This document shows, one piece after another, positions 1-44,988 of a stretch of 44,988 nucleotides of DNA. Each line of letters opens with the position of its first letter. Positions within the stretch are counted from its first letter, which is position 1. The notes under the pieces are model-generated. The model was given only the letters and a program-made list of their open reading frames with translations. It ran no database searches and had not been told where the DNA came from. Position numbers and translations under genes: made by a program. Source of the stretch: a virus; the IMG/VR virus record IMGVR_UViG_3300030328_001568, positions 1 through 44,988 of that record; one strand, written 5' to 3'.

Positions 1-119
1 GTACTTACAACACTCACAGTTCCATCTGCATTGATAATCACAGGCTTACCACTGGACAACGTGCCACTGGCTATCGCCTTAAACTCACCACTCTCTTCAG
101 CCCCTATACGTTTTAACAT
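1..119 (-). CDS. Tail-fibre-like protein, N-terminal fragment (runs off left edge)
   Basis: The frame opens with ATG at 119 and stays open to the window edge, giving about 39 residues. The N-terminus contains an SGxLSSGKPVIINADGTVS segment that matches the start of the next gene and an internal linker of the 864-residue fibre gene, so this is a third paralogue of the same beta-propeller fibre family. It starts 2 bases after the stop of the upstream gene. Only the N-terminal module is visible; whether seven propeller repeats follow cannot be seen here. Confidence 0.7.
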   Translation of the reverse strand, partial: MLKRIGAEESGEFKAIASGTLSSGKPVIINADGTVSVVS

Positions 120-121
120 GT

Positions 122-1612
122 TTAACCTTTCACGATAAGTTTAGTTGCCGATACAGCCGTTCCTGCAAAGACGCTAGGACTACCCGCTGTTGTGCCTAGT
201 GTGCCATTCGTTTGAACATAATAGCTTTGCCCTGCTGTCAGTCCTGATAGGTTGTCAGCTATTGCACCTTGCGTGTCTATGATAGCGCCTTTTGTGTCTG
301 CTGCGCCACTATTAGCTATGCCTATATAATTTTCTGAAGTTATGTTGGTAGAAGTAAATGCAGGTCTATAAGAAACTGCTGTTGCGTATTCACTATTACC
401 CCCATCACCAAAAGCTATAAGATTTCTATTTACATTGCTATCAAAAGATATAGCAGGATAAACTGCTGTTGCTCCTGCAAAGTCTTTTCCTGTATCAGCA
501 ACAATAGTTGTGCCAGAAACACTTAATGGGAAAACAAAACCACGATTTGAATAACTACCACTTAAAGTTCGTGGATATACAACAAGAACTTTCTTAGCAT
601 TACTATCGTAGATGACTGAGTTAGCTGTGTTTTCTCCATAGTCTCCAGAATTATCAAAGGCAACAGGAGTGCCAAAACTTATACTTGTGCCAGAAACAGT
701 GCCAACAACAGCAGTTCCTCGTTTAAAGTCTGTAGAGCCAGAAGTTTCGTGATTTTGCCTGTAAGCTATAACTACTTTACTAGCACTACTGTCAAACGCC
801 ATACCAGAGTGGCTTATAGCACCTTCTTCAAATTCAACCTCTGATCCAAAGCTAATACCTGTTCCGCTTACTGTTCCAACAACGGCTTTACCCTTCGCAG
901 CAGAGTCTTCTCCATCTCCGTAGGAAATAACTGTTCTGTCGTTAGTGCTATCGTAACAAGGTCTAGTCACTGTTGTAGTGCCACTGTTAAAAACAACAGC
1001 AGTTCCAAATGAAATAGACGTACCAGAAACCGTACCAACTATTGCAGTTCCGTAACTACTATTGCCATAATTTCTATAAGAGATAACAACTTTCCCTGCT
1101 GTGCTATCAAAAGAAATACCTAGTTCATTACTACTTGCGTTGTTAAATTCTGTAGGACTTCCCCAAGTTACGGTAGTTCCTGATAAAGAACCAACCAATG
1201 CATAACCATGATCGCTGTCATCACCTCGTCTATAGGCAAGAACAACCCTATTGTTTGTGCTATCAAAAGTAGCAGCAATTTTTTGATTATCACTTGCCTC
1301 TGCTACGGCATCAGTACCAAAAGTAACACCACCATCAGACGCCACAGTTGCAACTACATATCTCATGTTACTACCTTGTCGGTAAACAATTATATGTTTA
1401 TTATTAGAGCTATCAAAAACAGTAGCAAAAAAACTAGAAGTTAATGCATTAAAAGCACTTTCTGTTCCTAAAGCTTCTGTTGTGCTAGTTTCACTAACAC
1501 TACTCACAGTCCCATCTGCATTCACAACAACAGGCTTGCCATTTGTTATAGCACCACTGGCGACTTCATGTGTTTGTCTTGGTACGTTTGGATCGTTACC
1601 AATGATACGCAT
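122..1612 (-). CDS. Tail-fibre-like protein with seven-repeat beta-propeller
   Basis: This 496-residue protein has an N-terminal SGAITNGKPVVVNADGTVS module. It then has seven imperfect repeats of about 45-50 residues, each with a core like FDSSxxKVVIxYR followed by VGTVSGTSISFG, and a C-terminal domain ending in TAVSATKLIVKG. Seven FDS/YDS strands are countable, which is the number needed for a closed seven-bladed propeller. The C-terminal domain is shared with the 864-residue neighbour. Its position at the end of the structural block suggests an adhesin or receptor-binding fibre component. The function is inferred from repeat architecture and location, because I recognise no named Pfam family. 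Confidence 0.75.
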   Translation of the reverse strand: MRIIGNDPNVPRQTHEVASGAITNGKPVVVNADGTVSSVSETSTTEALGTESAFNALTSSFFATVFDSSNNKHIIVYRQGSNMRYVVATVASDGGVTFGTDAVAEASDNQKIAATFDSTNNRVVLAYRRGDDSDHGYALVGSLSGTTVTWGSPTEFNNASSNELGISFDSTAGKVVISYRNYGNSSYGTAIVGTVSGTSISFGTAVVFNSGTTTVTRPCYDSTNDRTVISYGDGEDSAAKGKAVVGTVSGTGISFGSEVEFEEGAISHSGMAFDSSASKVVIAYRQNHETSGSTDFKRGTAVVGTVSGTSISFGTPVAFDNSGDYGENTANSVIYDSNAKKVLVVYPRTLSGSYSNRGFVFPLSVSGTTIVADTGKDFAGATAVYPAISFDSNVNRNLIAFGDGGNSEYATAVSYRPAFTSTNITSENYIGIANSGAADTKGAIIDTQGAIADNLSGLTAGQSYYVQTNGTLGTTAGSPSVFAGTAVSATKLIVKG

Positions 1613-1620
1613 GTGGAGTC

Positions 1621-1875
1621 CTACTCTTCTTCTGGCTCTACATAATCAGGATTAGCTGACCAAGTTGTGCCATCTAACTTATACTTGTTGCCTGTCCAGT
1701 CGCTTGGTGCGTTGGTTACATTCTCTGTAATAGTTGTGTTGCCACTGTTGAGATCAGCAATAATAAACTGAGCAGGATCTCCCACTGTGATATTATCTGA
1801 CGTTGCTGTGATTTTTACGTCATCTGCAAGTAGATATTTACATAACTTAGTTGATGTCTCTACGATAGTTTTCAT
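1621..1875 (-). CDS. Small conserved virion-associated protein, unknown function
   Basis: This is an 84-residue acidic protein starting MKTIVETSTKLCKYLL and ending in EPEEE. I recall similar MKTIVETST-type small proteins next to tail-fibre genes in marine phages, but I cannot name a family. It lies between the two propeller fibre genes with 3-8 base gaps, so it is co-transcribed with them. It could be a fibre accessory or small structural protein. No membrane segment or catalytic motif is visible. Confidence 0.65.
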   Translation of the reverse strand: MKTIVETSTKLCKYLLADDVKITATSDNITVGDPAQFIIADLNSGNTTITENVTNAPSDWTGNKYKLDGTTWSANPDYVEPEEE

Positions 1876-1878
1876 TCT

Positions 1879-4473
1879 TTAACCTTTCACTATTAGCTCT
1901 GTATTTGATATAGCAGTTCCCGCCGTAACGGAAGGGTCTCCTGCTGTTAAGCTTAACGCCCCATCGGTGGGTGATACAAAGTATGTCTGCCCTGGAGTTA
2001 AGCTTGTTTGATTTCTTGCAATCGCGCAAGAAGAAAGTATCTCGCCATTCGTGCCGTCTAACGCTGCACCGTCCATAAACCCTACGAAGTTTTCTGTGGT
2101 GAGATTTGTTACATTTCCTGCACCAGTATATACTACTGCTTTACCTTTGTTTGAATCACCAACATCGGTAAAAGCCAAAACAGTCCTATCTGCTGTTGAT
2201 ACATGGGCATTATTAACATTACCATTAGTAACGCCAGTGTCGATTGAAAAAGCTGACCCAAATGTATACGCAGAAGTTGTTGCGGTAGACGTGTACATAT
2301 TCAAAGCACCACCGTTATCTCTAGTAGCAAGTGTAATTGCGTTTATGCTAGTATTAAAAGAAGCACCTATATCTGTTACTTGTGCAGAACCATAAAAAGT
2401 AGCCTGCCCTGTAAAAGAAATACTTGTGTCAGATACTGTTCCTATAACAGCTTTACCTTTGTCACTATCACCCGCATCACCATAAAATATATGAACCCTT
2501 TCGATGTTTGGGTCATAGAGTGCTTTAGTGTGTATTATTGATCCAGTTTCAAACTCTGACTGACTGCCAAAAGCAATTGAAGTTCCAGTAACAGTTGCAA
2601 CTATTGCAATTCCTGACGTGTATTGGCACGCAATAACATGTCTATTATTCGCAACATCATATGCTATAGCACCATTTTGAGTGGTTGCCGCAAGAAATGT
2701 ATTAGCAGACCCAAAACTTATAGACGTGCCACTAACTGTTCCAACTATTGCTTTACCATTGTTGCTGTCATCGTTATCTCTAAAAACAATAACAACTTTG
2801 TTAGCAGAGGTGTCGAAAGATGCGTCTATAAAATTATTACTATTTCCACTTTCAAATACAACGGCAGTACCAAAAGATATTGAAGTGCCAGAAACCGTTC
2901 CTACAATAGCCGTTCCTGCACCACTATTTCCCCCATCTCTATATGCTACGACAATTTTGTTGTTTGAGCTATCAAACACTGGAGCTATAAAGGATGTAGT
3001 AGCACTTTCAAATACAACGGCAGTACCAAAAGATATTGAGTCACCACTAACTGTGCCTACGATGGCAGTGCCATAATCGCTGTTTCCTGCATCTGAGTAA
3101 ACGATAACAACTTTGTCATTAGCACTATCGTATACGACTCCTTGATTGTAAGTTCCCCCTGCTTCAAACTCAACTTCGCTACCTTTGGCTTCAGTCAATG
3201 CTGACTGACCCACACTACTCACAGTCCCATTTGCATTTACAATGACAGACGAACCATTGGCTATCGTGCCGCCTGTGGCTTGGGTGTAACCTACTCTGAT
3301 TACTTGTGCCATGCCATTATCACTTCCAGTAGTATCTATATACGAAAGAACAACCCTATTATTAGTGCTATCAAATGCTACAGCAGGATTTATAGTGGCT
3401 CCTTGAACATCCATAACCACTGTTTCTGAGCCAAACGAAATGCTTGTTCCGCTAACTGTGCCAATAATAATAGTTGGTCTATTGCTGTTAGCAGTATCGT
3501 TAAAAAGAACCAATATTTTTTCTGCATTAGAGTCATAAATTGCACGGTTGAATCTAGAGTTTCCTGCGTTAAAAACAACCGCACTACCGAAGCTAATAGA
3601 AGTTCCGCTTACTGTTCCTACCTTCGCTGTACCATGATCGCTATTATTAGCATCTCTATAAAAAATAACTGTTTTGTTGTTAGCACTGTCGTAAACAGGA
3701 CTGAAATAATCTGCGCTTGCAGGTGTAAAAGCTACAGTGGAACCAAAGCTAATAGAAGTACCTGATACAGTACCAACAACGGCTCTGCCTTCTATTGACG
3801 CACCAAAATCTCTATAAGCAATAACAACTTTATTGGCAGTGCTATCAAAACTTATGCCATGATATTCTGTGGCTTGAGAATCAAAAACAACAGGTGTTCC
3901 AAAACTAATGTCTGTGCCTGATATTGTTCCAACGGCAGCAGTGCCATAATCAGAATTATCATCATCCTCGTAAGCAACAACAAATTTATTACTATTGCTA
4001 TCAAAAGTTGCTACAATGAATTTTGTTTTGCCTGACTCAAAAGCTGCTTTAGTACCAAAAGATATTGAAGTACCACTTACTGTACCAACAATAGCTGTAC
4101 CAGTTCTATCGTCTGTACCTGGATTGTTTGTGTCCGTGTAGAAAATAACAACCTTGTTTGCATTACTGTCAAAAACGCAATCCATTTCATCGCCAGTTAT
4201 TTCACTATTTTGAAAAGTTACTTCAGAGCCAAAGCTTATAGAATTATTTGCAGCGTCTACTGTCCCAACTATAGCTTTACCTTTATTTGAATCAGCACCA
4301 TCGCTAAAAGCTATTACGACTTTACCTGTGCTAGAGTCAAAAGCTGCGGCAAAACCAGTTGTAGATCCTGCGTTCATAACTACTGATGTGCCTACAGCCT
4401 GAGTAACATTTATCCCCTCACTGACCGCAGCCCTGATGATGGCGTCTTTGGTTAAGTTGCCAATTACCTTCAC
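1879..4473 (-). CDS. Large tail-fibre-like protein with two seven-repeat propellers
   Basis: This 864-residue protein has two halves, each with seven FDS/YDS-type repeats (FDSxANKVVIxYRD followed by VGTVSGTSISFG). Around residues 400-435 they are joined by a copy of the family N-terminal module (IANGSSVIVNANGTVSSV). The C-terminal domain ends in GTAISNTELIVKG and matches that of the 496-residue neighbour. The simplest reading is an in-frame fusion of two propeller units. The protein is rich in Ser, Thr, Gly and Asn and has no Cys cluster, as is common for virion fibres. A receptor- or glycan-binding role is inferred; no enzymatic motif is visible. Confidence 0.75.
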   Translation of the reverse strand: MKVIGNLTKDAIIRAAVSEGINVTQAVGTSVVMNAGSTTGFAAAFDSSTGKVVIAFSDGADSNKGKAIVGTVDAANNSISFGSEVTFQNSEITGDEMDCVFDSNANKVVIFYTDTNNPGTDDRTGTAIVGTVSGTSISFGTKAAFESGKTKFIVATFDSNSNKFVVAYEDDDNSDYGTAAVGTISGTDISFGTPVVFDSQATEYHGISFDSTANKVVIAYRDFGASIEGRAVVGTVSGTSISFGSTVAFTPASADYFSPVYDSANNKTVIFYRDANNSDHGTAKVGTVSGTSISFGSAVVFNAGNSRFNRAIYDSNAEKILVLFNDTANSNRPTIIIGTVSGTSISFGSETVVMDVQGATINPAVAFDSTNNRVVLSYIDTTGSDNGMAQVIRVGYTQATGGTIANGSSVIVNANGTVSSVGQSALTEAKGSEVEFEAGGTYNQGVVYDSANDKVVIVYSDAGNSDYGTAIVGTVSGDSISFGTAVVFESATTSFIAPVFDSSNNKIVVAYRDGGNSGAGTAIVGTVSGTSISFGTAVVFESGNSNNFIDASFDTSANKVVIVFRDNDDSNNGKAIVGTVSGTSISFGSANTFLAATTQNGAIAYDVANNRHVIACQYTSGIAIVATVTGTSIAFGSQSEFETGSIIHTKALYDPNIERVHIFYGDAGDSDKGKAVIGTVSDTSISFTGQATFYGSAQVTDIGASFNTSINAITLATRDNGGALNMYTSTATTSAYTFGSAFSIDTGVTNGNVNNAHVSTADRTVLAFTDVGDSNKGKAVVYTGAGNVTNLTTENFVGFMDGAALDGTNGEILSSCAIARNQTSLTPGQTYFVSPTDGALSLTAGDPSVTAGTAISNTELIVKG

Positions 4474-4484
4474 AACAACTCTCC

Positions 4485-4862
4485 TTAGTCAGTTATTTGC
4501 TCGTAACTGATGATTACTTCCAGATCGTTAGCAGTGCCTGCTGTCGCAGTGATAGACATGTTCTCTTCTAGGTATATCGCTGTGTTCTTATCCAACACTA
4601 CCAGTGAAGTGTCCGCCGCTACAGATGCAGTTGCAATCAGTGAGAATGCAGTGCCGCCACCTGATGCCGCGCTGTGTACGTCTACCGTAATGTCACAAGC
4701 ATTCGTGCCATCTACGTTTGCAATTTGGATCATATTCACTTTTAAAACATCATCGCTCGATGCAGCGTTGTTTAAAATTGTAGTCTGTGATGTTGTTGAA
4801 AGCGCATACTGGTCTGTCTTACCCAGTATTGAGCTTACATTTACAATATTTGGTGCAGCCAT
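4485..4862 (-). CDS. Small structural protein, unknown function
   Basis: This 125-residue Ala/Thr/Ser-rich protein is predicted mostly beta. It begins MAAPNIVNVSSILGKTDQ and contains no signal peptide or enzymatic motif. Small proteins of this style are common beside fibre and neck genes in uncultured marine phages. It is separated by 11-13 bases from its neighbours in the structural operon, so a virion decoration or fibre-associated role is plausible but not shown. Confidence 0.65.
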   Translation of the reverse strand: MAAPNIVNVSSILGKTDQYALSTTSQTTILNNAASSDDVLKVNMIQIANVDGTNACDITVDVHSAASGGGTAFSLIATASVAADTSLVVLDKNTAIYLEENMSITATAGTANDLEVIISYEQITD

Positions 4863-4875
4863 ATCCTAGCCTCCT

Positions 4876-5556
4876 TTACCCAAAAACAATAGCCATAGCT
4901 ATGGCCTTACCTGTTCCAATTCCGGCACTACCGAAAGAAATAGTACCACTTCCATTTGTAACCAACGCCTGCCCATTTGTCCCATCTGATGTGGGTAGGG
5001 TAAGAGCCGTTACAAAAGCCTGTAGGTTTGCGTCATATGCCAATACGTTTGTACCTATGGCAAGCCCTAAATTTGTTCTTGATGTTCCTGCGTTCGCAAC
5101 ATCTGATAAGTTACTCGCTGCAAGCAATGCTCCTGAGAGAGGTAATGAAGCCCCTAAATCAACCACCGCTGCACCTGCACCTGCGCCATCACAGTAGATT
5201 ATAGCTGATGCGCCGTTTGTTACTGTTACATTTGCACCCGATCCTTGTGAGAATATAGCAGACTGACCAGAGTTATTTTTAACAAAGTACATACGCTTTG
5301 CGTCATTGGGAGCTACCGTTATGGTATTTGTCCCAGAGGGCGAACCGCCTAAAAGCAGAACGTGATACTGTCCATCTGATGCAGTTCCATCTGATGTAGT
5401 CAACGTATGTGTTGTTCCTGAGAGTGTAATGGTTCCGACACCCGCTGCAACACGGTCTATAATGTCGAAGTTTGTATTGGTTGACGTACCCCATGTTCCA
5501 GATTCGTCACCTGTGGCAATCTTCTTGATGCCGCTGTTTGTTGTATAGGTTGCCAT
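4876..5556 (-). CDS. Tail-fibre-like structural protein
   Basis: This is a 226-residue protein. Its N-terminus (MATYTTNSGIKKIATGDESG, then TWGTSTNTNFDIID) is a pattern I recall from putative tail-fibre or tail proteins of marine phages. A Gly/Thr/Ser-rich beta region follows (LLLGGSPSGTNTITV, SAIIYCDGAGAGAAVVDLG). The C-terminal part carries an NLSDVANAGTSRTNLGLAIG segment typical of phage fibres that end in trimerised regions. It sits in the structural operon upstream of the propeller fibres. A fibre or baseplate attachment role is inferred. Confidence 0.7.
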   Translation of the reverse strand: MATYTTNSGIKKIATGDESGTWGTSTNTNFDIIDRVAAGVGTITLSGTTHTLTTSDGTASDGQYHVLLLGGSPSGTNTITVAPNDAKRMYFVKNNSGQSAIFSQGSGANVTVTNGASAIIYCDGAGAGAAVVDLGASLPLSGALLAASNLSDVANAGTSRTNLGLAIGTNVLAYDANLQAFVTALTLPTSDGTNGQALVTNGSGTISFGSAGIGTGKAIAMAIVFG

Positions 5557-5568
5557 ATTTCCTTACCT

Positions 5569-6495
5569 TTACGCTGCTTCGCCTATCGTTGTCCAAGTTG
5601 TCCCTGGATTTGGTGTTTCTTCTGTCCATGTGCTGCCTGGATTAGGACCGACATTTGACCAAGAAGTACCCGGTGCAGGAACTATTGTTTCGTAAACTAT
5701 CACAGAACCAACTAATGCGCTAGTGCTAACACCCGTTACATGAGCTTTACTGATCGTAGCTACAGTTACTGTACCAACTGACCCAGTTGCAAACAAGTTT
5801 TCTCCTGACACAGGAACAACCTGTGATGTTAATACTGTAACAGGCCCAACTGTTCCTGTAGCCGCTATACCTGTCACCGCAACATTTGGTGCCGTACCAA
5901 TTACTGTTGGCTCTGTAACACCGCCAGTAGCTGCAAGACCCGTAGGCGTTACGTCAATACCCGCGCCTTCGACAATCGTAACAGATCCTACACCACCTGT
6001 GGCTGCAAGACCCGTTGGTGGGGCATACGCATTGATTACAATACTTGTTCCAGAACCTACTGATGCTGTTGCTGATAGCCCTGTGACCGAAACAGTAACA
6101 CCACTTCCCTCAACTACCGTTACACTACCAACAGACGCCGTGGACTGTAATCCTGTAACTGGAACATTTTGCTCTGTAACAAGAGTTACATCCCCAACAC
6201 CACCTGTAGCAGCAAGACCTACAGGCGTAACTGAGTTATTACCTTTTGCGGTTACACTACCAACACTTGCAGTAGCACTTAGACCCGTGACAGATGTAGA
6301 TATATCCTCTCGAATAACGGCAGTGCCAACCTGACCTTGCATTGCTGCAAGAGTAGATTTCTCACCGCCCCAAGAGGTTTCACCCCAAGTTAATCCTCCC
6401 CAACCATTGAGAGTGTGACCAACACGAACAGGGGTCGCTTCATTCCAAGCTCCCTCGCCCCATGTTCCGCGTCCCCAACCTGTGATGTTTGTCAC
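5569..6495 (-). CDS. Repeat-rich structural protein (VTGLxATxxVGxVTV repeats)
   Basis: This 308-residue protein opens with a Trp/Gly-rich stretch (GWGRGTWGEGAWNE, then GWGGLTWGETSWGG). It continues with about eight repeats of 25-30 residues built on P/VTGLxATxSVGxVTV, and ends with three P-x-P-GTxWxxxxP repeats (APGTSWSNV, PGSTWTEE, PGTTWTTI). The regular alternation suggests an elongated beta-solenoid or stacked-strand fibre shaft. No enzymatic signature is present. It lies in the middle of the structural block with 12-base gaps to its neighbours. Confidence 0.7.
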   Translation of the reverse strand: MTNITGWGRGTWGEGAWNEATPVRVGHTLNGWGGLTWGETSWGGEKSTLAAMQGQVGTAVIREDISTSVTGLSATASVGSVTAKGNNSVTPVGLAATGGVGDVTLVTEQNVPVTGLQSTASVGSVTVVEGSGVTVSVTGLSATASVGSGTSIVINAYAPPTGLAATGGVGSVTIVEGAGIDVTPTGLAATGGVTEPTVIGTAPNVAVTGIAATGTVGPVTVLTSQVVPVSGENLFATGSVGTVTVATISKAHVTGVSTSALVGSVIVYETIVPAPGTSWSNVGPNPGSTWTEETPNPGTTWTTIGEAA

Positions 6496-6507
6496 GGGAA
6501 GACTGCC

Positions 6508-6957
6508 TTACGCTATACGAATAATCGCGCTACTTGCGTCAGCCGTTGGGAATACAACTTGAAAGTCGCCTGAAGTAGAAGACTTGTTAGACCCAAAGTC
6601 TAATACAACAACTGTATCCGTAGTTCCTGATCCTGCGCCTGTAGTTGTGTTGTAAATCAAAGCCCCACGAGCAGTGATTGTTGCAGATGTAAATGTTAGG
6701 TCTGCAAAATCTGTAAGAGCAGTTGTTCCAGAAGTTGTAGGTGTTACGTTTGTCAACGCCCCTCCACCCGCTGAATACGATCCCGAGTTACTCACTTCGT
6801 TGGATGAAGTATATGCTGTAGTAGCGGCAGTAAACGTAGCACTGTTATCATACAAAGCTAGTTTAAAAGTGTCGCCACTTCCGTTTGTAAAATTGTGACT
6901 ACCTACAAGCAACTCTTGCTTAAAAGAAGTACACATAAAGTTTCCAGAAAAGGCCAT
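6508..6957 (-). CDS. Structural protein, unknown function
   Basis: This is a 149-residue Thr/Ser/Gly-rich, mostly beta protein (starts MAFSGNFMCTSFKQELLVG, ends SAIIRIA). It resembles small proteins of unknown function that sit between neck and fibre genes in marine phages. It is followed at 1-2 bases by the preceding gene's stop, so the two are probably translated together. No membrane segment or catalytic residues are visible. Confidence 0.65.
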   Translation of the reverse strand: MAFSGNFMCTSFKQELLVGSHNFTNGSGDTFKLALYDNSATFTAATTAYTSSNEVSNSGSYSAGGGALTNVTPTTSGTTALTDFADLTFTSATITARGALIYNTTTGAGSGTTDTVVVLDFGSNKSSTSGDFQVVFPTADASSAIIRIA

Positions 6958-6958
6958 G

Positions 6959-7255
6959 TCAAAGTCTCCTTATAAGTTCAGCCAGTTGGGGATGACCTGC
7001 ATCTTTTATTGCGTTGCATACAGTTGTGCGGTCACTACGAATAGCCTGTCTCATATAATATGCAACAAGCTTCTCAACATGCTTTGAGAAAGCATGAGCT
7101 TGATCTCTAATACCTGGATGGGCGCTATCAGAGATCGAAATTACTTTTTCTACGCATTGTTGCGCTAATTCTTCAGGCGTAAAACCTCGATTCTCTGTTG
7201 TTCTAACACCAACAACAGGTTCATCTTTTGGTACACTTATATCAATTTTAAACAT
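6959..7255 (-). CDS. Conserved phage protein, unknown function
   Basis: This is a 98-residue helical protein with charged surface (MFKIDISVPKDEPVVGVRTT at the start, IKDAGHPQLAELIRRL at the end). Its start codon overlaps the stop of the neck-like gene at 7255. The helical composition contrasts with the beta-rich structural proteins around it, so it may be an assembly factor rather than a fibre part. I do not recognise the family. Confidence 0.65.
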   Translation of the reverse strand: MFKIDISVPKDEPVVGVRTTENRGFTPEELAQQCVEKVISISDSAHPGIRDQAHAFSKHVEKLVAYYMRQAIRSDRTTVCNAIKDAGHPQLAELIRRL

Positions 7256-7905
7256 TATTGTTTTGCCCTTATCACTTTTCCTGTGCGGTATTCATCAGTA
7301 ACCTCTTTTGATTCTCCCATCATTTTAAGAGGTAATAAACTTTCTTGAAATCTTTTATCATAATAACCCATCATGTCTTGCTCACCTTTCATGTAAAGAT
7401 AAGCTTCTACCAAAGCTCCATACAAAAGAGTTAGCTCTGCGTTTTGACTTAACCAAGTAGTGCCGCTCCCGCTTCCCGCAGTTAAACTTGTAGGTCTATA
7501 AAAATAATGAAGTTCTGCCGTAAAGGTAGTATTTGGGGTTGGAGCTAATATAAAATTATCTACGTCAAAAACCGCATAATATCTGGGAGATCCTGTTGTT
7601 GTAGAATCAGGCGTGTAAGATTGCAAAAAACTAGGGTCTTTAAAATCAATAAAAAATTTGTCCCCATCTGTGCCCGCAAGGCTCAATGAAAACGGGGCTA
7701 AAAAATCTCCAGGACATGCAAGATATTTATTACTAGCTGTACAAGAAGCTGTCGCATTTTTACGGAATAAACTTAATTGTACATTTTTAAGAATACGTTC
7801 TTCAGAAAGTCTGATAAACGTAGAAAGATTATTGACAAACGTTGTTTCGTCATTCTCCGTGTAATCTTGAATAGCTGTTTTAAGTTGGTCGTATGTAAAG
7901 CTCAT
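7255..7905 (-). CDS. Probable neck or adaptor protein
   Basis: This is a 216-residue protein. A helical N-terminus (YDQLKTAIQDYTENDET, FIRLSEERILKNVQLSLFRK) is followed by a beta middle and a helical C-terminus containing ELTLLYGALVEAYLYMKGE. This pattern fits the phage head-tail connector/adaptor proteins I know from uncultured marine podoviruses. It overlaps the next upstream gene by 4 bases and lies two genes from a P22 gp4-like adaptor, which supports a neck role. Family assignment is by general resemblance only. Confidence 0.65.
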   Translation of the reverse strand: MSFTYDQLKTAIQDYTENDETTFVNNLSTFIRLSEERILKNVQLSLFRKNATASCTASNKYLACPGDFLAPFSLSLAGTDGDKFFIDFKDPSFLQSYTPDSTTTGSPRYYAVFDVDNFILAPTPNTTFTAELHYFYRPTSLTAGSGSGTTWLSQNAELTLLYGALVEAYLYMKGEQDMMGYYDKRFQESLLPLKMMGESKEVTDEYRTGKVIRAKQ

Positions 7906-8261
7906 GTCGTTGTCACCGTTACCGTTCCTACCTGACCCTCTAATGCAGTAGTTGTTTCAATTTTACTAGGTAATTCTGCCACTCCTGCTGTAGACCAGTT
8001 TCCATTGCCAAGATAAGTTATGCCATTCGTTGTTTTTACTTCAAAAGTTTGAACAGGATTAGCTTGATCAGGTCTTGCGTCACGCAGGGCTTGTGCATCT
8101 ACCACCTTTCTAAAAGGTCCTAACTGCGGCTGTTTCGCCTCAAATTCATCGCGTCCAACCAAAGCCCCATTCCACTCTCGGCGCATATCTTTATATCGGT
8201 ATCGAAAACCAGATCGATCCGATATAGCAAATGCATTTTTTCCAGAAGCAAACTTTGTCAT
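7902..8261 (-). CDS. Small structural protein between adaptor genes
   Basis: This is a 119-residue protein beginning MTKFASGKNAFAISDRSGFR, with a basic N-terminal half (YRYKDMRREWNG) and a beta/Thr-rich end (EGQVGTVTVTTT). The end resembles the VGTVTV repeats of the 308-residue protein at 5569-6495. It overlaps both neighbours by 1-4 bases, so it is translationally coupled to the two neck genes. A minor virion role is inferred from position. Confidence 0.65.
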   Translation of the reverse strand: MTKFASGKNAFAISDRSGFRYRYKDMRREWNGALVGRDEFEAKQPQLGPFRKVVDAQALRDARPDQANPVQTFEVKTTNGITYLGNGNWSTAGVAELPSKIETTTALEGQVGTVTVTTT

Positions 8262-8929
8262 TAAGTTGTCCTAAAATACTGATACTGAGGAACTACATTA
8301 AAAGACGCTCTATCGCGGTCCTCTGTCATAGCTCTCTCAAACTCTTCTTCATATACAGCCTTTAATAACTGCAATCTGTTAGGCGCTCTTTTAAGAGCGA
8401 TATAATATGCTAATCCTGCCGCAAGACACGGGTAAAATCGAAAGGGCATGTCTAATGTATTGACCTGTGCATCCGCGTCGTCCATGCGTGTCAAAGCATC
8501 ATAATAAATTACGTCTGTGCTATTTTCAGGAATAGGCCAAATTTTAAGGTTTGGAGTAATCTGTCTATCTAGAAAAAATTGAGACGGACGCCCTTGCGTT
8601 GTTTTGTTTGGTATAGAAAGAAAAGTATCTCTACTAACTCGCGTCAAAGCGTAGTCGGTATTGTCTCGTCTTACTACAAGAGATAAAACATCAATAACGT
8701 CCGTTCCAAGATCATATTCACCATCAGCTTGGGTCAATGTTTGGGTGCGTTGTTTTATAGTCCATTGATTCAAGCCTCGGTTTGCCCATTCTGCAAGCAT
8801 AAGATTTAAAGAACGCTTTGCCGTCTTGAGATCGTAGCCCGTCCGCACCTCTAAGCCGCACCGCTCAAAAGCTTCTTCGATGTATTCCGCTACATCAAGC
8901 TCAAAATTTTTGCTTCCAGAAACCGCCAT
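8261..8929 (-). CDS. P22 gp4-like head-completion / tail accessory adaptor
   Basis: This is a 222-residue protein. Residues about 12-55 (VAEYIEEAFERCGLE, then AKRSLNLMLAEWANRGLNQW) match the helical signature of P22 gp4-type tail accessory factors, which bind the portal ring and form the first layer of the neck. A beta section with YDLGTDVIDVLSLVVRRDNT follows. P22 gp4 itself is 166 residues, so this version is longer at the C-terminus. The position between the portal/capsid and fibre blocks agrees. The family call rests on motif recognition, not on a profile search. Confidence 0.75.
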   Translation of the reverse strand: MAVSGSKNFELDVAEYIEEAFERCGLEVRTGYDLKTAKRSLNLMLAEWANRGLNQWTIKQRTQTLTQADGEYDLGTDVIDVLSLVVRRDNTDYALTRVSRDTFLSIPNKTTQGRPSQFFLDRQITPNLKIWPIPENSTDVIYYDALTRMDDADAQVNTLDMPFRFYPCLAAGLAYYIALKRAPNRLQLLKAVYEEEFERAMTEDRDRASFNVVPQYQYFRTT

Positions 8930-8930
8930 T

Positions 8931-9068
8931 TTACTTCTTCTTCTTTACCATTCCGCCGCCGCGCATTTTCTTTACCATTCCGCCGCCGCGCATCTTTTTC
9001 ATCATTCCGCCGCCGCGCATTTTCTTTGCAGGGCCATTACGAATCTTCTTACGTGGTTTCATTGCCAT
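8931..9068 (-). CDS. Tiny basic repeat protein (KKMRGGGM repeats)
   Basis: A 45-residue ORF starts at ATG 9068, preceded 8 bases upstream by AGGAG, and ends at TAA 8931. It contains three near-perfect KKMRGGGM repeats in 10-residue register (MMKKMRGGGMVKK style) and a KKKK tail. The repeats are also near identical at the DNA level (30-base units). It overlaps the gene above by 20 bases in another frame. The strong Lys/Arg charge suggests nucleic-acid or capsid-interior binding; this is inference. I recall similar KKMRGGG proteins in uncultured marine phages. Confidence 0.7.
   Translation of the reverse strand: MAMKPRKKIRNGPAKKMRGGGMMKKMRGGGMVKKMRGGGMVKKKK
8937..9030 (-). repeat. Three tandem 30-base repeats inside the basic protein gene
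   Basis: The core GCGGCGGCGGAATG recurs three times at 30-base intervals on the minus strand, with AAAGAAAATGCGC or close variants between copies. The repeat is in frame and encodes KKMRGGGM units, so copy number can change without a frameshift. The GC-rich core stands out from the surrounding AT-richer sequence. Confidence 0.8.
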
Positions 9069-9633
9069 TGTTTAGTCTCCTATATAAATTTTCACGCTTA
9101 TTAAAGATTTCTTCTACTTCATACTCTTTAGCATATTCTTCGTAATATCCCAACTTTTTTAGATGTTCTGAAGCCTTATGCACCTTTGAAAGCCGTTGCA
9201 CAAATATCATAGCATATTCATCCTCAACAAGCTCTTCAAAAGTTTCGTGGTCCAAATATTCGTTTGGATCATCCTCTGGATGAAAACCCATTAACCAAAT
9301 ATCTTTTTGAATGAACATTCCCTCAGAAATAACTTTATTCAACTCGTCTAAATATTCGTGGAATGCATCAACCTTTTGATAGAATTTATCGACAATAATG
9401 ACTAAATCGAAGTTGTCATCAAACTGCGAAATGGTGCTGTAAAGCACCTGAAAGTTGTCATCATTCTTAAAAAGAATGGCGACTTTACCTTCTTGCCAAG
9501 CTTTTTTTGCATAAGGGCAGGCGGGCAAGTTATTGAAAAGCGGATTTGGTTTTTGCAAAGTATGAGCAGACCATGCTAATATCTCCTCACAGATATCTTT
9601 CTCGTGACTATGATGAAAAGGAGAAGCTGTCAT
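9049..9633 (-). CDS. Conserved phage protein, unknown function
   Basis: This is a 194-residue acidic alpha/beta protein. It contains NNLPACPYAKKAWQEGKVAI near residues 35-55, reminiscent of the CPFAK motif of DUF1415-type proteins, and a charged helical end (EEYAKEYEVEEIFNKRENL). It starts within an ATGA-type overlap with the upstream gene at 9630-9633 and overlaps the KKMRGGG gene by 20 bases. It lies in the neck block but its composition looks cytoplasmic. I cannot assign a function. Confidence 0.7.
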   Translation of the reverse strand: MTASPFHHSHEKDICEEILAWSAHTLQKPNPLFNNLPACPYAKKAWQEGKVAILFKNDDNFQVLYSTISQFDDNFDLVIIVDKFYQKVDAFHEYLDELNKVISEGMFIQKDIWLMGFHPEDDPNEYLDHETFEELVEDEYAMIFVQRLSKVHKASEHLKKLGYYEEYAKEYEVEEIFNKRENLYRRLNNGNETT

Positions 9634-9941
9634 GGTGCAACTACCCCTTTGAAGCTACTTTTCGAGGGCGTCCTCTTGGTCGTTTGATGGGTGATTGCGC
9701 CGCCGTTGAAGGCAAAGTTGACTTCCGCTTCTTTTGTGTTTTTGACAAAGGTTTTGCCTTCTTTTTTCTTTTTTCGGGCTGTGGCGGCTCTTTCGGCTTT
9801 CGAAAGACTATTTGCTTTAGACCTTGGAAGACACCTGTCAGGATTCTTTTTATCCTTTGAAGTGCCGCATTTACCTTTGATTTCACCATCAGTATCTATC
9901 CTTACCCAATCTTGATCTCGCCACTTTTTTAGCTCACCCAC
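9630..9941 (-). CDS. Basic DUF6321-like protein
   Basis: The protein is 103 residues if started at GTG 9941. It carries KWRDQDWVRIDTDGEIKG, then CGTSKDKKNPDRCLPRSKA and SLSKAERAATARKKKKEGK. I recall this arrangement as DUF6321 of cyanophage and marine phage proteins of unknown role. The GTG start follows the previous stop by one base and has GGGAAG upstream. A TTG start at 9962 would add seven residues but lacks a ribosome site. The high Lys/Arg content suggests nucleic-acid contact. The overlapping +1 frame (9641-9889) is a low-complexity shadow. Confidence 0.7.
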   Translation of the reverse strand: MGELKKWRDQDWVRIDTDGEIKGKCGTSKDKKNPDRCLPRSKANSLSKAERAATARKKKKEGKTFVKNTKEAEVNFAFNGGAITHQTTKRTPSKSSFKGVVAP

Positions 9942-9942
9942 T

Positions 9943-10101
9943 TTATAAAAACTTCCCTGCAATTGCGGTAGCTACAATTAGAATCGCTATTCCCCATAGA
10001 CGCATGTCTAATTTATCAAGTTGTTTATCTATTTTTTTGTATCGCTCGTTACATTCAGCTTCATGCCTTTCCAAGCGATTTAAAAGATCATTTATATCCA
10101 T
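9943..10101 (-). CDS. Small coiled-coil/membrane protein, holin- or XhlA-like
   Basis: A 52-residue ORF starts at ATG 10101, preceded by AGGAAG and GGAG. Residues 1-34 form an amphipathic charged helix (NERYKKIDKQLDKLDMRLW). Residues 35-51 form one hydrophobic membrane segment (GIAILIVATAIAG). This topology matches XhlA-type or other small phage membrane proteins that assist lysis or anchor at the inner membrane. It is far from the holin/endolysin block at 14.7-16.5 kb, so a different membrane role is possible. It was too short for a 60-residue cut-off. Confidence 0.65.
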   Translation of the reverse strand: MDINDLLNRLERHEAECNERYKKIDKQLDKLDMRLWGIAILIVATAIAGKFL

Positions 10102-10185
10102 AGGCTTTAACTCCGTCTTCCTTTATTCCCGCCCCTTTTTCTGTAGGGCGGAAATTCTTTTTACCTTAGACGACATAGGGTCACC
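10102..10185 (-). other. Short spacer with inverted repeat
   Basis: The 84 bases between two genes contain a GC-rich inverted repeat on the minus strand (CCGCCC at about 10146 pairing with GGGCGG at about 10130). No U-tract follows, so it is not a clear terminator. A 17-codon ORF (10123-10176) overlaps it and is considered doubtful. The 5' end of the next gene's ribosome site (AGGAAG, GGAG) lies at the low-coordinate side. Confidence 0.4.
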
Positions 10186-10461
10186 TTAACTATGGAAAAT
10201 AGTCAATGCGGTGACGTTAGTAGCCACTGAGACATGAATATCGCTAGTAAACAAAATACCTTCGTCAGGGATGTTCACCGAATGAGTTTCGGATGCAGAA
10301 AAATCAATATCTAAAACTGTTGAACCACCGTTTCCGTCAGTTAAGGTAAGTCTACCCGCGCCCCCGCCTGTAAGAACTTGTATCTGCCGTAAACGTGCGC
10401 GACCAACTGCTGCCGCGCCTGTTCCCGTCAGACGTTTGCTTTTTACGTCTGAATTAGCCAT
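10186..10461 (-). CDS. Small virion protein, unknown function
   Basis: This is a 91-residue protein with a basic N-terminus (MANSDVKSKRLTGTG, then VGRARLRQIQVLTGGG) and a beta-rich remainder (LTLTDGNGGSTVLDIDF). It is probably a small capsid decoration or minor structural protein, judged by its place two genes below the major capsid protein. I do not recognise a named family. It is 15 bases from its upstream neighbour, with AGGAT-type ribosome sequence. Confidence 0.6.
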   Translation of the reverse strand: MANSDVKSKRLTGTGAAAVGRARLRQIQVLTGGGAGRLTLTDGNGGSTVLDIDFSASETHSVNIPDEGILFTSDIHVSVATNVTALTIFHS

Positions 10462-10476
10462 CTACAGATCCTCTTA

Positions 10477-10947
10477 TTAAGCTTGTACAGTAGTGTTAAA
10501 AGCTTGAGCATACATTACCGTTATGACAACAGATCCTGCATTACATGCTGCACTTGAAGTAGCTGTTAATTTTAAATCTGAAGTCCCAGTGTTCTTCCAT
10601 GTAAGTGTACCACCACCAGAAACACCTAACGCTTTAATACCTACAGTGGTTCCAGAAGCAAGAGTATTAACGAGAGAGGCTGCGCCGCCTACAGTATCAC
10701 CAACGCTGATATTTGTTGTGGTGTTAGCAGCTACTTCTAAATCGATAATTATGTCTACGATTTTTGAGTTAGCGGGAATTACTACATTTGTGGCTTCTGC
10801 CGCAACAGCGCCGTTAGAAATGTCCATTACATGTTGTTGAGTCATTACAACATAGCCAACGTTTGCTATGTCAGTTCCAACGGTAGTACCCGTTGTATTT
10901 CTAATATTACCTGCCCGAATCGGACCTGAAAAAGTTGTCGTACCCAT
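10477..10947 (-). CDS. Structural protein downstream of capsid gene
   Basis: This is a 156-residue Thr/Ala/Gly/Val-rich beta protein (MGTTTFSGPIRAGNIRNTTG start). It has repeated hydrophobic strands (IPANSKIVDIIIDLEVAANT) and no membrane or catalytic signature. I recall similar proteins next to the major capsid gene in uncultured marine phages. A capsid surface or decoration role is plausible. It is the first gene after the capsid-gene terminator, so its expression may need read-through or its own promoter. Confidence 0.65.
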   Translation of the reverse strand: MGTTTFSGPIRAGNIRNTTGTTVGTDIANVGYVVMTQQHVMDISNGAVAAEATNVVIPANSKIVDIIIDLEVAANTTTNISVGDTVGGAASLVNTLASGTTVGIKALGVSGGGTLTWKNTGTSDLKLTATSSAACNAGSVVITVMYAQAFNTTVQA

Positions 10948-11019
10948 GTAGATCTCCTGTCTTGGGTTAAGTCAGCAGCCCCATGCCGCTGTCAGGGATA
11001 ATTTACTATAACACATAAA

Positions 11020-11050
11020 ATAAAAAAAGAAAGAGCCGCAAAAGCGGCTC
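11020..11050 (-). terminator. Rho-independent terminator after the major capsid gene
   Basis: On the minus strand GAGCCGC (11050-11044) pairs perfectly with GCGGCTC (11039-11033) around a four-base TTTT loop. It is followed by TTTCTTTTTTT. It begins 24 bases after the capsid gene stop codon, the expected place to limit read-through from a very highly expressed gene. A TATAGT/TAAATT stretch just downstream (about 11003-11013) could be a weak restart promoter, but no good -35 box is visible. Confidence 0.85.
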
Positions 11051-11074
11051 AATCCAATCAAATTGTATTCGAAC

Positions 11075-11986
11075 TTAGGCTGCGCCCGGAGTTCCAAACA
11101 CTGTTCGCCAGTCGGATACACCGAAACTGTAACGCTCACGAGCTTTAAATCGCATGTTACCTGTATCAAAATCGCCTTCCATGGCTGTCTTGATTGGGGC
11201 ACGATTGAAATACTTAAACCCGTTAGGTGCGTCTGTCTTTATGAAATACGCATCTGTGTCTGTTAGGAAGTGGTTAACAACAGCGCCTTGAGGAATCATT
11301 CCCATGTTCTTCATTGCGTTTGCGTCGTTATCCGCTGTTCCCGGACGTAGGTTTGAGTTTAGCACTCGCTCTGCAATAAACTGCAATTCTTTTGGTATAA
11401 TAAGCTTCATACCGCTAACTGCAATTTTAAGACCACGCTCATCAGTAAAACCTGCAATATCAATGAGCATTTGCTCTAAAGAGGTTTCATTGAGGTCTGC
11501 CGCAGTTGCCAAAATATTGGTTTGGTTACCTGACAGAGATGGGTGAGCGTTTGAGCATAGTGCTGCGCCGTCCCCAATAGCGTTTGCACCAGTGTTGAAC
11601 GCATTGTTCAAAATAGATGCAGCTTTAATTTGCTTTGTTTGAGCCATAGAACGTGCAAGAGCTTTCGTATAACGAGAAGCCAGACGATCATATAGATTGT
11701 CCTCAATTGCTTCCTCAGTGATTGAGAAAGCCAAAGCAATGGTTTCGTGAGTGTAACGAGCAGTGTATGTCTCTTTTGCATCGTCAAAACTGATGGCTCC
11801 GCCTTCAGATTTTACAGGTGCAGTTGAGAAACCACCAAGCATTACTTCTTCTTCGAAAGCACGGTCAGATGACTCTTCTTCAAAGATTTCAGAATGCTCG
11901 TTCTCGTAACGATTATATTCTAACCCAAACAATGCATTTAGGCCAGGTTCTAGCTCTTTAGCTAGTTGTGCGCGTGATATAGCCAT
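11075..11986 (-). CDS. Major capsid protein (HK97-like fold, Mu gpT-type)
   Basis: This is a 303-residue protein. The N-terminal helical region (MAISRAQLAKELEPGLNALFG) is followed by an acidic stretch, then SFDDAKETYTARYTHETIALAFSIT-type strands, a conserved CSNAHPSLSG loop near residue 155, and a C-terminal strand with FKARERYSFGVSDWR. These resemble the Mu gpT/major head subunit style of HK97-fold capsid proteins. Its place below the scaffold gene and before a strong terminator agrees with high expression. The length is typical of capsid proteins lacking a protease-cleaved delta domain. Confidence 0.85.
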   Translation of the reverse strand: MAISRAQLAKELEPGLNALFGLEYNRYENEHSEIFEEESSDRAFEEEVMLGGFSTAPVKSEGGAISFDDAKETYTARYTHETIALAFSITEEAIEDNLYDRLASRYTKALARSMAQTKQIKAASILNNAFNTGANAIGDGAALCSNAHPSLSGNQTNILATAADLNETSLEQMLIDIAGFTDERGLKIAVSGMKLIIPKELQFIAERVLNSNLRPGTADNDANAMKNMGMIPQGAVVNHFLTDTDAYFIKTDAPNGFKYFNRAPIKTAMEGDFDTGNMRFKARERYSFGVSDWRTVFGTPGAA

Positions 11987-11998
11987 ACTACGCTCTCC

Positions 11999-12649
11999 TT
12001 ATACGCCTGTTGTCGTCGCTGTGGTTTGTGAATCAAACCGCGACGTGGTTGCATTGAAATGAGCACTGATTCTTACAATTAATGGAATACCCGCAGCAGC
12101 AAAATCGCTGTTTGCTTCGTCATCCATTATACCGACAATACGCAACGGAAGTGTTGCAGTAGTGTTGATTGAAGACACGCTCAAAGCTGAGTTTGAATTT
12201 CCCGTACTTGTAGAACCAGTACGTGCAGATGTGCCTAAAGACGCATTTGCAAAAACAGCCGTTAGGGCTGTCGCACGATCTGTGATCGTTGCGTCAGTTG
12301 CTACCTTGAACAACTGATTTGGATTGTCAGCTACAAAAGCTTTAACAGGGTGGTTAGTATCCACGCTGACGCTGTTCGAACCGGGCCAATAACTAATAAA
12401 GGTTGGTTTTTTCGAAACTGAGTCAACGTATTCTACGCCCATCAGAACACCAAGAGCGGGAGTAGTACCCCCACTAGTCGCTCCCGCATGATCTATTACG
12501 CCTGCCGCAGTGGGCACACATAAAGAGTATTGGAAGATCGGATTGGTGTTGTTAGAAGCGATTTCATACTGAGTTACCCCAGTAGAATTTACACCGTTTC
12601 CAACAAGCCCGATAGGACGTAAACCGAAGGCAGTATTTTGATTTGCCAT
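11999..12649 (-). CDS. Capsid-associated structural protein
   Basis: This is a 216-residue Ala/Thr/Ser/Asn-rich beta protein, with AFGLRPIGLVGNGVNSTGVTQ at the start and SARTGSTSTGNSNSALSVSS in the middle. I recall homologues immediately beside the major capsid gene in many uncultured marine phages, where they are labelled structural. It lies 12 bases above the capsid gene and would be made in comparable amounts, which suits a decoration protein. Function is inferred from context. Confidence 0.7.
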   Translation of the reverse strand: MANQNTAFGLRPIGLVGNGVNSTGVTQYEIASNNTNPIFQYSLCVPTAAGVIDHAGATSGGTTPALGVLMGVEYVDSVSKKPTFISYWPGSNSVSVDTNHPVKAFVADNPNQLFKVATDATITDRATALTAVFANASLGTSARTGSTSTGNSNSALSVSSINTTATLPLRIVGIMDDEANSDFAAAGIPLIVRISAHFNATTSRFDSQTTATTTGV

Positions 12650-12675
12650 TTTAGTTTTCTCCTAATGGGGCGACC

Positions 12676-13155
12676 CTAACTTTTACGAGGGCCACCGAAG
12701 GTTACACGAGACTGACGATTGGCTTTTTCAATCGTCATGGTTGAATGTTGATTCTCTCTCATCATATCGTAGTCAACTGCATCCATTTGATCTCTAGATT
12801 TACTATTAAAGTAATTAGTTCTCTCCTGAACCGTCTCAACGGGAATCCGAGCGAGTATCAGTCCGCCTACTCCAAACACACCTTCATATTTACCTGATTC
12901 TACGACGGGAGCTTCAAAGTCAGGATATTCGTCCTTACGAACTAATTCCCAACCCTCCCGCATTTTAGCACTGATGTTTTTTGTATCATCAAATCCTCGC
13001 GTTTCGGCTCGAATCCAACGATGCGCAAACCCATCAGGGGCAGGCGGTGCATCTAACATTGACGGGGGTGCCCACGGACGCCTTTGCGCCGTTTTTTCCC
13101 TTGTTTGATTAGCGCGAGAAGTACGCTTGATTGAATCGTTTGTGCTATCAGTCAT
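12676..13155 (-). CDS. Conserved head-region protein
   Basis: This is a 159-residue hydrophilic protein with a basic N-terminus (KRTSRANQTREKTAQRR) and a Trp-containing core (HRWIRAETRGFDDTKN). A C-terminal helical region contains DQMDAVDYDMMRENQHSTM. I recall this family between scaffold and capsid genes in uncultured marine phages. It may be an assembly factor or minor capsid protein. It starts 4 bases from the scaffold gene stop, so it is translationally linked. Confidence 0.65.
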   Translation of the reverse strand: MTDSTNDSIKRTSRANQTREKTAQRRPWAPPSMLDAPPAPDGFAHRWIRAETRGFDDTKNISAKMREGWELVRKDEYPDFEAPVVESGKYEGVFGVGGLILARIPVETVQERTNYFNSKSRDQMDAVDYDMMRENQHSTMTIEKANRQSRVTFGGPRKS

Positions 13156-13159
13156 TGTG

Positions 13160-14023
13160 TTACTCCTTCACGTATTTCGCATATTCTTCTAGCGGCACAC
13201 CCAATTTTTTCGCAATTGCGACTTGGCTAGGGGTGAGTCTAACCTTTTTCCCACTGCTGCGCCCAGAATTAGATCTTGATACGCCTGCAACCGTCTGAGC
13301 GGGTCGTTTGCTTGCGTTTTTCGCTTCACCTCCAAATGTGTCAGAAATGCGGCGATCAAGTTCAGTATAGTACTCATCGCTCGTGGGGTCAAACCCTTCG
13401 TCTTCCACGAGCTTTTTATGTATGCCAAAAGCTGCAAATGTTTTGGCTTCATCCTGCCCAAACCACTCATTACGAGACGCCCAATCTTGGGCTTTAGGGT
13501 CTGGACGTTTAATCTGTTGCTGCGGTGCAGCTTGCGTTTGCTGCGGTGCCGCAACCTGCTGTTCAGCTTGTTGCTGCTGCCTTTCTTGAGCTAATTTAGC
13601 TTGATTAGCCCTTTCATTTTCCGCAGACAAAGCAATCATTTTTTTGTTAGCCTCAACAACCGCAGTTGTATCTCCAAGCTCCATAGCTCGTGCTAATTCT
13701 TTTTCCGTCTGCTCCATCTGCGTTGACACTCGATTTGAGTACTCGGTAACATAATTGCTGTCCAAGGTACTAAATCTTTGCTTTAATTTCGTCGCCTCAT
13801 CTTGAACCTGCTTTGCGTAGTTAATTGCCTCTTCTTCACGGCGTTGAGCCTCACGCATTTTCTTTGTTAAACGGTCAATCCGTTTTTGAGTTGCATTTTC
13901 AGCTTTATCAAACTGATCCTCTTGAACAACTTCTACCTTTTCGGTTTCTTCCTCTGGAGTTTGAACCTCTACTTCAGTATCGGCCTCCATCTCCATTTCT
14001 AATTGTGCCTGTTCTTCTGCCAT
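13160..14023 (-). CDS. Head scaffolding protein
   Basis: This 287-residue acidic protein is almost all helical. It has a Glu/Val-rich N-terminus, a long coiled coil between about residues 45 and 160 (RIDRLTKKMREAQRREEEA), and a Gln-rich linker around residues 150-175. A basic C-terminal segment follows (RSNSGRSSGKKVRLTPSQ). An acidic N-terminus, central coiled coil and basic helical C-terminus are the standard layout of podovirus and P22-like scaffolds, where the C-terminus binds the capsid protein. Its position just upstream of the capsid gene supports the call. Confidence 0.8.
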   Translation of the reverse strand: MAEEQAQLEMEMEADTEVEVQTPEEETEKVEVVQEDQFDKAENATQKRIDRLTKKMREAQRREEEAINYAKQVQDEATKLKQRFSTLDSNYVTEYSNRVSTQMEQTEKELARAMELGDTTAVVEANKKMIALSAENERANQAKLAQERQQQQAEQQVAAPQQTQAAPQQQIKRPDPKAQDWASRNEWFGQDEAKTFAAFGIHKKLVEDEGFDPTSDEYYTELDRRISDTFGGEAKNASKRPAQTVAGVSRSNSGRSSGKKVRLTPSQVAIAKKLGVPLEEYAKYVKE

Positions 14024-14032
14024 TTAACCCTC

Positions 14033-14485
14033 CTAGTAATGCAAAATGTCTTCTGGATCGTTTATTCGAGCCAAAATCTCGTCATCATTTAAAATACGAA
14101 CTTCTCCGCCATCAATGGCAAAGCGTGATCCTGCGTATCTTGCAAACATCACCCATTCTTTCTCCGCGCACCAAGGTCCAGAAGGAAACTTCTCCGGGTC
14201 TTTGTACGCCAACGGTCCGACTTTCAATACATAGCCGACTTGCGTTGAAATTTGCTGTTGTTCTACAGCAGAATCAGGCAATAATATGCCTCCTTCAGTC
14301 TTACCCTTACCGCGGTACGGTAAAACTAAAATTCTCCATCCTGTGGGGTTGGGCATTCTATCTAGAAGTGACCCGCCTATGGCTTCTGGGTCTAAAACTT
14401 TAACTGTAGGCTCTTTATAAGCATCTCCAAGACTTGCTACAGCCTCTTTTACTTCAGTTAAATTAACTTTTGCACTCTCAGTCAT
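14033..14485 (-). CDS. GroES-like co-chaperonin (cpn10 fold)
   Basis: This is a 150-residue protein. After an N-terminal extension of about 45 residues, residues 46-142 follow the GroES pattern: GWRILVLPYRGKGKTEGGILLP, a beta strand VGYVLKVG, then FARYAGSRFAIDGGEVRILN and DDEILARI. GGILLP (65-70) matches the GroES mobile-loop GGIVL that docks to GroEL. Phage cpn10 homologues such as T4 gp31 help GroEL fold the major capsid protein, and this gene lies directly upstream of the scaffold and capsid genes. Similar phage cpn10s are known, so the family is established but the role here is inferred. Confidence 0.8.
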   Translation of the reverse strand: MTESAKVNLTEVKEAVASLGDAYKEPTVKVLDPEAIGGSLLDRMPNPTGWRILVLPYRGKGKTEGGILLPDSAVEQQQISTQVGYVLKVGPLAYKDPEKFPSGPWCAEKEWVMFARYAGSRFAIDGGEVRILNDDEILARINDPEDILHY

Positions 14486-14675
14486 TACTTCGCTCCTGTT
14501 TATCTAGCAGGCCCTTGAGTTCCTGTTCCACGTGATTCAGAGCTTCCATATTGCCCATAAGCTCACGATATTGCTCCATCGACGCGACATTGCCAAACTG
14601 CATGAGGTCAACAACACCTTGTCTTCTGTCTTTTATAATGCGAAAAACAGCCTCCGCAACATATATCTCATCCAT
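14478..14675 (-). CDS. Small helical protein, unknown function
   Basis: This is a 65-residue all-helical protein (MDEIYVAEAVFRIIKDRRQG, then YRELMGNMEALNHVEQELKGL), with a coiled-coil-like second half. Its stop overlaps the GroES-like gene start by 8 bases. It is the first gene after a promoter at 14709-14737, so it begins the head-assembly transcription unit. It may assist the chaperonin or scaffold, but nothing in the sequence proves that. Confidence 0.65.
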   Translation of the reverse strand: MDEIYVAEAVFRIIKDRRQGVVDLMQFGNVASMEQYRELMGNMEALNHVEQELKGLLDKQERSND

Positions 14676-14708
14676 TCTTAGATATTCCCACCTTTTCTTA
14701 TATGAGAG

Positions 14709-14737
14709 ATCCTAAGATATTTTGAGAGTATATGCAA
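14709..14737 (-). promoter_or_regulatory. Promoter for the head gene block
   Basis: On the minus strand TTGCAT (14737-14732), 17 bases, then TAGGAT (14714-14709) form a sigma70-like promoter. The predicted start is near 14702 and the next gene begins at 14675. The -35 overlaps the end of the endolysin gene. This is the only good promoter seen between the lysis and head blocks. Confidence 0.55.
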
Positions 14738-15349
14738 TTATATATTAAACCACTTATATATTTTTTGTGTTTCTTCTTTACGGTGCTTTAAACCGTTGTA
14801 TCCACCGTTTACTCTTTTAGTAATCGTCTTAATAGTTTCATCATTAACGCCTTCGTCGCAAATATCCCATAATTTGTTCCTATGAAAGAACCAAATAGCA
14901 CTCTCCATGGGAAATTTTGACGCAACAAGATCAGGGTCTTTCATAATTTCAGGTAAATCCATGTCCGCTGCAAACTGAGCGTAATTATTTTTGCCTGTGC
15001 ATTGTAAAAAACCTCGTCCTCTCCACAAATAACCCTGTCCATCATTACCCATTCTACCACCGTATACTCTGTCCGCTAATGCTTGTGGATTTCTTGCACA
15101 TTTTTCAGCATCGCTTTCGGATTCAAAGTATTTTCCAAACACTTTGAGAATAGATTCCGTAGAATAATTCAAATTTTCTTGAATATACCTGAAAGTTCCA
15201 CTTTCATGCACCAATTGACCCAAAAAATGCGCCCCACGCTCCGGATTCAACGCATAATGATTACAAATAGCTTTTGCCGTGTTGGGTCCAAACGCACCAT
15301 CCGGGTTTGAACCTATCTTTTCCTGTAATGTTTTAAGTGCTTCACTCAT
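14738..15349 (-). CDS. Endolysin, GH19 chitinase-like muramidase
   Basis: This is a 203-residue protein. The first ~30 residues (KTLQEKIGSNPDGAFGPNT) look like a truncated peptidoglycan-binding repeat. A GH19 fold follows: GQLVHESGTFRYIQENLNYS carries the acid residue at E49 with E58 as second acid, and YGGRMGNDGQG, YLWRGRGFLQCTGKNNY is the typical GH19 phage-lysin signature. GH19 phage lysins cleave the murein glycan chain. It lacks a signal peptide, so release to the wall must rely on the holins encoded next to it. It overlaps the upstream gene by 8 bases. Confidence 0.85.
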   Translation of the reverse strand: MSEALKTLQEKIGSNPDGAFGPNTAKAICNHYALNPERGAHFLGQLVHESGTFRYIQENLNYSTESILKVFGKYFESESDAEKCARNPQALADRVYGGRMGNDGQGYLWRGRGFLQCTGKNNYAQFAADMDLPEIMKDPDLVASKFPMESAIWFFHRNKLWDICDEGVNDETIKTITKRVNGGYNGLKHRKEETQKIYKWFNI

Positions 15350-15623
15350 TTACAAACTCCTTTGACCCGCAAACACGCTCATATACCATGTCCGACGTGT
15401 AACTTTCAGCCCATTTATTCTCAGTAAACGTGCAAAAAGCCCAGAGATCGTTTACATCGGCGTTAAGAAGCTGAATTATGTCCTCTTGTGCAGATACTTG
15501 ACCCTGTAAATGTTCAATATCATGCACGATGTTGCTGATATACCACACCAAACCAACTAATTGCACTGCCATGGCAAAAACCAGAGCTACTGGTATCTTT
15601 AAATCACCCATTTGATTTGCCAC
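15342..15623 (-). CDS. Membrane protein with coiled coil, spanin-like candidate
   Basis: This is a 93-residue protein. Residues 8-32 form one membrane helix (IPVALVFAMAVQLVGLVWYI) and residues 33-60 a short coiled coil (DIEHLQGQVSAQEDIIQLLN). A Cys-containing tail follows. Single N-terminal membrane helix plus periplasmic coiled coil is the layout of inner-membrane spanins, though the coiled coil here is short. It overlaps the endolysin start by 8 bases, which fits a lysis operon. I find no partner lipoprotein (no lipobox nearby), so the spanin role is only a candidate. Confidence 0.55.
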   Translation of the reverse strand: MANQMGDLKIPVALVFAMAVQLVGLVWYISNIVHDIEHLQGQVSAQEDIIQLLNADVNDLWAFCTFTENKWAESYTSDMVYERVCGSKEFVNE

Positions 15624-15807
15624 CTATATAACCGCCGACAACGCCAATCACACCTGTCATGCTCATTTGTAGCAAACCTATGATATTTTCATCAAGCTCA
15701 CTACCGTGTTCATTTGCCATCTTAAATTCGTCATAAACAATTAACCCAAGAATACCCATAAGTCCTATAGCAAGCACTAAGACCACAATGTCTTTCATGT
15801 ATTTCAT
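15604..15807 (-). CDS. Holin-like small membrane protein
   Basis: This is a 67-residue protein with two membrane helices, roughly residues 5-25 (IVVLVLAIGLMGILGLIVY) and 45-63. The second ends in a Gly-rich GVVGGYIGGKSNG. Short two-helix proteins encoded beside an endolysin usually act as class II holins or antiholins, opening the inner membrane for the lysin. It overlaps the next gene by 20 bases. Similar proteins recur in marine phages. Confidence 0.6.
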   Translation of the reverse strand: MKYMKDIVVLVLAIGLMGILGLIVYDEFKMANEHGSELDENIIGLLQMSMTGVIGVVGGYIGGKSNG

Positions 15808-15809
15808 AA

Positions 15810-16190
15810 CTACCTCTTAAAGAATTTTTGTACGCCTCTTACACCAAATGATGCAGAGATTGCTATGCCCAAGCTATAAAAATACCAATCAGGTGCTTTA
15901 GAAAGCTGTTCGAAACCGCTATCAACCCACCCCTCCGTGCCTGGAATGAACGCCAAAACAAGCGGAATTGACAGAACAATGACAAACCATTCGTCTTTCC
16001 AACTTGATTGAGAGCCTTGCGCCATTATACGCTCCCAATCTGCAACAGAAGTCTCTTTACTCAGCATAATCTTAGCTTTGGCTTCTGCCTCTGTAAGTTT
16101 TAACTTTGCACTTGCGGCTTGCGCTTGTGACTTCGCATCAAGCCAACTACCCGCCAGACCTGCAATTGGTCCGATTATCGATTGTAGCAT
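15810..16190 (-). CDS. Holin, GTA/3-TM type (PF11351-like)
   Basis: This is a 126-residue protein. The N-terminus has a short hydrophobic stretch and Ala/Lys-rich helix (AQAASAKLKLTEAEAKAKIM). It is followed by SSWKDEWFVIVLSIPLVLAF and a final hydrophobic helix with WYFYSLGIAISASFGV. The layout and the WKDEWF turn match the holin family first defined for gene-transfer-agent release (GTA_holin_3TM), as I recall it. The endolysin lies two genes on. Its start overlaps the stop of the next upstream gene at 16190. Confidence 0.65.
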   Translation of the reverse strand: MLQSIIGPIAGLAGSWLDAKSQAQAASAKLKLTEAEAKAKIMLSKETSVADWERIMAQGSQSSWKDEWFVIVLSIPLVLAFIPGTEGWVDSGFEQLSKAPDWYFYSLGIAISASFGVRGVQKFFKR

Positions 16191-16537
16191 CAGTTTTCCT
16201 CCATCTGAATACTTGTTTTCTTGCTCTCAGCTTTTGCAGAGTAAGCATTGAAACCCATAAAAGCCGCAACTACCCCGGAAGCAGCTATAACATATACACT
16301 TGCAATATCTGTAATAAGGCTCGCCGCCTTGTCAAAACCCATAACACTAGCCAAAAGTATGATAAACGGATAAATAAGCATTCCCGCTAACGCAAAACCT
16401 GTAAACCTACGTTCTGCGTTTCGCTTGAGATCACGATCAATCATCTCAAGCCTGCGATCCTCCAGAGCGATTTTATTCCACTCTGCTTTCTCTATAACGC
16501 CGTTTTTATTGAGATCAGCCTTTGCAAATTCAGTCAT
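16190..16537 (-). CDS. Membrane protein with a canonical EF-hand loop
   Basis: This is a 115-residue protein. Residues 8-19 read D-L-N-K-N-G-V-I-E-K-A-E, a complete 12-residue EF-hand calcium loop (D1, N3, N5, G6, I8, E12). Two membrane helices follow, about residues 48-66 (FALAGMLIYPFIILLASVMG) and 73-97. It lies in the holin/endolysin block and overlaps neighbours on both sides (TAATG-like and ATGA). I recall similar EF-hand plus two-helix proteins in other marine phages. Whether calcium controls it is unknown. Confidence 0.7.
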   Translation of the reverse strand: MTEFAKADLNKNGVIEKAEWNKIALEDRRLEMIDRDLKRNAERRFTGFALAGMLIYPFIILLASVMGFDKAASLITDIASVYVIAASGVVAAFMGFNAYSAKAESKKTSIQMEEN

Positions 16538-16638
16538 TTTAAGGTCCTCGCATATGTCAGCGCAACTCGTTTATCACGGGTTATTATAACAACTTTCCAG
16601 TTTTTGTCATATATTATGTATTTTCCACGCCGCTCCAT
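16534..16638 (-). CDS. Very small basic protein
   Basis: A 34-residue ORF starts at ATG 16638 and ends in TGA overlapping the ATG of the EF-hand gene (ATGA). The peptide is basic (MERRGKYIIYDKNWKVVIIT) and beta-like. Tight coupling to a downstream gene and a 5-base gap to the upstream small gene support it being real. No function can be assigned. Confidence 0.5.
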   Translation of the reverse strand: MERRGKYIIYDKNWKVVIITRDKRVALTYARTLK

Positions 16639-16643
16639 TAGTA

Positions 16644-16805
16644 TCACCGCTCTATTTTAATACACACAACCTTGGAGTTCTGGTTTGTGACTAAAACTTT
16701 TGCTTCTTTTTGAGACACTTTACAGGCTTCTTCACTTGAATAACTACCTACATGGTAGTGATCAAAATTACCGCTTATTACCTGCAACCAAAGTAATACC
16801 CACAT
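16644..16805 (-). CDS. Small protein, possible secreted or periplasmic
   Basis: A 53-residue ORF starts at ATG 16805, sharing one base with the previous gene's stop (TAATG). It begins MWVLLWLQVISGNFDHYHVG, a short hydrophobic start that could act as a weak signal or anchor. It has two Cys (about residues 28 and 48) that could form a disulphide. It lies between lysis-block membrane genes. Function unknown. It was too short for a 60-residue cut-off. Confidence 0.55.
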   Translation of the reverse strand: MWVLLWLQVISGNFDHYHVGSYSSEEACKVSQKEAKVLVTNQNSKVVCIKIER

Positions 16806-17281
16806 TACCACCTACCTTGCTTACTTCCCCAAAAATAAAAAAGACCACATAATAAAACGGCCCCTATACCAAATATTACAAAACCTATTGCAAAATTTAT
16901 TAACGCATCTACTTGCTCTTGCTTACGATAAAGCTCATCTTTTCTTTGTTTACGCATCCTTGCCTCAATAGCTAAAACTTCTTTCCAGGCGCTCGGTCCA
17001 TAGTTCCAGGATATGTGGTCTTTTATCTCCGCCCGCATTTGCTCCATCTTTTTCTTCTGCGCAAATATCTCCAGAGCAGTCTCTTCGTCAGACCCCTTGA
17101 ACGTCTTCTTCCAGAACGGAGGATTCTTCTCCCGCTCTTCCAAGTTTGTGAAATCACTGAACGCCTTGCCCCAATTGGCAAGCTGTCCCGTCATGTCTTG
17201 TAAATCCTTACCCGCCCCTATAGCTGCTTTAAGAGCCTTAAAGCTACCTGTCGCTAGGGCGACACATGAAATTGGGTCCAT
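16805..17281 (-). CDS. Membrane-anchored phage protein, unknown function
   Basis: This is a 158-residue protein. The N-terminal 45 residues are weakly hydrophobic and Gly/Ala-rich (ALATGSFKALKAAIGAGKDL). The middle is charged helix (KKKMEQMRAEIKDHISWNYG), and residues about 128-152 form a clear membrane helix (FAIGFVIFGIGAVLLCGLFYF). I recall this family in marine phages near portal and lysis genes. It could anchor a structural or lysis complex in the inner membrane. Confidence 0.65.
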   Translation of the reverse strand: MDPISCVALATGSFKALKAAIGAGKDLQDMTGQLANWGKAFSDFTNLEEREKNPPFWKKTFKGSDEETALEIFAQKKKMEQMRAEIKDHISWNYGPSAWKEVLAIEARMRKQRKDELYRKQEQVDALINFAIGFVIFGIGAVLLCGLFYFWGSKQGRW

Positions 17282-17286
17282 ATGGG

Positions 17287-17448
17287 CTAGACACCCATAT
17301 GTGTCGTGCCCTTAATAGCTGCGCCAGTGCCGCGAGTTTTTACCTTTTTATAGGTGTCACCCGCCATCGGAGGTGTTTTAGGCTTTCCGACTGTCTCAGG
17401 CTTGGGAGCTTTTGTAGGCGTGTTTACTACAATTTTTACCTTGGACAT
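17287..17448 (-). CDS. Small basic protein next to the portal gene
   Basis: This is a 53-residue, Lys/Pro/Thr-rich protein (MSKVKIVVNTPTKAPKPETV, then KKVKTRGTGAAIKGTTHMGV). The ATG at 17448 has AGAGGAAAG about 4-8 bases upstream and lies 1 base below the portal stop codon at 17450. A longer frame upstream to 17607 is a shadow inside the portal gene. RGTGAAxKGT endings occur in short proteins beside portals of marine phages, as I recall. It is probably a minor virion or assembly factor. Confidence 0.65.
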   Translation of the reverse strand: MSKVKIVVNTPTKAPKPETVGKPKTPPMAGDTYKKVKTRGTGAAIKGTTHMGV

Positions 17449-17449
17449 T

Positions 17450-19864
17450 TTACTTTCCTCTTTGTTTAAGTAGTTCTCTTTGCATTGCACTATCAATTCG
17501 AGCCGCGGTCTGAGCCTCTTGGCTCGCCAACCGCTTATCAAACTGCTCTCCACGCATCTGCTGATTCTGCGCGTCAAGCTGCAATTTCTGTTGGTCCAGT
17601 TGAGCATCTGATTGCTCTGACTGTGCCCGTATCTGTAACTCCTGCTCTTTCAACTTTACAAGCGGATCCGGCTGATTTGCACCAGATACTTGCGCCGATA
17701 GCTGTTTTGCCTGCTGCATACCCTCTGCCACAAACTGTGCAACTAATGCCTCAAACTGCAACTCCTGCTGATCTGCATCCATAGGACCCATTTGGGACAT
17801 TTGTGCCATAGCCTGTTCCTGTGCCGCTATCTTCACATGCTCCATAACGTGCTTCTGCATACCCAAAGCAACAGGCGGCATCTGAGCAACCATAGGACTC
17901 GCACCAAAAACCAAATGAGACATAATATGAGCCTGATGATTCTGACCCTGAAACGCAAACAACTTCATGTTGTCCAATGCGTTGATGTTCTCTTGTGCGG
18001 GGTCCGTGGGCAACGGCTCCTCGTCCGGCATCGATTTCAATATCCTGTCGGTATCTGTAACACCCAACGCCTCATACATATCCCTGAACACTTCGTGCAT
18101 GTTATGCATCTCCGGCGCTTGAGCCGCTAATTGTAACTTAGTCTGAGCTAACGCAATCCGCTGCGCCTGACTAAATACATTCGGATTAGAAACAGGTACA
18201 ACATCCACACGGTCATCAAAGTCACTCGCCATAACCGCCTGATCACTGCCCGCGATACTATACGGATATTCCTGCGGTAAACTCTCCGACATAACCCGCG
18301 CAAGTATCTTGAACTCCTGCCGCATCGCATAGTGCAAGCGTTTGTGTACAGCACTCATAACCCGCGAACCCTGCTCCAACATTGCTATCGTCGTGCCAAC
18401 AGCAGCTTGCTGATTACCGTCGCCAACCTTCATATCTGTAATGGTCGCGAACCGCTGACCCGCCTGAACAACAAAACCTAACAGGTTAAACAGAGTCTGG
18501 TCGGGACCCTTAAACGGCAACGGCATGAGACTATCCCGAATAGCCCCACCTGGAGCGTCCACGTCACGGAACTCCCCAGGCTGAAGAGGATCGTCATCAT
18601 CTCTGATACGAAGTCCGCGAGCTTTGAAACCCGCAGGGAGGTTTGACAACGTACCCGCATCGATCAACTGCCTCAGTGCCGCCGTGGCTGACCTCGAAAG
18701 GCCGCCAATCGTGTGAATCAAACCCAATCCATAAAAACCAAAACCCGGCAAAAACTTGTAATGCACAAAGTAGTTAATCTTCATACGCATTGCGTCTTCT
18801 TCACGATAATTCCGCCGAATAGACAATATCTGCCCGTTATCCTGCGAAATCGTCACCACATATGGCAATTTAATGCCCGTCGGTTCGCCATCTTCCCCTA
18901 CATCCTCAAACCCCTCAAGGTCCAGATCAACGTGGCATTCCAACAAAGTACAGTCATAATCTATCTGCGACGGCTCAAAACCCCCGATTCTGTTCACTTC
19001 TTCCGTCACATCGTCCATCTCCTGCTGTGCAGGAATAACAGGGATATCCAGATAAAAACCACCGACCTGCATCTTGCGCAAATCGTTCAAATCCATCTTT
19101 ACAACCTGTGTTACATTCGGACATGTCTCCAAATCTGAGGTCTCGTAAGGAACCACAAGGTTCTCCGCAGGCACAAACTTAGATACAATTCGACCCATGT
19201 TCTCATCGTAATACACCTTCTTGAACGTGCTACCCGCCAAAGGCAGATAAAACAGCATCTGATCCATGTCCGGCGTGTAATCCTCCATGACATTGGTCAA
19301 ATAGTAATTCATAAACTGCTTTACGCGCTCGGCCTGATCGATCTTCTTGCGGTCCTCCTTACCCATAACAACAGTTCTAACAGGACCCGAAGGTGGCAAT
19401 AATTCGTTAAACGCCTGCGCCTGAAACTGCGTCGCCGCCTCCGCCAACAACGGATGAGTCACACCAGAGGCTCCACGAAACGGTTGCGTCCTGTCCTCGT
19501 AACTAAAACCAAGAAGCTCTAATCCATTCGAATACGTGTCTTCCCAATCCTGCCGAGACGCTTTGTTACTCTCAAACTCACTGACCAAATCACCAGAGAT
19601 CCTAGATAACTCACTATCAGACAAAATCTCCGCTAAGTTGTCGCTAAAACCAACGTCCCCCATGCTCTCCGCACCGGGATCAAAATCTACAACAACGTCC
19701 CCGCTTTCCTCTTCAATAATTTCTACCTCGTCCCCAAGGTCCGTGAGCAACGGTTCCTGCCCAGAGTCTGGTATCTCAAGCTCAACCTCCGCTCTTAAAT
19801 CGTCCTCTTCCATCTGAGAAGGGACCCCAGAATCCATTAATCCCGCAATTGGTTCTCTAGCCAT
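17450..19864 (-). CDS. Portal protein
   Basis: This 804-residue protein has an acidic N-terminal ~75 residues, then RQDWEDTYSNGLELLGFSYE and a central domain with FVPAENLVVPYETSDLETCP. Its crown/helical half includes GSRVMSAVHKRLHYAMRQEF, and it has a long Gln/Ala-rich coiled-coil C-terminus (QLDQQKLQLDAQNQQMRGEQ). The layout fits P22-like/uvMED podovirus portals with a barrel extension. It forms the dodecameric DNA channel at the capsid vertex and is the docking site for the terminase encoded 12 bases upstream. It is larger than T7-type portals (about 540 residues). Confidence 0.85.
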   Translation of the reverse strand: MAREPIAGLMDSGVPSQMEEDDLRAEVELEIPDSGQEPLLTDLGDEVEIIEEESGDVVVDFDPGAESMGDVGFSDNLAEILSDSELSRISGDLVSEFESNKASRQDWEDTYSNGLELLGFSYEDRTQPFRGASGVTHPLLAEAATQFQAQAFNELLPPSGPVRTVVMGKEDRKKIDQAERVKQFMNYYLTNVMEDYTPDMDQMLFYLPLAGSTFKKVYYDENMGRIVSKFVPAENLVVPYETSDLETCPNVTQVVKMDLNDLRKMQVGGFYLDIPVIPAQQEMDDVTEEVNRIGGFEPSQIDYDCTLLECHVDLDLEGFEDVGEDGEPTGIKLPYVVTISQDNGQILSIRRNYREEDAMRMKINYFVHYKFLPGFGFYGLGLIHTIGGLSRSATAALRQLIDAGTLSNLPAGFKARGLRIRDDDDPLQPGEFRDVDAPGGAIRDSLMPLPFKGPDQTLFNLLGFVVQAGQRFATITDMKVGDGNQQAAVGTTIAMLEQGSRVMSAVHKRLHYAMRQEFKILARVMSESLPQEYPYSIAGSDQAVMASDFDDRVDVVPVSNPNVFSQAQRIALAQTKLQLAAQAPEMHNMHEVFRDMYEALGVTDTDRILKSMPDEEPLPTDPAQENINALDNMKLFAFQGQNHQAHIMSHLVFGASPMVAQMPPVALGMQKHVMEHVKIAAQEQAMAQMSQMGPMDADQQELQFEALVAQFVAEGMQQAKQLSAQVSGANQPDPLVKLKEQELQIRAQSEQSDAQLDQQKLQLDAQNQQMRGEQFDKRLASQEAQTAARIDSAMQRELLKQRGK

Positions 19865-19876
19865 GAATTACTCCAA

Positions 19877-21337
19877 TCAATAATATGCTCGTATCCTAGC
19901 AGATTCTTCACCGTCTTGCCAATCATCTGTTGGCAATTGTACAAAATTTCCTTGCCTATACCTCATTAACGCCTGTGTCATGCTATCCACAAGGTCGTCA
20001 TGCTCCCCATTCGGAAACGCAGCGACCTCCTCAATCAACTCCTCCGCAAACGTCGTGTCAGGTGCCCACACCATCCCCGCCTCAAACAAAGGACTCACAC
20101 TGTGTACCCTCGTTACCTTATCATTACCACGGCTCGGTGTAAAATTCACTACAGGAATCCCCATATTTCGTAATTCGTGCGTCAAAGGCAACCCACTCGC
20201 CTTCGCCTCCACAATTACCGTGTCGGGGTCCCAAAATTGATATTCCTCCAACGCAATCGATTTCAACTCAGGGAACTCCCACCGACCCTTCTTTGAATCC
20301 AACAATATCAAATTAGGACCACTCCCACCCTCATTGGGATAAAATACACCCCACGTGGTTATCGCACTGTAGTCCGCCGTCTCCCTCTTACTAAACGCCG
20401 TATCGTAACTCTGTATCACATACTCTAACTGTGGAACCTCCTTCTTTTCCCACATGTTCCACCACTCGCGCTTGATAATCGCATTCTCTTCACCCGTCGG
20501 CTTCTGCTGATATTGCGCATTCCATTTGCTCGGAGGTATAGATGCGCGGACCGCGGTCAAATCCTCAAGACTCCAGAACTCAGGCCAACACGGCTCACCA
20601 TCATCAAATATAGCAGGTAACTCCACAACCTCCCACTGATCCGCTAAATCATCCTTCGCCATCGCCCGTAACAACTGACCCGTCATGTCCTTCTCCGACC
20701 AACGAGTCTGTACCAAAACAATACTGCCCCCAGGCTGTAACCTCTGTCGGGGACCCCCAGTATACCAATCCCACGCATCGTCAAATCCACTGTTGCTCAT
20801 CGCCGTCTGCTCCGAATGTGGATCGTCAATAATTACCAAATCACCACCACGTCCCGCTAAGTTCGATCCCACACCAACAGCATAATACATCCCGCCACGG
20901 CTCGTGTCCCACCGACCAGAAGCCTTAGAGTCCGCCGCCAACTTTACCTCCGGGAAAACAGTCTTGAACTCGTCACTGTCAATCAGGTTCTTTGTCTTCC
21001 GTCCAAAGTTCACAGCAAGCTCCGTCGTGTGCGTCGCCTGGATGATTTTCATACTAGGATTCTTGCCCATCATCCACGCAGGAAACAAGAAAGATGCAAA
21101 CTCAGACTTCGTGTGCCGCGGAGCCATATTGATGATCAATCTCTTGAGTTCACCCCTCGCAACACGCTCTAGTTTTTCAGCTATAATCCGATGATGGCGT
21201 CCAGAAATAAAATCCGGCCACATTGTTCCAACAAAATCTAAAAAATTTTCACGACAAGATTCCTGCTTTTCAAGCTGCGCGAGCCTTAATTGAAGCTTCA
21301 AATGCCTGTCTTCTACTGAATTTGTCTGAACACTCAT
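19877..21337 (-). CDS. terL: Terminase large subunit (packaging ATPase/nuclease)
   Basis: The protein is 486 residues from ATG 21337. The ATPase domain carries a Walker A-like APRHTKSE near residues 72-79 and Walker B DLVIIDD near 166-172. The nuclease half has QSYDTAFSKRETADYSA, VIVEAKASG and EHDDLVDSMTQAL acid motifs. It pumps DNA through the portal encoded next. An ATG at 21391 would add 18 residues but lies upstream of the predicted promoter start near 21367, so 21337 is preferred; TAGGG lies upstream of it. The small subunit is not adjacent but at 26.2-26.8 kb. Confidence 0.9.
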   Translation of the reverse strand: MSVQTNSVEDRHLKLQLRLAQLEKQESCRENFLDFVGTMWPDFISGRHHRIIAEKLERVARGELKRLIINMAPRHTKSEFASFLFPAWMMGKNPSMKIIQATHTTELAVNFGRKTKNLIDSDEFKTVFPEVKLAADSKASGRWDTSRGGMYYAVGVGSNLAGRGGDLVIIDDPHSEQTAMSNSGFDDAWDWYTGGPRQRLQPGGSIVLVQTRWSEKDMTGQLLRAMAKDDLADQWEVVELPAIFDDGEPCWPEFWSLEDLTAVRASIPPSKWNAQYQQKPTGEENAIIKREWWNMWEKKEVPQLEYVIQSYDTAFSKRETADYSAITTWGVFYPNEGGSGPNLILLDSKKGRWEFPELKSIALEEYQFWDPDTVIVEAKASGLPLTHELRNMGIPVVNFTPSRGNDKVTRVHSVSPLFEAGMVWAPDTTFAEELIEEVAAFPNGEHDDLVDSMTQALMRYRQGNFVQLPTDDWQDGEESARIRAYY

Positions 21338-21355
21338 GCCGGGGGACCCTAAACG

Positions 21356-21403
21356 ATTATATGCGATATATATCATATAGTTACATCTCATTCAATTTTG
21401 CAA
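21356..21403 (-). promoter_or_regulatory. Probable promoter and operator-like region of the terminase large gene
   Basis: On the minus strand TTGCAA (21403-21398), 18 bases, TATATG (21379-21374) form a promoter-like pair. A perfect TATAAT follows at 21361-21356. GTAAC (21384-21380) and the word ATATATCGCATATAATCG recall elements of the early promoters at 22.6-27.8 kb. The predicted start supports ATG 21337 as the true terL start. Confidence 0.5.
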
Positions 21404-21700
21404 ACAAATATTTGTGAGAAACATGGCTCATGCTCTCGTGCCACAAGTCCGTGCGTCGCGGAAATTTGCGCGGAACTCTTTGATTTTGATGCATAAAAAT
21501 TGACCCGATAGTGTAAGGATCCTAGGAAAAAATAACGGCGCTCGATGCAGCAAACGCGGACATTGACCAGGCGAATTGATGCGCTGGGAATTTCCCGCGG
21601 ATCTCGAACCGTCGACCCAGTGCCGCGGTTCGCGGGTCGCGGTACGTTTGGCGGGGACGGCGGGCGGCGGGTCGCGGCAAGTATTAAACGCAAATAAAAA
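21404..21700. other. Noncoding GC-rich island upstream of terL
   Basis: I see no convincing gene on either strand in these about 300 bases. From about 21590 to 21680 the sequence becomes much more GC-rich than its surroundings. It holds repeated CGCGG words and two exact copies of CGGGTCGCGG (21633-21642 and 21668-21677). A plus-strand TTGACC-17-TAGGAA lies near 21501-21530 but faces no gene. Position between terL and the early genes makes this a candidate packaging (pac/cos) or replication start site, which is inference. Confidence 0.4.
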
Positions 21701-21717
21701 GCCCGCCAACGGCGGGC
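21690..21717 (-). terminator. Rho-independent terminator of the small-gene operon
   Basis: On the minus strand GCCCGCC (21717-21711) pairs perfectly with GGCGGGC (21707-21701) around a 3-base loop. TTTTTATTTG follows. It stands 26 bases after the stop of the 60-residue gene and separates early genes from the terL promoter region. Confidence 0.85.
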
Positions 21718-21742
21718 TAATCGGTTTTAAATGTGGATTGGT

Positions 21743-21925
21743 TTATTCGTCGTTATCGTCGTTAACGTACTTGCACGCCAAATTCCACGCCATGCAAGCG
21801 GCGGTCATAATGTGCAACCGTTCATGTATATTAGTGTGCAAGTTAATCCATTTTGTTAATTCGTCCCAATCTTCGGGAGTATTAAACATTGCAGCGGGTT
21901 TAAGGTTAAATTTTGTATCTTTCAT
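21743..21925 (-). CDS. Small early protein, unknown function
   Basis: This is a 60-residue protein (MKDTKFNLKPAAMFNTPEDW, then MTAACMAWNLACKYVNDDNDE), helical and acidic at the end. It lies 2 bases from the gene above and is the last gene before a strong terminator. No domain is recognised; it is typical of small host-takeover or accessory proteins. Confidence 0.6.
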   Translation of the reverse strand: MKDTKFNLKPAAMFNTPEDWDELTKWINLHTNIHERLHIMTAACMAWNLACKYVNDDNDE

Positions 21926-21927
21926 TT

Positions 21928-22611
21928 TTAATGCTCCACAATTGCGATTGATTTTGCGCGGCTTGAACCTTTACAAAGCTTGCACGCGGTACACTGTACA
22001 CGCCGCCCCGCTTCCTTAGACGCGGGACAAAGTATTTCATTTGTTTTATCGATATCGAAAACGTTTTCTATAACGCGGAACGTGCGGCGTTTGTTTTTCC
22101 AATGCTCAACAGCTTCCAGAATACTATCCGCGCTTTGCATCGCTATATCTGGACGCCATGGTTTTTGATGCGTGTACGCCGTCCACGTCTCACACTCGGA
22201 AAGCAATTGATCCCAAATATGAGAGGGAACGGCGGCGGGGTCGCCGTATGTACCGACGCGGACAAAACGACCACGCCCAATTGTTGCCGCGTTGCCTACT
22301 TGATAGACGCCGCGCTTGTATGCTTTCCAAACAATTAAAACGCCTTGTCCTAAATTGACATAGCATTTACGGTTTTTCGCTTGTTTTCTATCGGGGTCGT
22401 TTGTTACTTCCCCGCGCATTGGACAATTGCCGCAGATAGAATAGTCAGCGCCAGTCTTGCTTGCTTCCAATGGGTTTTTGTCTTCGTCGCACAAAATATA
22501 AGTTTGCACGACGTGACCAGTTTTTTTATTACGATTAGAATATGTCGCAATAACCACAATAGGCTTTTGATCAATTAAACTTGCGCCTTTATATATAATA
22601 GCTGATTTCAT
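21928..22611 (-). CDS. Cys-rich phage protein (DUF7227-like)
   Basis: This is a 227-residue protein with two Cys clusters: ICGNCPMRGEV near residues 58-68, and CPASKEAGRRVQCTACKLCKG near the C-terminus. Between them is CYVNLGQGVLIVWKAYKRGVYQ. I recall the CGNCPxR...CYVNxGQGPLxVWKAYKRGxY pattern in proteins of actinophages, plasmids and marine phages, listed under a DUF. The spacing suggests a metal site (Zn or Fe-S). It is the first gene after a promoter/stem-loop cassette at 22622-22682. Confidence 0.7.
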   Translation of the reverse strand: MKSAIIYKGASLIDQKPIVVIATYSNRNKKTGHVVQTYILCDEDKNPLEASKTGADYSICGNCPMRGEVTNDPDRKQAKNRKCYVNLGQGVLIVWKAYKRGVYQVGNAATIGRGRFVRVGTYGDPAAVPSHIWDQLLSECETWTAYTHQKPWRPDIAMQSADSILEAVEHWKNKRRTFRVIENVFDIDKTNEILCPASKEAGRRVQCTACKLCKGSSRAKSIAIVEH

Positions 22612-22621
22612 TTTTACCCCA

Positions 22622-22682
22622 TAAAAAAAACGGGCGGAATTACCCGCCCGCCCATAATGCGATAATATGCGATAATATGCAA
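22622..22682 (-). promoter_or_regulatory. Promoter/stem-loop cassette A
   Basis: On the minus strand TTGCAT (22682-22677), 17 bases, CATTAT (22659-22654) precede a hairpin. Its arms are CGGGCGG (22650-22644) and CCGCCCG (22637-22631) with a 6-base loop, followed by U8. The predicted start near 22647 lies inside the first arm. The spacer holds two tandem TATCGCAT words. The element fills the gap between two genes, from 3 bases past one stop to 10 bases before the next ATG. Confidence 0.75.
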
Positions 22683-22685
22683 GCT

Positions 22686-22979
22686 TTACTGGTCGATGAT
22701 ATTAGACCACTCTTCAAGATCAGTTTTAATATCGTCAATTTTGGCTTCGATAATCTTAACTAGCCTTTTTGCGTTTTGACGCCTTACAAAGTCTAAACAC
22801 GCCTCTATAGCTTGCTCATGCGTTTTGGCGTCGGCTTCAATAATAATTTCGATAATTTCGTGATCGTCTAAAAGATCCGCCAATATATCCCAACCGTCGG
22901 AAAAATAATTTTTTGAAGCATAACGGCGAACCGCATTGCGCAAATCTATTAAATTAGTATCAACACTTTTAATTTTCAT
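22686..22979 (-). CDS. Small acidic helical protein
   Basis: The protein is 97 residues from ATG 22979 (MKIKSVDTNLIDLRNAVRRY). It is mainly helical with an Ile/Glu/Asp-rich middle (DHEIIEIIIEADAKTHEQA) and an acidic C-terminus. The ATG lies in an AAAGATGAAAATTAA overlap with the preceding gene; starts further upstream lack a ribosome site. No family is recognised. Confidence 0.6.
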   Translation of the reverse strand: MKIKSVDTNLIDLRNAVRRYASKNYFSDGWDILADLLDDHEIIEIIIEADAKTHEQAIEACLDFVRRQNAKRLVKIIEAKIDDIKTDLEEWSNIIDQ

Positions 22980-23208
22980 CTTTAACGAACCCCGCCATAT
23001 CACAATCGAGCGAATAAATTTGCCCGAGCCAATCTTGAATACTTTCCAATAAATCAGAGTGGTGTTGATCGTCTAATTCGTCAATAATGCTGTTGCCCAG
23101 ATAAGTATTGATATCGTAAGCAAGGTTCTCAAGTTTAGCGCGGGCATCGTCCAACACCTTATATGATTTTAATAGCTGATCGCTAATGTCTTTAGCTTGA
23201 TTATCCAT
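22969..23208 (-). CDS. Small helical protein, unknown function
   Basis: The protein is 79 residues from ATG 23208 (MDNQAKDISDQLLKSYKVLD). It is acidic and helical and ends in GFVKDEN. It overlaps the next gene by 11 bases and follows the previous stop by 3 bases (TGATTGATG). Nothing indicates a specific role. Confidence 0.6.
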   Translation of the reverse strand: MDNQAKDISDQLLKSYKVLDDARAKLENLAYDINTYLGNSIIDELDDQHHSDLLESIQDWLGQIYSLDCDMAGFVKDEN

Positions 23209-23211
23209 CAA

Positions 23212-23565
23212 TCAATCCAACTCTATTTTAACTGTTAATCTGTCGTTGTGGATTAATTCCGTTAATTCGGTCGCGACCATTTCACCAATATCCACTTCGT
23301 TATCAATATCGTCTATACGACTTTCCAACTCGTAAATCTTTTCTTCAAGATCATCTTTGAAATTGGTTACATGATCGTCGAGAATTCTTTCAATCATCGG
23401 CTCAAGAAACGACGCGATTTTATTTTCTAAAGCTTCGCGCTTTTCAATTTCAATTTTTAAACGCTCTTCGAAATGGTCGCGGTTTTGTTGAACCCGCGCA
23501 AATGCCTTTTTAAAGGTGGCACTTTCAAAATTAACATTCTCAGTATTAGTGTTTAAATCTTCCAT
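23212..23565 (-). CDS. Coiled-coil early protein
   Basis: This is a 117-residue acidic protein. A coiled coil spans about residues 25-50 (RDHFEERLKIEIEKREALEN), and another about 68-90 (DDLEEKIYELESRIDDIDNE). It is the first gene after cassette B. Function unknown; the coiled coil suggests oligomerisation. Confidence 0.6.
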   Translation of the reverse strand: MEDLNTNTENVNFESATFKKAFARVQQNRDHFEERLKIEIEKREALENKIASFLEPMIERILDDHVTNFKDDLEEKIYELESRIDDIDNEVDIGEMVATELTELIHNDRLTVKIELD

Positions 23566-23577
23566 AATTTACCTCAT

Positions 23578-23638
23578 AAAAAAAAGCGGGCAGTGTTACC
23601 CGCCCGCCCATAATGCGATAATATGCGATATTGTGCAA
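23578..23638 (-). promoter_or_regulatory. Promoter/stem-loop cassette B
   Basis: On the minus strand TTGCAC (23638-23633), 17 bases, CATTAT (23615-23610) lead into a hairpin. Its arms are GCGGGC (23607-23602) and GCCCGC (23591-23586), or a 5-bp register with a shorter loop, followed by U8 (23585-23578). The predicted start near 23603 lies within the first arm. It is nearly identical to cassette A in the promoter (CGCATATTATCGCATTATGGGC) but differs in the loop. Confidence 0.75.
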
Positions 23639-23648
23639 GTTTATTTAT

Positions 23649-23828
23649 TCAAGCCAATAATTGGTAATATTGACCCTCGCACCATTCATTCCAACCATCC
23701 CGCCAATCGCTCAAATTATATGGCGTGTATTCGTCGGAATGGTCGCGATTAATTTCGCATAAAATTTCGTACAGCGACCATTGTTTTATTTTGCCAGTTT
23801 CAAGATCTCGAATAAAATACTTTTCCAT
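23649..23828 (-). CDS. Small protein, unknown function
   Basis: A 59-residue ORF begins MEKYFIRDLETGKIKQWSLY and ends WCEGQYYQLLA. ATG follows the previous gene's TAA directly (TAAATG). It is Trp/Tyr-rich (five Trp residues) and alpha-helical in composition. It was one residue too short for the usual cut-off. No family is recognised. Confidence 0.55.
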   Translation of the reverse strand: MEKYFIRDLETGKIKQWSLYEILCEINRDHSDEYTPYNLSDWRDGWNEWCEGQYYQLLA

Positions 23829-24083
23829 TTATTCTATCCAATCATCGGCATATTCGGACAACTCTTGATTAACAAATGCCCGCAATGCGGCGTCTTCGTC
23901 ATAAACCTCATTTGTACACTTCGAAGGCGGCGTAAAAATATTGAACGCGCCGCAACCGTATTTTGCAAATAGCGCCGTTGCTTCCTTAAACGTTCTTTTC
24001 TTTTCGGTGTCAGGATCTCGCAAATCGTGCAATTCGTAAATATCCCAAGGTTCGCCGCAATGGTTACAATAAATATCTGGCAT
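23829..24083 (-). CDS. Zinc-ribbon-like small protein
   Basis: This is an 84-residue protein starting MPDIYCNHCGEPWDIYELHD. One CxxC at residues 6-9 with two more Cys (44 and 56) could bind zinc. I recall CGEPWD-type proteins in many phages of different hosts, role unknown. It overlaps the gene above by one base and is followed directly by the 59-residue gene. Confidence 0.65.
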   Translation of the reverse strand: MPDIYCNHCGEPWDIYELHDLRDPDTEKKRTFKEATALFAKYGCGAFNIFTPPSKCTNEVYDEDAALRAFVNQELSEYADDWIE

Positions 24084-24541
24084 CAGTCGAACCTCGCAAA
24101 TTTTACAGTGTCTGGCTTGCCGACAATACGCAACGCAACCATTCCATATTCGTATTGCAAAACTTCCAAAAATTTATAGGTAAACTTCCCAATCGGATAT
24201 AAATCGGGTTCGCCGTCTTCGCCAAATATAATACCAAAATCGGACGGTTTCGTTGTCATAACGGATGACCCGAACCCGCCATATCCATAATTATCATCCA
24301 TACCTAAAGCAACTTTATTTAATGCGATCATTTTTAAATCGTTCTCGACGTGTTTATTTTCGTCGGCTTTGGTTATATCGGGTTCATTTGCTGTAACAGC
24401 CGCCGCGAAAAAATCAGGAATAAGCCCGCACCATTCATTTAATTGATCGGGCGTAAAATTGCCGTATTCGTCGCATTTAAGCGGGTTTAAAACTTTATCT
24501 AAAACGTAGTCGCTTACGCGTATTTCAAAAATATTTTCCAT
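24083..24541 (-). CDS. Early protein, unknown function
   Basis: The protein is 152 residues from ATG 24541 (MENIFEIRVSDYVLDKVLNP). TGAGG lies upstream. A longer frame to 24568 would translate the hairpin and is rejected. The protein is acidic, alpha/beta, with a Gly/Tyr-rich GMDDNYGYGGFGSSVMTTK near residue 90 and a C-terminal VALRIVGKPDTVKFARFD. It is the first gene after cassette C. No family is recognised. Confidence 0.65.
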   Translation of the reverse strand: MENIFEIRVSDYVLDKVLNPLKCDEYGNFTPDQLNEWCGLIPDFFAAAVTANEPDITKADENKHVENDLKMIALNKVALGMDDNYGYGGFGSSVMTTKPSDFGIIFGEDGEPDLYPIGKFTYKFLEVLQYEYGMVALRIVGKPDTVKFARFD

Positions 24542-24552
24542 TTTTTCCTCAT

Positions 24553-24613
24553 AAAAAAACCGTACCAAAATTAGTACGGTTTTAGTTATCTGATATTATC
24601 GCATACATTGCAA
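24553..24613 (-). promoter_or_regulatory. Promoter/stem-loop cassette C
   Basis: On the minus strand TTGCAA (24613-24608), 17 bases, GATAAC (24590-24585) precede a hairpin with arms CCGTAC/GTACGG (24579-24574 and 24565-24560). The arms are extended by flanking A/T pairs, and U7 follows. The predicted start near 24578 falls in the first arm. The spacer carries the TATCGCATA word in the opposite orientation to cassettes A and B. Confidence 0.7.
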
Positions 24614-24616
24614 GCT

Positions 24617-24721
24617 TTATTTTTTTCCGGGTTTTGGTTTGGGTTTTTGAATGGCAACAACGCCGTTGCCAATATAAACACCAGTTTTCCAATCGGGTTT
24701 AATTTGGGGTGTTTTTGTCAT
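24617..24721 (-). CDS. Very small basic protein
   Basis: A 34-residue ORF starts at ATG 24721, sharing a base with the previous stop (TAATG). It reads MTKTPQIKPDWKTGVYIGNG and ends in the Lys/Pro-rich KPKPKPGKK. GGAAGAGGAA in the end of the upstream gene serves as ribosome site. Function unknown; tight coupling and the cassette directly after its stop support it being real. Confidence 0.5.
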   Translation of the reverse strand: MTKTPQIKPDWKTGVYIGNGVVAIQKPKPKPGKK

Positions 24722-24843
24722 TATTCCTCTTCCTCTTCTGTTATAGGGAAAGACACCGCAACAAAATCGTACTCATCTGCGGTCGTTTCCCACTTGTGGG
24801 TTGGACAGGAATTTAACCATTCAAAAAATTCTTCGCGTGTCAT
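24721..24843 (-). CDS. Very small acidic protein
   Basis: A 40-residue ORF starts at ATG 24843, in an ATGA overlap with the previous stop. It begins MTREEFFEWLNSCPTHKWET and ends in five Glu. The GAAGAGGAAGAGGAA that codes for the Glu tail is also the ribosome-binding site of the next gene. No domain is recognised. Confidence 0.5.
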   Translation of the reverse strand: MTREEFFEWLNSCPTHKWETTADEYDFVAVSFPITEEEEE

Positions 24844-25040
24844 GTTTTTACCTCACTTATGTCCGTGTCTTGCACAAGAGTTTCACGGTGTACTATTTTT
24901 TGCTCGTCCACATATGGATAATCAGCTTCGGTATCATCCAATATTTCTTTAGCTTTTTCTTTTGCTTGTTCGGGGCTGTCTGCGTAAATAGTTAAAACAG
25001 CGCCCTCTTGGTAGTGAACCCCTACTCTATACTTTTTCAT
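24840..25040 (-). CDS. Small early protein, unknown function
   Basis: This is a 66-residue protein (MKKYRVGVHYQEGAVLTIYA, then DSPEQAKEKAKEILDD) with an N-terminal beta pair and a helix. The beta-helix pattern with 'ADSPEEA' is common in small phage proteins of unknown role. It starts after cassette D with TGAGGTG upstream. Confidence 0.6.
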   Translation of the reverse strand: MKKYRVGVHYQEGAVLTIYADSPEQAKEKAKEILDDTEADYPYVDEQKIVHRETLVQDTDISEVKT

Positions 25041-25052
25041 TATTCACCTCAT

Positions 25053-25110
25053 AAAAAAAAACGGAATAGTTTCCCTACTCCCGTATAATCCCATATATCT
25101 TATAATGCAA
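25053..25110 (-). promoter_or_regulatory. Promoter/stem-loop cassette D
   Basis: On the minus strand TTGCAT (25110-25105), 17 bases, TATACG (25087-25082) precede an imperfect hairpin (GGAGTAG pairing with CTATTCC around GGAAA) and U9. The spacer holds ATATGGGAT, the reverse of the TCCCATA word of later promoters. The predicted start near 25075 lies at the end of the first arm. Confidence 0.65.
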
Positions 25111-25113
25111 GTT

Positions 25114-25212
25114 TTATTTTTTGCGGCGTCGCGTTCTTTTATTAGTATGCTTTTTTAATTCAGCGTAATCTTCGCCGTATAATAACCGCCCGATAATCTC
25201 AAATAAAAACAT
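25114..25212 (-). CDS. Very small basic protein
   Basis: A 32-residue ORF starts at ATG 25212 and overlaps the end of the upstream gene by 14 bases. It reads MFLFEIIGRLLYGEDYAELK and ends in KRTRRRKK. The hydrophobic start and very basic tail could associate with membrane or RNA. It is a weak prediction supported by position between a gene and cassette D. Confidence 0.4.
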   Translation of the reverse strand: MFLFEIIGRLLYGEDYAELKKHTNKRTRRRKK

Positions 25213-25420
25213 TTTTTATTTCCATTTCACAATGACCATCAATCGCATGGTCTAGTTGACGTTGTAATTCTGATTGAACAAGAGAAAATGCATCTAATAG
25301 CTTTGCATGAAAAGCATCTTTTTCAGGACTAGGCCATCCCTTACAATTAACATGATCGTCAATAATTTCTAATTTAGTGGCATCTAATACAGCCATAGCT
25401 TTTTTAATATCAAGTATCAT
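25199..25420 (-). CDS. Small helical protein, unknown function
   Basis: The protein is 73 residues from ATG 25420 (MILDIKKAMAVLDATKLEII, then SPEKDAFHAKLLDAFSLVQS), helical. The ATG overlaps the TGA of the upstream gene (TGATG). No family is recognised. Confidence 0.55.
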   Translation of the reverse strand: MILDIKKAMAVLDATKLEIIDDHVNCKGWPSPEKDAFHAKLLDAFSLVQSELQRQLDHAIDGHCEMEIKNVFI

Positions 25421-25632
25421 CAAAACCCCGCAAAATTCTGATTCAGAAAATCCCGCAATTCTGACATTTTTTCAAATATCATTTTCCCGTGCGGTTGCGG
25501 TAATATTATATGGTATCGTCGATAGTTTGCCCCGCGTCGCTCAACACGAATATCAATCACGTCGCCATTCGGCATTGTCCATTGCCAATCTGGCGGCAAT
25601 CCAATCTTTTTTATTTGTCTAAGTTTAATCAT
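25420..25632 (-). CDS. Small early protein, N-terminus duplicated in next gene
   Basis: This is a 70-residue protein beginning MIKLRQIKKIGLPPDWQW. The same 17 residues start the upstream 59-residue gene. The DNA is also duplicated (see repeat entry). It continues with NGDVIDIRVERRGANYRRYH and ends in the helix EKMSELRDFLNQNFAGF. It overlaps the upstream stop by 8 bases and has a mixed alpha/beta composition. Unknown role. Confidence 0.6.
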   Translation of the reverse strand: MIKLRQIKKIGLPPDWQWTMPNGDVIDIRVERRGANYRRYHIILPQPHGKMIFEKMSELRDFLNQNFAGF

Positions 25633-25804
25633 TTTCTATCTCCCAAGAAGGGTCATTCCAGTATTCTTCCCAAGATATCTCTCCTGACGTAAACCAATCT
25701 TTTTTAGATATTTCTTTATCTTGTTTGCGGTCACGCCAGTAATTAAAAAAACATTGCCAATCTGGTGGCGATCCAATCTTTTTTATTTGTCTAAGTTTTA
25801 TCAT
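25581..25804 (-). repeat. Pair of 52-base direct repeats at two gene starts
   Basis: Bases 25581-25632 and 25753-25804 match at 49 of 52 positions as I count by eye. Each starts at an ATG and codes for MIKLRQIKKIG(L/S)PPDWQ. The two downstream parts are unrelated. The repeats suggest a past duplication or recombination that joined the same N-terminal module to two different proteins. Confidence 0.8.
25625..25804 (-). CDS. Small protein with shared N-terminus
   Basis: A 59-residue ORF starts at ATG 25804 with MIKLRQIKKIGSPPDWQC and continues with NYWRDRKQDKEISKKDWFT and a Trp/Glu-rich end (SWEEYWNDPSWEIEND). It has seven Trp residues. It is preceded by GAGGTTTTTTT and the promoter at 25834-25862. 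Its stop overlaps the next gene by 8 bases (ATGATTAA). Unknown function. Confidence 0.55.
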   Translation of the reverse strand: MIKLRQIKKIGSPPDWQCFFNYWRDRKQDKEISKKDWFTSGEISWEEYWNDPSWEIEND

Positions 25805-25833
25805 AAAAAAACCTCACTTTCTATCTGTATAAG

Positions 25834-25862
25834 ACAGTATGCGATTATATCGGAGAAATCAA
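25834..25862 (-). promoter_or_regulatory. Promoter E
   Basis: On the minus strand TTGATT (25862-25857), 17 bases, TACTGT (25839-25834); the start is predicted near 25827. The spacer ends in AATCGCA, so the CGCATA word overlaps the -10. The region also contains TATAAT and TTATAC alternatives. A short CTGT/ACAG dyad follows instead of the strong hairpin of cassettes A-D. Confidence 0.5.
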
Positions 25863-26285
25863 GTTAAAAACGCTGTCCCACGCAAATTTCTTTTCACAAG
25901 CAAAAACAGCTTCAGTTTTAAGACCGTTGCTTTTAAGTTCTATCGCCTGTTTCGCATGATACAAAAACAAAAACGGCGCACTCTCGGGTTTCGATTGTTT
26001 TTTTACCAGAATCCACGAACTGGAGTTTTTATGCCTTGTCAGCCAAGCCACCTGATGCGGGCTTAGATTTACGGCATTACCCTTACAAAACTTTAACTCA
26101 ACAAAATGGAACAAACCCAACTCATCGCACATCAATAAATCAGGTATGCCTTGACCCGCCCAGTTTTCAATTCTGGTTAGACTTAGCTTCCTGTTCCTCG
26201 ACTTCTTCGCTGCCGTCTTCAACTGTTGATAAAAGCCCGCTTCGGTCTTCATCTTGATCGGGAGTGATATCGATTGCATTGCCAT
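25845..26285 (-). CDS. VRR-NUC-like nuclease
   Basis: The protein is 146 residues from ATG 26285; an internal ATG at 26252 (MKTEAGFYQQLKTAAKKSR) is an alternative because the domain begins there. Residues about 45-90 give GQGIPDLLMCDELG, FHFVELKFCKGNAVNLSPHQ, then WILVKK. This is the PD-x(n)-E-x-K order of VRR-NUC/PD-(D/E)XK nucleases, which act on branched or nicked DNA during replication. A phage role in recombination or junction resolution is likely. It overlaps the 3' end of terS by over 80 bases, unusually long. Confidence 0.75.
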   Translation of the reverse strand: MAMQSISLPIKMKTEAGFYQQLKTAAKKSRNRKLSLTRIENWAGQGIPDLLMCDELGLFHFVELKFCKGNAVNLSPHQVAWLTRHKNSSSWILVKKQSKPESAPFLFLYHAKQAIELKSNGLKTEAVFACEKKFAWDSVFNLISPI

Positions 26286-26829
26286 AGGTATCTTTCAAAT
26301 CTTGAAGTGCTTTCAAAACATCTTCCTTGCTCATGCTGTCTATGCTGCCATGACGTATTTCTGACTTCGAAACATATATATCACCTTGTGCCATGCCTCG
26401 ACGGTATTCCGCTTGAACAGCCGCAGAGTATGCGCCGTTTTCTAATGCCACATCTCTAATCTTTTGAAGATCTCTAACGTGCCTTTGATAGGTTACACCA
26501 AACTTTGCATCAAGTTCATCTCGATATTCTCGGATCGCTTTACAAACATGAGGGCTAATGTACGGGTTGGTCATTTGACTGGCTCGAACAGGCGCAGACT
26601 TTTTAGAATAGCCCGCCCGCTCCGCAGCTTCCATACCGGTAATCGTCCCATCGTTGGCAACCAGTTCTTTAACAAAGATTTCTTGCATCCTTGTCAGAGG
26701 AGAATTTTCATTCACCCGCTTACGACCTCGATGCTCGTCAGGATTTTGTTTATTATACTTTTTGGCAGTTGGCTTTTTCTTTTGCCTGATTACCAAGCCT
26801 CTTGGTATTACTGGTTCTTGTTTTGACAT
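26167..26829 (-). CDS. terS: Terminase small subunit
   Basis: The protein is 220 residues from ATG 26829. The N-terminus is basic (IRQKKKPTAKKYNKQN). The terminase_2-type DNA-binding part reads LTRMQEIFVKELVANDGT, TGMEAAERAGYSKKSAPVRA, then NPYISPHVCKAIREYRDEL. The C-terminus is very acidic. It recognises the packaging site and recruits TerL. It lies 4.8 kb from terL across the early small-gene region, not beside it as in most phages. A 12-base longer TTG start is possible. The promoter at 27010-27038 and GTAAC boxes lie upstream. Confidence 0.8.
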   Translation of the reverse strand: MSKQEPVIPRGLVIRQKKKPTAKKYNKQNPDEHRGRKRVNENSPLTRMQEIFVKELVANDGTITGMEAAERAGYSKKSAPVRASQMTNPYISPHVCKAIREYRDELDAKFGVTYQRHVRDLQKIRDVALENGAYSAAVQAEYRRGMAQGDIYVSKSEIRHGSIDSMSKEDVLKALQDLKDTYGNAIDITPDQDEDRSGLLSTVEDGSEEVEEQEAKSNQN

Positions 26830-26841
26830 ATCCCTAACCAA

Positions 26842-27136
26842 AACTATTTCGCTATAATTTTCTTATAAACGTAACTTTTATATATATACCAGAAAAAAAT
26901 AAAAAAAATAAAAACAAATTTTGGCTCTTATAACGCAAATCTTGATTTAAGCTGTCAAGGGGTACACCACTTCTTGTCATGGTGTAACCACTTATGTAAC
27001 CGCATATCTACTATATAAAATAGGGGTCTGAGAGCCAAAGTTACACGGTTACACGGGTTACGCCTATTTTTTACAAAAAAAATTTTTTTTTAATTTCTCC
27101 CCTATATATATAAAAACGTAACTTTAATAAGAAAAA
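26842..27136 (-). promoter_or_regulatory. Noncoding AT-rich control region upstream of terS
   Basis: About 295 bases without a gene. It contains a promoter (27010-27038) and seven GTAAC boxes: two as GTAAC on the plus strand (26985-26989, 26996-27000), three as GTTAC (27040-27062 cluster), and one CGTAACTTT at each outer end (26870-26878, 27117-27125). Long A and T runs (27070-27093) and ATATATA tracts flank them. The pattern fits an operator or origin region. No ORF is convincing. Confidence 0.55.
27010..27038 (-). promoter_or_regulatory. Promoter of terS flanked by GTAAC boxes
   Basis: On the minus strand TTGGCT (27038-27033), 17 bases, TATAGT (27015-27010); predicted start near 27003. Upstream of the -35 are three head-to-tail GTAAC boxes (27062-27040), the closest touching the -35. 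Just downstream of the start are two boxes in the opposite orientation (27001-26983). The leader to the terS ATG is about 170 bases. Confidence 0.6.
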
Positions 27137-27160
27137 CCCCGCGGACCGTGGCCCGCGAGG
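27126..27160 (-). terminator. Rho-independent terminator of the 27.2-28 kb genes
   Basis: On the minus strand CCTCGCGG (27160-27153) pairs with CCGCGGGG (27144-27137), with one G-T pair and further pairing in the loop, followed by TTTTTCTTATT. It stands 8 bases after the stop of the 69-residue gene. The stem is GC-rich in an otherwise AT-rich region. Confidence 0.85.
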
Positions 27161-27167
27161 CGTGGTT

Positions 27168-27377
27168 TTATTTTAATCCTTCATAATCCGTATGTGGATT
27201 AATGAGATCCTCATAAAAATGTAAGACACCTTTAAGAGCCATCATTCGTTGAGGTTCTTGAGCGCAACCTAAGTTGCGCTCTTCGAGTAGTTTGATTGTT
27301 TCTTCCAAAACATCTTTCGATGCTTCGAAAGCCTCAATATCAACTGGTACGTTTATCCAATGATTTACTTTATACAT
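27168..27377 (-). CDS. Small acidic protein, unknown function
   Basis: The protein is 69 residues from ATG 27377 (MYKVNHWINVPVDIEAFEAS), helical, with a charged ETIKLLEERNLGCAQEPQR segment. AAGGAAC lies upstream. Its ATG overlaps the preceding stop by 8 bases (ATGTATAA). A longer frame up to 27539 is a shadow of the upstream gene. No family is recognised. Confidence 0.6.
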   Translation of the reverse strand: MYKVNHWINVPVDIEAFEASKDVLEETIKLLEERNLGCAQEPQRMMALKGVLHFYEDLINPHTDYEGLK

Positions 27378-27651
27378 TTTTCTGTTCCTTATGATACATG
27401 CCCAAGTAATGAGCATCGACGCCCACGGGTCTTCCATAGTGAATTTCATATGAAGTTCGTGCATGTCGGGGAACAAAGTAGATAGCAAAAGAATGATCTT
27501 GATTTGCAAACCACTTAAAAACTTTGTTGAAATTAACATCTGTTTTCCATTCGTACAGATTACTTCCTAAGAAATGATATTCTATTTCTTCTGGATTTTT
27601 TTTGTCAAATTCATCAACGTCATAAGATGGTTCAAAAGTAATTTTAGCCAT
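27370..27651 (-). CDS. Small early protein, unknown function
   Basis: The protein is 93 residues from ATG 27651 (MAKITFEPSYDVDEFDKKNP), with a beta/alpha mix and several aromatic residues. It has TGAGGAT upstream. It is the first gene after promoter F and its long structured leader. Unknown role. Confidence 0.6.
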   Translation of the reverse strand: MAKITFEPSYDVDEFDKKNPEEIEYHFLGSNLYEWKTDVNFNKVFKWFANQDHSFAIYFVPRHARTSYEIHYGRPVGVDAHYLGMYHKEQKNV

Positions 27652-27772
27652 TTTTAATATCCTCATTAAAATTTAACTGACATGATCGGGCGGTTGCCCT
27701 AGTCGGGTTCGAGGATTAACGATGTCAAATAGCGTGAGTCCAAAAAAGCGAATCACCTTTTGGCTCACTTTA
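27652..27772 (-). promoter_or_regulatory. Long structured leader of the 93-residue gene
   Basis: The predicted transcript from promoter F starts near 27766, inside a hairpin arm. GTGAGCCAAAA (27768-27758) pairs with TTTTGG and CTCAC (27745-27740, 27738-27734) with one bulge. Downstream is a GGGC/GCCC hairpin (about 27695-27706) closed by distal GACAT/ATGTC pairing (27725-27721 with 27694-27690). No ORF is seen. The leader is over 110 bases, long for this genome. Confidence 0.45.
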
Positions 27773-27800
27773 AGTATAGGATAGTATGCGATAATGTCAA
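27773..27800 (-). promoter_or_regulatory. Promoter F (consensus -35) with GTAAC boxes upstream
   Basis: On the minus strand a perfect TTGACA (27800-27795), 16 bases, TATACT (27778-27773). The spacer begins TTATCGCATA. Two head-to-tail GTAAC copies (27812-27808, 27807-27803) lie 2 bases above the -35, matching the arrangement at the terS promoter. It is the best sigma70 match in the early region. Confidence 0.7.
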
Positions 27801-27898
27801 TAGTTACGTTACGTCACTTGCTAAACTGTTGCATAAATGCAACACACATATTCAAGTATTCATATATTTACATATCTATATATTCAGATGTGTTTATG
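27801..27898. other. AT-rich intergenic region with dyad
   Basis: A 98-base spacer between a stop and promoter F. It holds two GTTAC copies, the inverted repeat GTTGCAT-AA-ATGCAAC (27828-27843), and an AT-rich stretch with repeated CATATAT words. The dyad fits a dimeric regulator's operator. No gene is seen. Confidence 0.4.
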
Positions 27899-28078
27899 TT
27901 AAAAGTTCGGGTCGTAAAGTTCGCCTTTATCGAGTTTTTCTCTAAGTTCCGCGAGCCGCGAACTAATGGACGCGAGCCGTGGATCGTCGACACCGAAATC
28001 CCAGATAATATCGTCGTATGATTTCTCTAATTTCTTCATTTCTGCGGTAACGTCTGTAAGGCGCGGATCGTCGTTCAT
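27899..28078 (-). CDS. Small protein with internal DDPRL repeat
   Basis: A 59-residue ORF from ATG 28078 (ATGA overlap with the upstream gene). Two 23-residue halves align: NDDPRLTDVTAEMKKLEKS and VDDPRLASISSRLAELREK, each an acidic-Pro-Arg turn followed by a helix. A helical hairpin is predicted. Function unknown. Confidence 0.6.
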   Translation of the reverse strand: MNDDPRLTDVTAEMKKLEKSYDDIIWDFGVDDPRLASISSRLAELREKLDKGELYDPNF

Positions 28079-28287
28079 ATTTGTATTCCATTGGTTCGTA
28101 ACTTTCTGACAAATTCTTTTAGTTCGTTGCGGGCTTGGTACAGTTCTCGCTCTATGTTGGGTCGAGCGTCGTATCGATAGCGTTCTGTTTCGAGGTTATC
28201 GACTTGTTGTTTAAGAAACCTGTACTCGAACTTTTGGGCGGGGCTAAGTGCTTCATTCCCCATCTGGGCGCAACTTTGGTTTGACAT
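28075..28287 (-). CDS. Small coiled-coil protein
   Basis: The protein is up to 70 residues (ATG 28287); ATG 28263 (MGNEALSPAQKFEYRFLKQQ) is an alternative. A coiled coil covers VDNLETERYRYDARPNIERE and the following helix. It overlaps both neighbours. Unknown role. Confidence 0.55.
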   Translation of the reverse strand: MSNQSCAQMGNEALSPAQKFEYRFLKQQVDNLETERYRYDARPNIERELYQARNELKEFVRKLRTNGIQI

Positions 28288-28504
28288 CAGGTTCTTTTAC
28301 ACCCGACTGAAACGGTGTTCTTTTGCAGTACATCATAATCTCCTTGCCATATGTGTCGGCAAGAATATCGTACAAATTATCAAGAACTCCATCTCCAAAA
28401 GCATCGTAACAAGCTTTCTCACTTGGAAATATAACCGATGTCGACACGTCCTGATCTTCAACAACGTACTCGATAATTAAAAGTGTGTAGAATAGTTTAA
28501 ACAT
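28253..28504 (-). CDS. Small protein with N-terminal hydrophobic segment
   Basis: The protein is 83 residues from ATG 28504 (MFKLFYTLLIIEYVVEDQDV). The first 14 residues form a short hydrophobic segment that may be a signal or anchor. Two Cys (about 31 and 59) could form a disulphide. The ATG overlaps the TGA of the gene above (TGATG). Confidence 0.55.
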   Translation of the reverse strand: MFKLFYTLLIIEYVVEDQDVSTSVIFPSEKACYDAFGDGVLDNLYDILADTYGKEIMMYCKRTPFQSGVKEPDVKPKLRPDGE

Positions 28505-28689
28505 CAATCATCTCCCTTATACCTGATCCTTGTATTCACACCTAAATTGTAGATGCATTCTTTTTTAAATTCTTGCAAAGCTTTGTGCATATACTTCATG
28601 TCTGAGATCTCTGGGTTTTCGGGATCATGTAATTTAATGATACTTTCCAACCGATCCACAACGTAATGCATACATACTCTATCGTCCAT
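28504..28689 (-). CDS. Small helical protein
   Basis: The protein is 61 residues from ATG 28689, preceded by GGAGG. It is helical and Met/Cys-containing (MDDRVCMHYVVDRLESIIKL). It overlaps the upstream gene by 11 bases. No family is recognised. Confidence 0.55.
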   Translation of the reverse strand: MDDRVCMHYVVDRLESIIKLHDPENPEISDMKYMHKALQEFKKECIYNLGVNTRIRYKGDD

Positions 28690-28912
28690 TTTTACCTCCA
28701 CTTGCTTCTTCTTCTAAATACTTTGCTTCCATGCCCGCGTTGTTGAGTTCTTGCGCGAGTAACGTCATTAGATCAAAGTTATCGTGTGTAATAACGATCT
28801 GATCCGCGGGCAGCGAACACTGGACTTTGAACTCACCATCAACAAATATGACTTGGATGGAGTTGATGGCGTCTTTTATATCTTCCACCGTTGCGACCAC
28901 ACGTTTAGTCAT
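28679..28912 (-). CDS. Small early protein
   Basis: The protein is 77 residues from ATG 28912 (MTKRVVATVEDIKDAINSIQ), alpha/beta, with VDGEFKVQCSLPADQIVITH and an acidic C-terminal half. The ATG overlaps the previous stop by one base (TGATG). Unknown role. Confidence 0.55.
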   Translation of the reverse strand: MTKRVVATVEDIKDAINSIQVIFVDGEFKVQCSLPADQIVITHDNFDLMTLLAQELNNAGMEAKYLEEEASGGKNGR

Positions 28913-29268
28913 CACGCCTCCTTTTCCATGCGTTCTTCGCACCATCGACAGTAGTTCTCACTTTCATCCCAACGCAGAACACGCCCACAACCAACACAAT
29001 ATTTTTGAACACGTCCACAACCAACACATTTGTATAGTGGTTCTTCATCCTCCAGTTCTCCAGTGCCACCGCACTCTTCACAAGGCACTTGTGTAACATC
29101 GATAACCCCTGTGTCTCTGTCAAAGTTCTGTGGACGAGGTACTTCCAATTCGATAATGCCTTCACCGTCACAGTCAGGACATTTTTTTACATTCGATGCC
29201 AGTTTATAGAATACCTTGTCAAAGATATCGCTCAACATAATTTGTATCGGATCAACTTTATGCATCAT
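28912..29268 (-). CDS. Cys-rich zinc-binding protein (DnaJ zinc-finger-like)
   Basis: This is a 118-residue protein with five CxxC pairs. CPDCDGEG and CEECGGTGE have the CxxCxGxG pattern of the DnaJ cysteine-rich domain; CVGCGRV occurs twice and a final CRWC follows. At least two zinc sites are likely. DnaJ-type zinc fingers occur in proteins of other marine phages such as the HMO-2011 polymerase region, as I recall. It could bind DNA or a chaperone partner. It overlaps neighbours by 1-4 bases. Confidence 0.7.
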   Translation of the reverse strand: MMHKVDPIQIMLSDIFDKVFYKLASNVKKCPDCDGEGIIELEVPRPQNFDRDTGVIDVTQVPCEECGGTGELEDEEPLYKCVGCGRVQKYCVGCGRVLRWDESENYCRWCEERMEKEA

Positions 29269-29477
29269 GTGTCCTCCCTGACCATGCGTATTGCGGTTAC
29301 CATAGAGTAAACTTGCTTGGTTACATCTTTATCGTTCCAAGTTATTTCCATGTCCGTGTGACCAAAGTCTTGATCGTAATCGATCATTTCTAAAACTGCT
29401 GCTTCAAGAGATGAAGCTTCGATGAGGAACGGCTCAAGGCCGTTCTCCGTTTCAAACCAACCGTCCATCTCAGGCAT
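29265..29477 (-). CDS. Small acidic protein
   Basis: This is a 70-residue protein starting MPEMDGWFETENGLEPFLIE, acidic, with EASSLEAAVLEMIDYDQD as a helix and a beta end. It overlaps both neighbours (TAATG and ATGA). Unknown function. Confidence 0.55.
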   Translation of the reverse strand: MPEMDGWFETENGLEPFLIEASSLEAAVLEMIDYDQDFGHTDMEITWNDKDVTKQVYSMVTAIRMVREDT

Positions 29478-29701
29478 TATGTGCGATCCTTTCGGTAATA
29501 TTGATTGCGTTTTGGAAGCGGAAGTAACTGATTATATTTAAAAACATAACCTTCCTCAACTTCTTCCCACTCATACCAACCTTCATGTTCGGATATGCCA
29601 AGTTTAAATGCTTCAAGTTCTGCTTTAGTTTTGAATTTATAGGTTTTAGCTTTTTGACCATCTTCGGGGGTTTCACCCCATAGGATTGAAATTTTAGGCA
29701 T
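29477..29701 (-). CDS. Small protein, unknown function
   Basis: This is a 74-residue protein starting MPKISILWGETPEDGQKAKT, with TKAELEAFKLGISEHEGWYE and a Tyr/Glu-rich end. The ATG overlaps the upstream stop as ATGCCTAA, the same junction as two neighbours. The overlapping +1 frame is a shadow. Confidence 0.6.
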   Translation of the reverse strand: MPKISILWGETPEDGQKAKTYKFKTKAELEAFKLGISEHEGWYEWEEVEEGYVFKYNQLLPLPKRNQYYRKDRT

Positions 29702-29891
29702 CTTCCTCCTCCTCGATAACTTCTACGTCTTGTCCCCACGTCCATGATCCGCTTTCAGTATCGGTAAACTCGCCACCGTCTACATTGTCTTTAATCCAGA
29801 GCCAGTAATCTTCTGGCTCTACGTCGTCGGGTACATCGCCCTCCCACTCAAGATCAACTTCCATGATTGCGTATGATCTTACTCTAGGCAT
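29694..29891 (-). CDS. Small acidic protein with Glu tail
   Basis: The protein is 65 residues from ATG 29891 (MPRVRSYAIMEVDLEWEGDV), strongly acidic, ending IEEEEDA. The bases that code for the tail (GAGGAGGAAG) act as ribosome site for the next gene. Junction ATGCCTAG overlaps the gene above by 8 bases. Confidence 0.55.
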   Translation of the reverse strand: MPRVRSYAIMEVDLEWEGDVPDDVEPEDYWLWIKDNVDGGEFTDTESGSWTWGQDVEVIEEEEDA

Positions 29892-30057
29892 CTTCAATCT
29901 CCTCTATCCAAGGATCGGTCCGATCATTCCAGACGCCAAACAAACCTTCGTTTGCCATATCCCACATCTGGTCAAAAGCATCACTCTCATTTTTTGCTTC
30001 GATCACCATATCGTCAGCTTTTCTTCTTGCTGTTCTGTGAATAATAAACTTAGGCAT
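29884..30057 (-). CDS. Small protein with Glu/Ala tail
   Basis: The protein is 57 residues from ATG 30057 (MPKFIIHRTARRKADDMVIE), with a basic first half and an acidic end (WIEEIEDA). It overlaps the gene above by ATGCCTAA. The longer frame to 30312 is a shadow of that gene. Unknown role. Confidence 0.55.
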   Translation of the reverse strand: MPKFIIHRTARRKADDMVIEAKNESDAFDQMWDMANEGLFGVWNDRTDPWIEEIEDA

Positions 30058-30550
30058 TTTCTTCTTCCTCCTCGTCCAACTCTCCCATAGGCTCCCAACT
30101 TTCGTCTTCACCGTTAACGTATCGACCTTCGAACATGCCACCTTCGTCTTGGTAGTCAGCATCAACAGAGATACCCAAATCAACCAATGCATTCCAAACC
30201 GGAATGGGTGGTCCCCAAGCTGTCCAACAATGAAAGCCAAACTCTGCCTCGCAATCATCTTCATAAGGATCGCCAAGATCTGTAAGGTTTTCTTCTGTAA
30301 ACTGCACGTCACAGACCTCCCACTTTGTGCCCCAATTCTCGCTGCGCCAATCGTACCAAGCGGGCACTGAAGTTTTTGCCTTAAAAGGATCGATCACTTT
30401 TCTGACCCTTGGTTTGACAAACATCTCAAACGGCATTGGTTTAATAAGCTGACAGAACATAGGATCTGTCTGTTTAAGATGGTCATAAATTTCTTTGATT
30501 AGGTTCCGTGGTCCGCGAAGGTGGACTTGTTGGTCACAATGGTTGGGCAT
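30050..30550 (-). CDS. DUF1281/YubB-like (ferredoxin-fold) protein
   Basis: This is a 166-residue protein starting MPNHCDQQVHLRGPRNLIKE. It has the MPNxCxxxxxIxGP start and the W-rich FGFHCWTAWGPPIPVWNALV core typical of the DUF1281/YubB ferredoxin-fold family, which is common in plasmids and phages and of unknown role. It ends in an acidic DEEEEENA tail. It is the first gene after promoter G, with GGAGAAAATT upstream. Confidence 0.7.
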   Translation of the reverse strand: MPNHCDQQVHLRGPRNLIKEIYDHLKQTDPMFCQLIKPMPFEMFVKPRVRKVIDPFKAKTSVPAWYDWRSENWGTKWEVCDVQFTEENLTDLGDPYEDDCEAEFGFHCWTAWGPPIPVWNALVDLGISVDADYQDEGGMFEGRYVNGEDESWEPMGELDEEEEENA

Positions 30551-30580
30551 AATTTTCTCCTCATAAGTTGCCGTTTTTGT

Positions 30581-30609
30581 TATCTAGCAATTGTATGGGA
30601 GTATGTCAA
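30581..30609 (-). promoter_or_regulatory. Promoter G
   Basis: On the minus strand a perfect TTGACA (30609-30604), 17 bases, TAGATA (30586-30581); start near 30574. The spacer reads TACTCCCATACAATTGC, with the TCCCATA word and a near repeat of promoter H. Drives the 28-30.5 kb small-gene operon. Confidence 0.7.
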
Positions 30610-30628
30610 CCCCTAGTCAATAAAATTG

Positions 30629-30889
30629 TTAATGAACTTCATCACTGGGACCGTCTTTAAATATTTCTTCGCCTATTTCCATGCGGATCGCGGCGTGACC
30701 CATTGCACCCGCAATTGTACCGAGAACCGTCTGCGGATCTTGGCTGCCAAGCATTAATCTATAGAGAACCGCGGTCAAAGCACCGCTTATCACTGCACCG
30801 GAAGAAAAATCTTTGTGAGCTAAATCCTTCAGCATCTCTTCGGTCAGTTGATAACTTAGGTTATAATCTTCTTGGTGTTCGGATTTCAT
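30629..30889 (-). CDS. Small early protein, unknown function
   Basis: The protein is 86 residues from ATG 30889 (MKSEHQEDYNLSYQLTEEML). The helical middle SGALTAVLYRLMLGSQDPQT and GTIAGAMGHAAIRMEIGEEI are moderately hydrophobic. A longer frame would translate the upstream terminator and is rejected. Unknown role. Confidence 0.55.
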   Translation of the reverse strand: MKSEHQEDYNLSYQLTEEMLKDLAHKDFSSGAVISGALTAVLYRLMLGSQDPQTVLGTIAGAMGHAAIRMEIGEEIFKDGPSDEVH

Positions 30890-30909
30890 AAGGTAATTAT
30901 ACTTTACTG

Positions 30910-30948
30910 TTAGAAAAACAAAAAGCCCCAAACAAAGGCTTGGGGCTT
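30910..30948 (-). terminator. Stem-loop with U-tract between promoter H and the next gene
   Basis: On the minus strand AAGCCCCAA (30948-30940) pairs perfectly with TTGGGGCTT (30931-30923), followed by TTTTTGTTTTT. It lies after the ribbon-helix-helix gene and about 19 bases into the leader of promoter H, so it is either the terminator of the upstream gene or a leader attenuator. Confidence 0.8.
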
Positions 30949-30973
30949 AATGCAATTTTTATGAGGTGTCTCA

Positions 30974-31002
30974 CACATAAGCGATTGTATGGGACAAGTC
31001 AA
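30974..31002 (-). promoter_or_regulatory. Promoter H
   Basis: On the minus strand TTGACT (31002-30997), 17 bases, TATGTG (30979-30974). The spacer TGTCCCATACAATCGCT shares TCCCATACAAT with promoter G. The -35 overlaps the stop codon of the ribbon-helix-helix gene. Start near 30967, ahead of the stem-loop. Confidence 0.6.
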
Positions 31003-31145
31003 GCGGTTTCACGATGTTTTTTGTAAATTTCAAACATTAAGCGTAATTGACCGCTAATTGTACGCCCTTCTGCCTTTGAAATTATTTTGATCTCACGATA
31101 AATCTCTATCGGAACCAAAACACTCTTCCATTTTTCTGTATCCAT
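30999..31145 (-). CDS. Arc-like ribbon-helix-helix transcriptional regulator
   Basis: The protein is 48 residues from ATG 31145, with GAGGGGAAG upstream. A beta strand (residues 5-11, KWKSVLVP), helix A (EIYREIKIISKAEG) and helix B (SGQLRLMFEIYKKHRET) give the classic Arc/MetJ/CopG layout. Such dimers insert paired beta strands into the DNA major groove. It sits between two promoters that contain TCCCATA, making it a candidate repressor or switch of early genes. No other regulator of this type is seen in the window. Confidence 0.8.
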   Translation of the reverse strand: MDTEKWKSVLVPIEIYREIKIISKAEGRTISGQLRLMFEIYKKHRETA

Positions 31146-31170
31146 AGCACTTCCCCTCTTATTATGTAGG

Positions 31171-31199
31171 AACATATAAGATGTTATGGGAAATTGCAA
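31171..31199 (-). promoter_or_regulatory. Promoter I, of the ribbon-helix-helix gene
   Basis: On the minus strand TTGCAA (31199-31194), 17 bases, TATGTT (31176-31171). The spacer TTTCCCATAACATCTTA has the TCCCATA word. It starts at the end of the U-tract of the polymerase terminator, so terminator and promoter are back to back. Start near 31164. Confidence 0.6.
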
Positions 31200-31200
31200 G

Positions 31201-31233
31201 AAAAAAGCCGCGGTTAATGGAGCTAACCGCGGC
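31201..31233 (-). terminator. Rho-independent terminator of the DNA polymerase operon
   Basis: On the minus strand GCCGCGGTTA (31233-31224) pairs perfectly with TAACCGCGGC (31216-31207) around a 7-base loop, then U6 (31206-31201). It lies 27 bases after the polymerase stop and ends the replication operon. Confidence 0.9.
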
Positions 31234-31260
31234 AGTTGGGAGACAGAAGCTTGTCAAAGC

Positions 31261-33153
31261 CTATCGAGCAGACCCCCAACTTGGACCTATCTCCACGTCA
31301 CACAAGTTGGGTACACTTAATGGTAGCGCATTTTCCATGATCTTGGCAATATTTTTAGCATCTGCGACAGTTTTAACCGACATAGCTATCTCATCGTGTA
31401 TCTGAATAAGGGGCAGATGCCCGCTTTCGTACAGATCTACCATGGCTTTTTTAGTCATATCTGCGGCTGATGCTTGAATCAGGCGGTTCAAAGCTTTGTA
31501 TGTGTAAGCCCGCTTTAACCTGACGGTATCCCCATATGTTTTGACGGCATCTTCAAACGGCAGAGCTTTGTTCATTGCAAAACCATCTGGCTCCCAGAGC
31601 GGAAAGCGGCACTTGCGTCCAAGTAAAGAGCGCAACTCACCCTTGCTGTCCTTCTCGTTCAGCCTGTTCATCACGCCGTTCATCAAACCCTTAACAAACG
31701 GAACACGCGAATGATACTGTTTGATTATGTCTCGGGCTTCATCTGCTTCGATCCCAAGCTGATCCGCCAGTTTATTGACGCCCATGCCGTACATCATGCC
31801 GAGGTTTATGGTCTTCGCCTGTTTACGCGGGATCTGTGCCATTTCTGCAACCATCGTATGGAAGTCAGTCTTTGGATCTGAGTTATACATGTCTACAAAC
31901 TCTTCGGCTCCGCGGAGCGGGCTATTTCTATTCTGACCAAATACATGTGCGTAATGCACCAAGATCCGTGGTTCCTGTTGCGAGAAATCTATTGCAGCCC
32001 ACTGATCCCCTTCTTCGGGCAAAAACAAACCGCGTATCATCGGACCCAATTCTGGGTCACGAGCGGGAATCTGTTGTAGGTTGGGGTTGTTCATTGAGAT
32101 TCGACCCGAAACCGTACCGCCATCGTCAGATCTAATTTGGTTAATGTGCGAGTGTATTCGACCATCGGAGCGACAATGCTTCAAAATTGTATTTATAAAC
32201 GTGCCAGAAGTCTTGTTGAGATTACGAGCTTCTACAATCAGCTTTGGTAATTCGTGCTCGTGGTCCGATAAATACGACTTGGTAAACGACGGAGCATCTT
32301 TTTCTGTGCGTGGATAACTTAATTCTAGCTTTTCAAAAGCCTTTGCTATAGACTGCGCCGCCCAGATCTCGACATTCATGCCCGTCAGTTTCTTGATTGA
32401 CTGCAAAACACCCTTCTCACGTTTGAGTAATTCGTCCCGCAGCCGCTCTGCTTTGTCCAGATCTACACGAACACCACGCCAAGTCATGTCGATCAGGCAT
32501 GGCAGTAGTCGGGTCTCTAAGTCCACGATATCTGACACGCCCTCCGATATGATCTTACTCTGGAAGTAGTTGAACAACTCAAGCGTAATCTCTGCGTCTG
32601 CCTCTGCATAGGGACCGACAAACATGGCGGGCATCTTGTACATCTCTGACTTCGGGTCCAGACCAAATGCTTGCGCTGCTTCGTTCAGAAGTTTTTCTGA
32701 TTTAGTCTTGTCTAGATAATCAAAGGCTAGAGCGTTTAGGCTATAACTGAACCTGTTCTCATCAAGCAGCGATCCGATCAGCATCGTATCAAACATCTTG
32801 CCCTTGAGGTCAAATCCCATACGCCTAATCCACCCCGCATCGTATTGTGCGTTGTGCATGATTTTATCAGCGGGACACTCGAATACTTTCTTAAGCCAAC
32901 GGTTGACTATTTTCTCGTCAAGATTGCCGCCACCGTTATGTCGAATTGGTATGTAGCCAGACCATGTATCGGTTGCAATTGCATAGCCTACAACCTCCCC
33001 ATCTCCAGTTGCCCATCCTGGTCCGTTTGACTTAATATTTGGGTCTTTTGTCTCCACATCTACAGCAATCCGTTTAGCCTCAGTGAGGTCTGGCAAGTCA
33101 TGCGGAGGAACCCATTCGCTTTTGGGGGCGAACATGTGCATTTGTAGGGGCAT
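31261..33153 (-). CDS. polA: Family A DNA polymerase with 3'-5' exonuclease
   Basis: This is a 630-residue protein. Exonuclease motifs: AVDVETKD (residue 30), MHNAQYDAGW (99), YAEADAEIT (182). Polymerase motif A WAAIDFSQQEPR (385, D389), motif B RKQAKTINLGMMYGMG (443-458), motif C QIHDEI (584-589). The residue equal to E. coli F762 is Leu451. There is no 5'-nuclease domain, as expected for phage PolA. It replicates the phage genome together with the primase and helicases encoded upstream. Its start shares one base with the preceding stop (TAATG). Confidence 0.95.
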   Translation of the reverse strand: MPLQMHMFAPKSEWVPPHDLPDLTEAKRIAVDVETKDPNIKSNGPGWATGDGEVVGYAIATDTWSGYIPIRHNGGGNLDEKIVNRWLKKVFECPADKIMHNAQYDAGWIRRMGFDLKGKMFDTMLIGSLLDENRFSYSLNALAFDYLDKTKSEKLLNEAAQAFGLDPKSEMYKMPAMFVGPYAEADAEITLELFNYFQSKIISEGVSDIVDLETRLLPCLIDMTWRGVRVDLDKAERLRDELLKREKGVLQSIKKLTGMNVEIWAAQSIAKAFEKLELSYPRTEKDAPSFTKSYLSDHEHELPKLIVEARNLNKTSGTFINTILKHCRSDGRIHSHINQIRSDDGGTVSGRISMNNPNLQQIPARDPELGPMIRGLFLPEEGDQWAAIDFSQQEPRILVHYAHVFGQNRNSPLRGAEEFVDMYNSDPKTDFHTMVAEMAQIPRKQAKTINLGMMYGMGVNKLADQLGIEADEARDIIKQYHSRVPFVKGLMNGVMNRLNEKDSKGELRSLLGRKCRFPLWEPDGFAMNKALPFEDAVKTYGDTVRLKRAYTYKALNRLIQASAADMTKKAMVDLYESGHLPLIQIHDEIAMSVKTVADAKNIAKIMENALPLSVPNLCDVEIGPSWGSAR

Positions 33154-33404
33154 TACTTTTCTCCGCCAAGGGCAGCATATCCACAGATATCAACCCAACC
33201 GTCCATGTGATTGGACTTCATCAGTCGAGCGCACTTCATCAGGATCATACAGACGGCAACCTGTTCTGCATTGATCTCAGTTTTGAGAAAGACCGACCAG
33301 AGATCGGCTATGTCTTGGAAGTTTTCTTTAGCGTCGCCGTAGTCTACCGCTCGGTCGCCGTTAATTAGCGTTTCTGCTTGCCTCAATATTTCATCACGTT
33401 TCAT
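33153..33404 (-). CDS. DUF6378-like protein
   Basis: The protein is 83 residues from ATG 33404 (MKRDEILRQAETLINGDRAV, then DYGDAKENFQDIADLWSVFL, and WVDICGYAALGGEK). GDRAxDYGxAxENFxxIAxLW and the DxWVDIxGYAALGGE end are the marks of DUF6378, which is widespread in phages next to replication genes. A nucleotide-related role has been suspected for such small helical proteins but is unproven. A longer upstream frame is a shadow. Confidence 0.75.
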   Translation of the reverse strand: MKRDEILRQAETLINGDRAVDYGDAKENFQDIADLWSVFLKTEINAEQVAVCMILMKCARLMKSNHMDGWVDICGYAALGGEK

Positions 33405-33561
33405 TATCTTTGTCCTTTGGATAGTAGACGAGGTAAAAAGACCCGCAGTTTGGACACGACATGTTTGTTTCAAATAAATATTCTTCGGACATATAACCAT
33501 CCTCTTCAAGATCGTGATCGCCGCCCCATATTACTTCTTCTTGACAGTGCCAACATTTCAT
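33394..33561 (-). CDS. Small zinc-ribbon protein
   Basis: A 55-residue ORF from ATG 33561 (MKCWHCQEEVIWGGDHDLEE, then MSCPNCGSFYLVYYPKDKDN). Two CxxC knuckles at residues 3-6 and 36-39 form a zinc ribbon. MKCWHCxxxxIWGGDHD is a start I recall from small cyanophage and T4-like proteins. It overlaps the genes on both sides by 4-11 bases. Role unknown, probably nucleic-acid related. Confidence 0.7.
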   Translation of the reverse strand: MKCWHCQEEVIWGGDHDLEEDGYMSEEYLFETNMSCPNCGSFYLVYYPKDKDNET

Positions 33562-35072
33562 AAGTCATAACTCCTGTGTGTATCTTCGGGTTCTACGACA
33601 TACAAGTTTTTACGAGTGCGGGTTACGCCCACATAAAAAACTCTGTGCATATCGTCTGGGTTCATCTGCATGGCCTCATCAGCCGCTGTAGATAAATCTG
33701 TAAAAAGCACGACATTGTCAGCTTCACCTCCCTTTGATCCGTGGATCGTGGACACTGTGATACGGGGGATGCCGTTGAACTTCTCTCCGCGTCGCAGCAA
33801 AGCTGTAATGTATGCTCTATCTTTATCGGGTATCTTATCCATTGCTTCGGACCAGATCATTTCTTCCACAATTGCCAAGCCGTGGTGTATTTGTAACTCG
33901 GCTAGGTTTACCATGTCGGTATCTTCAAGCGCGGGAAGTTTCTTATAGCCACGAGTAATACGCTTACCGACGGACATAAACGTGTAGATGTTTCGTGCCG
34001 TCTTACCAGAAACAGACTTGCCCTTCTGCAAATCGGTCCACCCGTTGACGGCGTCGCTTATCTTTTCGCCAATGGACCGTGAGCCGCGGTAGGTAAACAA
34101 ATACCCGTTTGAGCGTAGATCGGCAGACACGGGCTGAAGTTGGTATCCCGCTTGCGCCAGTACAAGCCAACTGTCCCTCGACATATCTAGCTCGTTCAGA
34201 TCAGTAATGCGTAAATACCCGCCGCTCTCTTCACGAGGCTCATACTTTTTGGGGTATCGGTTTTTGATACGACCTGAGATGCGCTGCGCTATATTGTGGA
34301 CGGTAGATGGTATGCGGTAGGACTTAGACAGTGTCTCGGACGGACCGTCTAGATGAATAAAATGCTCAACATCAGCCCCCGCCCAACGGTAAATGGCTTG
34401 GTCATCATCCCCCGCGCAGTACATGCGGTTGGTCTTTTGCTCTATCAGGTGGGCTATATCCCACTGTAGCGGAGACAAGTCTTGTGCCTCATCTAAAAAA
34501 CAAAGCTCAAACGGAGGGCAGAAGCGGTGTCCGTCATCCACAAAGTTTTGCAGCATGTCCGTAAAATCATACAGACCTAGAGCGGTTTTGTATTCGTGTA
34601 GGCTCTTGGCAACAAAGTTGACGGTGTTCCAATCCTCTTGCAAAGAACTGTGGTTGTATTCTTCGCGGAGCGGCGTCTTTTTTATACGGGCTAAGTTGAT
34701 CAGGCTGATGATCGGGTCGTGCTTGTTGAGCACATCAGATATATCATCGTCTATCGCCACGTTGCCTGACACGAGGTTGATGCCAATAGCCGTGCTAAGT
34801 TCGTTGTAATTCTCTGGCTGCATAATCTGTTCGGGTTTTATGTCAGACAGGGTCAATGCAAGACTGTGCAGTGTTCTGAAGTAGAACAGGTCTTGCTTTG
34901 GATCTAGTTTGAACCGTGCCGCCGCCCGTTCTTTGGCTTCCGTAGCTGCTTTGCGAGTAAACGCCAGAAACGCAATGCTCATAGGTGGAGTGCCCTCTTC
35001 AAGAGCTTTGTCCACCATATTAAGCAGAGTCGTGGTTTTGCCCGTGCCCGGTGGACCGAATATCCTGAACAT
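33558..35072 (-). CDS. UvrD/Rep-like superfamily 1 helicase
   Basis: The protein is 504 residues from ATG 35072, preceded by AGGGAAAAG. SF1 motifs in order: GPPGTGKTT (6-14), AFTRKAATEAKERA (38-51), CFLDEAQD (191-198), AGDDDQAIYRW (220-230), STIHGSKG (442-449), VGVTRTRKNL (482-491). It unwinds DNA at the fork or during recombination, like UvrD/Rep or T4 Dda. It precedes the polymerase in the same operon. Longer frames above 35072 lack a ribosome site. Confidence 0.9.
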   Translation of the reverse strand: MFRIFGPPGTGKTTTLLNMVDKALEEGTPPMSIAFLAFTRKAATEAKERAAARFKLDPKQDLFYFRTLHSLALTLSDIKPEQIMQPENYNELSTAIGINLVSGNVAIDDDISDVLNKHDPIISLINLARIKKTPLREEYNHSSLQEDWNTVNFVAKSLHEYKTALGLYDFTDMLQNFVDDGHRFCPPFELCFLDEAQDLSPLQWDIAHLIEQKTNRMYCAGDDDQAIYRWAGADVEHFIHLDGPSETLSKSYRIPSTVHNIAQRISGRIKNRYPKKYEPREESGGYLRITDLNELDMSRDSWLVLAQAGYQLQPVSADLRSNGYLFTYRGSRSIGEKISDAVNGWTDLQKGKSVSGKTARNIYTFMSVGKRITRGYKKLPALEDTDMVNLAELQIHHGLAIVEEMIWSEAMDKIPDKDRAYITALLRRGEKFNGIPRITVSTIHGSKGGEADNVVLFTDLSTAADEAMQMNPDDMHRVFYVGVTRTRKNLYVVEPEDTHRSYDL

Positions 35073-35214
35073 TGTTCTTTTCCCTGTTATATATCTGTGA
35101 CACGCGCTGCTTGGAGATGTTGAACCACCTACCAACCGCAGTTGCTGTCATATGCTGCTCGTCAATCATGCGGACAATCTCTTTGTTTCGCGTCCTTTTA
35201 AACTCGTCTATCAA
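35020..35214 (-). CDS. Helix-turn-helix protein
   Basis: This is a 64-residue protein. The HTH region is EIVRMIDEQHMTATAVGRWF followed by NISKQRVSQIYNREK, resembling sigma-factor region 4 or resolvase-type HTHs. It overlaps the 5' end of the helicase gene by 53 bases and the primase stop by 4. It could regulate late or early promoters or act at the origin. This overlap is larger than elsewhere and slightly lowers confidence. Confidence 0.6.
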   Translation of the reverse strand: MIDEFKRTRNKEIVRMIDEQHMTATAVGRWFNISKQRVSQIYNREKNNVQDIRSTGHGQNHDSA

Positions 35215-36743
35215 AATGGTGCCTCGTTTCCAAACTTGGGTGGATCTATGTCCATGTCTCCGCTCTCATAAGATGGTATGTGCCATACTCTGACCGCTCT
35301 GCCCTTGATCTTAAGAACCGTGGACTCGCCGTTTATATCTCTTAGTCTTTGTGCTACCTTGTGCGACTTATATTCAAAGAACTTATTCTTACGCAAGAAC
35401 GCCTCAAAGTCTTTCAGTCTAAAGTATGTAAGCTGCGTCTCGTCATCTGTCCAAGGCTTGCGTAACAGGATCTCTTCTTTGTCTTGTGCGTTCTGCAAGT
35501 AAGAACAGAACTCTTCAAGGTAATCATAAAACTGACCGCTGATACTGGCATCTTGTGCTACCTCGACGATTGCGCTTTCGTTTTCTTTCATCTCAGACAG
35601 TAACGCTCCAATACGAGCCTCCCACTGTTGCTTGGCAACTGACCGCGGCATCATGTTGAGTTGTTCCATACATGCCTTTTGAAAAGCGGGTTGGCTCATC
35701 AAAGCCTCTGTATCCAGTTCAAGAGGCTCACCGTTTACGTCCAGAAACCAGACAGGCGGAGAAGAGTTGTATTTGCGTAAGTTTGCAATCGGTACACCCG
35801 CAACCGCCGCACCTATCCCAAATTTCATGGTGCGGCAGAGGTCCTTGTTGCAGTGTGCATTTATCGGCGCATCGCTACACTTATAGGCATAGTCTTTGCG
35901 CTGAACCTGTTTGGCTACGATATTCACTTCATTTAAAGGTAGCGGTGGTTCAAAATATTCCATGTTATATTTTAATATTTCGTTTTCCCAACTGTCTGGG
36001 AAAGCCTTGCGTAGAAATACACCGACGTTAAACAGACCGTTGTTGCGCCCGCCCTCTGATATTTTCATCTTTGCCAAGATCTTGAGACAAGGTGGTCCGC
36101 CGTCAAAGTCTGCAATATCCGCAGAGCTTTCGACTTGTATCTTTGTAATCTGTTCTGGCGTCTGCTTATGAGCCTCGTACAGTTCGATAAACTCTTCTAG
36201 GCTTGCAGAGGTCCCGTCATCCAAAAAGGCGTACCGTAGCCCCTCCTCTGCGTTGTAGTAGGGCAAGTTAAGAAAGTTTCCTACGTCCCCTCTATCTAGA
36301 TGCAGCTTCACTTGCTTTGGGAAGATTTCACTGTCCCCATAGCCAAGTGCCGCAGAAATACTTTGTAGCGACTTCTGCATGTCTCTTGCCTCAACCCATT
36401 CGGATGCAAAGAGAAAGCAGTGTGCCCCACCTGACTTTGATCGACACACGACCAAAGGTAATTTCAAACGCCTGATCTTCTCAATCAGGAGCTTATGATC
36501 GAGCGGGTACTGGTCAACATCGACACAACCCCACTTACATTTGTTTTCAGCATTGATGGGAATGATGCCGACTGAACTGCCTTTACCAGACAGATGACCC
36601 TCCCAGAGTTTCTTGGTCCGTGGTTCGCGTACAATCGCGGCTTTTCCTGTATTTTTACCGTTGGACTGCTTCTTCTCTACTTTGTAAGTACCATATGCTT
36701 CTTGTAAGCCATCAAAGATGGCTGAGAACTTTTCTAATGACAT
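35211..36743 (-). CDS. AEP-type primase (TOTE-like) with PriCT end
   Basis: This is a 510-residue protein. The N-terminal archaeo-eukaryotic primase domain has WGCVDVDQYP (D75 and D77, metal residues) and CRSKSGGAHCFLF (100-112, H108). A region with YKCSDAPINAHCNKDLC, a C-x8-C-x4-C cluster, follows near residue 292-308 and could bind zinc or Fe-S. It primes DNA synthesis for the PolA. The C-terminal 200 residues are helical and charged and end in FGNEAPF. I see no helicase motif inside, so this is a stand-alone primase. Confidence 0.8.
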   Translation of the reverse strand: MSLEKFSAIFDGLQEAYGTYKVEKKQSNGKNTGKAAIVREPRTKKLWEGHLSGKGSSVGIIPINAENKCKWGCVDVDQYPLDHKLLIEKIRRLKLPLVVCRSKSGGAHCFLFASEWVEARDMQKSLQSISAALGYGDSEIFPKQVKLHLDRGDVGNFLNLPYYNAEEGLRYAFLDDGTSASLEEFIELYEAHKQTPEQITKIQVESSADIADFDGGPPCLKILAKMKISEGGRNNGLFNVGVFLRKAFPDSWENEILKYNMEYFEPPLPLNEVNIVAKQVQRKDYAYKCSDAPINAHCNKDLCRTMKFGIGAAVAGVPIANLRKYNSSPPVWFLDVNGEPLELDTEALMSQPAFQKACMEQLNMMPRSVAKQQWEARIGALLSEMKENESAIVEVAQDASISGQFYDYLEEFCSYLQNAQDKEEILLRKPWTDDETQLTYFRLKDFEAFLRKNKFFEYKSHKVAQRLRDINGESTVLKIKGRAVRVWHIPSYESGDMDIDPPKFGNEAPF

Positions 36744-36746
36744 GGT

Positions 36747-37289
36747 TTACCTCAAGATGTCATCTTGGGTTTTAAAATTTCTTCGATTAACTAAAGGATA
36801 TTCCCAACGTATTTTTGCGGAGTCGGATTGTAGTGCATTTCTTTTACGTTTAGAAGTTGTCCAATCTAGTAAGTCTAACTGACCCTTCATTTGCCAGTTA
36901 CCTGCTTTATATATAGTGCCGTGATGAACATCCATGTCTTGATAGCTTACTAATTTAATTAACTCTGGAAACTTTTCTTTAATTAGTTTTATCATTTTAG
37001 ACAAAACAAAGGTTGCTGTGTTCTTTTCACAAAAGTTTGATAAGGCTAATCTTCTTAACTCTAATATCTTCTTACCATCTTTCATTCTGTTTTGAGCAAC
37101 TGGAGAAGACCAAATACCTACCCCTATGATAGCCTCGTTATATGAAAACGAATAGCAAACATAGTGAGTGTTACGGACAACATTTGACCAATGTATTTGT
37201 GGTAGTCTGCTGTGCCATAGCTCATTTAACATACAAGCAACTTGTGCTCTAACTTCAGTAATCTTTATATCTTTTACATCAAAAGACAT
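36747..37289 (-). CDS. Mom-like DNA modification protein
   Basis: This is a 180-residue protein. The core reads IIGVGIWSSPVAQNRMKDGK, ILELRRLALSNFCEKNTATF, LVSYQDMDVHHGTIYKAGNW. The ELRRLAxSxxxxxNTxxxxLxxxI and VSYxDxxxxHxGTIYKAxNW order matches the phage Mu Mom family, a GNAT-like protein that converts adenine to N6-methylcarbamoyl-adenine and blocks restriction. Mom in Mu needs Com; no Com-like gene is seen here. It sits upstream of the primase. Weak TTGACT box lies upstream (about 37322). Homology is by eye. Confidence 0.75.
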   Translation of the reverse strand: MSFDVKDIKITEVRAQVACMLNELWHSRLPQIHWSNVVRNTHYVCYSFSYNEAIIGVGIWSSPVAQNRMKDGKKILELRRLALSNFCEKNTATFVLSKMIKLIKEKFPELIKLVSYQDMDVHHGTIYKAGNWQMKGQLDLLDWTTSKRKRNALQSDSAKIRWEYPLVNRRNFKTQDDILR

Positions 37290-37388
37290 CGTATCTCTCC
37301 CATTTCTTTTCGCCCATTTTAAGGAGTCAACTTCAAAACGATAAGGTGGGCGACCCTGACATAGGAGAGCCAGAGCCGCCCTGTGAAA

Positions 37389-38168
37389 CTAAAACGGTGC
37401 TTCTTTACTTTCAGTAGAAGCAGCACTCTCGTCCTGATGTTTCACGACCACGTCACCTTTGGTAATGCTCTCAAAAAACTCTTTCGAGCGTTTGTACAAG
37501 CCACCATCGGTCACGGCTCCTTCGCGGCTCATCTCCCAATTATGCCACGAACCCTTACTGTTCTCTTCTTGAACAGTTTTAAGATGATATACTTGGCTAA
37601 AGCGAGGCGGCGTAAACGGACCGTTTTTCCCTTGCATTTGTACCGAGGACATCATGCTATTCCACTTACGGCTTTTTTTAAGCGCAGTGGACTTCATCGC
37701 AATCAACGCAGTTTCAGCAGAACCATCTTCATTGATGATGACAACAAAGTGTTGATGCGTTTCTTCAATATAAGAACCATCGCCGTTTACAACGTAGTCC
37801 TTATTATCGTCCTCACTGCGTTTAACAGGGGGACACTCTTGCTGCGTTTCAAACATTGCTAGGGGCGCACCACTCCCTGATCCTCTTGGTGCCCACTGAA
37901 TGAAACGCCTTTGGTAAGCACAAGGTATAACACGCACCCCATCCTTACCGCTATAAACCTGACCAGACACGGTATTGTAAAGATCACCGCGTCGTGCAGT
38001 GTCAAGTTCATCCAATAGCGGATCGAGACCAGACAAGATTTTGAGGAACGGCAGTGCCAGATCCTCTTGTGTTAAATCTCTAATCCCATCACCCGCATCC
38101 GCCTCAAACATAGACGGATCAAATTCAGCCATTTCTGACTTGTTTACTTTAGTTACAGCTTTACCCAT
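37389..38168 (-). CDS. Probable ssDNA-binding protein
   Basis: The protein is 259 residues from ATG 38168 (GGAG upstream). It has an N-terminal helix, a beta-rich core (VIPCAYQRRFIQWAPRG, HFVVIINEDGSAETALIAM) and an acidic tail ending in DESAASTESKEAPF. The acidic tail with terminal Phe resembles phage SSBs (T7 gp2.5, T4 gp32 in principle). It overlaps the gene above by 8 bases. The homology is not strong and SSB is a position-and-shape call. Confidence 0.6.
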   Translation of the reverse strand: MGKAVTKVNKSEMAEFDPSMFEADAGDGIRDLTQEDLALPFLKILSGLDPLLDELDTARRGDLYNTVSGQVYSGKDGVRVIPCAYQRRFIQWAPRGSGSGAPLAMFETQQECPPVKRSEDDNKDYVVNGDGSYIEETHQHFVVIINEDGSAETALIAMKSTALKKSRKWNSMMSSVQMQGKNGPFTPPRFSQVYHLKTVQEENSKGSWHNWEMSREGAVTDGGLYKRSKEFFESITKGDVVVKHQDESAASTESKEAPF

Positions 38169-38748
38169 TTTTTGCTCCTTTAATAACTGCACGTTGCCCT
38201 ACATAGGCACCAAATAAATCCATTGGAAATTCATCGCCCGCCTCAACTCTTTCGCGGACAAAAGCTCTAAGTGTTTGGGAATGAATAGTTGTGTTCTGTT
38301 GAGGAACATACCCCTCTTTCTCTGCAAGGGACTTAAAGGACCCCGCCATATCGTCTTCCCCCCGACCAAACGATACCGACACATCGTTCTTAATGATGTC
38401 GTCGTAACCGTGGTCCCTCAACCACTCATACGCAGCTTCTCGGTTTGCAACCAAGATAGATGCACCGTAAGTTGGTTTCACGTCGATGGTGGAACCGTCA
38501 TCCAAGGTAAACGAGGCAAGCCCCATCTCTGCCATTGATGCGGGTAATTCCTCATCTGTAAGACGCAGCAGTTCTTTCTTGGCATCTTTATGTTGCCGTT
38601 CTAGGTCTGCAACCTCTTGTTCTTTTGTTTTAATTATTCTTGCTAACTCGGCTACTGTTTTCAGTGCGCCTCCGTCAGTCTTTTCCAAATTAGAGGCAAA
38701 CTTTTCTTCAAAGTCTTTCTCCATTTCTTGTATCAGATTCTCTGACAT
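38161..38748 (-). CDS. Coiled-coil protein at head of replication operon
   Basis: This is a 195-residue protein. A coiled coil covers residues about 30-65 (ELARIIKTKEQEVADLERQH). A beta part with TLDDGSTIDVKPTYGASILV and a helical end follow. Small proteins like this occur beside SSB-like genes in several marine phages, function unknown. It is the first minus-strand gene from the 38.8 kb promoter pair. GGAG precedes its ATG. Confidence 0.65.
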   Translation of the reverse strand: MSENLIQEMEKDFEEKFASNLEKTDGGALKTVAELARIIKTKEQEVADLERQHKDAKKELLRLTDEELPASMAEMGLASFTLDDGSTIDVKPTYGASILVANREAAYEWLRDHGYDDIIKNDVSVSFGRGEDDMAGSFKSLAEKEGYVPQQNTTIHSQTLRAFVRERVEAGDEFPMDLFGAYVGQRAVIKGAKNG

Positions 38749-38781
38749 ATAGTCTCCTTCGTGGTTCGTGGTTCGTTGTTA

Positions 38782-38800
38782 AAGACCTTTTTGGGGTCTT
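38782..38800 (-). promoter_or_regulatory. Leader stem-loop of the replication operon
   Basis: On the minus strand AAGACC (38800-38795) pairs perfectly with GGTCTT (38787-38782) around a 7-base loop. The predicted transcript from the -38811/38839 promoter starts about 4 bases upstream, so the hairpin lies at the very 5' end of the mRNA. TTTAAC follows, not a strong U-tract. Confidence 0.6.
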
Positions 38801-38826
38801 GACATATTTTCATATACTCTTATAAA
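38799..38826 (+). promoter_or_regulatory. Promoter for the SNF2 helicase gene
   Basis: TTGACA (38799-38804), 16 bases, TATAAA (38821-38826); predicted start near 38833, 17 bases before the ATG at 38850. AAGAGG at 38838-38843 is the ribosome site. It is the only plus-strand promoter that faces a gene. Confidence 0.7.
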
Positions 38827-38839
38827 TTCCTATAGTCAA
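38811..38839 (-). promoter_or_regulatory. Opposed promoter for the replication operon
   Basis: On the minus strand TTGACT (38839-38834), 17 bases, TATATG (38816-38811). It almost completely overlaps the plus-strand promoter, so both are read from the same about 40 bases. The ends TCTTGAC and GTCAAGA are inverted copies. The predicted start near 38804 precedes the leader hairpin. Confidence 0.65.
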
Positions 38840-38849
38840 GAGGTAGAGC

Positions 38850-40298
38850 ATGAAGAAATACGAATTTAAAACAAAACCATTCGATCACCAGTTAACCACG
38901 CTACAGGAATCTTGGGATAAGGAGTACTATGCACTCTTTATGGAGATGGGTACAGGAAAATCAAAAGTCGTTGTAGATAATATTGGAGTTTTGTTTGAAG
39001 AGGGTGAAATAGACGCCGCTCTGATCGTTGCCCCAAAGGGTGTGTATGATAACTGGGTACAAGGAGAGATACCCGTACACTTCCCGGATCATATAAATAA
39101 AAGGGTCTTGCGTTGGGAGCCAAAAACAACCAAGAGTTACCTTGCAGAATTGGAAGAGCATATAATGGAGCCGTTCAACGGGATTAAGTTCTTTGTTATG
39201 AACGTAGAAGCTTTTTCGACGCCTCGCGGAGCACAAACCGCGGGGCGATTTTTAGTTCAGAACCCTGATAATCTGATGGCGGTGGACGAAAGCACGACCA
39301 TCAAAAACCGCAAGGCTTCGCGGACCAAGAACCTCATGGTCTTGCACAAGTACGCCAAGTATCGGCGCATCCTTACAGGATCGCCAATCACCAAAAGCCC
39401 TATGGATTTATTTAGTCAGTGTAACTTTCTGGCAGAAAAGGCTCTGGGTTTTAACAGTTACTTTGCTTTTCAGAACCGCTACGCAATGGTGCAGAAGCGT
39501 GTCATGGGGGCTAAAAGCTTTCAGGAGATAACAGGCTACCGCAGGCTTGATGAGCTATCAGAAAAGCTCGACGTTTTTTCTAAACGTATTTTAAAAGAGG
39601 AATGTTTGGATTTACCTCAGAAGATATACATGAAGCGGTTTGTCCCGCTTTCGGAGGAACAAAGCAAAGTATACGAGCAGATGCGTAAGCTTGCTTTGGC
39701 TGAACTGGATAACGGAGAGCTTGCTACAACTGCAAGCGTTCTGACGCAGATTATGAGATTACAACAGATCTGCTGCGGGCATTTTACTCCTGACGTTGGA
39801 GAGATACGCACATTAAAGAACAACCGTCTGAATGAACTCTTGGACATTACAGACGAGCTACAGGGAAAAGCAATCATTTGGGCATCGTATACCCACGATA
39901 TTCAACAGATAGCTTCGGCCCTGCGCCACCGCTTTGGCGTCGAGGCGGTGGCACTTTATTACGGTGAGACACCACAAGATCAACGGCAAGATATTGTTGA
40001 CACGTTTCAAGACAAGGATAGCCCCTTGCGCTTCTTTGTGGGTCAACCCAAGACAGGAGGATATGGCATCACCCTGACAGAAGCAACCACAGTTATATAC
40101 TTCAGTAACAGTTATGACTTGGAGATTCGGTTACAGTCCGAGGACCGTGCGCATCGGATTGGGCAACACCACCCTGTGACTTATATTGATCTGGTATCGC
40201 CTAAGACAATAGACGAGAAGATACTTCAGGCGTTGCGTAGTAAGATTAATTTAGCGGAGAAGGTCTTGGGCGAGGACGCAAGGCAGTGGTTAACGTAG
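38850..40298 (+). CDS. SNF2-type DNA/RNA helicase
   Basis: This is a 482-residue protein, the only plus-strand gene. SF2 motifs: MEMGTGKS (31-38), ALIVAPKGVYDNWVQ (57-71), a DEST box LMAVDEST (142-149) in place of DEAH, LTGSPITKSP (175-184), IIWASYTHDI (342-351), and QSEDRAHRIGQ (429-439). Snf2/RAD54-type translocases move on duplex DNA. Phage copies are known in marine phages near PolA. It overlaps the neighbouring minus-strand gene by 53 bases at the 3' ends. Chromatin-style cofactors are absent. Confidence 0.9.
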   Translation: MKKYEFKTKPFDHQLTTLQESWDKEYYALFMEMGTGKSKVVVDNIGVLFEEGEIDAALIVAPKGVYDNWVQGEIPVHFPDHINKRVLRWEPKTTKSYLAELEEHIMEPFNGIKFFVMNVEAFSTPRGAQTAGRFLVQNPDNLMAVDESTTIKNRKASRTKNLMVLHKYAKYRRILTGSPITKSPMDLFSQCNFLAEKALGFNSYFAFQNRYAMVQKRVMGAKSFQEITGYRRLDELSEKLDVFSKRILKEECLDLPQKIYMKRFVPLSEEQSKVYEQMRKLALAELDNGELATTASVLTQIMRLQQICCGHFTPDVGEIRTLKNNRLNELLDITDELQGKAIIWASYTHDIQQIASALRHRFGVEAVALYYGETPQDQRQDIVDTFQDKDSPLRFFVGQPKTGGYGITLTEATTVIYFSNSYDLEIRLQSEDRAHRIGQHHPVTYIDLVSPKTIDEKILQALRSKINLAEKVLGEDARQWLT

Positions 40299-43200
40299 CG
40301 ATACCCTCTGGCTCCTGATACATCTTTTTCGGTTGTCCTTTTATGACCCCAGGAACCGCAGGCTGTATCGTTTCGATACCCTCTACAGCCCGTTGCTGCG
40401 GAGCAACGCTTGAAAAGAAGGTAGGAGGTACATCTGGTCTTGCGGGAGGCGCAGCATACATTCTGTTTTCCACAGGAGGGGCGGGATAATCTTGCATTAA
40501 AGATACGGCTGTTTCAGGAGATTGCTTAAACATTTCCATTTGATTCATGTCTTTTGGATTAAACCCTTGAAGGGCCGCAGTCACTTTTATAGGATATTGC
40601 ACAGCTTCGTCAGTCAATATATTAAAGTTTCTTCCTGACGCAATAAATCTATCAACATTGGTTTTACCCGCATTATAGGCGCGTAAAGCATCATCAACTT
40701 CAGTATATTGATTTAACATTGCGTCAAGATATTGATTACCAAGTTCGACATTTACATCAGGTAAAAACAACAGACGTTTCAAAGTTTCGTCAGAGGTATC
40801 GTTAAAACCGTAACCCAATCTCTCTGCTATTTCAAAAGCGTTCTCTACTCCATAACCGGGATCGCGGGCCGTGGGCAGCATGATTTGCATTAAGCCAATT
40901 GCTCCGTCGGGACTTACTGCGTTTGGATCTCCACCGCTTTCCGTCATCATCACTGCGTTTCGTAGTCCTTCGATTTCTACTTTATCTCGCGCAGTGGCTG
41001 CTCCGCCTTGAGAAAACTCCTTGCTGAAATTAAACTCAATATTTGGTTTTCCCCGGTTAGAGTCGCTGTATCTAATTATACCGTTTTTACCAACGCGGAT
41101 TGTAGCAGAACCTTCATTAACAGTTTCTCTTCCAGAACCTTCCGTTCTATTTAAATCTATTCCAAACTTACCCAAATCCATGCCAAGGTTAAAACGTTTT
41201 AAAAGACCGTCTCTGGTTTCTACAAGCTCGCCTTCTGGCAAAGAAAAATTAGTGTCGGTGCGAGACTTCTCTATTTCAAAAGCACCACGAACCTTATCCT
41301 CACTTTGGGGGTTTAAGAACAACTCACCCTCTAACGCAAACCCTATTTGCTTGCCCTCTTCGTCTATTACCACGTCACCCATGTTTCGAGAACGGTTTTG
41401 AGTAGAGTAATCAAAGGAAGGAGTTAATGAGCCAAGGCCCCCCTCATATGTTTTTCTAATTTCACTATCAAACATTCCACCGTCATCTGTTTGAGTGTAT
41501 GACATACGTCCATCAACGGGAAGATCTAGAGGTCTTAAATTAACGTTGACTTCACCACCATTTGTAAACTGTTGATAAGCGCCAATGCCCCGTGGGCCGC
41601 GGAACATGTCCCGGGCTACGTTGTTTAAAGACGCAATGCCCTCAACAGGACCGCCCATAGCCTTTTTATCGGTTCTTCTAAAAAACCCCTCTCTCATAGG
41701 AGGAAAATTAAATGAATCCCGCAAAGGTTCATCCGACCTGTCAAATTCCGGCGTATCTGGTTTTGCGGCAAAATTGTAATTAGAAGTGGGACGATCAAAT
41801 TCATCAAATCGCCCTTGTTTAGAAGAAGCCTTTGGTCTTATAACTCTATTTTTAAAATCCAGTTCAGAATATGACAAATAACCTTTGGGATTAGATTTTA
41901 AACCCTTAGTATTAATTAAAGCAGGAGATTGAAAATCAGTTAATGGAAGATTATTTTCAAACAATTTAATAACTATTGGAATTTCAGGTAAATCCATTTG
42001 TAAGGCAGCATGAAGTCGATGGTGGCCTTCATTCAATAAAACCTCGCCAGTTTCTTTACTAACACCAATTATAACAGGTTCTTTGATGCCATCGTTATGA
42101 ATGCTTTCCCTAAGTGTTTCCTGCCCAGATTCAGCAAATTCTCTAATGTCTGTGGACATAGGGTCGTAAAAATCTTCGCCCGCTCTTTGATAGGTACTTA
42201 CATTGTATTTTATACTATTTCCACGCGGAATTAAATCACTTATTTCCTGAGTGCTAACATATTCAACTTTTGGATTATCAAAAGCTCGTCTCGGGGAACT
42301 AATGTTATTTTTCTCTGCATATCGAATAACATTTTTATTTATTTCATTAGCACTTTCTTTTGCTATCTTACCGTCCTCTATTATATCTTCGATATTTTTA
42401 TCATTTATTTTTTTTGCGTTTGTTTTTAAGAAATCTTCTGCAAAATCAGCTTTGCGAACCATCTGCATGGATGGATTCTGCATGGATGGATATGGCATTG
42501 AAATAGGGCCAAGATTTATTTCCTGATAGTCTTCTAAAAACAATCTTGCATATGGATACTTATCAATACCATTTTTGTCTTTTTGCAAATGTAGTTTTCT
42601 TGTTTTTATCTCATCAGCAATAACGTCAGACATATCATTTTCAAGATTTAAATTTTTTACGACGTCGTAGATATCTACGTTATCTTCATAAACATTTTCT
42701 AATACAAACTCTAAATCATCATCCGGTGCATTCTTTATTAAAACCGGATCATCATTAAGCATTTCAAAAACTTCATTATATTCGTCTTTAAGTATTTGTT
42801 CATTAACATCTTGATCCCTGCTTGCCTGAACATACTGTTCATCTAATTCTTTCGTAAGTGCCGGCGTCTCATTTGGATTGTCTCTGAAATCAATGTCATC
42901 TTTTAACGCTTGAAGATCCGAAATTTGTCTTTTTAACTCACGTATATTTGCAGCCGCAGAAGTAAAAATACTGGTGCGAGGGGCCCCCGGGCCGCGTTTC
43001 GCTACCTGTGTGGCAACATCAGTAATAACATCTGGCGCTAATGCCGCTACGGGGAGGGTGGCTGCCGCTCCGGCAAGAAAGTTCCGGCGGCTTGGGTCTT
43101 GTACAACATCCTTAACAACCTCGTCCGCCGCCTGCGGACCACTAAAACCCGTAAAAATTTCAGGAATAGCTTGCGCCGCCTTTTGGCCCCCGAATCTTGC

Positions 43201-43413
43201 AAACAAAGGCGTCAAACCATAGGCCGCAGTGCCAACTAAAGATTCAATACCCCTACCAATTCTCTCCCGCATTGGAAGATTGTCAGGATTAGCAATCGCA
43301 TCAACCGACCCATCTCCTAGACGGTAAAGATCCACAGGAACATTTAATAAAGTAAGCGCACGATTGACGTTATCAAAACCAGGTAGGTTTATATAGCGGT
43401 CATACTCAGCCAT
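40246..43413 (-). CDS. Large virion protein with ParB-like and lytic transglycosylase domains
   Basis: This is a 1055-residue protein. Residues 108-115 hold a twin-Arg motif SRRNFLAG followed by a hydrophobic AAATLPVAALA, but internal rather than N-terminal. Residues about 405-485 form a ParB-like fold with LRESIHNDGIKEPVIIG and NEGHHRLHAA. A beta-rich segment (620-800) follows. An SLT-type transglycosylase domain (about 813-925) has MTESGGDP (E825 catalytic), GLMQIM and LRAYNAGKTN. A Pro-rich tail ends it. It likely cuts murein when DNA enters the cell. The protein's C-terminal coding end overlaps the SNF2 gene by 53 bases. Confidence 0.8.
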   Translation of the reverse strand: MAEYDRYINLPGFDNVNRALTLLNVPVDLYRLGDGSVDAIANPDNLPMRERIGRGIESLVGTAAYGLTPLFARFGGQKAAQAIPEIFTGFSGPQAADEVVKDVVQDPSRRNFLAGAAATLPVAALAPDVITDVATQVAKRGPGAPRTSIFTSAAANIRELKRQISDLQALKDDIDFRDNPNETPALTKELDEQYVQASRDQDVNEQILKDEYNEVFEMLNDDPVLIKNAPDDDLEFVLENVYEDNVDIYDVVKNLNLENDMSDVIADEIKTRKLHLQKDKNGIDKYPYARLFLEDYQEINLGPISMPYPSMQNPSMQMVRKADFAEDFLKTNAKKINDKNIEDIIEDGKIAKESANEINKNVIRYAEKNNISSPRRAFDNPKVEYVSTQEISDLIPRGNSIKYNVSTYQRAGEDFYDPMSTDIREFAESGQETLRESIHNDGIKEPVIIGVSKETGEVLLNEGHHRLHAALQMDLPEIPIVIKLFENNLPLTDFQSPALINTKGLKSNPKGYLSYSELDFKNRVIRPKASSKQGRFDEFDRPTSNYNFAAKPDTPEFDRSDEPLRDSFNFPPMREGFFRRTDKKAMGGPVEGIASLNNVARDMFRGPRGIGAYQQFTNGGEVNVNLRPLDLPVDGRMSYTQTDDGGMFDSEIRKTYEGGLGSLTPSFDYSTQNRSRNMGDVVIDEEGKQIGFALEGELFLNPQSEDKVRGAFEIEKSRTDTNFSLPEGELVETRDGLLKRFNLGMDLGKFGIDLNRTEGSGRETVNEGSATIRVGKNGIIRYSDSNRGKPNIEFNFSKEFSQGGAATARDKVEIEGLRNAVMMTESGGDPNAVSPDGAIGLMQIMLPTARDPGYGVENAFEIAERLGYGFNDTSDETLKRLLFLPDVNVELGNQYLDAMLNQYTEVDDALRAYNAGKTNVDRFIASGRNFNILTDEAVQYPIKVTAALQGFNPKDMNQMEMFKQSPETAVSLMQDYPAPPVENRMYAAPPARPDVPPTFFSSVAPQQRAVEGIETIQPAVPGVIKGQPKKMYQEPEGIATLTTALRPRPRPSPLN

Positions 43414-43416
43414 TTT

Positions 43417-44988
43417 CTATCCTAACGGCGGTAGCACAAGGGAGTTGACCACGGGATTGTAAGTTCCGGGCGTGTATGCGGTAAAGGCGTAAGGATTAGT
43501 CGCAGCGGTGTTGGTGCTTGGTAATCCCGCTATGCCTGCGGTAGAGGTGGTCGTAGATGGAACCAGTGCAGAGTATGTTTGCATTCCTGTATTTTGCGCC
43601 GCACTTCCTGTAATTGGTTGACCTGAAGAATACTGTGCAGCCTCCGCTGCTACGGGCTGTTGCGCCGCCGCATTTTGTTGATCTAACGCATCTTGATCTA
43701 TGATGTTTAAAGCAGATTGACCGAAATACCCCGGAGTTGTTTGATACAAGAACCCCTGACCAAAATCTAAGGCACCTGTTGTTGTTGAGGGTAAGTTAGA
43801 TTGAATATTAGAGAGATATCCAAAAGGATCTTCTGGGCTATTGTAAAGAATGTTTCTGTTATAAACCGCATTACCCGCACTATCGGTCCCAAATAAAGGA
43901 AATTGATCTCCATAATACTGATTATATTTATCTTGGGCTTCTTGAGAGTATTGGACATTTACTCCCGCAGATTGTTGATAATCAGGAGTATAGGTAAAGT
44001 TTTGAGAATAATAATCTTGTATACTTGGTAATAATTCAGAAACATCTTCTGCACCATAACCAAATCTCGCTAAGTTTGAAGCAAAATTAGGGGCACTTAA
44101 AGGTCCTAATTGTGTCAATTGAACTCCATCTGGCGTCTTTATACCAATTCCTACATTACCCACTCCATATTGATCGTATTGAGAATTAGGTGTTGTATAA
44201 GCATATAATTGATCTGTTTCACCAATAACATTATCGACGGCATCAAACATTTGTCCTGTACCAATTGTCTGACCCGCGCCGTATAATCCCGGTGTCATGT
44301 AAAGTGCCGCGGTTGCAGCCGATGCCGCCTCTAAAGGATTGTCAGAAGCCATAATCTTTGACCAATCCCGAAGATCATAATTACCCACATTATTTTGTAT
44401 TAAAGCCTGTGCTAACCCTTCATCCGCACCTGTTATTGACATAAATTCAGAAACAGTAGGTTTAATGGTATATCCCTGACTCAACTGCTGACGTATTTGA
44501 ACATCTTGTAGCTGCGCGGGGGTATATTGACCTTGTACATCCGCAACCCTACTTAAATAATCGGATTGCGCATTTAATTGGTCGTCATTTAAAACGAAAG
44601 GCGTTGTGGTATCAGCAGTAGTGTCTGCCACGGCGGTTGTAGTGGCTGTACTTGAACTACCGCTGTCTCCACCAGTTTGCTGAGAATTATCGTAAGATAA
44701 TCCAGAAGCTTGTATTTGGTCACTTGCTGAGTTGATAGCGTCAAAAGTATTCTGTGCAATTAGACTCCCCTGATTTGGAAGGTCCTCATACAAGCCAGAA
44801 ATATAATTATTTGCCGCATCTGAACCTTGCGTTCTTGCAATGCTATTAGCTGTAGCTGTATAATATCCCGGCGTTTTATCTTTTATTCCAACACCCATTA
44901 AAATACTGTCAACAAAACCCGGTTTATCTGTATTGGTAGCAGACTCAATTACCCTATCATCGGACGTTTTATCAGAACCCCCTGTAAA
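43417..44988 (-). CDS. Large Gln/Ser/Thr-rich virion protein, N-terminus beyond the right edge
   Basis: The frame stays open to the window edge (523 or more residues), so the ATG at 44898 is probably internal: the upstream part FTGGSDKTSDDRV and PGFVDSILMGVG is continuous and no ribosome site precedes that ATG. The protein is low-complexity with Gln/Tyr/Asn/Ser stretches, a Ser/Thr-rich segment (SGSSSTATTTAVADTTADTT), and no membrane segment. It ends 3 bases from the next gene. Probably an internal or ejection virion protein by location. No domain is recognised. Confidence 0.65.
   Translation of the reverse strand, partial: FTGGSDKTSDDRVIESATNTDKPGFVDSILMGVGIKDKTPGYYTATANSIARTQGSDAANNYISGLYEDLPNQGSLIAQNTFDAINSASDQIQASGLSYDNSQQTGGDSGSSSTATTTAVADTTADTTTPFVLNDDQLNAQSDYLSRVADVQGQYTPAQLQDVQIRQQLSQGYTIKPTVSEFMSITGADEGLAQALIQNNVGNYDLRDWSKIMASDNPLEAASAATAALYMTPGLYGAGQTIGTGQMFDAVDNVIGETDQLYAYTTPNSQYDQYGVGNVGIGIKTPDGVQLTQLGPLSAPNFASNLARFGYGAEDVSELLPSIQDYYSQNFTYTPDYQQSAGVNVQYSQEAQDKYNQYYGDQFPLFGTDSAGNAVYNRNILYNSPEDPFGYLSNIQSNLPSTTTGALDFGQGFLYQTTPGYFGQSALNIIDQDALDQQNAAAQQPVAAEAAQYSSGQPITGSAAQNTGMQTYSALVPSTTTSTAGIAGLPSTNTAATNPYAFTAYTPGTYNPVVNSLVLPPLG

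Follow-up and report, generated by a model that had tools for sequence, protein, structure and literature searches.

Between the small (TerS) and large (TerL) terminase genes of a marine phage, four intergenic cassettes (C1-C4) set a promoter-like sequence directly against a GC hairpin with a U-tract. The question raised by this locus is whether such an element could end one transcript and begin the next. The window, that is, the whole stretch of DNA analysed here, is an IMG/VR virus record of 44,988 bases. Its source phage is HTVC023P/HTVC027P-like and not T4-type: the terminase is 63% identical to that of Pelagibacter phage HTVC027P and 53% identical to that of HTVC023P, and a family-A DNA polymerase is encoded in the window. 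A megablast of the window against phages returned no match. The window also encodes a 1055-aa protein (40246-43413), separate stretches of which match ParB-like partition proteins and a lytic transglycosylase/tail lysin.

All four cassettes lie on the minus strand and share one order: a stop codon, TTGCAx, a 17-base spacer, a -10-like hexamer, a GC hairpin, U7-U9, ATGGGG or ATGAGG, and ATG. The features of the interval are as follows.

21700..21718, minus strand: ordinary intrinsic terminator, which closes the last module before TerL and is conserved in relatives
21928..22611, minus strand: phrog_2554 gene, function unknown; predicted module of C1, found after a C4-type cassette in five relatives
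22623..22682, minus strand: C1; -35 TTGCAT at 22682-22677, 17-nt spacer, -10 CATTAT at 22659-22654
22653-22631, minus strand: C1 hairpin GGGCGGGCGGGTAATTCCGCCCG, then U8 at 22630-22623, ATGGGG at 22622-22617 and the downstream gene start at 22611
23212..23565, minus strand: 117-aa gene after C2; the slot varies among relatives and holds the 117-aa homologue or a g22969 homologue
23578..23638, minus strand: C2; -35 TTGCAC at 23638-23633, 17-nt spacer, -10 CATTAT at 23615-23610
23609-23586, minus strand: C2 hairpin GGGCGGGCGGGTAACACTGCCCGC, then U8 at 23585-23578, ATGAGG and the downstream gene start at 23565
24083..24541, minus strand: gene after C3, kept together with its cassette in relatives
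24553..24613, minus strand: C3; -35 TTGCAA at 24613-24608, 17-nt spacer, -10 GATAAC at 24590-24585
24579-24560, minus strand: G-C core of the C3 hairpin CCGTACTAATTTTGGTACGG, with an A-U extension to 24583, then U7 at 24559-24553, ATGAGG and ATG at 24541
24840..25040, minus strand: 66-aa gene after C4; the phrog_2554 gene stands here instead in the relatives L083, L084, L008 and L174
25053..25110, minus strand: C4; -35 TTGCAT at 25110-25105, 17-nt spacer, -10 TATACG at 25087-25082
25081-25063, minus strand: C4 hairpin GGAGTAGGGAAACTATTCC, then U9 at 25061-25053, ATGAGG and the downstream gene start at 25040

A preliminary description of this DNA had reported four cassettes with this order and at these positions, and direct reading and measurement bear it out. 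The outermost G-C pair of the hairpin lies 0-5 nt after the -10 in C1-C4, always past its end, and the predicted transcription start (the 7th base after the -10) falls inside the 5' arm in all four. In another phage the initiating nucleotide lies about 6 bp after the -10 (PMC7698491). The predicted start of C3 is only the 2nd or 3rd base of the G-C core, so little of the core is removed. C4 has a weak stem of 7 bp (-9.5 kcal/mol). The hexamers CATTAT, GATAAC and TATACG are poor consensus matches, and a generic promoter scan of the window omits the cassette promoters because their -35 and -10 are weak. The identity of the promoters therefore rests on conservation. The -35 CTTG and the 17-base distance to the proposed -10 recur in nearly all aligned family members, and the A, T and A inside the -10 are invariant across the aligned cassette family. 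The 8-mer ATCGCATA occurs seven times in the window, against 1.15 expected. Six copies are at promoter-like intergenic places (27792, 25845, 24598, 23629, 22673 and 21367), three of them within cassette spacers, and the 8-mer is a candidate operator of a phage regulator.

Each cassette is probably a composite promoter-terminator, one that ends the previous transcript and starts the next. As we picture it, a polymerase arriving from the upstream gene would transcribe both the complete inverted repeat and the U-tract, where it would be released. A polymerase starting at the cassette's own promoter would begin in the 5' arm and make RNA that lacks the outer part of the stem. With a weaker hairpin or none, this RNA would extend past the U-tract to the ribosome site and coding sequence of the downstream gene. 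Some 60 bp would thus end one module and start the next, and the small genes would be insulated from their neighbours. Promoter activity, start position, termination of read-through and escape of the promoter-borne RNA are all predictions from sequence in this scheme. The GC stem, the U7-U9 tract and the covariation described below fit an effective terminator in C1-C4.

The register between promoter and hairpin was assessed in 249 non-redundant U-tract hairpins from loci found by protein similarity alone. Promoter-like pairs with the end of the -10 at -3 to 6 from the arm numbered 29, compared with 14.1 +/- 4.1 in dinucleotide shuffles (maximum 25 among 40 shuffles); larger promoter-hairpin distances showed no significant enrichment among the 249 hairpins. 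In a filtered set of relatives' cassettes, the -10 is within -2 to 5 nt of the hairpin in 52 of 56. The filter placed the promoter window about 26-37 nt before the hairpin and so bounded the distance range by design, and this set therefore illustrates rather than tests the register. The unbounded tests are the shuffle test and a survey of IMG/VR for TTGACA-17-TATAAT followed by T7 18-48 nt later.

The survey gave 114 distinct sites among the matches listed; the effective number is smaller, because some contigs are related. A hairpin stands against the T-tract in 41 of these 114 listed sites (2.3% in shuffles), and among those listed it begins 0-6 nt after the -10 in 29 of the 41. When T7 was instead placed 50-80 nt away, the hairpins among the matches listed were spread over 28-60 nt and had no 0-6 nt peak. 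Among the listed contigs are phages that carry psbA, transaldolase, groEL or NAD-dependent ligase genes, and contigs with T4-type genes. The layout with the predicted start inside the hairpin is thus widespread, being found in psbA cyanophages, T4-type phages and others. The suggestion that the start lies inside or at the edge of the first arm, first made for the four cassettes, extends to independent hairpin families and to unrelated phages. On two psbA contigs (L208, L239) a composite promoter-terminator lies directly downstream of psbA, and apparently ends psbA and starts the next gene. We had also considered that phage leaders might as a rule lack strong terminators, as hairpins at d 7-22 are weaker (median -8.0, n=10). 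This idea was dropped, given that hairpins 28-60 nt downstream are not weaker (-12.3, n=30).

Relatives of the locus were collected by similarity to the large terminase and to the phrog_2554 protein, which yielded 147 loci. Protein searches with the genes after C3 and C2 found few relatives. The exact -35 to U7-ATGAGG pattern occurs in only 33 IMG/VR stretches, and the inspected ones are mostly relatives of the window phage. Aligned, the relatives' cassettes carry several hairpin families at one position, among them GGGCGGG, CCGTACTAATTTTGGTACGG, CGGGATTAGGGAACTGATCCCG and GCGAGCGGG. For C4, the stem in relatives is an unbroken 9 bp, with both sides changed. The C3 family has all its cells paired and one pair changed on both sides; its sequences are too few for this to rise above shuffles. 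Of the cells in the GGGCGGG family, 98% are paired, and the 7 double-changed ones were equalled by 1 of 500 shuffles. Column pair 38-59 of this family is A-U in six sequences, G-C in six and G-U in one; column pair 41-56 has one G-C to A-U change and is unpaired in two. The 5' bases of both covarying pairs lie upstream of the predicted start, which, given this promoter call, points to selection on the read-through RNA. Related sequences can beat shuffles without structure, and the covariation is supportive of conserved pairing rather than proof of it. These pair changes agree with the earlier suggestion that structure is kept while sequence changes, and conserved pairing in homologous phages, whose absence had been named as a refutation, is supported. 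The freshwater relative DSL-LC04 (L188) has, in its TerS-TerL interval (15325-15400), a TTGACA promoter overlapped by a hairpin; here the -10 forms part of the 5' arm of the hairpin, which spans 28 nt, carries U6 and is unrelated in sequence to the window cassettes. No cassettes were found in the TerS-TerL interval of the close isolates HTVC027P, 023Pt_psg01 and HTVC023P.

Escape of the promoter-borne RNA, a likely but still putative step, fits the predicted folding energies of the survey and is weaker in the window. Among the matches listed, the median energy of 31 survey hairpins with d <=6 goes from -14.5 to -3.4 kcal/mol when folded from the predicted start. At least half of the hairpin energy is lost in 87% of these 31 listed sites, and almost no structure is left in 48% of the listed sites. 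For the 56 relatives' cassettes, the median goes from -16.2 to only -8.7 kcal/mol. The preliminary description had expected RNA started at the cassette promoter to escape. In the window this would hold for C4, which falls to -2.9 kcal/mol from the 7th base, and is in doubt for C3, C1 and C2, which keep -7.4, -8.5 and -12.0 kcal/mol; from the 9th base the values are 0 (C4), -1.5 (C3), -5.7 (C1) and -6.7 kcal/mol (C2). The G-rich GGGCGGGCGGG arms of C1 and C2 re-pair in a shifted register and so keep pairing energy, which makes escape least certain for these two. Since C1-C3 keep a short stem beside the U-tract, some termination of promoter-borne RNA is possible.

These residual hairpins are not negligible and would also suit an attenuator. 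On that account transcription would begin before the hairpin, and the RNA would include the complete terminator, which would throttle expression or let antitermination switch it. C3 and several relatives do have an extended -10, TGCGATAAT, 10 bp before the proposed one, and a start from it would give RNA with the whole hairpin. By sequence reading, however, only C3 among the four cassettes has this upstream -10, the near-constant CTTG and 17-base distance and the invariant A, T and A mark the proposed -10, and the survey hairpins among the matches listed adjoin the -10 instead of standing at least 7 nt away. We therefore consider an attenuator unlikely. It is quite improbable that the residual stem instead serves at the 5' end of the mRNA, protecting it from decay or helping the ribosome site, with termination secondary. 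C1 and C2 would in fact leave a stem without an unpaired 5' base, by the shifted GGGCGGGCGGG pairing. However, the outer pairs missing from the promoter-borne mRNA still covary, a long U-tract follows the hairpin, and nearly half of the listed survey sites keep almost no structure.

The composite promoter-terminators may also mark the joints of gene modules. In a nucleotide alignment of the window with a relative locus (L083), similarity ends 5 nt inside the gene that follows C4 (25035) and restarts at 24624, the start of C3. For the phrog_2554 gene, alignment starts within the C1 hairpin, at 22634; in L083 this gene follows a C4-type cassette. C1 is instead 90% identical (over 22686-22606) to the C2-type cassette of L083, which precedes a g23212 homologue. 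In L084 and L009 the breaks almost coincide with these, and in L008 they lie no more than a few tens of bases away; two other breaks, at 23206 and 21921, are gene ends and not cassettes. Gene content between TerS and TerL varies among relatives. Modular shuffling is supported by the alignment breaks located within cassettes or at their borders. The pattern is most simply read as recombination between cassettes, with which it is consistent but of which it is no proof. We propose that the cassettes act as exchange joints because every module begins with similar DNA. That the repeated parts are only homology for exchange, with start position and hairpin functionally uncoupled, is very improbable, for although the alignment breaks at cassettes and C1 and C2 are 89% identical despite their differing genes, copying by homology fails to explain a register that recurs in unrelated phages with unrelated sequences, with a similar overlap in DSL-LC04.

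The closest known systems are the PeSL (promoter-early stem-loop) cassettes, reportedly described from the T4-type phages RB49/phi1 (by Arbiol in 2010) and PST/nt-1 (by Comeau in 2014). They are said to join a sigma70-like promoter and a stem-loop within about 60 bp, to be repeated among variable small genes and to be sites of module exchange. The stem-loop is reportedly an effective terminator, and small circular DNAs are said to arise by inter-cassette recombination. The window cassettes likewise have a sigma70-like promoter (so called by its sequence) directly joined to a stem-loop, in four copies within the variable small-gene region between TerS and TerL. Their gene-module joints (25035, 24624, 22634) are consistent with exchange. 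The resemblance to T4-type PeSLs proposed in the preliminary description is thus supported, down to the alignment breaks. As the phage is not T4-type, we do not file the cassettes as PeSLs, only as working like them. The best reading is a PeSL-like composite promoter-terminator outside T4-type phages, conserved and with a distinct register. One paper sums up PeSLs as agents of gene shuffling in T4-like phages (PMC4503421).

RB49 was compared over 1-50000 and 120001-164018, at promoters with a detected ribosome site and a stem. In 15 of 17 promoters the stem has no U-tract and either occupies the -35/-10 spacer or spans the -10, and in those 15 the start comes after the hairpin or in its 3' arm. 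In the window, by contrast, the hairpin follows the -10, carries U7-U9 and has the predicted start in its 5' arm. RB49 modB (9482) has nearly the same layout as the window cassettes, with the same order and a U-tract, and KVP40 has a similar one at 29825, the only clear case in its positions 1-40000. The novelty earlier claimed for a start inside the hairpin was thus overstated. PeSLs and window cassettes share the principle that the whole stem is found only in read-through RNA, and from modB, KVP40 29825 and most RB49 stems the start-position logic is already implicit in known PeSLs. Lambdoid phage morons, genes with their own promoter and terminator (PMC1524935), are likewise small independently transcribed modules; in morons, however, promoter and terminator flank the gene, whereas the window element would serve both neighbours. 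Halovirus HF2 has repeated intergenic cassettes carrying promoters (PMC8707807), as in the window; these promoters are archaeal, and the parts of that source consulted do not mention promoter-terminator overlap.

It is quite possible, if short of probable, that promoters with their start inside a terminator arose repeatedly in tailed phages and serve there generally as a one-way transcription valve. Formation of the hairpin would depend on where transcription starts, so that read-through is terminated and the element's own transcript passes, and released polymerase may be handed to the overlapping promoter. In vitro, polymerase that has terminated is able to slide backwards and initiate again at a promoter located upstream of the terminator (PMC6978380); we speculate that promoter-terminator overlap would favour such restart. 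If the element owes its function to the register, it would be a phage insulator of about 60 bp without separate terminator and promoter. It would help to explain how small phage genes are swapped without disturbing their neighbours, and would offer a compact unit for synthetic biology. Sequence searches detect the layout in T4-type phages and, in cyanophages, beside psbA.

Other arrangements were seen upstream of the phrog_2554 gene. In ten loci (L086-L089, L093, L101-L103, L110 and L112) an SD-like GGGAG is separated from the phrog_2554 start codon by a GC hairpin with a U-tract, and no promoter is seen upstream of the gene; this hairpin could attenuate or shorten the SD-to-start distance. 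Many loci among L090-L134 have short GC-rich repeat arrays (GGCGCAAG, GGCCGCAGGGTCGCAGAG) upstream of the gene, which adjoin, on the upstream side, a promoter without a hairpin.
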